In this document: in pieces, positions 1-64,000 of the stretch
Numbering within the stretch: the first letter of the stretch is position 1
Layout: each line of letters begins with the position of its first letter
Assembly: GCF_963675165.1 (NCBI RefSeq)
Contig: NC_087382.1
Location: forward strand, 6,558,315-6,622,314
From: Halichondria panicea
Taxonomy: Eukaryota > Porifera > Demospongiae > Suberitida > Halichondriidae
Direction of reading: 5' to 3'
Length of the DNA: 64,000 nt
Program-made: the position numbers and the translations under genes
The notes under the pieces: generated by a model
Databases searched by the model: none
What the model was told of the DNA's origin: nothing
What the model saw: only the letters and a program-made list of their open reading frames with translations

Positions 1-218
1 TGTATGTTAAAGGATTGATACTCACCATCAGGGAGCATACAAATCAGTATTGGGGGTCTCTGAGTTGTATATGTATGCATTGGACACAACAAGTTCCCTG
101 GGTTTTCGTGGTTTAGAAGCTGAATTAACACGGATGGAATTGGTACCACTAGAGCACCCTCGTAGACTTCAATAGTAAACTGCTTTCAATGCAAGTTGTG
201 AGCAAATTCGCGCTGCAG

Positions 219-3200
219 GTACTGTGCTGTTAGATTCAAAGTCTGATCACCAAGGAAGTTTCTCAAAACCTAGAACTGCCCCGAAAAAGTTGAAACTTCA
301 CAGTGCCTCTAAGACAGCTACTTTTTGTTGTGAGTCTGTGCAACGTCTCCCTTATGCTACAAAAAAAAACCTCTATGATGAGCACTGGGCAGCTAAACAG
401 GAGAGAGGTACAATAGTCATGTACATGCATATAAATAATTATAGTTATAATACGTCGATTGTCTTGTACTTGTTAGCACTTGGTAAACTGTTTATAAGCT
501 AAGTTTTTGTATAATACGGGCCAACAAGTAATGAAGTCAACAATATCGGGACACAAAGAAACAGCATTGTAGCCATTCTTGAAAAAATACCTGGTGTGAA
601 CGGGGCTGTATTAGACAGTTTATTCTTTCTACAGCTTTTGTGCGATGGCTGAACTTTCTCCTTGCTCCCCAAGATGACTGTGGTCATGTGTTACCGGTTA
701 AAAGCCAACAAGGTAGTTATAATTTCCGTACATTATCTTTAACACTGTACATGTACATACGTAGCCATCAAAAGCCATGTTGAGTTTGACGTTCTCACAT
801 CTACTAACCCAATGACGACTAAACGGAGCTCTTGTGATCACCAACCTCCTAAATGTACTCAGCAACTTCCGATCAGCGGTCATCGCACACTGTCTCGAGT
901 GAGAAGAGCTGCTAGCCTTTTGTACCAATCGCAGCCTTTGTCACTGGTTATTGGTAGGCTTGAAGTGAGTCCTAGAAATTGTTCTACATGTAACTTGTGA
1001 TGCCATTGTTAACATTTGTCACATTCATTTTCAATGCTTTTGTTAGGTTGAAATCGAGTGCCAAAGACTGTGTTTCCATAAGGATAGAAATCCTATCAAT
1101 GATGTTGGTGTGAAACAGGATTTAGTGCACACACTCCTGCGCACGTACAATCCAGTTTGGCTAAAGATTGGCCTAGAGGTACGTACATCGTCATGTACAT
1201 GTTACAATGTACGTTTTTCTAGGGATGCTTCTACATGTATATACCTGCAGTAGGAAAGGCAATGAATAACATAATTATAATAGTAAAAAAATTAGTGAGT
1301 GTATTTTCGTGAGGTACATGTAACCTGTTTTTACATGTTTGTTGTAAAATTTGTTGCTGTTTTTTCTCTAACTTTGTTCTAACCATAAAATAGGTGTTCA
1401 CCCTAATTCTCCATAATAAATATTATCTTGCTTAGTATACTGTACTTTTTCCCTTTCTGCAGACGGTGTTTGGAGAGGTACTCCCTATGTCATCTTGCAC
1501 AGGCATTGAGGAGTTTCAGGAGGCCTTAGGACAGTTCATTGTGCACCGGTTGTTGTATAACAAGCAAATTGCCCACCACTATGCAACTGGGAAGGGTTTT
1601 AAAGAAGGTTTGTACAACAAAATCATTGTTTAATTATAATTATTTCCCTTCAGGATTCAACCATGCCATGTCACAGTTCATACTAAAAAAGTTTCTGTTA
1701 CTGGTGTTGCTGTTAGATCATGCCAAACTTACCCGCCTTATTGACTATGATCCCTGTCTTTTCCAGAAAGATTCTGTTATCAAGGTACATGTACATGTAT
1801 ACAACTTGAATCCGTTGTGTATAATATATACATGCATGTAGTACATGCATGTATAAACTGCAATACTAAACTGTGAATTCTTGGTTTTAGTCAAGCCGTG
1901 AGCTCCTACAGTCTTTTTCTCGCAAGCATTTGGCTGGGGAAGGCGACTTTGTCAGGCACTTAGCCCTAATGGGCTATACAGCTACACACATTCAAGTAAG
2001 CATTGTGTATATATTAATTGTGCGTGCCAGAGTAAGTATTTGTCCTGTTGCAGACAACACTCGATGAGTATGACTTTACTGTCACCAACTTAGCTGTTGA
2101 TCTCAGAGATGGTGTTAGATTAACGTGAGTATTTGCATGTACTGTAACTTTTTTCAACATAAATTTCCAAAAATTACGTGCTTACATGCATGTACGCTAT
2201 ATATATGCACATGTAATAACTGCATGCACACTGCTTTTACCTGATGATAGTCGTCTCACTGAGCTACTTCTTGGTGACTGGGGACTATCCAAACAGTTAA
2301 GACTACAAGGCCCTACTAAGATGCAGGTATGTAAATTAAATTATAGTGTATGTACATCACATTGTCAAGGATCATTATCACTCGTCTGTGCCTAGTAACT
2401 GTCACTCGTGCCTTGCAGGCACTCGTGCAGTTACTGGCACAGACGAGTGATAATCTTCAGTATCCATAGGATAATATCATACATATAGAAGCATTTTTCA
2501 TTGCTATTTTCACTGTATTGTACCAAAGCCTCGATCCCAACGTATTTACTGTATTTGTCTGCACTAACATTATGACTGCTAGTACATGTACATGTCAATG
2601 AAGTTGTTGCATAGGAGTTTACTCATTGTTCAGAAACTTCACAATGTCCAAGTTGCTCTGACGAAGCTAAAGAGATATGTGAGTCTTCCAGCTGGTGTTA
2701 CAGCTGAGAGTATTGCTGACGGTCACAGAGAAAAAAGCCTTGCTCTTTTGTGGACCATCATTTTTCACTTTAAGGTACATGTATATAAAGTCTATTTGCG
2801 TTGAGTTTGACCCTGGAAGTTATGTGATCAATTATGGCTTAATTCATTTATGCTTTATGTGGTGGACAAGTATGCCTGGGACTTCTACATGTACATGGAA
2901 AATGCTAACTTTTAGCTGGTTGGAGCTTACCAGCTCTACAGCATATACATGTAGATAGAAGCGCCTTTTAAGTAAGAAGTAGCCCTCATATAAAAGTTCC
3001 CGTTCCGTACCGTTCAATTCACCTGAAAAAAGTTGCAAAGCAGAAAAAGCACTTAAATTGACCTCTAGTGTGTGTACAGAGCCTATGGTTACGGTGGCCC
3101 TGAGCGTTACTATTAGTTCACCTTAGCTACTTGATACTTCGCCTACCTTAGCTATTGAGTAGTTCGCCTACCTTAGCTACTGGGTAGTTCTACTTGATAG

Positions 3201-6200
3201 TTCGCCTACCTTAGCTACTGGGTAGTTCACCTACCTTAGCTACTGGGTAGTTCTACTTGATAGTTCGCCTACCTTAGCTACTTGATAGTTCACCTACCTT
3301 TGCTGCTTGATAGTTCACCTACCTTAGCTACTTCGCAATTGACCTTTGAACCGCATGTTAATTCTATTTAATGCTGCTGTAGCCGTACTGTACATAGCGA
3401 CTAGAGATCAATAATGAGAGCTACATAGCACGTATACAGGTACTGAGGATTATCTAACAGCAATGCAAGACTAGAGTACCACACCAGAACCATTGTATAG
3501 TACAGAATTCTTGTGCTGCGATGGGATTAGGAGATATAAACGTGAACAACTTGAACTGCATGTGTTGTATTAGTCTGGGGCCAGACCTTTTCTCAGAGGG
3601 GAGGGGGAAGAGAAGAAAAAGGTCTCTTAATCCTAGCTCTATTGCCCCAAGCATTTAGACTAGCTAGTATTGTGAATAACATGTAACTTCCAAATGAATC
3701 AAGTGTGGTACTCTCATCTTGCATTGCTGTTACCCATAGGCGTAGGGTAGCACTAACCGGCTGCAGATAATCCTCAGTACTGGTATATATACATGGAGCT
3801 CTCATTTATATTGAGTCGCATGGCTCCAGCAGCAGCATTAACATACAGTTCAAAGGTCAACTTCGAAGTAGCTAAGGTTGGCGAACTACCCAGTAGCTAA
3901 GGTTGGCGAACTACCCAGTAGCTAAGGTAGGTGAACTACCCAGTAGCTAAGGTAGGCGAACTACTCAGTAGCTAAGGTAGGCGAAGTATCAAGTAGCTAA
4001 GGTGAACTAATAGTAACGCTCAGGGCCACCGTATATGGTCCCACTATGTACATGCTCTGCTTATGTGTGTAAGGTTTAAATTTCAAAGGGTATATCTAAT
4101 TGTATATGCATTTTGTATACAGTGCATCCAGTCTAAAGAGTAGAAAAGTATATCTCATTCATTTGTGCAAATACATGAAATTGATATTTCAATAAGCCCA
4201 GCCAACAGTATGAAAACGCTGTAATGAGGCTGAGGAGCGCAAACGCTACTTTTACCTGCAGTTTGCAGTGAGCGGCCATATCTGCTGACTGATGTCAGCA
4301 ACCAACTACCAGCCAAAAGACACTGCAGTAGCTGAGCTGTAGTGTCCATAACTCAGGAGTTGAAACGAACATCTCCAAGAGGTGATTCTACTAAGGCGTA
4401 CGACACACCTTTAAGCAGCAGGTGACCCGAGTAAGTACTGCAGAGGCGGACTGCAGCAATCTGAGGTCAATGAAGCGCTGTGTATATAAAGAAGGTGGCA
4501 GAAGACTCGAACAGTATATCGACAAAAACACCACACTTGAAGTGCAGAAAGCATTTGCACTAGTAATATTTGGGCAATGTATAACCACCGATAAAATGGG
4601 CGTCATTGAGGCTACTAGAGTAGCATGCAAGTTCTCAGGATTTAGTGCTAAAGTAATAAGGAGATGGGCAACGAATGTATTCGATTTATTTGGGAATGTC
4701 TCTTGTGTTGTGGATGTAGATGAAGACGATCTTGTAGAAGTACTGTCCTCCAAAAGGGGTTGTCATTCAAAGGTCATGTCACTCATAAACGACGAGCAAT
4801 TTTGTATTAAGGCCACTAAATATGTCCGGCAGAATGGGTACAGGAAGGGTGAGCCGAATTTGACTTTGACACAATTTTGTAAGTGGATCGAGGAAGATCA
4901 AAACATCAAAGTTAGTGAGCAAACAGTATCAACGTGGTTGCGAAAACTGGGATTTTCATATAAACAGTTTAGCAAAGGGGCGTACTTCGATGGACACAAT
5001 CGAGAGGACGTTGTTGAAGCACGAAACAATTATTGCACCTTAATGGAAGAATTGGATCCACGTCTAATTCGACAGAAGCACACCATTGAGTAATGAGCGG
5101 CCAATAGTTTGAATATTCCATGATGAGTCAACTTTTTTTGCCAATGCTGATCAGTCCTTCCACTGGGCTGACGAACGAATGCAAGTACTAAAACAGAAGT
5201 CACTGGGGCAGGCATTAATGGTTTCGGACTTCATTGATGAGGTTGATGGATATTTACGACACAATGGAGAAGAAGCGAGAGAATATCTTGAGCATCAAAG
5301 TCAAGGTTTCTGGAAAAATCAACATTGTAATATTTCGGAGAGAGAGCTATTCCATGCACTGAGGTGCTACTGCTGACTAGGATTATATTAGATAGTTCAA
5401 ACGTTAACACTTATTTCGATTTTCACAGTGAGATACTTCTCAACGCACATGGCATACATAACATTACGTAATGACAGTAAACTATAAATAGATAGCCAAT
5501 GAAATTGTCCAACACACTCCCCACTTTGACACGCTACGTGGTCAACTAAAATGTGTAAAGGCTAACAATTAAAACGTTTTATGTGTTCACATGTTCATAT
5601 TCATTATTTGTCAAATTCCATTATCAGTGTCGAATTCCATATCAGAGGCTGCCTGTGCTAGAATACGGTCACGAGCTAATGCAGCAGCAGACCTCTTTGG
5701 TCTCAGCGAAACGTTAGTTGATTGGTCGGGATTCTTGCTGTCGTCAGTGGGTTCCAATGCAGGATCGTCCAACACAGGATCAGCTGGTGGGGCCGCCTCA
5801 AGTGGGTACAAATGCTGGATGGGCCTGTTCATTACTGATGTGCGTCCCTTGTTACTGATTCTAACACTAGCTGCCCTGATTTGGCCATCGGCTCCAACTA
5901 GTAGTCGTTCAATTCTTCCGAGCTTCCAAAAGCTACGGGGTTGGGCATCTGAGTAAACAACAACAACGTCACCTTCAGTGATTTGTGGTTCTCCATTACT
6001 GCGATAGTGACGGTGCGCTTCGCGCAATTCCACCAAATATTCTTTTCTCCATCTTTTCCAAAAGGCATCCAATGAGTAATTAAGATGTTTCAATCGAGCA
6101 TTTAGTTGGTAACTGTCTACTTCGCAATCAGTATCCTCGTCACAAAATAGGTGGTCCGGAAAGCTCATAAGTCGTCGGCCAACAAGCAGGTGTGAAGGTG

Positions 6201-9200
6201 TGAGAGGTTCATCCAAATCATCTGCAGAAATGTAGGTGAGTGGTCTAGAGTTTAGCACCATCTCAATCTCTACCAAGGCAGTCAGCAATTCGTCATACGA
6301 AAACTTGGCTTGACCTAAAGCCTTCCTCAAGCAACGTTTAGTCGATCTGACAAGTCGTTCAAACAAGCCTCCCCACCATGGGGCCCTTGGGACATTGAAT
6401 CTCCATTCACAACCAGTTCCTTCCAGATAGTTCTGTACTTCTGGGCTGGATACGACCCTCTTGATGGTCTTGGCTGCTGCTACAAAAGTTTTGCCATTAT
6501 CAGATATCATCATTGCAGGTAAGCCTCTCCTCGCGCTAAACCTTTTGAAACTTCGTATGAATGTGGGTGCCGACATGTCACTCACAAGGTCCAGGTGGAT
6601 AGCTCTGGTAACACAACAAGTGTATAATACTATCCAAACCTTCGTTTGCACTCCACCAGGATGCTTGACGTACAATGGTCCAGCAAAATCAACACCAGTG
6701 CTCGTAAAGGGTGGTGCTTCTTGAACTCTAAAAGTAGGCAGTGGGGGGGGTGGTGGTACTCGGCAGGACATTCCTTCGTGTCGTCTGCAGGTGTTGCAAC
6801 TGTGAAGAACTTGCTTGACTACACTTCTTCCCTTTATCACCCAGAATCGTGACCTGAGTTCGGTGAGGGTCTCCTTTACACCGTTGTGTAGCACTCGACT
6901 ATGAGATTGACGGATATACATTGTTGTCAGAGGATGGTCACTCGGCAAAATAATAGGGTGCTTGGTCGAGTATGGTAAAGTTGCATTGGCAATTCTCCCT
7001 CGACTTCTCAAAACTCCATGTTCATCTTCGAAAAGGAACAACTGCTTCTCCCACATTAAGAAATTCTTGTGATCTCTCAGCAACAGTTGTGCTTCCTTTA
7101 TTAGGAGTACTTCGGCAATCATTCTTTCATTTTTACAAACTGTGGTAAGAGATATGAGTCTCTTCATATAGGAACAAAACTTCAATACGTAGGTGAGAAC
7201 ATTGACAAGTTTGTTGATATCGCTAAAATTATTGACCTGAATGAGGTTCGTAACAGAAGACTCCTCGATTGTCAAAAGACCATGTACGGCTCGTTTCTCG
7301 CTTGCCGGGAGCTCTTCGAGGCATTCCGAGGGAAGGTCGTCATCGGTTGCTTTGTCAGAATACCTAAATGGCATGCTAGGACCGTCTCGCCACAATTTGT
7401 TCACCAATAATTCGAGAGGTGTAGTTCCCCTTGAGGGCACATCAGCAGGATTTTCAACGCCTGGTATGTGATTCCAACACTCAACTGGGAACAGGTTTCG
7501 AATTTCTGACACTCTGTTTTGCACGAACGGCTTCCATGACTTTCCTATATTTCTTATCCAGCATAGAGCGACTTGGGAGTCAATGAAGCAGTGAAAGGAG
7601 GATATCTCAATCTCTGGGTTCAAACTCAATTTTGTCGTGTTCATTAATCTTGCGAGCAATACTGCTGAGAGAAGCTCAAGTCTAGGTACAGTTTGTTTCT
7701 TCAAAGGTGCCACTCTCGTTTTGGCAACCACAAACCGCATGTGAGTCTTGTCTTTGGTCTCAATCAACAAATAGATAACTGCAGCGTACGCTGACAGTGA
7801 GGCATCACAGTAGCCGCAAAGCTGATAGGAAAGCACTTCACCTTGCACAGCTTCCAGGTAGCATCTAGGAATTGTCAAAGGCTGCGCATCTTCCAAAGCC
7901 AACACGAGTTTGCTCCACTGCGTTATCGAGGCCTCCGGTATTTTCTCGTCCCAGCCAATCTTGGCCTTGCATAAAGACTGCATGAACACCTTGTATCTCA
8001 CTACAATTGGGGCCAAGAATCCTAATGGGTCATACACCCTCCCGATAAGGCTGATGACGTTCCTTTTGGTGGGCTCCAGTCTTCGGGCTTGTTCAGCCAA
8101 ATCGGCTAATGAGAAGATAATCTGATCTGAGGTGATATTCCACTTCAATCCAAGAATTCTTTGCTCAGCATCGCAAAGTTCTCCATTGCCACTCAGTGTG
8201 GACTGTGAATATGTTTCCATTGGCTTAGGCTCATCTTGATGCTGTGCCGACTCCTCGAGGTCCACCTTAGCTTGCAATCTCGTTGCATTAGTGTAAAACT
8301 TTCGCAAGTTGAATGCACCTGTCTTCAGCAAGGTTTTAGCTTCACTGTACAACTGATAAGCTTGCTCTTCTGATTGTGAACCTGTTACAATATCATCGAC
8401 ATAGATCGACCGTATCACCTTGGAAACAATTTCACGGTGTGTGTCCGCGTGTATTTCAAGATGGTGTCGGATGGTGGCGTTCAACAAGAAGGGGCTGGCA
8501 TTCACCCCAAATACCACTCTAGCGAACCGATACACAACAATTCTCGGCTCGTCCTTAACTGCATCGTCCACCCACAAGAACCGCAAGAAATCTCGATCCT
8601 TAGCTGCCACAGATATCATAAGAAACGCCTTTTCGATATCGGCTGTTACAGCAACTCGATGGGTTCTAAACCGACAAAGAATGTCAAGGATTTTTTGATC
8701 GAATTTCGGTCCTTGGTCCAGACAGTCGTTGAGAGAGGGCCCACTCGTTTTGGCCGAGGCATCGTAGACCACTCGCACTTTCGTGGTCGTTTTATCCTTT
8801 CGGATTACTGGATGATGAGGTAAATAGTGTACATCGGGCCTGTTTGCCAAATCCTCTACTAATTCAACGATCCCCTGCTCAAACTGCGTCTTGATCACCA
8901 TGTCATACTCGCGTAGTACATCTGGGTCGTGTCGGAGGCGTCGAAGCAACCCCTTCAATCTCTTCAAACTAAGCGCGTAGTTGTTGGGAAGGTCCAGTCT
9001 CGGTGCCTTCCATGGAAGTTGAACTTCGTACCTTCCTTCACGAAACTCTATTGTGTCACGAAGTTTATCGTACAGTGATCGATCTGTGTTTGGGATTCCA
9101 AAGGATTCCAGTTCCCAAAACGATCTCATCGTGTCATTCAGCATCTTTTCCTCAAATCCTTCACAAGTGATGTGCAGCGAATGTGTTATTAAACCGTGAG

Positions 9201-12200
9201 AATCCATACTCGGAGTGGAAATAGGACCAGAGAGAACCCATCCGAGTCTCGTTTCGATGGCAACTGGCCCGTTTGTTCCTCTCTGCAGTGCTCCGGTTAC
9301 GAGGTCCCAATAGTGATCAGACCCAACTAGCATATCCACATGGATTGTCTCAGCGTCTTCCGGATCGTCAGCAAACTCTAATCCACTCAAGTGTGGATAT
9401 GTCCTTCTATAGTCAACGAGGGGATGAGGCTTTAACGGCTCACAGATCGTAGGTACAGTGAACAGTGAGAGATTTTGCGTCTCCCCATTCTTCAGCTTGA
9501 GCCCTAGTTTTACATATTCACAGACACTGTCACCATTCTGGGCGGACCCAAATGTCATGATAGTCATACGTTGTTCTCCTGCAGCGGTCAACTCGAGTCG
9601 GCTCCTCGCACTGTTTGTAATGTATGATCTCTGGCTGCCAGTATCCATCACCATTCGAACACTCAAAGAGGTTGACGGACAGTCTGGATTGTATGCAGTG
9701 GCTCTTGCTGTTTGAAGAAGTACAGGTTTACTAGAATACGTCCATAATAATCCCGTTTTTGGTAGCTGGAAAGGGGGGCTTCAGGGTCGAGCCCTCCTGT
9801 ACCAGGTGATTCCTGTTGTTTGTTTTCTGGTGCCTTTCGCCTAGGTTGGCCTGAACATATCGCGACATGATGCCTTCCTTTGCAACTACGACACTTGATT
9901 CGGCTGCGGCAGTTCCGGGACACATGCCCCTTTCCAAGACATATGTAGCATCTACCAGTTCTTCTGATAACCTCGCGACGAGACTCAATGCTTGCAACCG
10001 TTCGACAATCTTGCGAAGCATGCTCTCGTTCACAAAAGCAGCATTTGAGTGTGGTGGTCTCGGTAAATAGTGCCGCTCCAGTCGGGTGTTCCTTTGGTCG
10101 ACGGGTTTCAGTTCCCCGTGTGGGTTCAGAATTCGCCCGTGTTGTCGACCGTTCTCGAGCCTGAACCTCCTCTTCAATTACACCCAATAGCTCTGTAAAA
10201 TCCCAACTTTCACTGTCTCCAAACTTTCGACTAGCGATTAATCTCAATTCGGACGGTAGCTTACTCATTAAAACAGATGATAACAACGATCCATACGACT
10301 CGGCACTGACCCCTAACGATTTGAGGCTTCGTACGTTCGATTCGATCACATCGTACAATTGTCTGATCCCTTTGGTATCATTCTGGGAGGCCACCCCATC
10401 GACATGTAGCAATTGCTCCATGTGTTTATTTATGATAAGTTGTTTATTACCAAATCGCTTTTGCAATAGATCGATCGCTTCGTCATAATTAGCATCTGTG
10501 AGGGTCAAACCAGATATTGCCTCGAGGGCCGTATTAGACACCATAGACCTCAAATAATTTAACTTATCAACCTTTGAAAGCTCGGGGTTCTCATGAATTG
10601 CACACTTATACGAGTCCCAAAAGGGAGTCCATTGAGTTAAAATCCCATTGAAAGGCTTAATCAATAATTTAGGTAGTCTGACCTTACTGCTGGCATAGCC
10701 CATTGCGGGTGTAGTCCTTGCAGGGACCCGAGATGTCACTGGAGCCTCAATCTCGATCAGGCTGGCGTAGACACGCTCCTTGTAGTTGTCAGCTCGCCCA
10801 ATCTCATCCTCCAGTTCATCATCTCCCACAAGCGTCAGAATCTCAGCATCCAGTAGCTTAATCTCCTCCAGCTTCTCCTTGAGGCTCATGCTTAACTGGT
10901 TCAACACAGCTCGTTGTGGTTCATCTCCAGAGCTCAGCATCTCCTCTACTCTCGTCATTATCCTAGTGGCGGACGCCTTGTGGCCGCCTCTCACTCTCCT
11001 CTTCCGCGTTAGTTCTTCCGCCATTGGAGGTCACGTTCTTTAATTTTGGAAGTTTCTCTAAACGGCTCTTCACAGCTTAGTAGCTCTATCCGGCTCGAAG
11101 GACCATGTAATATTTCGGAGAGAGAGCTATTCCATGCACTGAGGTGCTACTGCTGACTAGGATTATATTAGATAGTTCAAACGTTAACACTTATTTCGAT
11201 TTTCACAGTGAGATACTTCTCAACGCACATGGCATACATAACATTACGTAATGACAGTAAACTATAAATAGATAGCCAATGAAATTGTCCAACAAACATA
11301 TGATAGAACAAGTTAATAAAAATTTTCGAGAATAAATATCCTAACACTACAGCACTATTTATATTTGACAACGCACCATCTCACATGAAGAAGGCAAACG
11401 ATGCACTCAACGCAGATGCAATGAACGTAAACCCGGGAGGCAAACAGCCAGTAATGAGACCAACTTTCCATAATGGTGAGGTTCAGGAGATGAATCTTCC
11501 GAACGGGACGCCTAAAGGAATGAAGATAGTATTAGAGGAGAGGGGAGTCTGTACGCAAGGAATGGTGGCTGGCTAGAGACATGACGGCAAGATTAAAAAC
11601 ATACGAAGATTTTAAAAGTAGTAAACCGATATTGAGCGAACTAATTGAAAGTAAAGGACATGTGTGTACATACATTTGTACCAAAGTTTCACTATGAACT
11701 AAAATCCCATTGAGAGATGCTGGTGCCAGGCCAAAAAATACACACGAGCACATGCAAATGGAAGTATTGTACGACTAAGTACCCATAGGACTGGACACAG
11801 CAACAAAAGACATGATTAAAAAATTCTTTCGAAAGAGCAAGGACTATGAAACAGCATATAGAGAGGGATATACAACAGAAAATGTAGATAGTATTGTAAA
11901 GTTATACAAGTCACATAGAAGAGTAGGTAGTAAGGACTGATCACATTTTTTAATATATAACGCAGCAACAAAAATAATTATGTTTGCAACTACACCATTA
12001 CTTCCATGTACAGACTAGGGATCTGGAAGGGGCTCTGTTGCGTCAGAATCACTTGTATCAGTTTGTCGTGGCCGAGGGGGGGAACAATAAGTATGTCACT
12101 GTTAAGTGTTGTAGTGTCACTGTCAGTAGAGCCTAGTCTAGGGGAGGAATCAATAAGTACGTCACTGTTAAGTCTTGTAGCGTCAGAGTCTGGTCTAGGG

Positions 12201-15200
12201 GAGAAATCAATAAGTACGTCACTGTTAAGTGTTGTAGCGTCACTGTCAGTAGAGTCTAGCCTAGGGGAGGAAGCAATAAGTACATCACTGTTAAGTCTCG
12301 TAATGTCACTGTTAAGTCTCGTAACGTCACTGTCTGTAGAGTCTGGTCTAGGGGGGGGAACAATAATTACGTCACTGTCAAGTCTCTTAATGTCACTGTC
12401 AGGGTCTATACGTCGGCGCTTAGGGGATGGAGGTTCTGTAAATTGTTTGTCATCGTCTAGTCTCTGATATTCGGCAAAAGATTCTCTTCTGTCACATTCT
12501 GCTATGGTCACAGTAGGAGGACACGGTGGAGACTGCTGAGGTGATGGAGTGACCAACTGTAATAATATACTGTTTAAAATAGAAATAATAACAACCTGGA
12601 CTCCATGCAGTGTAAACAGCCTCTCTCGCACAGTCCTCAGACTGTCTGGCTGACCAAACACAGACACACGCACATCACACACAGAAGAAGACCATCTCCG
12701 ATTTCCGCCCTGACTGTACACAGCTCCAGTAATAACGCTGTGATCAACACTTCATAAATGATATTCAGCAATAAAAGTATACTTACCCTGTTGCAAACAA
12801 GCCTGATCGTAGCAGGGGAGCTAGGTAGGCAGCATCTTCCCTAGCGAGGTGACCCAACTTTTCACTGACATATGAGGACCGAAGGTAGACTGCCACACAG
12901 TTGGGGTCATGGTTGTTGGTCTCTAGATAGAGCACTACCCTCCCACCACCACCCACAGCAGATACAGCAACGTCATAAAACCGAACGCCTTTTATAACAG
13001 ACAAAAAAAGTAGCAAGCAGTATACTTCCATTCTTTCTAGCTTTCTATACTACAATCTGGTTTCGCACCAAAGTAACACGAGGTTACCGCGTGCCACGTG
13101 ACACAAACGTCACACTTGCGGTTTTGGACCGTGATGTCATGAAAACGGGTTGATTGTACAAAATTGTGTATAAAATTAATTATCTCCGGAAATAAAGTTT
13201 TTCTGGACAAGTTTTTCTTATCAAAAGTTAGACAATTATTTTATTCAAGCTTACTTTGTGTAATTAACCCGAGGCGCGTGGGCGGCCACGGGTTATAGTA
13301 GTCGTTTGGTTTGTTTGTTTGTTTGTTTGTGACAGGTGAATCTACTCAACTGGATGCCACAGCACTGCGTTTACAGCATGGATAGCCTTCATACAACAAG
13401 TTATTAATTTTAATAGTGGCAGAATTTCATGTTAAACCTTCGTTGTCAAATAAAAACGAGCAAAAGCTAAGAAGCTTGTGACTGGGTCTGCTTACCTGGA
13501 TGCTCTAGCACTGCGTTTACAGCATGGGTAGCCTCCACACAACAAGTCAGTACTTCTAATAGTGGCAGCTTTCGGTGTTAAAGCTTTGTTGTCTAATAAA
13601 AGCGAGCAAAATGTAGCTTGAACAGAACTTGCACATGCGTTACTTATAACTGAAGTGATCCTGTACCAGGTCCAGAAACAATGGAACAGGGTCACTAAAG
13701 TAGAAAGCTGTATATACCAGGAACAATGGGACAGGGTCACTAAAGTAGAAAGCTTGCTTTAGCTGACAGGGATCCATGCAGGACCTGGAGCCATACTTCT
13801 CTGAGACTCCAGGCTTCTTTGCTGTGATCCTAATCCAATCTATCTATAGTACTACTACATGTTCTCAAATGTTTCAGCATGCCTCCAGTCTGGTTTAGTT
13901 TTATTGCTCCTGAGTTGCTGTGCAAGTCATGCATGATGATGATAGCAACATCACTATATGCACTGCATTATATCAGTCTTCTGGTTTCTTTATAATCATG
14001 TCACCAGCCGAGGGTTTGCACTTTAGTGCTCTAGTTTTTAGACCTTAGCCGTTAGATTTTCTTCAAATCTCTCCCTAACCGAAACGGCACTAAAAACTAG
14101 CAATTTTGAGTACTGTGGAGGATGTGTAGATATGTAAGCAATATCAAACCTTCCATAAGATGGCCAATTTATCTATAGATGTTGTGACAAAGTCCCAGAC
14201 CTTAGCCGGAAATCGTTGGTCTTTTCTCTCCCTAACCGATTACCCACTATAACATTTGTTTACTGTTTTATTAGTCACTGCAAACCCACCACCTTATGTT
14301 TCCATGGAAAAAATTTGGATATATTGTAGCTTGTTCTTTCACCTACACAATAGTACCAGCACATTTTCTTAAAAATGTTCTGAGATATTTACATATAATT
14401 ATGTACAAATATTCATGAATTTGTGGTATTCTACTCTTTAGACTGGATGCACTGTACATATGTAATCTCCTGTCTGAACTTTTGAACTGTACAGTGTATA
14501 CCATGTTATGGAAAAGAACTGTTGATGACAAACTAATTATTGTTGAATTAGCTGGAGGTAATAAACGCCGCCCTTGAACAGTGGCCTCTCTCGAATTGTA
14601 GCCTAGCTCCTCTTCCAGCAAAATAAAACAATTAGTAGCATATACGGTACATGTACAGTACATAATGTTAACACAGAATAGTATGCAGCCACTTATATGT
14701 ATGTGCACACTCCTATAATCTGCTGCTTGTTCTACAGGTCAAGGTAACATTAAATGAAGAGGAACTGAAGGAAGAAATTTCCTTTCTTAAAGAGAAGTAT
14801 CGTTATCAGAGACGCCTGTCATTTGAGCCCAGTTTTTTCTTTGATTCAACGTTATCACTTCTCCTAGAATGGTGCACTGCTGTTGGTGCAATCTATGGAG
14901 TCACTGTTTCAAATTTCAACAGCTCGTTTTCTGATGGACGTGCTTTGTGCTATCTAGTCCATCACTACCATCCTTCTCTTCTCCCACTCGAGCTTATATC
15001 GGATGAGACAAGTGGCTCTCAATCTATTGCTTCTAGTTGCCTATCACCTGCGAATTTTAGCTGCAGCAAGATTAACTGGAGTGCCTCTTTTAGTCCGACA
15101 ACTGGAATTAACCCAAAACAAGAGTTGTTTCTTACAAATGAAAAATCAAATTTTAAAGCTCTTTCTAAAGCTATCAACAGACTTGGTGGGATACCCCTCC

Positions 15201-18200
15201 TTGCTCAGTACAAAGACATGTCTCAGACATTGCCAGACGAGAAGGTTGTGATCGCTTACGTTTCCTATCTATGTCATCACTTGTTCTTACTTAGAAAAGA
15301 GGGCAGGGCAGCAAAATGCATTCAACAAGTTTGGAAGAGGCACAGAGTGCTTAAGAAGACCGTCTTAATGAACTCAGCAGCAACTAAACTTCAGGCATGG
15401 TACAGGGCAATGTCACATCGAAAAAAGTACCAACGTCTCTTAGCCGCAACTCTGAAGATACAAAATTGGTGGAAGAACAAATTGACTGTTTTTGCAACTC
15501 AAGCTTCATTAGCCCGAGCGTCAACCAAGATTTCAGCTGCCTACAGATGCTGTGTACTCAGGAGACAATATCTTCAGCTTAAAAGCAACACGATTGCTAT
15601 TCAGCGGTGGTTCAGAAGAAAGAAAAGGTTGCTTGTGTTGAGGGCTGCTATTAAGATTCAGAATTGGTTTCGTGCTGTCTACTATCGCAAGAAATTTCAA
15701 GAGATGAAAAGGTCATGTGTTGTTATTCAGATGCGGTACAGAGGATTAGTTAAAACACAGCGACTAACCCATGAGTACCTGATGAAAAGATCTGCTTGTG
15801 TGATTGTTCAATCGTCATTCAGAGGCTACTCAGTAAGGAAACAAATTAACCGATTTCAATTGGCTGCTGTAACCATACAGTCTAGGTTCAGAACCTATCT
15901 CCATCGAAAACAGTACACGGATCTAAGACATGCCTGTGTTGTCAGTCAATGTTATCGCAGAGCTGCTATTGCAATGAAGAAGGAAAGAAAGAAATTCTTA
16001 TTGCAAAAGTGTGTTGCCATCACTTTACAGTCTCTTGTTAGAGGACTGAAAGCAAGAAATCAACTCGTAGCTCAACATAAAGCTGCAACAGTTATCCAAT
16101 CTAGTTGGAAAATGTTTCACCTGAGAAAACTGTTTGCACGTGTCAGAGTTTGTACGACATTGCTGCAGCGAAAATGGAGGTCTATTTTGCTTATGAGGCA
16201 AGAGCGAAGCGTTTATATAAAGACAGTGAAAACTGTGGTACGTGTTCAGGCACACGTTCGATCTATGATATCTCAAGCACGTTACCAGCAAATTCGCAAA
16301 GCTACTTGCATTCTGCAAGCCTCAGCTCGAATGTGTATTGTACGAAATGATTACTTACGAAAGCGATCTGCTGTTATTGTTCTTCAAACTCATGTAAGAA
16401 GGTCCATAGCCCAAAAACGTTTCCTCAAAGTAAAACTTGCCATTGTTTGTATTCAAGCTTGGTCTAGACAATGTATCGTAAGGACGAATTATTTAGGCAT
16501 TCTAAATGCAGCAACCGTTATCCAACGTTATGCTCGTGGATCAATAGCCCGAAGAAAATTTCTCATCATTAGAAACGCTGCCATCAAACTTCAAGCTAAT
16601 GCAAGAAAAATGATTGCTCTCAAAAAGTATCAAACTACAATGCAGTCAGTAGTATTTTTGCAACGAACATTTAGAGCTTATTCGACTCATATGCACTACT
16701 TGCGACAAAAGTTGACAGCAATATTCCTTCAGTCTCATGTCCGCAGACTTAGAGATCAAAGAAAATACACACAAAAAAAACGTGCTGTTGTCAAGCTGCA
16801 AACTCTTTTCCGAATGCTAGTATGTAGAAGAAGGTACTTGCAGGTTAAAAGAGGAACTATTCTATTGCAAGCAACTGTGAGGTGTTTTATTGCCAGGTCA
16901 AAGTACCTTCGAGTGTGTAATGCTGTTGTTTCAATTCAGGCAATACTACGTGGGGTCCTTCAGCGCAAGCGTTACTGTCATATTACAACACAAATTATTG
17001 CACTACAATCTTATTTTAAGATGTTTTTGACCAGGAAGAGATTTGCTCAATTGCGTCGTTCGGTGATAACTATACAGTCTGCAGTTCGATGCTTTTTTGC
17101 TCGCAGGAGGTACATGTGTTTGCGCTCGTGTGTCATTCAGTGTCAAGCCAGGATTAGGACCTCTTTAGTTCGGAAGTCTTACCTTAGAAAAAGGGCAGCT
17201 GTCGTTTCTCTCCAGTCGTATGCCAGGAGATTTATTGCAATGAGGAAATTTTGTGAGGTTAAACTATCTGTCGCTACTATTCAGAACGCAGTCCGTCAGT
17301 GTCAACAGCGAAAAATGTTTTTGCGATTTAGAGTAGCAATAATTATTCTTCAAGCTCATTCTCGTGGAATGTTAACTCGTGTCATATACCAGCGTACCAT
17401 TTCAGCCATCCTCTTAATCCAGTCACATTTTCGGGCTTACCTCGCTCGCAGCAAATTCCTGAAACAAAGAGCATCCATAATCAAACTACAATCGCTAGTG
17501 AGAGCGATTATGATTAGAAGGCACTACTTACTTTTGCGTCGTTCAACTATCATTATTCAAGCCGCTTTTAGACTAAGTCAACAGCGTAAGGAAATTATAA
17601 CTCAGAATGTGGCAGCTTCTTTTTTACAAGCTAAAGTTCGTGGTTTTATTCAGAAGAGAAGATATACAAACTCCAAGCGAAATGTAGTAAAAATGCAAGC
17701 ATGTATCAGATCATTTTTAAGCAGAAAGAGGTATTTGACTTTGCGAAAGTCAGCGGTAACTACTCAATCTTTTGTGCGCTCTCGGTTGACAAGCAAAAAT
17801 TATGGCCAGATGCTATTTGCTGTGATCACCTTGCAATCTTACTCCAGAATGTTCCTGGCTCGTCTATACTACCGCCGTATAGTCCGGTCCATTAAGTTTG
17901 TTCAATCCCAGGTGCGTTGTTGCCTTGTGAGAAAACATTATTTGAAAATGCAATCATCAGCTATTTGTGTTCAAGCAGCTCTAAGGTGCTACCAGCAGCG
18001 TAAAAAGTTCTCTCAAGCAAGATCAGCGATTATTAGTATTCAATCAGCTGTACGAGGATGGATTGTCAGGAAACACTACCACCATGTCCTTTTGGCAATA
18101 AAATGCTTACAGGCATATGCACGAGGCTATCTTGCAAAACAATCTTACAAGAGAGCACTCACATCTGTTGTCACTCTCCAAGCCTATTGCAGAACATATC

Positions 18201-20429
18201 TGGTAAGGAAGAGATTCCTGAATCTCAAAACGTGTGCAATAAGGATACAATCTGTTTTCCGCCAAAATGTTGTTAGGTACAAGTTTTTGAACTACAAAAT
18301 TTGTGCCATCAAGATTCAAACTCTCATAAGGTGTCACCAAGCCAGAACAAGCTATTTGGCTACAAAAAAAGCTGCAAGTGCCATTCAGCGGTTTTTTAGA
18401 CAGTACAGAAGTATGAATTACAGAAAGTATTTGAACTCAATTGTTGTCGTTCAATCTTTCATACGACGTTCTCTTGCTCAGAAGAAGTATCGAGCCAGCA
18501 AACGAGCAGCTATACTAATCCAGAGTGTTGTTCGACAACGTCAAGCACGCAAAAAGTATCTCCAAATCAAGTCAGCCTCAATAAAAATTCAAGCTCAAAT
18601 ACGTATGTATCTTCAAAGACAAAGCTTTCTGTCAAGACGAGCTCAGGTCATCCAGTGCCAGTCTATTTTTAGAAGATACTATAAGAGATCAGTACAGCGA
18701 CTGTCAGCTGTGAAGATTCAGTCCTTCTGGCGAATGCATATTGCCAGACAATCTTATGTGAAGATTTACCAATGTATCATTACACTACAAGCTTATGCCC
18801 GAGCATTTCTGTGCAGAAGAAGGTATTGTCATTTAAGGAAGTGTGCAGTTATTATCCAAAAAGAAGTACGGTGCTTAATTGTGTACAATAAGTTTTGCAG
18901 AATTAAATCTGCTGTTGTATTGTTGCAGAACAAATTTAAACGGTATTTAGCATCAAAAACTAACAGTTTGAATGAGTCTGCTACAATCATCCAGAAAAAT
19001 GTGCGTGGTTTTTTGTGCAGGCGACAGTATTTGCGTTGCATTTCATCTATCACTAAAATTCAGTCCTTAATCAGAATGTACTTGGCTCGTTCAAAGTATG
19101 TTAGGCTTAAAAAAGCCATAGTTATTATTCAAAAATGGTTACGATGCCGATTAATTGCTAAACAACAGAATGTTTTCTGCTTGATTACTGCTGCTGTTTG
19201 TATTCAAAGACGATTCAGAAGTAAAATAATTATGCTTCAGCAAAGAAAGAAATTTAACTCTATTAAATGTACTGCTCTAACTATTCAACGGTGGTTTAGG
19301 CAACAACAAATTAAAAGACAAGATATGCTAAAAGCTGCAATTTGTATACAATCTTACTTCAAAGGTTGGCAAACACGAAAGTCACAGAGCCAAATCATAT
19401 CAGAAGCTCGTCGTAGGGTTATGAAGGCCACCAACTCAGCAACTAAGTCAAATTCTATCCGGGAGAAACTACCTGTGATTTTAAGATCTCTTATGAAGTC
19501 AAAATATCTCTCGACTGCTTCTGACGTCCTCAAGTCACTTGGTGAGCTGGAGATCATGCAATTATGTCAATGCATATACATACGTACTGCACATGTACTT
19601 GTATGTAGATTACCAGACGTTACCGTAATACGTAGTTGTGTCTATTTTGCACAGATATCATGACTTGTGTGTCATCAAGTTGCTCTTTAGAGATTGTGTC
19701 CTGTGGAGCTGTTAACGTGTTATTGAATCTGGTGACTCAAATGAACCGGAGTTTTGCTGCCCTCTCACTGGTGAAAACAATCATTCAGATATTGCTGAAT
19801 ATCAGTAAGGTTGGTTTCGCTGTTCATTTTCAGTATACACAGACATGCGCATCTTTGCATACTACAATGTATCACATCTAGTTTTTATAATTACAGTGGC
19901 CTCTCACAAAGTACAGCATTTTCGATGTAAAAGGTTCTGTCGCAGTAGTTGTTGATCTCGTGTACAAAATCCACTGCACACAACCTGAAGTGCTTTTTCT
20001 GTCATGTAAACTGCTGATACTTCACACACACATGAAGGTGAGAGAACTATTAATTTTGTATGTAGGGGTTAGCCGACTCCAGTGCGACCTGGAATCGAGC
20101 CTAGTATGGGATAATTATATAGAGAGATTTAGCGTGGCTTCAAGCAAGGTACACATGCTCAAAAAATGCATTCTTGTGCACATTTCAATGTCCCCATTCT
20201 TTGTACTATTAAATCAAATAATTTGTAATTTTCTCGAAAATAGGACGCTTCTGAAATGGACAGTCAAATCATGAAGAAGCTTGTATCAGCTCAATCAGGT
20301 CTGAAACGAAAGTTGAAATCAACTTCCCACAGCATGACCACACGTTTTGGAGTGAACGAGAAATTATTTTACAGAAGCTGCAAGCTAATAGACAAATTAG
20401 TGTCTTACTACATGTACAAATGTGTGTAA
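219..20429 (+). CDS. ASPM: ASPM / abnormal spindle homologue, 5'-truncated, 14 exons recognised
   Basis: ASPM proteins sit at spindle poles and the central spindle, binding microtubules through CH domains and calmodulin-type light chains through many IQ motifs. Exons as read: 219-407, 635-712, 765-964, 1047-1178, 1463-1607, 1654-1784, 1891-1995, 2054-2124, 2251-2326, 2634-2774, 14738-19541, 19655-19809, 19897-20037, 20244-20429 (TAA). All junctions are GT-AG, phases match, and the pieces give one frame of about 2183 residues. Order: a YDEHWAAKQERAF-type segment and FVRWLNFLLAP, the first CH domain (exons 1047-2774), the second CH domain and about 59 IQ motifs (exon 14738), and an ASPM-specific helical C-terminus. 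The N-terminus is off the left edge. A likely earlier exon lies near 32-101, but its joints are uncertain: the same frame carries two stops at 173-178. The C-terminus ends sooner than I recall for vertebrate ASPM. Confidence 0.93.
635..2774 (+). CDS. ASPM: ASPM exons 635-2774: pre-CH segment and first CH domain
   Basis: Nine short exons separated by introns of roughly 45-310 bp encode the family-typical WLNFLLAP block, the LSRVRRAASLLYQS helix, the VEIECQRLCFHKDRN block, NPVWLKIGLETVFGE, and the CH-type core with LVLLLDHAKLTRLIDYDPCL and LAVDLRDGVRLTRL. The short introns and consensus splice sites contrast with the roughly 12-kb intron that follows 2774. The 3' acceptors are CAG or TAG throughout. 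I see no in-frame stop or frameshift, so this part looks functional. Confidence 0.9.
2374..2454. repeat. 81-bp imperfect palindrome in an ASPM intron
   Basis: The left arm starting ATTATCACTCGTCTGTGCC is matched in inverse by GGCACAGACGAGTGATAAT at the right end, with an inner inverted pair (CACTCGTGCC/GGCACTCGTG) in between. The DNA can fold into one long hairpin. It is probably the remnant of a short foldback element. Confidence 0.75.
3090..4033. mobile_element. 944-bp foldback element with tandem-repeat arms
   Basis: Both ends read inward TACGGTGGCCCTGAGCGTTA and continue as inverted copies into arms made of a roughly 25-bp tandem unit (core ACCTTAGCTACT plus a TAGTTCGCCT-type spacer). 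The left arm carries about ten units (3115-3340) and the right arm about six (3865-4010). The inner part is also inverted (around 3436-3475 against 3705-3790). The element is flanked by a perfect 6-bp direct repeat TATGGT at 3084-3089 and 4034-4039, the expected target duplication. No transposase is encoded, so it is non-autonomous. The short antisense open frames inside have no recognisable product. Confidence 0.85.
5326..5514 (-). repeat. BEL/Pao 3' LTR
   Basis: 189 bp, apparently identical to 11106-11294. It is preceded (minus-strand sense) by a purine-rich tract and followed by the AACAT target duplication at 5321-5325. Confidence 0.93.
5515..5527 (-). promoter_or_regulatory. Polypurine tract of the BEL/Pao element
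   Basis: The minus strand reads AAAGTGGGGAGTG directly before the 3' LTR. A purine run in this place primes plus-strand DNA synthesis in LTR elements. Confidence 0.75.
5611..9780 (-). CDS. pol: BEL/Pao Pol polyprotein (protease, RT, RNase H, integrase)
   Basis: The frame is open from 9780 to the stop at 5611, about 1389 codons. The first ATG-like codon in frame after the gag stop is a TTG at 9666, so translation probably depends on a shift from gag. Numbered from that codon: aspartic protease DTGSQRSYI (about 8-16); reverse transcriptase with VRVVYDAS, FGVNASPF and the active-site YVDDIV (about 420); RNase H region around GYCDASLSAYAAV (about 620); integrase HHCC zinc site (HSRVLHNG ... CNTCRRHEG, about 930-970); integrase catalytic Asp, Asp and Glu in VDFAGP, SDNGKTF and WWGGLFERLV; then PSHLLVGRRL and a basic C-terminal module typical of BEL/Pao. 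No internal stops, and all key residues are visible. Confidence 0.94.
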   Translation of the reverse strand, partial: SPPFQLPKTGLLWTYSSKPVLLQTARATAYNPDCPSTSLSVRMVMDTGSQRSYITNSARSRLELTAAGEQRMTIMTFGSAQNGDSVCEYVKLGLKLKNGETQNLSLFTVPTICEPLKPHPLVDYRRTYPHLSGLEFADDPEDAETIHVDMLVGSDHYWDLVTGALQRGTNGPVAIETRLGWVLSGPISTPSMDSHGLITHSLHITCEGFEEKMLNDTMRSFWELESFGIPNTDRSLYDKLRDTIEFREGRYEVQLPWKAPRLDLPNNYALSLKRLKGLLRRLRHDPDVLREYDMVIKTQFEQGIVELVEDLANRPDVHYLPHHPVIRKDKTTTKVRVVYDASAKTSGPSLNDCLDQGPKFDQKILDILCRFRTHRVAVTADIEKAFLMISVAAKDRDFLRFLWVDDAVKDEPRIVVYRFARVVFGVNASPFLLNATIRHHLEIHADTHREIVSKVIRSIYVDDIVTGSQSEEQAYQLYSEAKTLLKTGAFNLRKFYTNATRLQAKVDLEESAQHQDEPKPMETYSQSTLSGNGELCDAEQRILGLKWNITSDQIIFSLADLAEQARRLEPTKRNVISLIGRVYDPLGFLAPIVVRYKVFMQSLCKAKIGWDEKIPEASITQWSKLVLALEDAQPLTIPRCYLEAVQGEVLSYQLCGYCDASLSAYAAVIYLLIETKDKTHMRFVVAKTRVAPLKKQTVPRLELLSAVLLARLMNTTKLSLNPEIEISSFHCFIDSQVALCWIRNIGKSWKPFVQNRVSEIRNLFPVECWNHIPGVENPADVPSRGTTPLELLVNKLWRDGPSMPFRYSDKATDDDLPSECLEELPASEKRAVHGLLTIEESSVTNLIQVNNFSDINKLVNVLTYVLKFCSYMKRLISLTTVCKNERMIAEVLLIKEAQLLLRDHKNFLMWEKQLFLFEDEHGVLRSRGRIANATLPYSTKHPIILPSDHPLTTMYIRQSHSRVLHNGVKETLTELRSRFWVIKGRSVVKQVLHSCNTCRRHEGMSCRVPPPPPLPTFRVQEAPPFTSTGVDFAGPLYVKHPGGVQTKVWIVLYTCCVTRAIHLDLVSDMSAPTFIRSFKRFSARRGLPAMMISDNGKTFVAAAKTIKRVVSSPEVQNYLEGTGCEWRFNVPRAPWWGGLFERLVRSTKRCLRKALGQAKFSYDELLTALVEIEMVLNSRPLTYISADDLDEPLTPSHLLVGRRLMSFPDHLFCDEDTDCEVDSYQLNARLKHLNYSLDAFWKRWRKEYLVELREAHRHYRSNGEPQITEGDVVVVYSDAQPRSFWKLGRIERLLVGADGQIRAASVRISNKGRTSVMNRPIQHLYPLEAAPPADPVLDDPALEPTDDSKNPDQSTNVSLRPKRSAAALARDRILAQAASDMEFDTDNGI
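9663..11024 (-). CDS. gag: BEL/Pao Gag-like polyprotein
   Basis: 453 codons, starting with ATG 81 nt inside the 5' LTR. The N-terminal ~120 residues are charged and helical (coiled-coil-like). A capsid-like middle with LPKLLIKPFNGILTQWTPFWDSY matches the conserved block of BEL/Pao Gag (the region Pfam calls DUF1759). The C-terminus has three zinc knuckles: CCFCEREHASQDC, CYICLGKGHVSRNC and CRSCKGRHHVAIC. Gag stops with TGA at 9663-9665, and the pol frame overlaps it by 118 bp in the -1 register. The open frame is free of stops, so the protein may still be made. Confidence 0.92.
   Translation of the reverse strand: MAEELTRKRRVRGGHKASATRIMTRVEEMLSSGDEPQRAVLNQLSMSLKEKLEEIKLLDAEILTLVGDDELEDEIGRADNYKERVYASLIEIEAPVTSRVPARTTPAMGYASSKVRLPKLLIKPFNGILTQWTPFWDSYKCAIHENPELSKVDKLNYLRSMVSNTALEAISGLTLTDANYDEAIDLLQKRFGNKQLIINKHMEQLLHVDGVASQNDTKGIRQLYDVIESNVRSLKSLGVSAESYGSLLSSVLMSKLPSELRLIASRKFGDSESWDFTELLGVIEEEVQARERSTTRANSEPTRGTETRRPKEHPTGAALFTETTTLKCCFCEREHASQDCRTVASIESRREVIRRTGRCYICLGKGHVSRNCRSRIKCRSCKGRHHVAICSGQPRRKAPENKQQESPGTGGLDPEAPLSSYQKRDYYGRILVNLYFFKQQEPLHTIQTVRQPL
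11089..11105 (-). promoter_or_regulatory. Primer binding site complementary to tRNA-Tyr 3' end
   Basis: Immediately inside the 5' LTR, the minus strand reads TGGTCCTTCGAGCCGGA. This is the reverse complement of TCCGGCTCGAAGGACCA, the 3' end of animal tRNA-Tyr(GTA) including CCA. The match covers 17 nt and then breaks. Confidence 0.85.
11106..11294 (-). repeat. BEL/Pao 5' LTR
   Basis: 189 bp, apparently identical to 5326-5514. On the minus strand it begins TGTTGGACAATTTC and ends AATATTACA. A TATTTATAG box about 35 bp in, on the minus strand, could serve as TATA element. It is followed inward directly by the tRNA primer site. Confidence 0.93.
11990..13031 (-). CDS. HIRAN-domain protein with NLS and repeated SIM-like segments, two exons
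   Basis: Exon 1 is 13031-12787 (ATG; donor GTAAGT) and exon 2 is 12737-11990 (acceptor ATCACAG), giving 330 residues. The split is supported because the HIRAN domain continues across the joint: GVRFYDVAVS, RVVLYLETNNHDPNCVAVYL and KLGHLAREDAAYLAPLL in exon 1, then GAVYSQGGNRRWSSSVCDV in exon 2. HIRAN domains (HLTF, Rad5) bind 3' ends of single-stranded DNA. After it come a short hydrophobic stretch, a Pro-rich linker and a basic nuclear signal (PSPKRRRI). About 130 residues of a degenerate repeat follow, each with Asp/Ser-rich text and a hydrophobic core (DVIIVPP, DVLIASS, DVLIDFS, DVLIDSS, DILIVPP) resembling SUMO-interacting motifs. It lies convergent to the transposase, inside the transposon ends, antisense to ASPM. 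The frame has no defects. Function is inferred from the domain only. Confidence 0.78.
12010..12420 (-). repeat. Degenerate coding tandem repeat in the HIRAN gene
   Basis: Units of about 60-80 bp repeat the + strand text AAGTACGTCACTGTTAAG and GTCTAGGGGAGGAA, giving the repeated SDVLI / RPDSTDSD protein pattern. Unit numbers probably vary between copies and individuals. Confidence 0.8.
13266..14035 (-). repeat. Single copy of the dispersed 0.7-kb repeat also arrayed at 56880-64000
   Basis: In inverse orientation this stretch matches the units of the right-hand array, from the TTTG run and GGCGGCCACGGGTTATAG edge to CCGAGGGTTTGCACTTTAG. It lies inside the DDE transposon's outer ends, so it arrived after that element. 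Open frames in it are low-complexity shadows. Confidence 0.8.
14036..14737. other. Rest of the ASPM intron; no gene seen
   Basis: It has two diverged copies of a GACCTTAGCCG / CTCCCTAACCGA motif (14041-14085 and 14197-14245) and the right transposon end at 14454, then ordinary A+T-rich intron to the acceptor at 14737. Confidence 0.6.
14738..19541 (+). CDS. ASPM: ASPM giant exon: second CH domain plus IQ-motif array
   Basis: This single exon of 4804 nt follows acceptor TTCTACAG and ends at the donor after 19541 (CTTG/GTGAGC). The first ~180 codons give the second CH domain (LLEWCTAVGAIYGV, FSDGRALCYLVHHYHP, ALSKAINRLGGIP, VSYLCHHLF). From about 15300 to 19380 it encodes back-to-back IQ-type motifs (hydrophobic-Q-x3-R/K cores such as IQSWFR-like, LQAYAR, IQSVFR) spaced mainly 22-28 residues apart; I count 59 cores. 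The frame runs on past 19541 to a stop at 19661-19663, but homology to the family C-terminus continues only if the exon is spliced at 19541 to 19655. Antisense open frames within it are shadows. Confidence 0.95.
19655..20429 (+). CDS. ASPM: ASPM C-terminal exons (three)
   Basis: Exons 19655-19809, 19897-20037 and 20244-20429 encode the helical, armadillo-like tail after the IQ array. Recognisable blocks are EIVSCGAVNVLLNL, IIQILLNISK and FDVKGSVAVVVDLV, which align with the vertebrate ASPM tail (NMAQSGAI.., VQVLLNVAK, YDVENCIDILLELL). The last exon is basic (LKRKLKSTSHSMTTRFGV) and stops at TAA 20427-20429. It lacks the longer tail that I recall following this point in vertebrate ASPM. Confidence 0.85.
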
Positions 20430-20547
20430 ATTTTTGTACTGTCCACTACAATAGCAGTTTCATCTTATCTACAGTATTGTAACTTTAGTATTAGCAATTC
20501 AGATTTACCCAGTTAAACTTCTGTTATTATTTTTATACATGTACTGC

Positions 20548-20553
20548 AATAAA
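20548..20553 (+). terminator. Candidate ASPM poly(A) signal
   Basis: A canonical AATAAA lies about 120 bp after the ASPM stop codon, in A+T-rich sequence with GT-rich DNA downstream. It is the first AATAAA after the stop that I see. Confidence 0.5.
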
Positions 20554-20889
20554 ACTAGTGTTCAAGCTGGCGCTGTGCTAATGCCTCTCGCCATGTTTTT
20601 GCTTTCACTCTAAAGTATTAGAGTGTTATTAGTTTCTATAATGAATTTTATATTAAAGTTAGCTTATCTATATAAAGTCACTGAGAAGAAAAGACTTATT
20701 TACATGCATCTATTGTTGTTATTTATTGTATTATGTGGCTTACCAGGACCTCAAGAAAGAAGAAAATTGATTCTTCCAGGATCTGTAGTTCAGTGTATAT
20801 AATATCTAAGAAGAAAAGACCTGTGTACATGCATATTGTTATCTATATATTGTTATATGGTAGTGTTTTGTGGCTTGATTCTGCCAGGA

Positions 20890-21365
20890 GGATCTGGATC
20901 TGGATATTATTTTCTCACACGTGGGGAATGAGCGCGCATGCGCATTACATCCATATAGGAATAATTAAAGGGTGTGTCCAATAATGGCTACTGCTAGCTA
21001 GCTGTTTTAACAGATATTTTCTGAGTATTGTAGCTAACAAAAAGCTAGCGCTTGAGTGCAAGGCTAACTCATATGTTGAATAGAAAGTTTGTGCGGACAG
21101 ATGATGCTATGAAAGATCCTGAAGAGACTGCAACAGCCTTCAATGTGAGTCAAACTAGCCATAACTCGAGAAAGAAGCTTTAGTTTGCTAATCCACGAAT
21201 CAAAATCCAAGAGAACGTGGCTAGAAGCCTATAGAAGCTGTTAGTTTTCGTCGCATTGTAACCGTTGAGCAGTTATAGCTGGAATACACACACACACACA
21301 CAGACAGACAGACACACACACAGTCAGCTTTACCGTATCCCTCGTGCGGCTACGCCTCGAGGCAT
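20890..21365. repeat. Dispersed repeat family with (CA)n core, copy 1
   Basis: A copy of about 475 bp, nearly the same as 46580-47160. Shared text includes AACAAAAAGCTAGCGCTT, GTGAGTCAAACTAGCCATAA, a CACACA/CAGACA run, and the end GTCAGCTTTACCGTATCCCT with GGCATAAT. Partial or inverted copies lie near 30650-30980, 37080-37260, 40340-40890, 42175-42350, 43290-43400, 44215-44400 and 47480-47770. Confidence 0.8.
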
Positions 21366-21794
21366 AATTAATGTGGCCAGGCCGCTCTCGAGACTAGCTC
21401 GTTTACGCGTGGAATGGTGACTAGCCGCCCTCCAGTGCCAATGGTCGAAGGCGGCCACAATAAATACACCATAATATTATTGATGATGGATCATAGATAA
21501 TCTCTATGGATGGATGTAGTACGTTTTTTCAGATTGCTGAGGAATTCTGTTTCCCCTGGTTATCTGAAGAGTCATGTGGTGCTACAGCAGCTGGCAACAT
21601 TTGTAAGACGATTTCATGGGGTAAGCTTGTGCATACTGTACATAAATTATATAATTATTAATAAATCATAATAATTTGTGTTATCGCCATGCCCAGCCAA
21701 CAAATTAATCTGAATCAGCGCGCACGAATTTTGGAAGTACTTATTGTTATGGCGCTATATTAGTGCCATCAAAGGGGTATACTTTTTCATGGGG

Positions 21795-22110
21795 TAAGAC
21801 CTCGATTTAAAGCAACACTTTAAGAATTACGAAACCAGAAGTTGTTTCTTTTGGAGGTTGAAAAATTATATTGAAGTCCTGGTGTCACATCTAAGATAAC
21901 TTTACAGAGTCTTCAGGCCGCTTAAAAACACTGATTTTCCAGTGGGCTACAATTGAGGCTAGGGAATGGCTACATTTACCTCTATTTAGAACGCGACATT
22001 AAAAAATAATTGTCAACGCAGCTGTCGCTGTCGCTACTTTTAGAGGTCAGAAAATTGCTGAAGCTCGCGGGTGTCACATATTTGGGGGGTCGCCTTAAAT
22101 CGAGGTCTTA
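21795..22110. mobile_element. Miniature inverted-repeat element (AAGACCTCGATTTAA ends)
   Basis: The left end AAGACCTCGATTTAAAGCAAC is inverse to GTCGCCTTAAATCGAGGTCTT at the right end. It lies beside GGTATACTTTTTCATTAGGGG sequence. No coding capacity is apparent. Confidence 0.65.
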
Positions 22111-22592
22111 CGGTACTCTTTCATTAGGGGGTACCGTAATTGATGTAATTATAGCGCCAGAAAAAATTAATTCCACTTCTGAGTGGCGCATCTTTAGAAC
22201 ACAAAAAATTGCGTTCAGCCCAAGCTGGCGCCTAAATTATGGTGGCGCTTACATTGTATATTCAACAACAGCTAGTATAGAATTTGTAGAGAAAATGGGC
22301 GTGGTCTAGCTCAGTTTCACTTGCTAGCTGCACCTTTGAGAGCTGAGTGGCTCGTGAACAACATTCATTGACTGTAGCTATGGGTTAGACAACTGTTTAG
22401 AACTGAAGGAAGTCAAAGATGCAGGATGATTGTCTTGATGTCTCAAACAAGCCTTTTATAAGCGCCAGAAAAAAATAATTCCAGCAATGGTTGGCGCTTT
22501 TTTAGGGCCTAAAATTATGCTGATGCTGACGTGGCGCTTAAATTATGGCGGCGCTGTAATCACATCAATTATGGTATACTTTTTCATTAGGG
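22110..22592. repeat. GCGCCA-type short repeats
   Basis: There are several copies of GCGCCAGAAAAAATTAATTCC and of GGCGCTTAAATTATGGCGGCGC in both orientations, at 22155-22255 and 22460-22560. They look like two related, degraded miniature elements. No gene is seen. Confidence 0.55.
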
Positions 22593-23006
22593 GTGACAGG
22601 CTCTGGGAAAACCAGACATTTGGAGCAGAATTTAGTATTGAGCTATAGCTAAATTTGTGCCTACAGTGTAAAATCTCAAATAAAATGTTGTTGGCGTATA
22701 AGTATCTACAGTCCTTCTACTACCTCTCTGTAAAACCTGGTGCTCTAAATCCAACTCTTTCCATCGAAGCGCCTTGTCCAAACAATCGCTATTACCTTAT
22801 TTTTCCTAATTGAACACTCTTTGAGAGGCGTTTTTTAGATACTACATTTATGGCTTCGAGTTTCTAATGCGCATAACTCGGGTGAAACTAGGTATGTGAA
22901 CACTAAGCATATCATTGTGTAGGCAATGCTCTGTTCTATCACTTGGTACATTAATCACCAACATTTTAGCCTGCTCCAAATGTCTGGTTTTCCCAGAGCC
23001 TGTCAC
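22593..23006. mobile_element. 414-bp miniature inverted-repeat element
   Basis: The ends GTGACAGGCTCTGGGAAAAC... and ...GTTTTCCCAGAGCCTGTCAC match over about 35 bp. A possible 4-bp duplication AGGG flanks it (22589-22592 and 23007-23010). It is inserted in GGTATACTTTTTCATTAG repeat DNA. Confidence 0.75.
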
Positions 23007-23399
23007 AGGGTATACTCTTTTCATTAGAGATATACTTTTTCTCATACTTGTATCTTCTGAGACTTGTATCGCAAAGTCAAAGCCAGTTGTGTGTTGACCT
23101 CGAGAACAAGCCGCTCACGATATCGAGGCTAGTACAAGAGCTGACTTTTGATCGTATCTCTGCTTTTGAACAAAATTGGCGAAATAAAATTGACCTCCCC
23201 CTGCAAAATAACGTTTTAAAACTTACAGACACTAAAACTAGACTTAAAGTAGTCTGAAAGAGAAGTTTGGAGAAATCCTATTTTAGTAACCTTAACTAAC
23301 TAAGGTCAAGTGGTTCCATCCTCCTCTGAATTTCTTCTGTGTTCAGGTCAAAGGTCGATCAATAAGTCAAAGGTCTTCCGGAAATGGTCATCGATTTAT

Positions 23400-25030
23400 C
23401 AGGAGCCCATAAATAAATGTTATAGTTATAACACGGGCACAAGGGATGTATGGAATATATTGCACTGAAGCACGAGGGCGTAAGCCCCGAGGGCTGAGTG
23501 CAATATATTCCATGCATCCCGAGTGCACGTGTAATAACTAGTTTATATCCCGAGGGCATAGCAACATAACACTGTCTTAGTAACACAATATAAACTGCAC
23601 AAAAAGATGACAAAGACAACTCTAGACACAGCTCCATCTCTTCTCTCTCCTAGACGCCAGTATATGCAGCGTATAAGATTGGCATGACAGACGAATGGCT
23701 TGACACGAAATTGTTGGAGTTCCAACGCTGAAACCACTGCAAAACAGCCCCACCCCACTTCTGGTGCTGCAAAACAGCCCCACCCCTCTACTGCTGCAAA
23801 GAAACAGCCCCACCCCATTTACTGCTGCGAAGAAACAGCCACACCCCACTATACTGCTCAGTGTAACTGCTGCTCGAACTAGCCTCCTTCGCAGCCTCTC
23901 CTTTTTCTGTTCTTTGTCACAGAAGAGAAAATTGGAGGAACAAAGAAAGAAAGAAGGAAGCGACAAAGAAAAAAGAGAGCCTGCCTTGCTAAGTCACATG
24001 ATCCCCTACTGACGTAGACAAATTTTAACGAGCGTGGGCGAGAGAAAACCTCAATAACTGTCCTCCCACACAGTACTTGGAGCGCATTTACCAGGAACAT
24101 AATCTGTAATGAACAGTACAGTCTAGTCTAGTGCAGTAGAGTCAGCCTTCGTGAGACCTTTAGTCAGTAGAGAAAGTATGAAAGACTAGAGTAGAGTTAT
24201 ACTGCTGTAATAATTATATCTACTAGTCAAGTGGGTCTGTTCTGAACTCAGGAAAAAATGAGCTATATTTAGATATAGATCTAGATCTTTAGTCTTTAGT
24301 CTTTACTAGGTAAGCCCTCGTCTACGATGTCTCCACGCTTGATTCTGGCTTACTATCTACGATGCTAACAGCTTTTATGTTGGAGTTTGCAATGCGTAGG
24401 CATGCTGTAGCTTTTTGCTCTGTCAGGCTCCGCCCAGCTAGTGATTGCCCACGTTCATTTTCACTCGTCTACCACTCGTCTACCGTCACGCGACTTAGCA
24501 AGGCAGGCTCACCTTTTTCTTTGTCTCTTCCTTCTTTTTTTCTTTGTTCCTCCAATTAGTCCCGTATTTCATCTTATTGAACTACGACAAAGAACAGAAA
24601 AAGGAGAGGCTGCGAAGGAGGCTATGCTCGAACAGCCCCCTCCACTAGCACTATCCTCGGTATCACAACCAAGCTAAAGAAGCTCGCCTCTACACTGCTG
24701 CAAAACAGCTCAAGCCCCCTGCCGCTTCTAGTGCTATGATGAAGCCAGAATTGACCGTGCATCAAGAAGTGGAGGACTACATGTAGGTCTAGGATCACAG
24801 AATCTTCACAAAATGAGCCTGGGACGATTTTAAAACCTGCATGGTTGCAAAGAAGAAACTCCAGCAGTGCTGAACATTCATGCATGGCTTGAGATACTTA
24901 TTATTTCTCATGATACAATATTTAATTTAATTATGCCAGAGGGGCATTTTGTGGTCAGTGCAATCTGACTTTTCAGCAGTGCAATATGCTTCATATTGCA
25001 CTTGGCAACAACATAGCAACGGGATATAAG
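23400..25030. repeat. Dispersed repeat (CCCGAGGGCATAGC family), interrupted copy
   Basis: It shares long blocks in inverse orientation with 49130-49925: TATATCCCGAGGGCATAGC, GCGTATAAGATTGGCATGAC, a purine/pyrimidine-biased AAACAGCCCCACCCC run, and the CAAGTGCAATATG end. It contains a hairpin (23444-23522, GGGATGTATGGAATATATTG arms). A TAGCCTC foldback element interrupts it at 23880-24624. Short open frames in the CCCCACCCC run are low-complexity. Confidence 0.8.
23880..24624. mobile_element. TAGCCTC foldback element, copy 1 (745 bp)
   Basis: The ends TAGCCTCCTTCGCAGCCTCT... are repeated in inverse for about 35 bp and, with gaps, for about 130 bp per arm. The perfect 9-bp duplication TGCTCGAAC lies at 23871-23879 and 24625-24633. 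The related repeat near 49540 has the uninterrupted site, which confirms insertion. No transposase is encoded. A 9-bp duplication with long inverted arms is typical of Mutator-like elements, but that assignment is inference. Confidence 0.87.
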
Positions 25031-25049
25031 AGCTCATTATTTTCAGTGA

Positions 25050-25260
25050 AAAGTATACACCCTATTGAATAATGTTCTCCCTAAGATTAAAAAGTATACT
25101 GCTCTCATGGGAAAAATATATAAGCTTACCCTAGAAAAAAGTGTACCCCCTAATGAAAAGAGTACAATGAAAAGAGTACACTCTTAAGGAAAAGTATACC
25201 CCCTAATGAAAAAGTATACCTCCTAATGAAAAAGTATACCCCCCTTGAATTATGGCACTA
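25050..25260. repeat. Short tandem array of TAATGAAAAAGTATACC units
   Basis: About eight imperfect 20-22-bp units with the core AAAAGTATACCCCCTAATG. The same core is scattered through 21770-23040. Confidence 0.7.
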
Positions 25261-25364
25261 ATATAGCGCCATATAATTTTATTGTTGGCTTTATTATAAA
25301 GCCGTCTTAAATGAGGCTACAATTATTATCTAGTGGAAACAGCAACAGTATACAGTAGACTCTC

Positions 25365-25500
25365 ATTGATCCGGACAGTACAGCTTGGCCGAAATATATA
25401 GGGAGGTGGCTGTATTTATGAAAATAGCCAGGCTAAAAAACAACCTTACCTCGAATCCAATCTTTTGTCTCGAGGATAATGAAGGCTAGTGAAATATTCC
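25365..25500. repeat. Partial AGTAGACTCTC repeat
   Basis: The start TACAGTAGACTCTCATTGAT, CAGCTTGGCCG and TGTCTCGAGGATAATG match the fuller copies at 35050-35885 and 35893-36935. Confidence 0.7.
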
Positions 25501-25510
25501 ACTCTCTGTT

Positions 25511-25711
25511 TACCGTATAGCACGAAATTTTCGTGGATTTCGTGGGTTACCAATCCTACACGAAAATTAAGTCGACGAAAATTGTTCTTTGATTAGAATT
25601 ATCTGCTATAACGTGCAAAGATTAAAGGCGTGGCTTCCGGGTAAGCAGTTATTCCGCAAACGTTGTGCAACGAAATATAAGCGCCTCGAGAAAATTTTGC
25701 GCTGTATGGTA
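25511..25711. mobile_element. 201-bp miniature element (TACCGTATAGC ends)
   Basis: The end TACCGTATAGCACGAAATTT is inverse to AAATTTTGCGCTGTATGGTA. The TA at each end could be the target duplication of a mariner-type miniature element. Related ends occur near 32600-32845, 43430-43515 and 46436-46460. Confidence 0.65.
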
Positions 25712-26059
25712 TAAGGCCACCCCAAATCAATTACTTGTTTCTCATCCCCCTGCCGTACCTACTGTGAGCCTGGTCAATTTACCTTGAAAACATACTGGTT
25801 GCTCATCACAAGACTCATTGTTGACCGTTGATGACCTGCTACTAGCAGTGATTAGTCAAGCACTAGCCTCCTTCACCGGCCTTCATAGAAAAGAAGGCCT
25901 GCTTGCGCATGCACAAAATTGTTTCCCGTAAAATTTCTGGATTCATCAGAAAAAAGAAGACTGCTGCTAATTATCTTGCAAAAGAAAGACTGCGTGATTA
26001 CTGACACTTCTGCAGACACTCCTAGTACATTTGTACACTACTGGTCTACTGTGTATGAT

Positions 26060-26256
26060 CAGGGTGTCATACAGGATTTTGAAGTAGAGGGGGGAAATGA
26101 GAAAAGTAACCAGAAAATGTTACTAAAAAAAAGGTCAACTGTTATTTCAATGCCCAGCTATGGACACTCAGTCATATTTGAAACGGGGGGGAGGGGGAAT
26201 TGGAGCTAGGGGGGATATATCCCCCGGCCCTTTCCTCCCCCCTGTATGACACCCTG
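26060..26256. mobile_element. 197-bp miniature inverted-repeat element
   Basis: The ends CAGGGTGTCATACAGG and CCTGTATGACACCCTG are perfect inverts. The 5-bp duplication ATGAT lies at 26055-26059 and 26257-26261. The interior is G-rich and C-rich runs with no gene. Confidence 0.85.
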
Positions 26257-26382
26257 ATGATGCCTGAAGCTTTAGCAACTAATTTTAAACCAACTATTAA
26301 AACAGGAAGTGACTTAATAATCTGCGCATGCGCAGAAGACAAGCAGGCCTGTCTCCATAGCGCTAATACGTATAAAAAAATT

Positions 26383-26419
26383 ATGAAGAAACATTTCTTA
26401 CGAAAATGTACTTTTGGAA
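26383..26419 (+). CDS. Possible first exon of GUF1 (weak)
   Basis: ATG at 26383 opens a short basic peptide (MKKHFLRKCTFG) suitable as the start of a mitochondrial presequence. A donor-like GTATGC follows at 26420 and the phase would fit an acceptor TAG at 26684-26686. No homology supports it, because presequences are not conserved. The true start may lie elsewhere. Confidence 0.25.
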
Positions 26420-26676
26420 GTATGCTAAGCAAGCTCAAAGCAAGCTATATAGCCCATCTCTGACTTCCAAGCTTTCCATTCAACGTTAAAACTTTTGAAT
26501 TTGTCGCCAAAATTTGTACCCTAAAAATATGAAAATGCTAAAATTACTATACCCGTCTATGAGAGTGATAAGAGTAAACCTAAAGTAATAATAGTACAAA
26601 ATCTGCCAAGGCCTTAATTGCCTATTTTTAACCATGCAGTCACAGTGCCTACAATTATATGTACTTCCATATGCAG

Positions 26677-29600
26677 GTACATGTAGGATCTCTACCACCA
26701 GAAAGAATAAGAAACTTTGGAATAATAGCTCATGTTGATCATGGAAAAAGCACATTGGCCGATAGACTTTTGGAGTCTACAGGTTAGTATACGTAGGTGG
26801 TACCTGATGAGCCTCGATTATCCGAATACCTGGTGTCCTCACCTCGTCCGTACGGTTGAAATATTTGGATATCAGAATGACTCATAAATGAATCACGCCC
26901 ATCAATTATCCGTGCATGCAAAATCAGCAAACGATGTCCAGAGCTCTTACAAATGTAGTCTAGCTATAGCTTAGACATAATGCATCAGTGGACAGAACAA
27001 GGTAATTAACTGTTAGGCTAAGCTAAAGCTTTTGCGTCATTGAAAACAAAGTGAAACGTAGAACTAGTGCTCATGGCTTTTTGCAGCTGCTGAGCTTACC
27101 TTCACTTTTGACAGCATTGTTAGAGGACACAACAAAATTATTAAAAGACCTAGGATAGATACTACTGCTAGAGGATGCAATTCCAAGATTGTGGGTTTGT
27201 CTTTGCATGCTCCAACTAGTTGGGGGTGGGGCTCAATCTTTGCGATCTTTAACAGTTGGTCCAGCACCAGAGGAGGGAGGACATGATTAACCTTAGCTCT
27301 AATTAGCTAATTATCACGACCTTTTAATGATGTGTATGATTCATCTTCTCTTTTTTTATAACCTCTACATATTGGACACAAGAGCTAGAGCAAAGTAAGC
27401 CTTTTCTCCTACTGGAGATACCCCTATGGCAGGACCTGAAGGTAATAGGACCCTATAAGAAGCATCTCAAGTACTCCTATCTCCAAAATCCCTGTGAGAA
27501 ACATCTCAGGCACTCTGATCTTGTCTCTGTGAGAAGCACTCTTGATCCTGTCTCCAGAATCCCTATGAGGAGCACCCCAGGCACTCCTGTCTCCAAGATC
27601 CTCCCTGTGAGAAGCATTCCAGGCACTCCTGTCTCTGTGATAAAGCTGCAACATGGAATTGTTTAGTTCAGGGTGTCTCCAACATGAAGAACATCAATGA
27701 CACTAACAGTCTCAGCTTCTAGCACCCCTTTATGTTTGTAGTTGCTCTGTGCCTGCAAGAATTGCCTGTCACTCATACTACAGTACTTTCTGTGTGTCCC
27801 AATATGTAGAGGTTATGTGAATCGTTCAAAGAATTTCATTAAAAGGTCGCGATAATTAGCTAATTAGAGCTAAAGGTTAATCGTGTCCTCCCTCCTCTGG
27901 TAGCACTATACTACTTCTTGTTACACCATTTTTTTTATGCGAGACGCTCGATCCCCTATTTGACCATCAACTTGCATGTGTTCTATATAAGAATAACACA
28001 TTTGAATAACGACACAACAAAATTATTGATTGCGGTGCTTTCATTTTCATAGTAGCAGAATTTGATATTAAAGCTTTGTTGTCAAATAAAATCTAAGAAG
28101 CTTGTCAATGAACTTACACGTTGGCAGCTAGTCTCATGAATCAGCCGCCGTTCTTTTGGAACCCAAAAGAACGGCAGCTGATTCATGAGACTAGTTGGTA
28201 GCATGGCTAGCTAGCTAGCTATACGTGTACACGGCTTTTATTCGATTTACGTATTTACAGCTGAAGTGATCCTGTACCAGGAACAATGGAACAGGCCGGG
28301 TCACTAATTAAAATAGAAAGCTAGAATTACCGGATTAGGCTCACAGTAGGCAGCAAAGAACTTGGAGTCTCTTCTCATGAAAACAAATAATTACGTATCC
28401 ACGTGACTGTAATAGTACTAGTGCCTTGAATAAATGCCGCGTATAGACTATAGCCAGCTCTATGGCCAACGTGCAAGTTCAAGCTTCTTAGCTTTTGCTC
28501 GCTTTTCGACAACAAAGCTTTAGCATCAAAATGTACCACTATAGTAAAACTAATAACTTTTGTGTGAAGGCTATCCATGCTGTAAATGCACCGCTATGGC
28601 ATCCAAGTGGGCAGGCTCAGAAATCACAAACAGACAGACAGAAAAACAGACAAACCAACCAACTACTATACCCGCACGCCTCAGGTAATTGTTGCACATT
28701 TTTTGTGGTTTAGCTATAGTACTACTGTAGCTAGTCAGCAACCGAGGAGGTTCAACAGGGTCAAAAGGTCATTATTGACCTGCTCATGGAGATCCAACCT
28801 GATGCTATTCATCGATGTACCTCATCATTTTCTCTTGATTCTTCAGACAAAATTAATAATGACATTCAATCCGATGTACCCCTGAGGAACATCGGTAGGA
28901 AGCGAGAAGAATGAACTCTTCACCTCGCCCATTTTGTCCAATATTTTCGAAACGCATGCAGTATAGCAATGCTTACAAGCTAACAGCCTTCAAAAACGTT
29001 GCTTAGACTAAACCTTTGTTCTTTTATCAAAAAAAGCTTCTTCAAATTAACTATAATTATGTGCTTTCAAACGATTAAAATATAGTTTGCGTTAAGTACT
29101 ATAACGCATCGGATCCAATGGTCAGGAATTCAGTACCCAATTATAGTGTTAATTATCCCTGACCTTTTGACCCTATCGAACCTCCTCTGAGTCAGCATGG
29201 GCCATTATTAGTTCACATCTTTTGTGTACACATGCAGTCAAGCATTTAAACAGTATTGTCATTGTTGAGCTGTGATTGTAATCGTGCAGGTGTGATTGAC
29301 CCAAACATTTCTAATCAACAAGTACTGGATCGTTTACCAGTGGAGAGGGAAAGAGGAATCACTGTGAAAGCTCAAACAGCTACAATGTTTTACCAAATGC
29401 AGCGAGGAGGAATGTTTATGATGAACTTGATCGATACACCTGTAGGTGGATTTATAATAATTATACCTTGATGTGTAGGCGCCGAAGTTATTCTTTAAGC
29501 AGTCTGTGTGCGTGTGAATGTGGGTGCATATGTGTATTCTAGCCTCCTTCAACATGCCGCGAAGGAAAAAAAAGGAGGCCTACTACTGACAGTTAGTGCA

Positions 29601-31159
29601 TGCGCAAAATTATTGGATATTTCCCCGTAAAACGTTATTGGAAATGCGGAAATATCCTGAATGAATACAGTAAACTCTCGCTCTTCCGGCTTTCTGAAGT
29701 ACGGCCACCTCGATATACCTGCCAATAGCACAAATTTCTGGCTAGATGTTTACTGCACAACACACTCGCCCTGAAATGCGGCCATGCACTCGTTATTCTG
29801 TATACTTGCCAGTACTGTCTGCCGCAAACAAGGTTTTCATTTATACGTTACGGCCAGATATGATTGTTTGGGTGTGGTTTGGCAGATAAAATTGGATTAC
29901 ACTTTAATAGAGATATATTATTTCACCCCTATGCGAAAAAAAGTGTTTAGTGTTCCTTACATCTCAATAAATAATATTTAAATGAATCCCGTTGTGTATT
30001 CGTGTTATGTAGTTGAAAAATTCATCTGGATGTACGAGTGTATAACTTACCAATTTGCATGACAGTACGTACAGTATAGTTTTGTAGGTGTAACGTTACA
30101 AAAATTAAAGTGCGAATGTCTTAAAGATTTCATTCGTTTTCCCAGGGCCATGTAGACTTCAGTTATGAGGTGTCTCGTTCGCTGGCAGCTTGTCAAGGAG
30201 TACTCTTGGTAGTTGATGGTCAACAGGTATTGATATTGTTTTTTCATCAGTAATTGCATGATCTACATTGGTTTCAGGGTGTTCAAGCTCAAACTGTCGC
30301 CAACTTTTTGTTAGCTTCTGAGGCTGGCCTTACAGTTATACCAGTGATAAACAAAGTGAGTTAGGGTTTTTGGTTTAGGTGAATGCGGTTATTTTAGTGC
30401 AGTGTAAATTGTGAGCTTAATTCATGCATGTGTATAATTATAGATCGACCTTTCTCACGCTGATATTCCCAAAGTTACAGAGCAGATGAGAAACGCTTTT
30501 GGTTTTAATGAAGCTGACATTATTCAGGTTTGTTTGTTGCCTTAATCCTAAGAGCAAAATTAATAAAGATCACAATTAATGGCTGGGCCTATAATTACGA
30601 GCTATAATTATTGGCACTATGGCACTATGGAGTGCTTCCACTAATTATGCCTCGGTGCGCATGCGCGAGGTATGCGGTAGTGCGTTTGTGTGTCTGTGTG
30701 TGTGCCTTGCGAAGTATCGGTTGTGTGTGTGTGTGTGTTGTGTGTAGACTGCTACAGCTGCTCAAGGATCAATGAAGTGCAAGTAAATATAGGCTTCTAG
30801 TCATGTTTTTGGGATTTGAAGAGTGAGAAGAGAGCTGTAAGGCTCTGCTGATGCAGCCTTTAATTTTAGACTCAAACTTTTGGCATCAATCATTTTTAAC
30901 AACAATCGTGGTCGATAATTATTACCCACTCTGAGTTTCTCTGTGATTCTGGATTCTGCCTGCATGCAGTAAAATTAGTTAATGCAAAAATATTCATTAT
31001 GATATAATGTGTATGTATATAAAGCTATTAGCTTTATGTTATGTAGATCAACACCAGCGGTGCTTTCATTATACATGATTTCGTACTACATTAGGTATCA
31101 GCAAAAATAGGGACTGGTATCCCTCAGCTTTTACCTGCAATCGTAGAGAGAGTACCAAG
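26677..31159 (+). CDS. GUF1: GUF1 exons 1-6 recognised: GTPase domain
   Basis: These exons carry all five nucleotide-binding motifs. [15 protein letters not shown] precedes the P-loop (an alternative acceptor at 26686 would start the exon 10 bp later). [20 protein letters not shown] and MNLIDTP follow after a 2.5-kb intron. [34 protein letters not shown] and IPVINK are split by short introns, and [13 protein letters not shown] closes the domain. Every catalytic residue expected for this GTPase class is present, including the His of switch II (DTPGH). Confidence 0.94.
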
Positions 31160-34100
31160 GTAATTTTGCCATGTTCGATAAAATAATATTTTTGTGTTAG
31201 CCCACCAGGAATTCCTAGTGCTTCCTTGCGAATGCTACTGTTTGATAGCTGGTTCAACCATTACAAAGGAGTGGTGTGTCTGGTTGCTATTGTTGATGGG
31301 TGTGTCTCAAAAGGTATGTTGAATTAATGTTTGTACTTCATGTTTGTAATCTGAGTTGCATGCCCTACATGTAGCTAGCTCTCCCCCTTGGTGGTTTATA
31401 CGCCCTTGGCATAATAATTATGTGTGAGACTGAAACAGCCATGTACATGTAATGACCATCGTAATAAAAGCGTGCAATAATTGCATTTTCGGATGCAATT
31501 TTGATTTGTCGTACTTAGAACTTGCTTTCTCCTTTCCACGCTTGTTGATGCTTCTCCCCGGCCACTTTTAGCAATGTTCACGTTACAAATTTGGTGCTCT
31601 AGTTGCTGTACGTGTCATTAGTTGCTGTGTTATTTTTGCTTGCACATAAATCTATAGGTGACGTAGTGCAGTCCGCTCACACTGGTCTGTCATATGAAGT
31701 TGCTGAAGTGGGCATCCTGCAGACCAAGGAAGTCAAGAGCTACTCTCTGTTAGTAGGTGTCAATTAGCCTGTATTATTTTGTGTGGCGCAGCCTTGATTC
31801 CAGGCTACCCTTACCTGGATCAAGCGGTCTATGCATGCACGTACAGTACATTGCCCCAAAAGGACGTCTATTTGTGAATACTATGAGTACTATACTATTA
31901 ATTTTGTATTCTGAAATGGTGGTCCGTGTTACGTTTGTTCCATTTATTGTGAAAAGATGACCGAGTTCTCCTAGAGCTACATTAATTGGCTTAGGCCTGT
32001 ATAGTTGTGTCTTATTGACTAGTAAAATCATTTACATGTCGATCTTAACAGATTACGGAGAATATAGGTCCCTGCTTTCTGAGTGTCAATTCTTCTAAGC
32101 TTAAAGCTTTCAGGAGTGATTTTCAGCTTCAGCATAGAACAAAAATGCAAGGTTACCACTAGTCTCGTACACCAGCCTCATTTTTTGGAAAAGAGTCGGA
32201 GAAATTAATTTACATACTATCAATACTTGTGGCCACGGTTAGATAACTGAGTGGTGATAATTAAGTGATAGCCACCGGAATGGACGTGGTTAGCACGTGC
32301 GTGCGTGCGTGCACCATGAAGAGAATATGTACTGCACCTTGTTTAGCTCAGTCTTGAGATTGGCGTGGCCAACTCCCGCATATCTGATCAGTATATGCAC
32401 GTGATTATGCCCACTGTGTGGTTTCATGCCCCAAGATTTCTTGGGGTGTTGTCACGAATTGTTGACTGCAAGTTCACCCAACCCAATATGAAAGTTTGGG
32501 AAGGGCGTGGCCAGACTACTCTACCGCTGTATAATGATAGTCCATCGCCCTCACCAAACGACAAGCTCTGTAGTTTACCAAGCCTGTCTGGAAGTCATAC
32601 TCTATAGCGCGAAATTTTTAAGGCACTTATATTTCATGGAATATTATGGCCTCTAAAAGCATTTCATTGCACAATGTTAGTGGGATAACTGGATGACTGC
32701 TTACCGGAATCCACGCCTTTAATCTTCACGTTATAGCAGAGAATTCTAAGCACATGTAAAAAACTGTGGGTTTAATTTTCGTGTAGGATTGCTAACCCAT
32801 GAAAACACCGAAAATTAAGCCCCTTCGCCCTATACGGTATACATGCATGTATATCTTTCAAATGCTAAACAGACATGAGCAGCCAATAGAAGCAACACTA
32901 GTAGATGAGAGCCTCATTTGGTTTCAGATTAGTCTGCGAGCCTTCTTGAGTAATGCAATAGTGAGCACCACAGATAGATGAAAGATAATGGGATTCCCCA
33001 GATTTTGGTATATAAGCGCATGCGCACTTATCACCCTCAATAGATACATGTATCAGACTGTATTTTTCTGACTCCGTTATGTTAAAGAAAAAACGGCCAG
33101 GGAATGAGGCTAAGTTATAGATAGTACATGGGCATGAGGTATCTATGTGTTATAGTGTCCCATATCACGAGGGCTTTGCCCGAGGGATGAGGGACACTAT
33201 AACCATAGATACCGAATGCACATGTGCTAACTGATTTAGATCCCACTTTTCATTGGCTGCCTCAGGCAAGAAGTGTATCTATAAAAGCAGCAAGCCTTAG
33301 CAACAGCTTTATTTTTGTAAATGTCCTGTTCTGACAAGCTAGTCTAGATGATTTCTGCTAAAAAAACCTTTGCATTGGCCTTGCTTCAACATTGGAATGG
33401 ACAAACTAGTGACTCCACCTAGCGCTCTGCAACAAATGAGCCCAGCCTCCTCCGTATCTGCACTCAAGCCCCACTCCTTCTCAGTAAACTGTTCTGATAT
33501 GTACGGCTAGCTAGCAAGGAACAGCTTGCAGCAATGCTACAGTGCACTATCGTTCCCAAAAAGACACAAGAGTCTACTGCAATTTGAAACATGGCTGCAG
33601 GATAGAAACAGAAGTCAGGAGGATGAAGTTGACAATGCTACAAGTTGAAGACATGCTTTCATGCTTGTGACAATAGACCCAAAACTGTTAAAATCATTGG
33701 CTCTTAGTGTTCCTCGACAGAAAAGATACTGGTGAACCCTACCGTCAACCCAGCAAACGCTATAGAAACTGGTAGTGAAAAAACTGAACAGCCATAGCTA
33801 ATTATCATGCAGCTACAGCTTTATTATCCTTTCTGTACAACATTCAAAAATAGTACTTGTACTTTATACCCTCAAGCTTATAATCCCTTGGAAACTATGA
33901 GATTATGGCTCATAATTCCCTGCTAAACACACACAAGTGGGATCTAAGTACGTGTTATAAACATTCATGCCGTTGCGTTCTATAATAATATTTACGAATT
34001 GTACAATAGCCACACTGGACAAGTTGGATACATGATGATGGGGATGAAGAATGTCAAAGATGCATTCATCGGTGATACTTTCCACCATGCTGGTACCCAA

Positions 34101-37100
34101 ATCACTCCACTTCCAGGATTCACACGAGCTAAACCCATGGTACATAAATTTTCAACCTGAGGGGAGGGGTCTTATGTAAAATTGAACTATCACGTATAGG
34201 TGCGAAAAATAATAAATGATATCTTGTTTATTATTTGCCGCAACTATAATTATATATATACATGTATAATACGACTTGAGAGGGGTCTTATGTAAAATTG
34301 AATTATCACGTATGGGTGTGCGAAAAATAAAAATAAAATCTTCTTTCTTGTTTATTATTTGCCGCAACTATATAGAATAATATAATATGACTTGATTGCA
34401 CCTTTAGTAATTGTGTTTTGTTTAGGTTTTTGCCGGTGTTTTCCCTATGGACAGTAACGATTTCCCATATCTGAGAACTGCAGTTGATAAGTTGGCACTC
34501 AATGATAGCAGTGTGAGTGTCTACCCAGATTCAAGTGTGGCTTTAGGTCAGGGGTGGAGATTGGGCTTTCTTGGACTTTTACATATGGATGTGTTCAGAC
34601 AGCGGCTAGAAGAGGTTAGGAATAAATAGTTATAGTCACTCATTGTTTGGTGATTAATTATACTCTCGGTTCAAAAGGAATACGATGCTTCTGTGATTGT
34701 TACTTCTCCAAGTGTGTCATACAAAGGTTTGTTTACAAAAGTATGACCTGTTTTTATGCTCGCTTCATCCCACAGCAATTCTACGTACTGGCGAAGAAGT
34801 GGTTATACTTACTCCCTCACAAGTATTTACATTTCCTTTTACATATTATGCATGTGATCTTAACCTTAATAGTTTCCTGCAAGGCACACTGTTGAAAAGT
34901 ACCTTGAACCAGTTGTTCTGGGAACACTAGTTTGTCCTTTGGAATATCTTGGCAAGATGCTAAATTTATCAGAGGTAAAATACAATAATTACTTAAATTT
35001 AATACTCTCCGTGCGCCAGAGGTACATGTATTATGTTATAATTATCGTACAGTAGACTCTCGTTAATCCGGTCACCTTTGGGACCATGCAGCTTGGCCGG
35101 AAAAGCGAGAAATAGCCGCGGCTTAAAAACGACCTTACCTCGAATGTAATGACTCGAATCTAATGACTAATTTTGCGGTTCTTGTCTCGAGGATAATGTA
35201 GGATCAGAGGAGGTCGGACATCACTTGAACTTTCACTAATTATGACCTTTTAATGACATTCCAGGCCAAATTGCTTTTCGTTTTTGCTGACTCAGCAGTA
35301 GAACATGAGGCGGATCTAGCTAGTATGATGCTGATAGGGTTAGGTCCAGTAACCATCATAGACACAAAACACATGAAACACACCTAGCTGTCAACAGATT
35401 CAGCGACAGAAACCATGTAGAAATATTGTCTCATGAATAAGTCGCCCTCTATAACATAGACTCGTGATTATATAGGCCGCCCAACTTTTAGAGGGCGGCT
35501 GAAATAGAGACTATCAGTACACGCTACTGCTGAGTCAGCAAAAACGAAAAGCAATTTGGCCTGGAAGGTCATTAAAAGGTCATAATTAGTGATAGTTCAA
35601 GTGATATCCGACCTCCCCTGATGTGTATTTAAGTATTTAAGTGTAATCCAATTGCTAAACCACACCCAAAACGTCATATCCGGCCGTAATACACTTATAA
35701 AATTACATTGAAAACCTTGTTTGGGAGCCAGCACTGGCTGGTATACGGAATAGCGAGTGGCCGTACTTCAGGTGAGTTTTGTGCAGTAAACATAATTATA
35801 GCTAGCATTCCGTGCCGAGCCAAATGGCCAGTATATCGAGGTGGTCGTACTTCAGAGAGCCGGAATAACGAGAGTCTACTGTATACTATATACAGTAGAC
35901 TCTCGTTAATCCGGTCACCCTTGGGACCATGCAGCTTGGCCGGAATAGCGAGGTGGCTGTAGCTCAGGAAATAGCCGCGGCTTAAAAACGACCTTACCTC
36001 GAATCTAATTACTACCTTTGCAGTTCTTGTCTCGAGGATAATGTAGCAGAGGAGGGAGGACACGATTAACCTTAGCTCTAATTAGCTAATTATCGCGACC
36101 TTTTAATTACATTCTTTGAACGATTCATCTTTTCTTTCTTTATAACCTCTACATATTGGGACACACAGAACAGTACTGTAGTATGAGTGACAGGCAATTC
36201 TTGCAGGCACAGAGCAAACCATACAAATAATGGGGTGCTAGAAGCTGAGACTGTTAGTGTCATTGATGTTCTTCATGTTGGAAACACTCTGAACCATGTT
36301 GCAGCTTATCACAGAGACAGGAGTGCCTGGGGTGCTCCTCATAGGGATCCTGTCTCCAGGATCAAGAGTGCTTCTCACAGAGACAAGATCAGAGTGCCTG
36401 GGATGCTTCTCACAGGGATCTTAGAGATAGGAGTACTTGAGGTGCTTCTTATAGGGGTCCTATTACCTTCAGGTCCTGACAACTTGGCCATAGGGGAAGG
36501 CTTACTTTGCTCTAGCTCTTGTGTCCAATATGTAGAGGTTATAAAGAAAGAAAAGATGAATCGTTCAAAGAATGTAATTAAAAGGTCGCGATAATTAGCT
36601 AATTAGAGCTAAGGTTAATCGTGTCCTTCCTCCTCTGATAATGTAGGATAATGAATCATTCTGTTCTCTATTTAAGTGTAATCCAATTTTATTTGCTAAA
36701 CCACACCCTAACGTCATATCCGGCCGTAATATACGTATAAAATTACATTGAAAACCTTGTTTGGGACAGCCAGCACTGGCTGGTAAACGGAATAGCGAGT
36801 GGCCGTACTTCAGGGTGAGTTTTGTGCAGTAAACATAATTATAGCTAGCATTCCGTGCCGTGCCAAGCCAAATGGCCGATATATAGAGGTGGCCGTACTT
36901 CAGAGAGCCGGAATAGCGAGAGTCTACTGTAGCTGGTTATTATTTGCACTATTAAAATGCAGTTTTTGCAGATTGACCTCTTGGGAATCATGGTTTACTT
37001 CCGGTGTTGAAAGACCTCTCTACTGTGAGGGTGTGGTCATTTGAGCCTCTATCCTCTAAAAAGCAAAACTAGGCATAACTCGAATACAAAGCATTATTTT

Positions 37101-37164
37101 CTCACGAATTAAAATCCAAGTAAACATAACTAGAAGCTTGATCCTTGAGCAGCTGTAGCAGTCT

Positions 37165-37222
<58 letters not shown>

Positions 37223-40200
37223 CCGTATACCTCGCTTGCGCATGCGCACCGAGGCATAAATACACTTATAATTACTAGGGGATGCTGGAAGCATTGTGTG
37301 GGGCGAGCCTAGCCTTAGCGAAGACAAAGAAGTTGTTGTGAGTAGTATCACTTTTTCGACTTGCTGTTTCCTTTGTTTCCTAAAGATCTCTCTAACTGCA
37401 ATTCTCTTTTCCTCTTCAATTCGAACCTTTTGACGACGGACGAGCTTCTGTCTCATAGCTCCTATTTGTTGTTAAACTTTCCTTACCCTTGCCAGCAGAT
37501 GATGTCTTTGATATAGCGTAGGGAACGCCATTTCCTTAATTGTTGAGCTGTATCAGTTTCATCCAGTAAATGTCTTACTGTTTCGTAAAGGTCTCTCTAA
37601 CTGTTCTCTCTTCCTCTTCAGACAGACGACAGACAAGCTGAGCTTCTGTCTCATTAGATCCTTTTTGTTGTCAAACTTCCCTTAGTTCTGCCAGCAGGCA
37701 GTGTGTTTGATATCCCAACGCCATTGCCTCACTGCCTTAGTTGTTGAGCTGTATCAGTTTCATCCAATGAGTTCGAGTAGAAATAAAAATTAATGTCTTG
37801 CAGTGATCGTTACGCTAAAAAGCTGGAGACAAAAAGATCGTTACGCTAAAAAGCAGAGCGATCGTCATGCTAAAAGCTTCAAGCGACAGACACACAGACA
37901 GACAGACACTCGAACGGATATTCAGTTGCTGAGCTTTCCTCTACAGTACTCGAAACTATGGGACTCGCCTCAGGGCTCGCCCCAATTATGATATTATATG
38001 TACTTATACCTTGCTGCTGGAGACTCAGGAGAGTGACATCATTCTGTAGCTAAGGATTACTACATATTGTCATGTGCCACAAAAATGTTGGTCCACCGCG
38101 GACAGAAATGTCCGGAGGCTGACATTTTCAGCCCCCCAGACCAATTTTGGTAGTCCGCCCGTGGTCTTAGACAATGCTGGAGATCTACAGTTGCCTGCGC
38201 ATGCACAGCTCTTGCTTTTGACCACTCTTCCAGCACAATCAACTGCAGCACTTCTACAAATGCTTTTAGAACCAAGGAATCACTCTTTTTCAAATGAAAA
38301 GCATCGACATGCTCCATTGCACATTCACTCAGAGCAAGATATATTTATGATCACATGATGAGCCTGTAGCTGCCTGTGCATGTATATGGTGTGGAGAGGA
38401 CCTTAGGCTGCCATATGCATACATGTAGCTCTAAACAATTTCATTACTGCTTACAAGCACAAGTGCAACCACAAAGATTAGCGAACCAACATTTTCAGGG
38501 GGGGGCCCAAAAATTTCAGTCCCTGAACGCTAGCTATTGGAAGAGTGAGAAGAGATATCTGCAAGGCTCTGCTGATGCAGCCATTAGTTTTAGACTTGGA
38601 CTTTTGGCATCGATCGTTTTGAACAACAATCAATTCACTCCTTGAGTTTCTCTGTGATTTATATACATTTGTATTGTTATTACAATAAAACTGCTTCACT
38701 ATTAGTTTTTGTATTTGGTGATGCTGTCATTAGCTACTCAGTAGGTACATGTATGAACAATATTTATATTTTTCAGAGTCGCCGTGGTATGCAGCAGGAG
38801 ATGCTATACCTTGATGAAACCAGAGTGTTGCTCAAGTATATCATGCCTCTAAGTGAAGTAGTACTCGATTTCTACGATGCTGTCAAATCAGAATCATCAG
38901 GCTACGCAAGGTAGTGTTATATTTACGTACACAGCAACCTTTCTTTATAATGTACGTATAATGGGTCGCAATCCTGTTGGAGACGCTGGCACTTATATAT
39001 TTCTTAACGTGACACTTCGTACATTTACAATAAACTGCATGTGCATAGGTAGGACTTCGAATTGGTTAGTTATATGATTCTACTGTGAAAACTCAAAACA
39101 ATAAATCCCTAGCTAGCACCCGATTACTTTAATTGGTGGACAATTAGAGTGTTATAGAAGAGGAGCTCAAGCAAGAGATAATCTAGCCTCGATTCCAGGC
39201 CGCTCTCAATTGAGAAAGATGGCCTGGTATACACTGTCTGCGCATGCGTCAATTGCCCCAAGAATCTTGGGGATCGAGATTAAATTAGTCAGTATATTTT
39301 ACAATGACGTCATTGCACAAATCATACACATAATATACTTACAACATTTATGGCCTAGACTAGTAACTAGTTTTGTTGTGATGACTTCTACTTATCTTCT
39401 GCTCTTGCTCAAGCTCTCTTGAAAAGTCAGGTTTTGTCTTCTTTTGTACTGTGGTAGAGTGGTGGGCGTTTTTCTGTCAGTACCGACCGGCTCTGGCAAG
39501 TCTACTTGCTTCCAGATGCTTGTTTGATGCCATTTCGGTAAGATCAGTGCTCCTCGTATGAGCCTAGGGTTGTGGTGGCGATTTCTCTCTCTTGACACTA
39601 TTATAGTCAACCACGTGGGTGACCATAGTACAAAAGGTTAATTGATCAATTACTAAGAGTTTTACTAACAAATTTACTATTGAATCCACCCACGCGCAAA
39701 CGGTGGTTACCAGGCCCTCTAGTGAGAGGGGCTGGGATTGAGGCTAGAGATGATCTTGAACGATAGAACAGAGGTGTGTGTAGCCTCGTTCCCAAGCCGA
39801 TTTGTCTTTTGCCTCTAAAATAGGTCGACAACTATAGACATAGCTGGTATTAATTGTATCTGGGTGTGGCCAAAACTGGAAACAAATAGTTACACAGAAA
39901 CAAATAGTTACACAGATGAAAAAATGTATGTCACACCGAAATTAGCTATAATTGCGCATTTACTCCTCTACCATACAGAAAGTAAGCATTGTGGAAAAGC
40001 TTGCTCTGTCGATAGCTAGCTAGCTACAGGTATTAATGCTTACCGTTCGACGCCAGAGTTCTAGTTCCACGTTGTCAAAGAAATGCTGATCTAGCAAACA
40101 CTCTGTACCCTTCCCTGACTCCTCCTCCAAGACCAAACAGCTAAATTCACCCATACCCACAGAGCTGGAGCCAGGCAGTGCGCAGTGCCAAGGCTCCTAG

Positions 40201-43200
40201 GCTCCCACTTGCACTGCACTAGCTCTAACTATGAACGACCAGCTCTCTTATCAAGTGCCTCACTATCTTTGACTTTGTAATCCAACTATGACTAGCTACA
40301 GTACGTATACAGTACTAAAAACAAAATCAACCAAAATTGATTATGCCTCGGTGCGCATGGGCAAGCGAGGTATATACGGTAGTGTGCAGAGGAGGTTGGT
40401 CACGATTGTTAATAAATCTTCTAAATTTTCTTTGTAACCCCCAATTCCTACAGTAAATGCACAGAAGCCATTGAAAGAACCCCAACCTACCCAACCCGCT
40501 GAGTCAGCACTTTTATCTTATTCTGGCATTTGAGCGTTATCTGTCTTGTATTACGTCTCCTGTTAGTCTATGAGTCGTAGTAGTTTAAAACTATCGTTGC
40601 TACTTCCTGTCTAAGAAACAAGGAAAGTGCAGCAACAACTGGAACTTTGTACTTCGAGTATGACTATGCTACTCACTTCACTGAGTATTGTTAGCATCAT
40701 TTCCTACTAATATAAAAGGCTATGATCATTGCAAAGAAAATTAGAAGATTAGATTAACAATCGTGACCAACCTCCTCTGGTAGTGTGTTTGTGTTTCTGT
40801 GTGTGTAGACTGTTACAGCTGCTCAAGGATCAATAAAGTGCAAGTAAAAGTTTCTATAGGCTTCTAGTCATGTTTTCTTGGATTCATATACGTGGATTTG
40901 CAAAATTTATACCACACTTATGTCACCACTAATTGATCTCATTGGTCAACAGCTGTAGGATATATAGAATATTAGCATACAGCCCCAGGCATGCACAGTT
41001 TTTCAAGTTGTTTTTTAGTTTTTTCATTTGTTCAAGAAAGTAAGCAAAGAGAAAAGAGCCATGCTTGACAGTACTAAGACTCAAAGCGACGGCAGAAACA
41101 CGGAAGGTGCTCTCCAACAAGATGGCTAAGCTTCCATGGGTCCATGGGCGCGGTTTAGATACATTTTATCCAAGGAGAGCTTGCAACTCCAGTAGGGGAT
41201 GTCAAATGGTCAACGCTTGGACCAAGGAAGCTCTTGAGCATCTGTAGGAGTCAACATGTTGCTCAACTAGCTCTTTGACGGCTGTAAAATCCGGCATAGT
41301 CTTGTTCTTTTTTGCAGTCTGCATCGCGATTGAATTGTTGCTAGGGGGAGGTCCTTTTATAGTGCTACGGTCACGTGGTATAAGTCAGATATGCCACACC
41401 TACTCGGAGGATATGCACCCTATATATCCTCCGCTACCGTGGTTACATACCCCTCGGCTCCGCCTCGGAGTAACCACGGTAGCGGAGGATATATGGGTGC
41501 ATATCCTCCTCTTAGGTGTGGTATATCCTATACAAAGCTTTGTTCTCGAGTTATGCCTAGTTTTGCTTACTTGGAATGCCATTGCAGCTTTTTCAGAAGA
41601 GTCCGTAGCAAAACTTGTTCACCGAGTGTTGCTACTCTACTTAGTAGTTAGCTCTGCACTAGAACACTAGCTGCAAGAGTGAGAAGAGAGCTGCAACGCT
41701 CTGCTAACTTGCAGCCATTAATTGGCATCGATTGTTTTTAACAACAATCATCGTGGATCATTACCCACTCTTTGAGTTTCCCTGTGATTCTGTATTCTGC
41801 ATGCAGCAAAATAACATCTAACTATTAGGCATCAGCACCTGTGGTGCTTTCATTTTAATATGGTAGCCTGCTCAAATTCAAAATTCTATAAGATATCTTA
41901 ATTGTACCAAACATGTCTGGGGAAATATCAGAGGGAATAATTATCACAGTTATCTCCTGGCTATATCCTAGCAACTGCATGAAAACAGGATATAATAGTG
42001 TTGTTATTGTTACCAACAGTTCATTAGGAAGAGTACCCAACGTAGTAGGTGTTCTGTCCAACCTACTTCACAACCACACTCATGTTGTATGAACTGTGAA
42101 ATCTTAAATTAGGAAATTCAATGAATAAACGTTAGTGCCGATTATCACTAATGTTATTCATTGCCTTTCCTAGTTATGCCTCGAGGCGTAGTAGCACAAG
42201 GGATACGGTAAAGCTGACTGTGTGTGTGTGTGTGTATATTCCAGCTGTAATTGCTCAATGGTTGCAATGAGACGAAACTAACAGCTTCTATAGGCTTCTT
42301 GCCACGTTATCTTGGATTTTTGATTCCTGGATTTGCAAACTAAAGTTTTGTTCTCCAGAAGATACCTACTATACACACAGTAAGTGCAGTATAGTGCAGT
42401 AGTAGTAGATCTAAGAGGTAAACTAATGCTCAAGGATGGTGGAACATCTCCTCTACACAATATTCTGCAGATGCCTACTATGTATATAAGATCTTCCATC
42501 ATCCTTGAGCATTAGATTACCTCTTAGATCTACTACTGCACTTACTGTGTATAATTATAGTAGGTATCTTCAAAACCAGCTAGCTCACTGACAGTTGACA
42601 AACAATCTCTGGGGCAAAAACCATTGTGTAGCTCTTACTTCAATATTTCAGAAACTTCCTTTCTTTAGAATAATAGCGCATACATTGCAGAATGCAGAGG
42701 CTGCAAAAATGCATTGATTTTACAATGACTTCTATGTAAAAGGGTGTGCCAGCTCAGCACAATTTACTGCGGAAGCTATACAGGAAGTAGTTAGTGGGCG
42801 TTCAAAAAGCAATCAAAATTCCAGGCTCTTAAACGAATAGGACTATTAATGAGAACTGCTGATTTGGTTGCGGTTACAATAGTGAGCATTTGTGACGTAG
42901 GTTTGCCTCCTGTTTACATGCAGTCTATTGCAATTGGAGTTGCGTACTATAATTACTTTTGTTGTTACATACAATGCACACACCAATACTCCCTTCAGCT
43001 TCGACTATGAAGATTTTGGATTTCAGCCTGCTTCCCTGGTCAAGGTAATACTTAAAGTAGCAAGTTGTACATGTAGGGTTGTAGTAGTGGGTTGGTTAGG
43101 CTTGTTTTTCTATCTGATTACCTACTACATGTACGCTGTTTGTATCACCACAAGCCACCATAATTATTTTGGTACATGTACCTACAGTGATACACAACGG

Positions 43201-46200
43201 TATCAAAACCGTATTAAGTGCAACTAAGGACTTAAAAGTAGAAGAGGGCATGGCGACTCACACTATTCTCAGACTCACCTAACTTCATACTGTAGCCGTA
43301 CGAGGGATACGGTAAAGCTAACTGTGTGCGTGTGTGTGTGTGTGCGTGTGTGTGTGTGTGTGCGTGCGTGCGTGTGTGTGTGCTGTAACAGTCTGCCTGG
43401 CCTAAAAACAGGAAATATATAATTTATACCTGGGGGAAAATTTCGTGGAGGTCAGCTTGCCCTTGCCCACACAAAGAACAAATATTTACCCCACGAAAAT
43501 TACACGCTATACGGTAGTATCAATATCAGTGTTGTGTGTGCCCGTGGAGTGTTACAGCTGTGCAGTAAGAGGCTTTAATAGGCTTTAAATGAGCATGCTG
43601 ACTATAAAAGGGCGTGCCGTGGGCAGCTCCGACCGGAAGCAACCAAAAAATGACAAAATGGCAACAATGAATATTCTTGAGTCTTGCAAAAAGACGCCCT
43701 TGACAGTTATAATGCACATTCTTTACATTTTTACATTCTTCTTTTGATACGCCTTCTTCGATATCCGCTCTCTCACGAGATAGTAGACACAAACTAAAAA
43801 CTAAAAATGGCTGTCAAAAGTTTATTTCAAGAAGTCTGTTCTCCACAACCTCAAAAGAAGCCTACTGGGGGTTCCACAGGAGCTAAAGTTCGAGACTGAA
43901 GATACCAAGCAAGTCTTTGTAGGTATAATTGACAGTGCTAAGCATTGTCTTGCTGCCAGAGATGCATTGGCCCAACATGAGGATCTGACAAACTGATGCT
44001 GTTGTTGAAGACGTGGACATAATAACTCAAGTAAGTAGTCCACAGGTCTATAGTAATGTTAGTAGTTTGGTATAAAGTAATGTGACTTCATCAATCTGCG
44101 AACGCTTTTTCATTTTACATATAATGTAACGAACAGAAGAGTAGAAAGTCTGTAGGGAAGGACCTTTGTATAATATCTATTTACAGTTTGTTCGTTCATA
44201 ATTATATACACTCATTATGCCTCAGTTGGGCATGCGCAAGGTATACGGTAGTGTGTCTCTGTGTGTGTAGATCGACTATTACAACTGCTCGATGATAAAT
44301 GAAGAGTTTCTGTATAATTATTGTTAAGGCTGTTATAATCATAATTTTTTCTTGAATTGCAATTAGTTGGGTTTGCAAAATAATGCTTATTATTATGTTT
44401 GCTTACTTCAAAAGCTAGTACAACTTGTATGTAGCAAAATAGGGGAATAACGAGAGAATAAAGTAAAATAAAACGAATTAATCATTATCCGCCAGGGCTG
44501 CTGAATCCATCTAAAATGTAAATTATATGTACAGTGTTCATTAATAATGGTACTGCATGTAGCTTCATTGCCTACACCGAGGCATCATCACCCTTTAGTA
44601 ACATTCATTTTTTCTCAGGTCGCGTTGAAGGACGCTTTGAAGGACTGCGACTGCCTTTGCTTGTTGACAGTCTCCCTGGGTACACCATCAACTTATGTAG
44701 AATATGTAAGTATTACTATCTGTATCAAGCAAATTATCCTATTATATCCCTAGCTCTTTGCTAGGGGGAGGAGAGCCTCACTGTCTGGTGCCATGCACCC
44801 CACTAGCCTCGATTCCAGGCCGCTCTTTGCTCGAAGAGAGGGCCTGGTATCGACTGTTTGCGCATGCGCCACCTATTACCCGGAAAGTGGGTAACTCGGA
44901 TACCATTGTATATGCTCAGTAAAACAATGACGTCACAACGAACGGAAGTGGATTGAAGAAAGTGGATAGAAGAAGGTTTCTAGCCCGTGTGATAGCATTC
45001 TAATAGCTACCCTTAGCCTACTATGTTAACAAAAGACTCACAGCCTGCAACAGTGTGGATAACAATCCTCTGAACGGAGGGGAAGGCTGACAATAGCCTA
45101 TATGGATAGGCCACGCCCATCTGACACTAACCTTGGTGAAAGTCGACTCTATCAGAAAGAAATTGCTGCTGTAACCAATACAGCTCTGTCTCTAGCTAGC
45201 TAGCTAGCTAGATAGTTCTGTGTCTGACTTTTAATATGAAGAGTATTCTTCGTCTATATAGTTATTCAGGATATAATTCGGGTAAAAATTCAGTTTAATG
45301 GAAACATTACGGGAATATTATCCAATAATATTGCGCATGCGCAAGCAGTCAGTAGCAGGCCTAATAATTAGGCCTTGTGAAGGAGGCTAGCACCCCACTT
45401 GCCCTATTAAAATGGTAGTAAAGATTTTGTTTGATATAGATGTACTGATATTCATATAAATCCTTTTCAGAATCGAACTTTCGGTGAATTTCCACAATGG
45501 CACAGTTTCAATGCCGTCTATTATGCAAGAAAGCAAGCTTCCTAGCTCTTCCACAACGTTCCCTGGAGTATGCTCACTGTAGCTGACCTGGAGCTGAAAA
45601 GATTCCTTTATTGTGCATAGCCTTTTGCTGTATCTATTCATAAAGTTTTTGTCAGCCATTATGATAATAATTTTATTTTTTTGTTTTTTGTTTCTGCTTC
45701 TGGTAAAAATGAAAAACTACCAAGAATGTATTTCCCTTCCCTTTGTGTATATTTTTTTAGTGTTCACAGTGTGTAGTGAGTGGGTTCTGAGCGCTTTTGC
45801 GCAAGAGAAAAAAACAGCTCGTTACTAAGGCTTGAATGAAAATTTAGGGGTCAAAGGTTGCGCCCACGGCAGCTCTTTTTATACTCAAAACTGGCTCCGA
45901 GATCCGGAAGTTGCTAATCCGGTAATTAAAGCCAACATGCTCGTTTAATCTTGAGTTATGGGTTATGGCTAACTTTGGAGGACTTTTGCGAAACAAAATT
46001 GTTGATAGTGGGAAATTTTCGCGTTTTGCGAGGGCAGAGCAGTAACGCGAAAATTCGGGATAAAGTTCCAAGCACCGGTATTTTTGCTATTGGTGGGTGT
46101 GGTTTACTGCATTGAAACGCGAATATTAGAACCCACGAACATTTCTGCTGAGGGCTCTGGAGCCAAGTAGCGAAAATCTGCACCCACGAAACTTCCCGCT

Positions 46201-49200
46201 ATAATTATGGTATAACTTAGCTATTGTACTTAGCTCTGCGTGCACTCCCATACAGAAATAACTACCTTGTGTCAAGGGTGAAAAATTACACGGTTGTGGC
46301 AAGGTTGCAGCAACCTTGCCAGAACCATGGATTTGAAATTGTTTAAAGCTTGTTTCAAGGTTGTAGCCAGGTGGTTTAAACCTGGTTATGCAACAATGTG
46401 GTTTCAACCTGGTTACTAACAGGTTGCAACAAGGTACCGTATAGCGGGTAATTTTCGGGGGACAAAATATTCGTGGTTCAGCAATATTGAGACATTTCGT
46501 AACGAATAATATAAATTGAGTAATTATCAGAAAAGGTTGGTTTGTGGCTTACCTGGACCTCAACAAAGCTGATTCTCTGCAAAATGGATTCTCTTACACG
46601 TGGTATTGAGCGCGCATGCGCATTAGATCTACATCCAGGAATAGGGGTGTGTCTGCAGTTCAATCAATAATGGCTACTAAAATAGCTAGCTTCTTTAGCA
46701 GCTCTTTCTAACTCTTGTAGCCAACAAAAAGCTAGCGCTTAAGTGCAAGGCTAACTCATAAGTTGAATAGAAAGTTTGTGCGAACAGATGATGCTATGAA
46801 AGATTCTGAAGAGACTGCAACAGCCTTCAATGTGAGTCAAACTAGCCATAACTCGAGAAAGAAGCTTTAGTTTGCTAATCCACGAATCAAAATGCAAGAG
46901 AACGTGGCTAGAAGCCTATAGAAGCTGTTAGTTTTCGTCGCATTGTAACCGTTGAGCAGTTATAGCTGGAATACACACACACACAGACAGACAGACAGAC
47001 ACACACACAGTCAGCTTTACCGTTAGCCTCGATCCCAGGCCGATCCGTCTCTAATTGAACGCTAGATCGCCTCGACCTAGCGTTCAATTAGAGACGGATC
47101 GGCCTGGGATCGAGGCTACTTTACCGTATCCCTCGTGTGGCTACGCCTCGAGGCATAAATATTAAGCAAACTTTATAGTCTCTTCGAGAATCGATTAATG
47201 ATGAGAGATTGCTTGAGTTCCAAACAGTATACACCACTACGCTGCCTTTTCATGGCACGGTGACATGATGCACATTTGTCGTTTACTGCATCGATTAACC
47301 AGTGCATGGTTTACTACACAGCTTTCTCTGCTTGCTGGCGGCCTATACATAATTATAAGTGTCATAATTATAGGACCATATCTATCACAAATTACTTATG
47401 CTTCGTGATGAACAAGAGGGGTGGACGTATAGAGGTATAGGGGATGATGATTTGTACAAAATCTTAGAGACATACGTTCAACATTGTTATGCCTCAAGGC
47501 AAGAGGGATACGGTAAATCTGACAGTGACTGTGGCTGTAAATGCTGCAATGCGACGAAAACTAACAGTTTCTATATAGGCTTCAAGCTTGGATTTTGATT
47601 CATAGGTTACAAACTAAAGCTTCTTTCTCGAGTTATGGCTAGTTTGACTCGAACTCACATTTAAAGCTGGTTCAGCTTTCGTAGCACCATTTGTTTGCAC
47701 AAAAGTTTCTATTCAACTTATGATTTATAATCTAGCTTTTTATTAGCTACAAGAGTCAGAAAAGAGCAGCTAGCTAGTTAGTAGTCATTAATTTTGTGAC
47801 CTCTTGCAGACATACCCCTATAATTTTATATAGATTCACTTTCAAATTCAAATTGATTATAGAAAAAAGCTTAATTCCCCCTATACTAAGTCTCTTGCAC
47901 TATAATAATTATAACACTCTAATACTTTTGATAGAAAGAATGACATAGCGAGGCTAGGCATTAGCACAGCGCAGCTTGCAGCACTCGTTTGTCTGGCTTT
48001 TAATATCATGAATGCTACTTATTGGACATCTTAAAAATGTTGGCATCATAGTACTTCTTGGCCAACCATTGCAGCAACTTGGTGCACATTGGAGGAGGGC
48101 ATGATTCCTACTGACTCCTATTCGATCCACCTCACCAAGAGATACCCGAGATACCAATAGATGTGTCATTCATTTTGGCTTGTAAACCTAAACATCTAGT
48201 TGTTCTATTATAGAGTAGTCTGAGTTAGCTAAACTAGTATGCAGTAGGTCTGTCCTGCACTCTGCTAGACAGCTGACATTCACAAGATATGAACCAATTG
48301 GGGTGCACTTGCCATGTCTTTTACAAGGTTGTTACAAAATGAGCAACCAGAACGCAATGTTGCTGTAACTATTAATTTTTACAAGGTTGTAAATAATCAA
48401 TTGTACAGAATGACAACCACAATGCAATGTTGTTACAACCTGGCAAACAGGTTGTAACAACCTTTCTGCAACCAAACCACCTTGTAGCAAGCTTGTTACA
48501 ACCTTGACATTTATTGGTAGCTGCAAGAGTGACAATAAAGCTGAAAATCCACACTGTTTCATTAGATTATGAACTTTGAACTTTCGGCATCCTACAATCA
48601 TAGACGATCATTTCCCACTCTTTTTCCATTCTCTGTGTAATGTAAATTGTAACTAAGTGTGCTTGTGTGTATATTTAATAATAGTCCGCTAGATCTAGTA
48701 CGGTAGATTCATTGCTTTGGCGCCTCCACGGAGTCATCAGCACCTGCGGTGCTTTCTGCACTAGCTAGCTATTGGTAAGCTAGTCTCATCAGCTTCCCTT
48801 CCTACCATAATTGGGGAGAGGCCGTCTGAGCACTTTAGTCCAGAAGTCATTGCACAATGGAATTCTTGCATGACTAGGCAGGCAGCTATGAATTTTTATT
48901 TGGCTTGCTCTAAGAACGTTGCACAGGACTAGTAATATAATTATAGCTCCTTGACTAGTGAAAACAGCGAAAATTAAGCCCCTCGAAATGTGACAGTGCC
49001 AATGGAGGGGCCCTTAACGCGTACATAAAGAGGAGTAGTATCCAACTCCCACACACATTATTTTTTTATTATTATTTTTTTATTATTTATTTTATTATTT
49101 ATTTTTTTCCGTAAAGCAACTAGCTATCAATGCATGTATATCCCGTTGCTATGTTGTTGCCAAGTGCAATATGCAGCATAATGCACTGCTGAAAGTCATA

Positions 49201-52200
49201 GTGCACTGACCACAAAACGCCCTCTGGCATTAGACAGACAAATTATTATTATAGAAATAACTAGTATCAAAGTAAGTCCAGCCATGCAGGAATGTTCAGC
49301 ACTGCTGGAGTTTCTTCTTTGCAACTATGCAGGTTTTACAATTGTCCAAGGCTCATTTTGTGGAAGATTCTGTGTAGTCCTCAACTTCGTGATGCATGTC
49401 AATTCTGCTTCACCATAGCACTAGAAGCGGCTCTTTTTGCTGAGGGCTTGAGCTGTTTGCAGCAGTGTAGAGGCCAGCTTCTTTGGCTTGGTTGTGAGGC
49501 CGAGGATAGACAACTGTTGAGGGCTGTTCGAGCCAGCAGTTACACTGGGGCTGTTTCTTCGCATCAGTAGTAAGTGGGGTGGGGCTGTTTCTTTGCAGCG
49601 GTAGTGGGGTGGGGGGGGGGGGCTGTTTTGCAGTGGTTGTAACTCCAACAATTTTGTGTCAAGCCATTCGTCGGTCATGCCAATCTTATACGCTGCATAT
49701 ACTGGCATCTAGAAGAGCTGTGTCTAGAGTTGTCTTTGTCATATTTTTGTGCAGTTTATATTGTGTTACTAAGACAGTGTTATGTTGCTATGCCCTCGGG
49801 ATATAAACTAGTTATAACACGTGAACTCGGCATATATTGCACTCAGCCCTTGGGGCTTACGCCCTCGTGCTTCAGTGCAATATTTTCCATACATCCCTCG
49901 TGCCCGTGTTATAACTATAACATGTAAATAATAACTTCAGTTCAGTGGCACTCGGCCCTCTTGGCATGCCAGGTCCATTGTGTCGATGGATGCTATTGGA
50001 TGGTGAATGCTTGATCTTGCACCTCTTAGGCACATTGTAGCCGAGCGTAGTAGAGAATAACTCAGTTTACATCTGATCCGATCTTACTGTACGTCTTGTT
50101 CTGTTTCTGTGCTGTCATTGAGGCTATTCTTTTGTAGACTACATTTGCAATTGGGCCCATTCCTCCTGATGTTGAGAAGACATCCATGCTCCAATTCTCT
50201 TATGCGTTCATCGTATGCTCTTTTCTTCTCCAGTTCGTTCTTCTTGTAGCATTGACTGAGGGAAGTATGTCGATGACTCAGCGCGAAAGGGCTGAACACC
50301 CTTATGTCAAAAAATGCGCGGTTCCAATCTCTTTCCCAGAAGTTATCTGCTGCAATATCTAGACGGGCTCCTTCCTCTCTGTTTGCCGTTCTAAGTCTGA
50401 GTTGTTCTCCTGAGAGAGGTTGGAGTGGTGGTTCAGTTCCAACGTTGTGGCAAACCCCCGCTGTAATGTCCCTCAGTTCGTTGTGGCGGATTGAAGGGAA
50501 TCCTCCACGACTGCATATTAGTGAGTGCTCGACTGTGAATTGGTGACCACAGATGCAGTGTGATGGTAGATTTGAAGGTCACCAGCCATAACGTAGACAG
50601 AGGGCATCTCGAAATGCACCTTTGTGGAGGGCAAACCCATGTTCATCAATGGGTAGGGTGGCGAGCCAACTTGATATTCCCTTCTCCGTTGAAACTTGCA
50701 TTGCCCTCTTTATGTTGTTTGATAGCTTGCTTTCCAGCTCTGCCGCTGCTTGTGAGTCTGATTGTTTGCGTATTTTTACTGCTTTTTCTTGGCATTGAGT
50801 TGCCTCCTGCACACACATTCCATTCTACTTCTAGGACTGAGTTCGTCACTAACACTTATATAGTTGTAGCCATGAATTAATAAATGTTGGCTGGTGGTAC
50901 AAACCACACGTGTGTATGCTGATATCATAATTAACCACCTCACCTACGCACCTATTTAAGATGCGGTCTGACATATTCCTACCGAAACCTGGTTAACACT
51001 ACTCCTCTTTATGTGTACTCCTGGCCTAGAAATAAAAAATATTGGGAAAAAAAATTTTGTTTACAGGTGCCTACTTCAACCCTTCCTCTACCTACCTATA
51101 AAAACTGGGCTCTCTACGAAGCTTTATACCACACTTACGTCACCACAAATTGATCTCATTGGTCAACAGCTGTAGGATATATAGAATATTAGCATACAGC
51201 CCCAGGCATGCACAGTTTTTCAAATTGTTTTTTTGTTTTTTTATTTGTTCAAGAAAGTAAGCAAAGAGAAAAGAGCCTTGCTTGACGGTACTAAGACTTA
51301 AAGCGACGGCAGAAACACGGAAGGTGCTCTCCAACAAGATTGCTAAGCTTCCATGGGTCCTTGGGCACGGTTTAGATACATTTTACTTGCAACTCCAGTA
51401 AGGGACGTCGAATGGTCAACGCTTGGACCAAGGAGCATCTGTAGGAGTCAACATGTTGCTCAACTAGCTCTCTGACGGCTGCAAAATCCGGCATAGTCTT
51501 GTTCTTTTTTGCAGTCTGCATCGTGATTGAATTGTTGCTAGGGGGAGGTGCTTTTATAGTGCTGCGGTCACGTGGTATAAGTCAGATATGCCACACCTAC
51601 TCGGAGGATATATGGGTGCATATCCTCCTCTTAGGTGTGGTATATCCTATACTTAAACAGATCAAGCCTAAATGGGCGTGGCCCGCCTCCAAAAAGGAGA
51701 CGGGTTGCTAGCATTTGTTCTGCTGCAGAAAAACATGTAGCACCAATCAGATTGCAGACTGCTTGCATTACGTAAGCAGTCTGCATTCAGGAATGCATGT
51801 TCACCAATCAGATTGTATCTCTTACGAAATGCATTTTCTGTTGGCTTCCAAGCTCCTCCCCTTCTCTGCAGCAAGCTGAGCTCTGTGGTTATAGGTGCGG
51901 CTAATATTCATAGTTAGTACGCGATGCAGCAGAACAAATGCTAGATAGGGCTGCAACCCGTCTCCTTTTTGGAGGCGGGCCACGCCCATCTAGGTCAAAC
52001 CGTGGAACGTTCATCTTTTACAATGAAATTAATTGCTGTCTACATGAGGGGAAATTCCCTATTATAGTCAAAGTAGAAAAGATTATAACTTGTACAGGAC
52101 TATTTCATCAGCCCAGTACTTACAATCATCAAGAGGAGCCAGGTATATTATAGCTCTATACTTACATAATAATATTTAGCAACAAAATTAGATTAGAATA

Positions 52201-54607
52201 GCTAGCTTGGCGTAGATCCACTCTTGCCACTTGTCCCCTCATAAACCCTCCATAACGACCTACAGATAAACAGTAAGTTAGGATAGACACAATATCAATT
52301 CATTATAACAAGACTTGAAAGCTTACCATTCGAGCGACAGGAGTCTTTGTCTCTTTATTTCTTCGAAAATCTTGCCAAGCCTACATAGCAGAGTCCTACC
52401 TTCATCTAACTAACTCGTCTTCTCCAGAAAATCCTTTATGAGTATACGGAAGTGCCCAGAAGTCAACAATTGAACTTCACAATTATTCATGAACTTTGAG
52501 CGTCGTTGCAATACTTCCCTCGAACATATCTTAGGATCTAGGAAGTCGATCTTGGTACCATTTTGAAGCTTAAAGGACGCTCTATCCGGTTCATAGTCCT
52601 GTTGTTGGAGACGACTAGTGTTGCTTAAAAGAGAACCTGGCAACTCGGTGGACACGTCTGCAGTTGCAGTTTTGAAGGAGGTATGAAATTATTGGTCATG
52701 CTCCTTATAAAACTTGCTTCTACATTATCATTTCTTAGCAAGAGACTGCAACAAAGGCTGGGGTTACGAGCTGGTTATGGTGCTACGGCCCAAGAACATA
52801 GACTCAAACGTTAACAGAGATCGTTCAATCATGAGGACTCTTGTCATGTGTGCAGTTAGTTTTTCTGTGAAGTGTCAGTATGAATGCATCCGTGACAAAG
52901 ACCATGGCTCATCAAAAAGAGAGTCCAATCTGTCTCTGGAGAAAAAGTATCTTGTTGCAGTTATTAAAAAAGCAACAAGTAATGCTCATCTTGCAAAATG
53001 TTTGGATGTGGTAGTCCGATATACTCAGAACTAAAGAAAAATTGTCTCTGCTAGTTTATAAATCGATTCGAATTCTTAGTTTAGTGGTGTTAATGATCGA
53101 TGGTAATGCATTGGCATACTCAAAAAACATTTATCCATGTGGACGTTGGCCAAGGCAAAGAAATCGCAGGTATATCTGAACAAAGAAAGCGCGTGATAAT
53201 GTGACTATAAAATTTAATGGTAAATCAGGAGGTGCTTCTGAAATCGCTATGATACGAAGAATATCTAGGGTGCTTTTGAGAGAGCTTTGCCTCAACAAGG
53301 ATTTGCCCGAGAAAGGAAAGCAGTGTAAAGAAAGTAAGCTTCGCTTTTCAATTGCTGGTGAAAAGAAACACCTGTTGTTATCTGGAAAAGTCTAAATGTT
53401 TCAGACGTTTTGATAAAAGCAGGCTACGTGCCTAAAGCCGGTGAGATTCTGGACAGAGCCGGAATAGCGAAAGTCAATGACTTCCAGTTTGCGGAATCAT
53501 TGGGAGCTTAAAACAAGCAGACTAGACGCATAATAATTATGATATTGATGTTCATCTAGCTCAAAGCTGTGGAGAAGTGCAAAGTATTTTTTTTGAAAAT
53601 TGGAACTAGAAGTGGCTAAAACAAATAATGTTGTAGCTCATCAAGTAAAGTATCCACATTGAAGCAAACATAACCTTCTCGGACGTAGATTCATATAGAT
53701 ACATGCTGTGCACTTTAATTAAGTATTATTGTGTCGACATAGGGTAACGTACACCATGATTATAATTATGTAGAAAAAAAACCCAATAAAGGACACCTCC
53801 GAATAGCGGTCTTCCACCAACTTGTCCGTTATTCGGAGGTTCCACTATATATATGTTTTTATCCATGCAGGTAGATCTTCTTTTGAATCAGAACCCTGTG
53901 GATGCGTTAGCTGTTGTTGTGCACGAAGATAAAGCGTTTGCCATGGCTAAAACTCTTTGTGAAAAACTAAAGAATGTAATACACAGGTAAGTGTGAGTAA
54001 TTAGACTCTAGCTAGTGTTACGTGCTTAGTGTCTCACTTACAGACAGCTTTTTGAGATTGCGATTCAAGCATCTGTCTGCAATAAAATTATTGTGAGGGA
54101 AACGTGAGTTTAAGATTGTTTTTATTTTGTGTTCTTACATCTTGCTCGCAGAGTGAAGGCATTGAGGAAAAATGTTACAGCTAAATGTGTAAGTGAATCA
54201 AGCATTAGCTGTGTGCAGTCGTAAGAATTATGTACAGTCAGAGAGTATAATTATAATTATGTATACGGTAATACAATTTGAGCCCGAGTGTACGTATTAG
54301 CAATAATTATAGCACGAGGGCATGACGTAATAACCTACTTATTGCAATAATTTAAAGAATCAAATTTAAAGGATCCTAATGGACGAATCAGATTGCAGGA
54401 TTCTACCCGACTGCATTAGCATACATCAATGCTGATGTCTGACCACATTGAGCAATAAATAATTATGCCTATACACTGCAGTATGGAGGTGATATCACAA
54501 GAAAAATGAAGTTGTTGAGGAAGCAGAAGGAAGGAAAGCTACGACTTAAGGTCATAAACAATGTTGAACTAAGCAAAGAAGCCTTTGTTAGGATAATTCG
54601 AAAATGA
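26677..54607 (+). CDS. GUF1: GUF1, mitochondrial EF4/LepA-type translation GTPase, 19 exons
   Basis: GUF1 is the mitochondrial homologue of bacterial LepA/EF4, a ribosome-dependent GTPase that supports translation under stress. Exons: 26677-26782, 29290-29441, 30146-30226, 30278-30355, 30444-30527, 31095-31159, 31201-31313, 31658-31748, 34010-34139, 34426-34614, 34678-34726, 34776-34822, 34873-34974, 38777-38910, 42999-43044, 53871-53986, 54044-54103, 54152-54188, 54482-54607. All joints are GT-AG with matching phases, total 1806 nt, no stops. Seen in order: G1 AHVDHGKST, switch [11 protein letters not shown]3 DTPGHVDF (split by an intron), G4 NKID (split), G5 SAK, domain II, domain III, and the EF4-specific C-terminal domain ending with [12 protein letters not shown] and a basic tail. 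The start codon and presequence are not resolved. The gene spans about 28 kb because of repeat-filled introns. Confidence 0.95.
27268..27899. mobile_element. CAGAGGAGG foldback element, copy A (632 bp)
   Basis: The left end CAGAGGAGGGAGGACATGAT continues through ACCTTAGCTCTAATTAGCTA and a CTTTTAATGA block. The right end repeats these in inverse for about 90 bp. The interior has a diverged tandem of roughly 35-40-bp units (27440-27650, GCACTCCTGTCTCC cores), also present in inverse in copy D (36047-36637). No clear target duplication here. Confidence 0.8.
28128..28194. repeat. 67-bp palindrome
   Basis: Arms CTAGTCTCATGAATCAGC... and ...GCTGATTCATGAGACTAG, with an inner CCGTTCTTTTGG/CCAAAAGAACGG pair, form an almost perfect hairpin. 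It sits inside a copy of the 0.7-kb dispersed repeat. Confidence 0.85.
28742..29189. mobile_element. CAGAGGAGG foldback element, copy B (448 bp)
   Basis: The ends CCGAGGAGGTTC... and ...GAACCTCCTCTG with the inner AGGGTCAAAAGGTCA pair are inverted. The 9-bp flanks AGTCAGCAA (28733-28741) and AGTCAGCAT (29190-29198) differ at one base. Confidence 0.8.
29442..31094. other. Short GUF1 introns with repeat scraps
   Basis: The intron 29442-30145 holds a one-sided TAGCCTCC end at 29534 and a diverged AGTAGACTCTC-type segment (29668-29720). The intron 30528-31094 holds a partial (GT)n repeat (30650-30980) ending in the hairpin CACCAGCGGTGCTTTCATT near 31050. No gene is seen. Confidence 0.6.
31201..34974 (+). 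CDS. GUF1: GUF1 middle exons: domains II and III
   Basis: Seven exons encode [20 protein letters not shown], the domain II beta-barrel ([20 protein letters not shown]; then [20 protein letters not shown] after a 2.3-kb intron), the [17 protein letters not shown] segment, [20 protein letters not shown] and [19 protein letters not shown]. At 31748 the donor is GTTAGT, inside an open stretch; splicing there keeps the family text YSL-HTGQVGY, while the nearby GTAGGT would break the frame. Confidence 0.93.
31749..34009. other. GUF1 intron (2.3 kb); no gene seen
   Basis: It contains a TATAGCGCGAAATTT / CCTATACGGTAT miniature element (about 32602-32842) and a hairpin (33131-33222) with ATCTATGTGTTATAGTGTCC arms around CACGAGGGCTTTGCCCGAGG. 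The remainder is unremarkable A+T-rich DNA. Confidence 0.6.
35205..35620. mobile_element. CAGAGGAGG foldback element, copy C (416 bp)
   Basis: CAGAGGAGGTCGGACATCAC opens the left arm, and the inverse GTGATATCCGACCTCCCCTG closes the right. The arms extend over about 110 bp including GCTGACTCAGCAGTAG / CTACTGCTGAGTCAGC. The centre has a small GCCGCCC hairpin. The target duplication is degraded. Confidence 0.75.
36047..36637. mobile_element. CAGAGGAGG foldback element, copy D (591 bp)
   Basis: The left CAGAGGAGGGAGGACACGAT and the inverse right end match for about 100 bp. The perfect 9-bp duplication ATAATGTAG lies at 36038-36046 and 36638-36646. The interior carries 35-40-bp tandem units (GGATCCTGTCTCCAGGAT) that give a short, non-conserved open frame. 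Confidence 0.88.
37164..37222. repeat. (CA)n microsatellite
   Basis: Almost pure CA dinucleotides for about 58 bp, inside a copy of the dispersed (CA)n-core repeat. Confidence 0.95.
38777..54607 (+). CDS. GUF1: GUF1 3' exons: EF4-specific C-terminal region
   Basis: Six exons encode [39 protein letters not shown] (split by a 4.1-kb intron), [20 protein letters not shown] (after a 10.8-kb intron), [23 protein letters not shown] and [18 protein letters not shown], the signature of EF4. The stop TGA is at 54605-54607. No AATAAA is evident just after it. Confidence 0.93.
39184..39746. mobile_element. TAGCCTC foldback element, copy 2 (563 bp)
   Basis: The left end TAGCCTCGATTCCAGGCCGC is inverse to the right end GGGCTGGGATTGAGGCTA. 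The 9-bp flanks GAGATAATC (39175-39183) and GAGATGATC (39747-39755) differ at one base. Confidence 0.8.
40387..40779. mobile_element. CAGAGGAGG foldback element, copy E (393 bp)
   Basis: The ends CAGAGGAGGTTGGTCACGAT and the inverse ATCGTGACCAACCTCCTCTG match over about 60 bp. The duplicated flank is GTAGTGTG (40379-40386; 40780-40787). It interrupts a copy of the dispersed (GT)n repeat, whose text resumes directly after it. Confidence 0.87.
40908..41525. mobile_element. TATACCACAC element, copy 1 (618 bp)
   Basis: It begins TATACCACACTTATGTCACC and ends AGGTGTGGTATA. Most of it is repeated at 51125-51644 in the same orientation. It includes a long palindrome (about 41388-41520). An antisense frame of 63 codons is shared by both copies, but I do not recognise it. 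Confidence 0.8.
41388..41520. repeat. Long palindrome (arms about 60 bp)
   Basis: CCACACCTACTCGGAGGATAT...GCTACCGTGGTTAC is followed, after a short GC-rich loop, by its inverse ...GTAACCACGGTAGC...ATATCCTCCTCTTAGGTGTGG. Confidence 0.85.
42359..42571. mobile_element. Foldback element, about 213 bp
   Basis: The left arm AGATACCTACTATACACACA...TAGATCTAAGAGGTAA is matched in inverse by TTACCTCTTAGATCTA...GTAGGTATCT. It interrupts a copy of the dispersed (GT)n repeat. No coding. Confidence 0.75.
43320..43384. repeat. (GT)n microsatellite
   Basis: GT and GC dinucleotide run of about 65 bp following GGATACGGTAAAGCTAACTG, the same edge seen in other copies of the dispersed repeat. Confidence 0.93.
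43807..44705 (+). pseudogene. Decayed two-exon gene fragment of unknown identity
   Basis: ATG at 43807 opens [19 protein letters not shown]. The reading continues only if the frame shifts near 43893 (into [20 protein letters not shown]) and again near 43995 ([12 protein letters not shown]), reaching a good donor CAA/GTAAGT at 44030. A second exon, 44619-44705, follows acceptor TTTCTCAG with [20 protein letters not shown] and a donor GTAAGT. I see no third exon. The compositional quality and intact splice signals suggest a duplicated, truncated protein gene inserted in the GUF1 intron. I do not recognise the family. Confidence 0.45.
44804..45389. mobile_element. TAGCCTC foldback element, copy 3 (586 bp)
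   Basis: The left end TAGCCTCGATTCCAGGCCGC and the right end CCTTGTGAAGGAGGCTA are inverse at the tips. The perfect 9-bp duplication GCACCCCAC lies at 44795-44803 and 45390-45398. The two arms resemble different variants of the family (TAGCCTCGATT and TAGCCTCCTTC types). Confidence 0.83.
46580..47160. repeat. Dispersed repeat family with (CA)n core, copy 2
   Basis: It matches 20890-21365 base for base over long stretches in the same orientation, and is interrupted by a 95-bp palindromic element at 47024-47118. Confidence 0.85.
47024..47118. mobile_element. TAGCCTC element, copy 4: 95-bp almost perfect palindrome
   Basis: TAGCCTCGATCCCAGGCCGA... runs about 43 bp and is repeated in inverse after a loop of about 10 bp. 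The perfect 9-bp duplication CTTTACCGT flanks it (47015-47023; 47119-47127). The sister repeat at 21328-21336 has a single CTTTACCGT and no insert. It is nothing but two terminal repeats. Confidence 0.92.
49130..49925. repeat. Dispersed repeat (CCCGAGGGCATAGC family), second copy, inverse
   Basis: Inverse of parts of 23400-25030. It carries the uninterrupted site (CTGTTCGAGCCAGCAGTTAC around 49525-49545) that corresponds to the insertion point of the 745-bp TAGCCTC element in the other copy. It also includes a G-run (49608-49622). Confidence 0.8.
50090..50830 (-). pseudogene. Retroelement 3' fragment (zinc motif and endonuclease-like region)
   Basis: Reading leftward, the frame has [20 protein letters not shown] and [11 protein letters not shown], then a stop (TGA at the codon after W, about 50579), and continues in the same frame through a Cys-His cluster ([15 protein letters not shown]), [21 protein letters not shown] and [10 protein letters not shown] to about 50090. 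This block is familiar from the C-terminal part of reverse-transcriptase proteins in cnidarian and sponge genomes. The D...D-x-R pattern after the zinc site resembles a restriction-like endonuclease. No reverse transcriptase domain remains, so it is a truncated, dead copy. The family assignment is tentative. Confidence 0.6.
51125..51644. mobile_element. TATACCACAC element, copy 2 (520 bp)
   Basis: Same orientation as 40908-41525 and nearly identical, but with the inner part of the palindrome missing (one CGGAGGATAT remains) and a few smaller deletions. It ends AGGTGTGGTATA, followed by TCCTATAC as in copy 1. Confidence 0.8.
51672..51989. mobile_element. 318-bp miniature inverted-repeat element
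   Basis: The end ATGGGCGTGGCCCGCCTCCA... is inverse to ...TGGAGGCGGGCCACGCCCAT over about 55 bp (including GCTAGCATTTGTTCTGC / GCAGAACAAATGCTAG with small gaps). There is an inner hairpin CAGACTGCTTGCATTACGTA. No coding. Confidence 0.8.
53780..53850. repeat. Short inverted repeat beside the GUF1 acceptor
   Basis: ACACCTCCGAATAGCGG and CCGTTATTCGGAGGTTCC form a hairpin just before the 53871 exon. Possibly an AGTAGACTCTC-family relic. Confidence 0.6.
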
Positions 54608-54769
54608 CGTTAATGCTTTTACAGATAAAGAAGATTCTTATTTAAGGAGTGCATGCTTAAAAAAAGTGATCAGTATTAAGTTGTAACGATGTCCTATCAT
54701 GCCCCGTCTTTCCTACCCTATGCGGGTATATATTATATACCTACATGTATAAGCGTGCTGCAAAAAGGT

Positions 54770-55140
54770 TTGGCAACGCGCGTAGCCAGGATTTTGGAGA
54801 AAGGGGTGCTATCATAGATGAAAGAGGAGCCGCGCAGCGCGTTGACCGGAAGCCACACCTCTTATTAATGATGTCATAATTAACTTATCTGCCAAGTTGG
54901 GCGTGGCTGAACGTTTATTTGCATAGAGAAGCTGGCCACGATCACATGCACAAAAGAGAACTAGTTGATAGATGCTGAATCGTTTTCCTCTTTGCTATAC
55001 TAGCTAGCTAGCATCCTAGCTGCAGCAAGATCTGGAACAGAAGGGGTGCTTAGCTGGATAATCAGATACATTTCTCTGTGATTTGTATACTTGACTCACG
55101 CTGGTTGGGGGTGCTCGAGCACCCCCCTGGCTACGCCCCT
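54770..55140. mobile_element. hAT-like miniature element (GGGGCGTAGCCAGG ends)
   Basis: The right end reads inward CAGGGGCGTAGCCAGGGGGG. The left end is a degraded inverse (GCGCGTAGCCAGGATTTTGG). Flanks TTTGGCAA and ATTGGCAT match at 6 of 8 bases, as for an old 8-bp hAT duplication. Confidence 0.55.
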
Positions 55141-55182
55141 GATTGGCATCACAGTAGATCTAATTACCAAGTAGATTCTACC

Positions 55183-55553
55183 CAGAGGAGGTAGGACACG
55201 CATCATGTGCGCCTCAGTAATTAAAAAAAAGGTCATAACTTTTCCTCAGCAGTCAGCATGCGCATTAGATGGCGGCAACTATGCATGCAGTACAGTGCAG
55301 AATAGATTGACAGATCACAAGCTAGCCGTCGATGGAGCTCGCCCCGTCTACTACGGAAAGCAGTCTAGGGAGGTTAACTCAGGTAGGTTGCCGTATTCCA
55401 TAACAGTTGAAGGTGATGTAGAGAGCACATCTACTACAGGCACCATGGCTACACTGAAATGTAAGGAAAGGTTAAAGGTCAATAGCCTAACGTAAACATT
55501 ATGCCACACATTCCGTTGCCATGTGACTGATAGCACATGTCCCACCTCCTCTG
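55183..55553. mobile_element. CAGAGGAGG foldback element, copy F (371 bp)
   Basis: The end CAGAGGAGGTAGGACACG is inverse to TGTCCCACCTCCTCTG. The 9-bp flanks GATTCTACC (55174-55182) and GATTCTACT (55554-55562) differ at one base. The open frame inside has no recognisable product. Confidence 0.83.
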
Positions 55554-56880
55554 GATTCTACTTCGTTACATGAATTTGAGTTAATCAGGAATGTATGAAT
55601 AGGAGTATCCAACACCCACGCACTGCAATAGCAAATGCTGTTTTCTCATGCGAGCGTCATACTACGTAACAATCACTAGTAGTGAAAATCACCTGATATC
55701 AGGTGTGTTGTAATGAGTGTGTTGTTAATACTTACCGTGTGGTTGTAGAAACCAATTACAATAGTGCAATTTTTAAAATGTCAATATTCATTAAAAATGC
55801 AGTGAACACGAGTCAAAATACATGTATGTCAAAACACCGATCTCAGCCGCACTTTCTGAGGCCTTGTGAAGGAAGCTAGCTGAACTACAAAATATAAAAA
55901 GAGGTACTGGTAAAAAGTCAAGTGGGTCCAGGAAAAATCAAAGCTTCCCCAGTTCCAAGAAAGGAACCTATTTTGATCATAATGTCACACAACACAATGG
56001 CATAAGGATTGCTTGAGACTACAATGGGCTTCTTCTTGGTAGATCTACTCGGTGTTGTTAATAAATAAGCTAATGTATAATGCGCAAGCCGCTTGTTTGT
56101 ATTATGGTTTGTGCTAATCAGAACACAATTACTACCGTAAGTGTTTGTGGTGTCACTCTGAGAAAGTATGGTGTGTGGGCCTAAAATCATACGGTTGCCT
56201 CACACGAGATGAGCAACTTTGCACGAGGTCAACTGTCAATAGATCAACTCTCACATAATCAACTTTTCATAGGATCAACTCAAATCTTGTTAATATCCAG
56301 AAATTAACTCTTGGTGTCACTTTTTTACTATTGTGCAGTGCCAAATTAGGTATTGAGTAATAATTATTATGTATTGAGCATTTAGCACTTATCAAGAATT
56401 CAGGAACAGTTGAAGAGCTATAGGAAAGACTGAAAATAAGACGTACATTTTATGGCATCTGTGGCATTTTGGTATCTGTGGCATTTTGTCCACTGACATT
56501 ATTTTGTTAACAGCCTGGCTTGCCATCTGACGAGCTAGTGGATTATTTTATGCCAGGCATTTTTAATAATGAAAAAATCCATCGTTAGTACAAAAGCAAC
56601 CTAAGGCATTCCTCTGAAGGTGTACGTGTTTGGGTACATTACACTCAAATTCAGTAAGGTGGTGAAAATAATAGCTTAGAGCTAGGATGTATGTTACTGT
56701 GTTCTATCATAGATTGAAAAGGAAGGGGATTGGAAACGAAAATGTTTGCGTGAAACACTAAGCGTTATAGGGTGTGGCTAAAACTACAAAGGATTATATT
56801 TATAGTGTCTTTGCTGCCATACAATGATCAATTAAATCTAAAAAGTATATTAAAGCAGTTTGAAGGACTATACATGAAAC
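55554..56880. other. Intergenic, nothing recognised
   Basis: A+T-rich, with an imperfect GATCAACTNTCA triplication near 56225-56285 and a duplicated GGCATCTGTGGCATTTTG near 56452-56487. No gene or clear element. Confidence 0.5.
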
Positions 56881-58150
56881 TATCCTTAACTAGAGCACTA
56901 AAGTGCAAACCCTCGGCTGTTGACGTGATAATAAAGAAACCAGAAGAGTGATAATGCAGTGCATGTAGCATGTATGAATAGCAGAGCACAGCAACTCAAG
57001 AGCAATAAAACTAAACTAACAAAGTACATGTATGAGACATGCACTATGGACTGGGATCACAGCAAAGAAGCCTGGAGTCTTCTAGACTAAGAGAAGTATG
57101 GCTCCTTCCAGGCTGGAGTACGTATAGGATCCAGTCGAGTCAGTCAACAACCAGTCACAATTCTACTTTCTTGACAATTGTTCCTGGTACGGGATCACTT
57201 CAGCTGAAAATACATAATCAAGCCTTGACTACGTATTTTCAGCTGAAGTGATCCCGTACCTTGACTCAAGGCCACATGGCAAGTTTAAGCTTCTTAGTTT
57301 TTGCTCGCTTTTACTCGACAAAGAAGCTTTAACATCAAAATCTGCCACTATTTAAACCAAGATATTGTTGTGTGAAGACTACCTATGCTGCAAACGCAGT
57401 GCTATGGCAGTAGATATACTCTTACAAACAAACAAACAAACTAGAGCACTAAAGTGCAAACCCTCGGCTGGTGACATGATTATAAAGAAACCAGAAGACT
57501 GATATAATGCAGTGCATATAGTGATGTTGTTATCATCATCATGCATGACTTGCACAGCAACTCAGGAGCAATAAAACTAAACCAGACTGGAGGCATACTG
57601 AAACATTTGAGAACAGGTAGTAGTACTATAGATAATTATATGCACTGTGGATTAGGATCACAGCAAAGAAGCCTGGAGTCTCAGAGAAGTATGGCTCCAG
57701 GTCCTGCATGGATCCCAGTCAGCTAAAGCAAGCTTTCTACTTTAGTGACCCTGTTCCATTGTTCCTGGTAGATACAGCTTTCTACTTTAGTGACCCTGTT
57801 CCATTGTTTCTGGACCTGGTACAGGATCACTTCAGTTATAAGTAACGCATGTGCAAGTTCTGTTCAAGCTACATTTTGCTCGCTTTTATTAGACAAAGAA
57901 GCTTTAACACCGAAAGCTGCCACTATCCAAAGTACTAACTTGTTGTGTGGAGGCTACTCATGCTGTAAACGCAGTGCTAGAGCATCCAGGTAAGCAGACC
58001 TAGTCACAAGCTTATTCAAGCTTCTTAGCTTTTGCTCGACAAAGAAGCTTTAACAGCAAAATCTGCCACTATTTAAATCAAGATACTGTTGTGTGAAGGC
58101 TATCCATGCTGTAAACGCAGTGCTGTGGCATCCAGGTGAGTAGAAAATCC
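56880..58150 (+). repeat. Composite tandem repeat, block 1
   Basis: Two units start with TAGAGCACTAAAGTGCAAAC at about 56892 and 57442. The block 56890-58140 recurs almost unchanged at 60795-62045 (offset about 3.9 kb), so it is a higher-order duplication. It includes the palindrome 57186-57260. Confidence 0.9.
57186..57260. repeat. 75-bp palindrome in block 1
   Basis: GGTACGGGATCACTTCAGCT... and its inverse ...AGCTGAAGTGATCCCGTACC enclose a loop of about 18 bp. An identical hairpin is at 61103-61177. Confidence 0.9.
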
Positions 58151-60185
58151 CATCACAAACAGACAAACAAACAAACGAGTGCCCAGCCAGTAAGCAGGCC
58201 CCGAGGTGCTCGTACATGGTTCACATGATGTAATGGCCAACTTAGCTGTTTTCGTTTAAAGGGAAATATTTTGTTACGCCATGCCGTTTATGAGCGTCTA
58301 ACAATTGAGTACATGTAATGGTTTAAAAATTATTTTGTTGTAATAACTAGGGTATTTTGAAAATGGAGGAAAGTGTTGAAACTCCCTTGAACAGAGCTAC
58401 ACTGCTCCTACTAACAAAAGGAATGTAAATATCCTATGGACACAAGTTGATCTGATTACACCTACCATGGAAATACTTGTACAGATTATGTAGCAAAACA
58501 GTGAAAACTATCTGCTTCAAAAGGTAAACAAAAACACAGCGTGAGTGTACACAAACAATTAGCTAAACCTTGCAACAGAGTGTCTATAGGTGTACCATGT
58601 GCCTACAATACATCTATAGTCTCTACATATAGGAGACTAGGAATTAATTTAATCGTGACGAAATAATACTGTGAAAGCACCATGCACTGATCATGTCAGC
58701 TGATTATCGATACTCACGACTCTAAATGAATTCATTACCATGCATGTACACAGGACAATACCATCGGCAACTAGGTATGACAACAAAATTAAAAACATTC
58801 TGCTAGTTTTCCAATCAGTATGCACATGTGCAGTGTTTGTCATTAATTTTTATTCCCAAAAAGTACGAAGTGATATGGCAAATTTTAGTTTCAGCATAGC
58901 AATTACGTGCATACCAAAGTCACTTGTGTTTAAGTAGTTGGATTACCGTAAAGAGGAAGAAGCCGTTTGATGTCAACAAACATCATAACACTCCATATCT
59001 TTAAACACCAAGATATCCATGTTAACAATTAAATGGTCAATTGGGTGGGTCCCCATTAACTAACTTGTACTGCAACATGTCTATACATGCATTAATTGTT
59101 TACTTACCCATCTTTCCTGGGGTAGGAAATCATTTTGATGATAAGCCTAAAAAGTATAATTATAGCTAATAGCTTTCATAATTTATAGCACCAAAGTATG
59201 GCTAAAAAAGCTCGTAAAAAGTGCGGTGTTGTGTAGTAAACCATGCAGCCTTGATATACAATTAAACAAAATAGCGTGAGTTATATACAATAAACGTACA
59301 ACACTGAATCTCAAACTTCCACCCACAGTGCATCACAGTGCGTAACTTGATATCATACGACATGATCCCCCCTCAAGGAATAGTCACCACGTGTACAGCT
59401 GGGGGGAAAGCAGGAATGTAGTAGGAAAACATTGTTGAATGAGTGCTGCAATCCACATACCTTCCACTATGTAGTGTAATATCGCAGTTAGGGTTTTTTC
59501 GTGCAGTCATAGAATTGTTCCAATCTGGTATTAAGGTTCAACATTGCTCACTTATAAATATTAAATGCCTGGCTGTGTTTAAATCCTTGCATGAAAAGAA
59601 AGAAAAAACCAACAAACACATACGTACAATAATCTTAAGCAAGTTGGGATATAGACTAGGGTGATCGATGTCTGCTTATTTTTTTAAAAACACTACATGT
59701 ACTACAGTAACTTACACCGGACTCAATATGTGTGCTTACAATATTAACAGGTGTTTATACATTGGCTATCATAGATTGATCTCATGTCATGAGCATTGTG
59801 TTGCCTGACCACCACAAATAATTTATTGGCACTAGAGCAATGTAATGTCCTCAGGGCATTGCACTCGTGCATGCAATGCAGTAACTATTACTAAACGCAC
59901 AATTAAGACATTGACACATTTGCCACTTGTACAGCTTAGCGACCAAAGCAGGAAATATTGACAAGAACCACCACACACAATGTACTCGAAGGGCGGCACG
60001 ACAATCTCATTGATACTGTAAAGCAGGGAGCAAGGAGTAGATGCTAAGATTTGGAAGCTGTACAATATTAAGCAAGCAGTTATTTATAAATTAATTGCTA
60101 GATTTAATACTGAAATGAATACTGAAACAGACTGAATGAAAGCACCAAAGGTGCTGATGCCTCGGTGGAGATGCCAAAGCTACAT
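58150..60185. other. Unique-looking spacer inside the array; no gene recognised
   Basis: About 2 kb that lacks the array units. It is A+T-rich, with short open frames at 58740-58937 and 59443-59664 (+) and 59832-60065 (-). None has a recognised domain. A hairpin-type GAAAGCACCAAAGGTGCTGA near 60138 resembles the 3' edge of the dispersed (GT)n repeat in inverse. Confidence 0.5.
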
Positions 60186-63100
60186 AACACTAGAGCACTA
60201 AAGTGCAAACCCTCGGCTGGTGACATGATAATAAAGATAATGCAGTGCATGTAGCATGTATGACCAGCACAGCAACTCAATAGCTAAACACTGGAGGCAT
60301 GGCATGCTGAAACATTGAGTGGTACATGTCACATGAGACATGCACTGTGGACTGGGATCACAGCAAAGAAGCCTGGAGTCTTAGGCTTAGAGAGTCCTGC
60401 CAGGCTGGAGTACGAGTACGAGTATATACAGTCACAATTTTAGCTTTTATTGTTCCTGGTACAGGATCACTTCAGCTGCAAATACGTAGTCAGCAGAGGT
60501 AAATAATTCTAGCTTTCTACTTTAGTGACCCTGTTCCATTGTTCCTGGTACAGGATCCCTTCAGCTGTAAGTAACCCATGTGGAAAATCACAATGTAAAT
60601 AGGGTGTCTCGAATAAAGGCCGCGTGTAGTTAGCAGCTGCCAACTGGCAAGTTTAGCTTTTGCTCGCTTTTATTCGACAAAGAAACTTTAACATCAAAAT
60701 CTGCCACTATTTAAATCAAGATATTGTTGTGTGAAGGCTATCCATGCTGCAAACGCAGCGCTATGGCATCCAGGTGAGTGGAGATTCTCGTGACTAGAGC
60801 ACTAAAGTGCAAACCCTCGGCTGGTGACATGATAATAAAGAAACCAGAAGAGTGATAATGCAGTGCATGTAGCATGTATGACTAGCATGCGCTAGCACAG
60901 CAACTCAAGAGCAATAAAACTAAACTAATTAACAACGTACATGCATGAGACATGCACTATGGACTGGGATCACAGCAAAGAATCCTGGACTCTTAGACTA
61001 AGAGAAGTATGGCTCCTTCCAGGCTGGAGTACGTATAGAATCCAGAGAGTCAGTCAACAACCAGTCACAATGCTACTTTTTTGACAGTATTAAATTGTTC
61101 CTGGTACGGGATCACTTCAGCTGAAAATACATAATCAAGCCTTGACTACGTATTTTCAGCTGAAGTGATCCCGTACCTTGACTCAAGGCCACATGGCAAG
61201 TTTAAGCTTCTTAGCTTTTGCTCGCTTTTACTCGACAAAGAAGCTTTAACATCAAAATCTGCCACTATTTAAACCAAGATACTGTTGTGTGAAGACTATC
61301 TATGCTGTAAACGCAGTGCTATGGGATCCAGGTGAGTAGATATACTCGTTACAAACAAACAAACAAACTAGAGCACTAAAGTGCAAACCCTCGGCTGGTG
61401 ACATGATTATAAAGAAACCAGAAGACTGATATAATGCAGTGCATATAGTGATGCTGTTATCATCATCATGCATGACTTGCACAGCAACTCAGGAGCAATA
61501 AAACTAAACTAGACTGGAGGCATGCTGAAACATTTGAGAACAAGTAGTACTATAGATAATATGCACTGTGGATTAGGATCACAGCAAAGAAGCCTGGAGT
61601 CTCAGAGAAGTATGGCTCCAGGTCCTGCATGGATCCCAGTCAGCTAAAGCAAGCTTTCTACTTTAGTGACCCTGTTCCATTGTTCTGGTATATACAGCTT
61701 TCTACTTTAGTGACCCTGTTCCATTGTTTCTGGACCTGGTACAGGATCACTTCAGTTATAAGTAACGCATGTGCAAGTTCTGTTCAAGCTACATTTTGCT
61801 CGCTTTTATTAGACAAAGAAGCTTTAACACCGAAAGCTGCCACTATTAGAAGTACTGACTTGTTATGTGGAGGCTACCCATGCTGTAAACGCAGTGCTAG
61901 AGCATCCAGGTAAGCAGACCCAGTCACAAGCTTCTTAGCTTTTGCTCGACAAAGAAGCTTTAACATCACAATCTGTCACTATTTAAACCAAGATATTGTT
62001 GTGTGAAGGCTATCCATGCTGTAAACGCAGTGCTGTGGCATCCAGGTGAGTAGATATACTCGTGACAAACAGACAAACAAACAAACAAACAAACTAGAGC
62101 ACTAAAGTGCAAACCCTCGGCTGGTGACATGATTATAAAGAAACCAGAAATATAATGCAGTGCATATAGTGATGTTGTTATCATGTATGACTTGCACAGC
62201 AACTCAGAACATTTGAGAACAGGTAGTGGTACTATAGATATATGCACTGTGGATTAGGATCACAGTAAAGAAGCCTGGAGTCTCAGAGAAGTATGGCTCC
62301 AGGTTCTGCATGGAGTAGGATCCCAGTCAGCAGCAGGAGCTATAATTATTCAAGCTTCTACTTTAGTGACCCTCTTCCATTGTTCCTGGTATATACAGCT
62401 TTCTACTGTAGTGACCCTGTTCCATCGTTCTTGGTACAGGATCACTTCAGTTATAAGTAACGCATGTGCAAGTTCTGTTCAAGCTACATTTTGCTCGCTT
62501 TTATTAGACAAAGAAGCTTTAACACCGAAAGCTGCCACTATCAAAAGTACTAACTTGTTGTGTGGAGGCTACTCATGCTGTAAACGCAGTGCTAGAACAT
62601 CCAGGTAAGCAGACCTAGTCACAAGCTTATTCAAGCTTCTTAGCTTTTGCTCGACAAAGAAGCTTTAACATCAAAATCTGCCACTATTTAAACCAAGATA
62701 TTGTTATGTGAAGGCTACCTATGCTGCAAACGCAGCGCTATGGCATCCAGGTGAGTAGATATACTAGTGACAAACAGACAAACCAACAGACTACTATACC
62801 CGTGGCCGCCCACGCGCGCCTCGGGTAACTAGAGCACTAAAGTGCAAACCCTCGGCTGGTGACATGATTATAAAGAAACCAGAAATATAATGCAGTGCAT
62901 GTAGTGATGTTGTTATCATGTATGACTTGCACAGCAACTCAGGAGCAATAAAACTAAACCAGACTGGAGGCATGCTGAAACATTTGAGTACTATAGATAT
63001 ATGCACTGTGGATTAGGATCACAGTAAAGAAGCCTGGAGTCTCAGAGAAGTATGGCTCCAGGTTCTGCATGGAGTAGGATCCCAGTCAGCAGCAGGAGCT

Positions 63101-64000
63101 ATAATTCAAGCTTCTACTTTAGTGTTCCATGTTCCTGGTATATACAGCTTTCTACTTTAGTGACCCTGTTCCATCGTTCTTGGTACAGGATCACTTCAGT
63201 TATAAGTAACGCATGTGCAAGTTCTGTTCAAGCTACATTTTGCTCGCTTTTATTAGACAAAGGAGCTTTAACACCGAAAGCTGCCACTATCAAAAGTACT
63301 AACTTGTTGTGTGGAGGCTACTCATGCTGTAAACGCAGTGCTAGAACATCCAGGTAAGCAGACCTAGTCACAAGCTTATTCAAGCTTCTTAGCTTTTGCT
63401 CGACAAAGAAGCTTTAACATCAAAATCTGCCACTATTTAAATCAAGATATTGTTCTGTGAAGGCTACCTATGCTGCAAACGCAGCGCTATGGCATCCAAG
63501 TGAGTAGATATACTCGTGACAAACAGACAAACAAACAAACAAACAAACTAGAGCACTAAAGTGCAAACCCTCGGCTGGTGACATGATTATAAAGAAACCA
63601 GAAATATAATGCAGTGCATGTAGTGATGTTGTTATCATGTATGACTTGCACAGCAACTCAGGAGCAATAAAACTAAACCAGACTGGAGGCATGCTGAAAC
63701 ATTTGAGTACTATAGATATATGCACTGTGGATTAGGATCACAGTAAAGAAGCCTGGAGTCTCAGAGAAGTATGGCTCCAGGTTCTGCATGGAGTAGGATC
63801 CCAGTCAGCAGCAGGAGCTATAATTCAAGCTTCTACTTTAGTGTTCCATGTTCCTGGTATATACAGCTTTCTACTTTAGTGACCCTGTTCCATCGTTCTT
63901 GGTACAGGATCACTTCAGTTATAAGTAACGCATGTGCAAGTTCTGTTCAAGCTACATTTTGCTCGCTTTTATTAGACAAAGGAGCTTTAACACCGAAAGC
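60185..64000 (+). repeat. Composite tandem repeat, block 2, running off the window
   Basis: Units start with TAGAGCACTAAAGTGCAAAC at about 60190, 60796, 61369, 62096, 62831 and 63549, so the spacing is 606, 573, 727, 735 and 718 bp. A full unit has GGAGCAATAAAACTAAAC, GAAGCCTGGAGTCTCAGAGA, TTTAGTGACCCTGTTCCAT, then two related sub-repeats of about 150 bp (each GACAAAGAAGCTTTAACA ... AAACGCAG[TC]GCTA ... CATCCAGGT), ending in an (AAAC)n run. The last two complete units are nearly identical, suggesting recent amplification. Open frames across units are not conserved proteins. Confidence 0.92.
61103..61177. repeat. 75-bp palindrome in block 2
   Basis: The same sequence as 57186-57260. It marks the duplicated higher-order block. 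Confidence 0.9.

Follow-up and report, generated by a model that had tools for sequence, protein, structure and literature searches.

A 64,000-nt stretch of the Halichondria panicea genome, the window analysed here, holds a DDE transposase gene and a HIRAN-domain gene between a pair of inverted ends, which raises the question of whether HIRAN truly belongs to the transposon and, if so, what it does there. Cut-and-paste transposons are usually pictured as single-gene parasites that rely on the host for repair, and the HIRAN domains of repair proteins grip DNA ends. A literature search found no description of a HIRAN gene carried by such transposons. All results below come from this one genome.

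The inverted ends (Table 1) are complementary at 28 of 28 positions and are bounded by TA, as an earlier reading of the sequence alone had proposed, although the span given there (4120-14454) omits the TA. Because a genome search with the 28-bp end (up to 3 mismatches) returned 134 matches and its reversed control none, the ends represent a repeat family, and a chance palindrome is ruled out. Both genes claimed by the sequence-only reading were located between them in convergent order, a transposase relic (+) and the HIRAN gene (-), separated by the reported gap of ~50 bp (transposase frame end at 11940, HIRAN 3' frame end at 11990). The window element is a cut-and-paste DNA transposon of the IS630-Tc1-mariner group, broadly defined; its two genes are convergent and its length is ~4.4 kb once a BEL/Pao insertion is subtracted. 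This copy is dead, since its transposase frames are broken and the BEL/Pao element lies inside it.

Table 1. Features of the transposon, by position in the window
Feature	Positions	Strand	Evidence
Left terminal inverted repeat	4118..4145	+	TA then CAGTGCATCC; 134 genome matches to the end
Transposase, N-terminal part	4491..5093	+	Open frame 4395-5093 closed by stop, compared from 4491; 97.7% and 92.3% identical to L001 in two pieces
Transposase stretch with first catalytic D (HDEST)	5113..5325	+	Open frame; comparison with L001
BEL/Pao LTR retrotransposon in transposase gene	5326..11294	-	AACAT on either side
Transposase second catalytic D (FDNAPSH) and following stretch	11307..11697	+	Frame broken (open frames 11307-11576 and 11536-11697); comparison with L001
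Transposase C-terminus	11779..11940	+	Open frame; 98% identical to L001
HIRAN gene, second open frame	11990..12751	-	Domain end; the tail beyond it contains PKRRR and DVIIV/DVLID/DILIV repeats (SIM-like only as judged by eye)
HIRAN gene, first open frame, carrying the HIRAN domain	12786..13049	-	Pfam match 12795-12995
Right terminal inverted repeat	14429..14456	-	Complementary to left end

The kind of transposase was read from a second copy of the family, L001, whose corresponding frame matches Pfam DDE_3 (8.4e-12); together with the DDE_1 match of a further HIRAN-bearing element, L003 (5.1e-39), this places both within the broad IS630-Tc1-mariner catalytic domain. The initial label of canonical Tc1 is not supported, because 111 residues separate the second catalytic D from the E in L001, whereas Tc1/mariner transposases sensu stricto have ~34-41 (DD34-41E). 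Membership of Sailor, described as DD82E with a transposase of ~676 aa and a TATA duplication (PMC8533490), is likewise rejected: the spacing is 111 rather than 82, and the flanks of the window element and L001 have TA, a candidate target duplication, at both outer ends and nothing beyond it in common. Viral contigs searched with two of the transposases held no relative of either.

The HIRAN domain of the window scores 32.5 bits against PF08797 (cut-off 24.7; E 6.6e-6) and that of L001 31.3 bits (same cut-off). The gene had been described as intact and spliced. Its two open frames are present, and the putative splice is supported by five loci (window, L001, L002, L008, L018), in which exon 1 appears, by eye, to end at the corresponding residue with GGGTAAG or GGGTGAG and a similar next-exon stretch resumes within 76-175 nt; the comparison makes splicing plausible but falls short of proof. 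The companion suggestion that the gene is younger or under selection is unsupported for the window and L001, between which constraint is not significant (dN/dS 0.54, p 0.23).

Other copies bear directly on whether the gene is a regular component. L001 spans 4469 bp with perfect ends, lacks the BEL/Pao element and repeats the convergent layout. That reading had also named, as an argument against itself, the case in which most copies lack HIRAN. Among the 100 matches listed of the 134, 25 end pairs were recognised, 20 of 694-799 bp, 3 of 1262-1632 bp and 2 of 4469 and 10339 bp; by length alone, 23 of these 25 are too short for both genes, and both that are long enough hold transposase and HIRAN. 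The objection therefore applies to the numerous short derivatives, 20 of them ~0.7 kb, but not to the four well-preserved copies, all of which carry HIRAN, including the next-closest ones after the window and L001 (L018 and L019+L008). These four form one transposase clade (support 100/99) against 8 distant relatives, around which no HIRAN was found. Four decayed close fragments (L044-L047), taken from short stretches >50% identical to L001 and showing 53-59% identity, yielded no HIRAN in the fetched DNA of L045-L047 and a doubtful trace in L044 (E 0.005-0.017).

The association extends beyond this family. Pfam places HIRAN at 18 sites in the genome: 10 have a DDE transposase within 3 kb and the other 8 fall in repeats of a different type, a distribution that speaks against the alternative, raised at the outset, of conserved loci without transposon ends. 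A second group of HIRAN sequences (group B) comprises 26 loci, for 17 of which DNA was fetched at least in part, the other 9 being placed by coordinates alone. Fourteen of the 26 have a DDE_1 match no more than 3 kb away (expected, 0.07), forming 10 convergent, 3 divergent and 1 same-strand pairs, and two further pairs recognised by transposase similarity (L007 and L041) are both convergent; none of the 26 lies near any of 96 DDE_3 matches, a list that does not hold the window family's own transposases. At the remaining 12 loci no DDE_1 match occurs within 3 kb, and among six of these that were read, no transposase was found in L038, L039, L040 and L043, which lie in or beside short repeats. 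A search for inverted ends around transposase and HIRAN together covered 14 loci (L032 being left out), 11 of which scored above all 20 shuffles (window, L001, L019+L008, L002, L003, L006, L007, L014, L017, L028 and L033); for L006 and L014, the clear ends were identified by eye and differ from the top-scoring pair. The remaining three loci (L018, L030 and L015) did not exceed their shuffles, the left flank fetched for L018 and L030 being short. Chance co-occurrence is ruled out by this end search and by the proximity to DDE_1. HIRAN is thus a real, recurrent passenger of the window transposon, as first surmised, and the pattern reaches other transposon kinds: besides the DDE_3-type clade, the gene type is found in pogo-like DDE_1 lineages and in repeats of a third kind, flanked by 8-9-bp duplications, and it lies inside, usually convergent with the transposase. 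For the large partner gene of L004, Pfam returned nothing above cut-off.

Within the DDE_1 lineages, L003 additionally matches CENP-B_N (1e-10) and HTH_Tnp_Tc5 (2.3e-6), and L002 and L015 combine DDE_1 with HTH_Tnp_Tc5; judged by DDE_1 plus a DNA-binding domain, these three elements are classed as pogo-like, which the window copy is not. No HIRAN was seen in the fetched DNA around L003-type transposases L035, L036 and L037, the last being the closest of the three to L003. One pogo-like lineage has HIRAN joined to a Ulp1 (C48) protease domain in a single protein: the predicted tails of L028 and L006 score 23.4 and 23.5 bits against Peptidase_C48 (cut-off 20.7), the tail's PDB match being weak (E 0.1), and L028 retains an open 504-aa transposase beside an open 334-aa HIRAN-C48 protein. 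Compared with L028, the HIRAN-C48 genes of L014, L017 and L006 give dN of 0.52-0.55 with dS of 2.3 or saturated (p <1e-14 on counts), and it is solely in these related genes that purifying selection is visible; constraint between L006 and L007 is not significant (p 0.15). Around L029, L031 and L034, which have transposases of the HIRAN-C48 type, no HIRAN was seen in the fetched DNA.

One type of HIRAN is shared by elements with two kinds of transposase. The HIRAN of L002, a DDE_1 element, clusters with those of DDE_3 elements (100/100; 91/89 in a wider tree), and keeping it with that of L003 is rejected by an AU test (p 3.2e-6) that was made after the similarity had been seen and in which L008 forms a long branch. 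The tree used for this test leaves out L004, L009, L012, L016, L039 and L043 of the wider tree and adds L040; L038 and L039 stand in the wrong frame in the wider tree, L038 being mended in the other, and L018 is in neither. The transposase tree does not settle whether L002 and L003 are sisters, so their kinship is argued from their both being DDE_1 elements and from a common end sequence. In one comparison, rows with <110 aligned residues were left out (L002, L003, L035); of the transposase trees for this pair, the first was also without L015 and L036 and the second without L015 and L028 (nothing aligned).

Kolobok elements form a separate transposase superfamily with TTAA targets, and a two-gene transposon of that type is ruled out here by the DDE_3 and DDE_1 domains and the TA ends. 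The layout is nevertheless similar: KolobokP, a DDD/E transposon, is described with an accessory gene for DNA processing that lies downstream of the transposase and on the opposite strand, an arrangement shared by the HIRAN gene of the window element, and exonucleases or a RecQ helicase are found in further Kolobok lineages (PMC9587614). Those accessory genes are nucleases or a helicase, and the word HIRAN is absent from that account (PMC9587614). TA-bounded inverted ends, a DDE_3 or DDE_1 domain and short non-coding derivatives are shared with IS630-Tc1-mariner elements, among which the ciliate Tec/TBE are multi-gene relatives; Tigger, as described, has a single ORF whereas the sponge elements have two genes, and no HIRAN gene figures in the excerpted accounts of Tc1/mariner, pogo/Tigger and Sailor (PMC8533490, PMC9219625, PMC7325037). 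An Ulp1 cysteine protease domain also travels with Ginger1 and Mutator DNA transposons, where a role in post-transposition repair was proposed; in Ginger1, as described, it is the C-terminus of the transposase (PMC2836005), whereas the sponge DDE_1 element has it joined to HIRAN, in a gene of its own that is convergent with the transposase gene. As for HIRAN itself, a group-B-weighted profile matches the HIRAN structures of HLTF, for which a cavity and an NN90,91AA mutant have been described (PMC4666394). Sequence places the sponge domains in the same family, and residues N91 and D94 of HLTF appear, by eye, to be kept in the window and L003. The sponge HIRAN differs in being a small protein, stand-alone or C48-fused, with no helicase or RING seen, and in having H for Y93 in the window.

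Taken together, these results show enclosure by inverted ends, recurrence, a common layout, a domain fusion and one HIRAN type crossing between transposase kinds, and we think it fairly probable that HIRAN in these two-gene DDE transposons is a transposition helper acting in trans; the recurrent accessory gene would probably act on transposition ends or forks. At the excised element or in the donor gap, the protein could bind fork structures or single-stranded 3' ends and direct host repair at these sites, e.g., toward gap filling from the sister, which would restore the donor copy. The fused Ulp1 domain may take part in this steering by desumoylating repair proteins or stripping a related tag from them. 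If so, some elements bring their own means of steering repair, with an end-binding domain beside several transposase kinds and a SUMO-protease fold fused to it in one lineage. How copy number can rise after excision in cut-and-paste elements is an old question that would become testable with a defined protein, and transposon HIRAN is a suggested source of stand-alone HIRAN genes in such genomes. A more far-reaching version, which we put forward tentatively, is that HIRAN is a mobile accessory module, usually in convergent position, that within one genome entered or was exchanged among three or more kinds of transposon, capturing 3' ends or forks and reprogramming host repair (with an Ulp1/SUMO step in one lineage), so that the elements would be equipped for post-excision repair.

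It seems unlikely that HIRAN instead regulates the element or counters defences against it, acting on chromatin, SUMO or silencing pathways rather than on DNA ends. The fusion to Peptidase_C48 is in line with such a role, and the HIRAN tails of the window, L001 and L018 likewise contain fitting stretches (PKRRR, and DVIIV or DVIVISDSD). The SIM-like count, however, does not stand out from same-composition shuffles (3 vs. a mean of 2.0; 659 of 2000 equally high), which leaves a SIM array as a lead only, and the L003 HIRAN frame, 126 aa long and with neither a SIM-like nor an Ulp1 tail, stands beside an open DDE_1 frame of 456 aa.

Less probable still is passive cargo, i.e., captured host HIRAN genes of no benefit to the element. 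No listed HIRAN lies within 3 kb of 40 of the 55 DDE_1 loci, which makes it dispensable for pogo-like elements; some HIRAN genes lie in short repeats in which no transposase was found, and the lack of significant constraint between the window and L001 fits as well. Against this, HIRAN-C48 is constrained across divergent elements, HIRAN is present in every well-preserved member of one transposase clade, and it takes the same convergent position in several lineages.

That transposons and HIRAN repeats merely fill the same repeat-rich regions as nested insertions is very improbable, even with a retrotransposon nested in the window element and ~3.8 kb of other DNA between the L019+L008 transposase pieces, given that 15 of 39 HIRAN loci lie near DDE_1 and none comes within 3 kb of any of the 96 DDE_3 matches (the same incomplete list), that elements at separate chromosomal positions have both genes within inverted ends, and that convergence prevails among the DDE_1 pairs (10 of 14).

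The ~6-kb BEL/Pao retrotransposon that divides the window transposase gene, and that was absent from the earlier account of the element, has LTRs 99% alike, a Peptidase_A17 profile match (1.4e-48) and a 5-bp duplication (AACAT), read by eye at 5321-5325 and 11295-11299.

In the genome that contains the window (131 Mb, 39 contigs), HIRAN genes recur beside transposases as a two-gene transposon unit, with a domain fusion and with one HIRAN type present in two transposase kinds. Pfam HIRAN has at least 18 matches, and the 17 besides that of the window were inspected. Ten of the 18 places have a DDE transposase no more than 3 kb away (the window, L001 with a second copy of the window element, and the loci L002, L003, L006, L007, L008, L014, L015 and L017), and the remaining eight (L009-L013, L004, L005 and L016) form a third group. 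Searching with the HIRAN of L015 identified a second HIRAN group of 28 matches in 26 loci. At 14 of these loci, one of 63 DDE_1 matches is found no further than 3 kb away (chance expectation 0.07), and the two genes are convergent in 10 pairs, divergent in 3 and on the same strand in 1. The 96 DDE_3 matches, an incomplete list from which the window family's own transposases are missing, include none within 3 kb of any of the 26 loci. Direct transposase similarity added two further pairs, L007 and L041, both convergent; counted in reverse, a listed HIRAN is present within 3 kb at 15 of 55 DDE_1 loci. Six second-group loci outside the 14 pairs were fetched (L038-L043): L041 is a decayed HIRAN-transposase pair, and L042 contains a short remnant of a transposase. 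A short repeat with a HIRAN frame is common to L038, L039, L040 and L043; no transposase was found in their fetched DNA, and the repeat has ends of the TACCGTACCGTCGCGAAAATA type, less exact at the right end of L043. One DDE_1 match (G000:C17:5546271-5546765) lies within an open frame of 2255 aa.

Features of the window element and motif stretches near transposase starts (positions within each locus)
Locus	Feature	Position	Strand	Remark
Window	Inverted ends	4118-4145 and 14429-14456		28/28 match, both terminating in TA
Window	Transposase pieces	4491-11940	+	Inside inverted ends
Window	HIRAN gene	11990-13049	-	Inside inverted ends
Window	BEL/Pao LTR retrotransposon	5326-11294		Interrupts transposase; LTRs 99% alike; Pao peptidase domain
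L028	MSILKFF	4313-4333	-	
L014	MALYKYF	2520-2540	+	
L007	MSLFNYF	2712-2732	+	
L017	MALYRYF	7406-7426	-	

The end sequence of the window element has 134 genome matches at up to 3 mismatches (reversed control, 0), and among the 100 matches listed, 25 pairs are spaced by at most 15 kb. Twenty of them measure 694-799 bp and three 1262-1632 bp, and the two longest are the window copy, at 10339 bp, and a copy of 4469 bp (L001:1287-5755). The latter has both genes in the layout of the window copy, without the retrotransposon, at which an AACAT duplication is seen by eye in the window. Just outside the left end of the window element lie tandem 25-bp repeats (window 3829-4028). The main transposase frame of L001 matches DDE_3 (8.4e-12), with 78 residues from the first to the second D and 111 from the second D to the E. 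By this spacing, the L001 transposase falls outside canonical Tc1.

A transposase search gave 43 genome matches, and 12 loci were placed in a tree, in which the window, L001, L018 and L019+L008 form one clade (support 100/99) whose members are at least half alike L001 across most of the matched stretch. HIRAN is present in all four, and none was found in the fetched DNA of the eight more distant loci (L020-L027). Four further loci hold only short or decayed transposase stretches at 53-59%; a doubtful trace of HIRAN, convergently placed, is present in one of them (L044; tblastn 0.005, profile 0.017), and the same check found none in L045-L047. HIRAN exon 1 ends at the equivalent residue, where the sequence reads GGGTAAG or GGGTGAG, in the window, L001, L018, L008 and the pogo-type L002, which supports the spliced HIRAN gene of the earlier reading. 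L019+L008 (G000:C17:3029833-3038397), a relative of the window element, is bounded by inverted repeats of about 500 bp. Its transposase pieces are separated by about 3.8 kb of other DNA, in which integrase-like frames are seen by eye.

The transposases of L002 and L003 are both of the DDE_1 type, and the two loci have nearly identical end sequences. The L002 HIRAN clusters with those of DDE_3 elements (support 100/100; 91/89 in a wider tree), and a tree constraining it with L003 was rejected (p-AU 3.2e-6), the similarity having been noticed before the test. In the HIRAN tree, L008 sits on a long branch. The crossing of HIRAN between DDE_1 and DDE_3 elements is independent of how L002 and L003 are related in the transposase tree.

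Inverted ends around transposase and HIRAN were sought in 15 loci, 14 of them testable (not L032), by comparison with 20 shuffles. Eleven scored above all 20 (window, L001, L019+L008, L002, L003, L006, L007, L014, L017, L028 and L033); L018, L030 and L015 did not. The top-scoring stretch differs from the clear end in L006 and L014, and better ends of L006, at 4540 and 9039, were identified separately.

In L028, 48-nt ends enclose an open 504-aa DDE_1 transposase convergent with an open 334-aa protein that joins HIRAN to Peptidase_C48 (Ulp1). Its HIRAN alone falls slightly below the Pfam cut-off (22.0 vs 24.7), and L006 has the same fusion with a HIRAN above it (34.1). The C48 part matches OtDUB weakly in PDB (E 0.1). 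Between L028 and L014, L017 or L006, dN is 0.52-0.55 and dS is 2.3 or saturated; therefore, these HIRAN-C48 genes have been under past constraint. The dN/dS of close pairs is uninformative (window-L001 0.54, p 0.23; L006-L007 0.47, p 0.15). Ulp1 domains are described in Ginger and Mutator elements (PMC2836005), and in KolobokP, accessory genes for DNA processing are described on the strand opposite the transposase (PMC9587614). In the literature searched, which did not extend to Repbase reports or subscription papers, no listed title or abstract on HIRAN and transposases or transposons dealt with a eukaryotic DNA transposon carrying HIRAN, and no paper combined HIRAN with both Tc1 and mariner.

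By analogy with HLTF, HIRAN would act on DNA ends or forks, because the cavity of the HLTF HIRAN, which Y72 and Y93 border, accommodates a single-stranded dinucleotide, and this domain is required for fork binding (PMC4666394). A profile from eight of the HIRAN proteins in this genome matches HLTF structures (E 0.001; L003 alone 9.5e-8). By eye, N91 and D94 of HLTF are kept in the window and L003 HIRANs, and Y93 is H in that of the window. Additionally, M-[SA]-[IL]-x-x-[FY]-F occurs near the transposase start in four of 15 loci scanned, all four transposases belonging to the HIRAN-C48 lineage; the same scan gave two unrelated Q-type matches in other frames. In sequence, this stretch is similar to the N-terminal motif by which RFC1 binds PCNA. 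A review reports that Pogo transposase binds PCNA and calls the functional relevance of this binding unclear (PMC5371812).

The third group constitutes a third kind of HIRAN-bearing repeat. L004, L005 and L016 contain a long partner gene that no Pfam profile matched above its cut-off; in L004 this gene is convergent and may be an undescribed transposase. These three loci are 97-99% alike, with CAGAGGAGG at the one side reached. L009-L013 share a common repeat of about 1.1-1.3 kb, with CAGAGGAGG at both sides in L009, L011, L012 and L013 and at one side in L010; flanking duplications measure 9 bp in L009 and L011 and 8 bp in L013, with none in L012.
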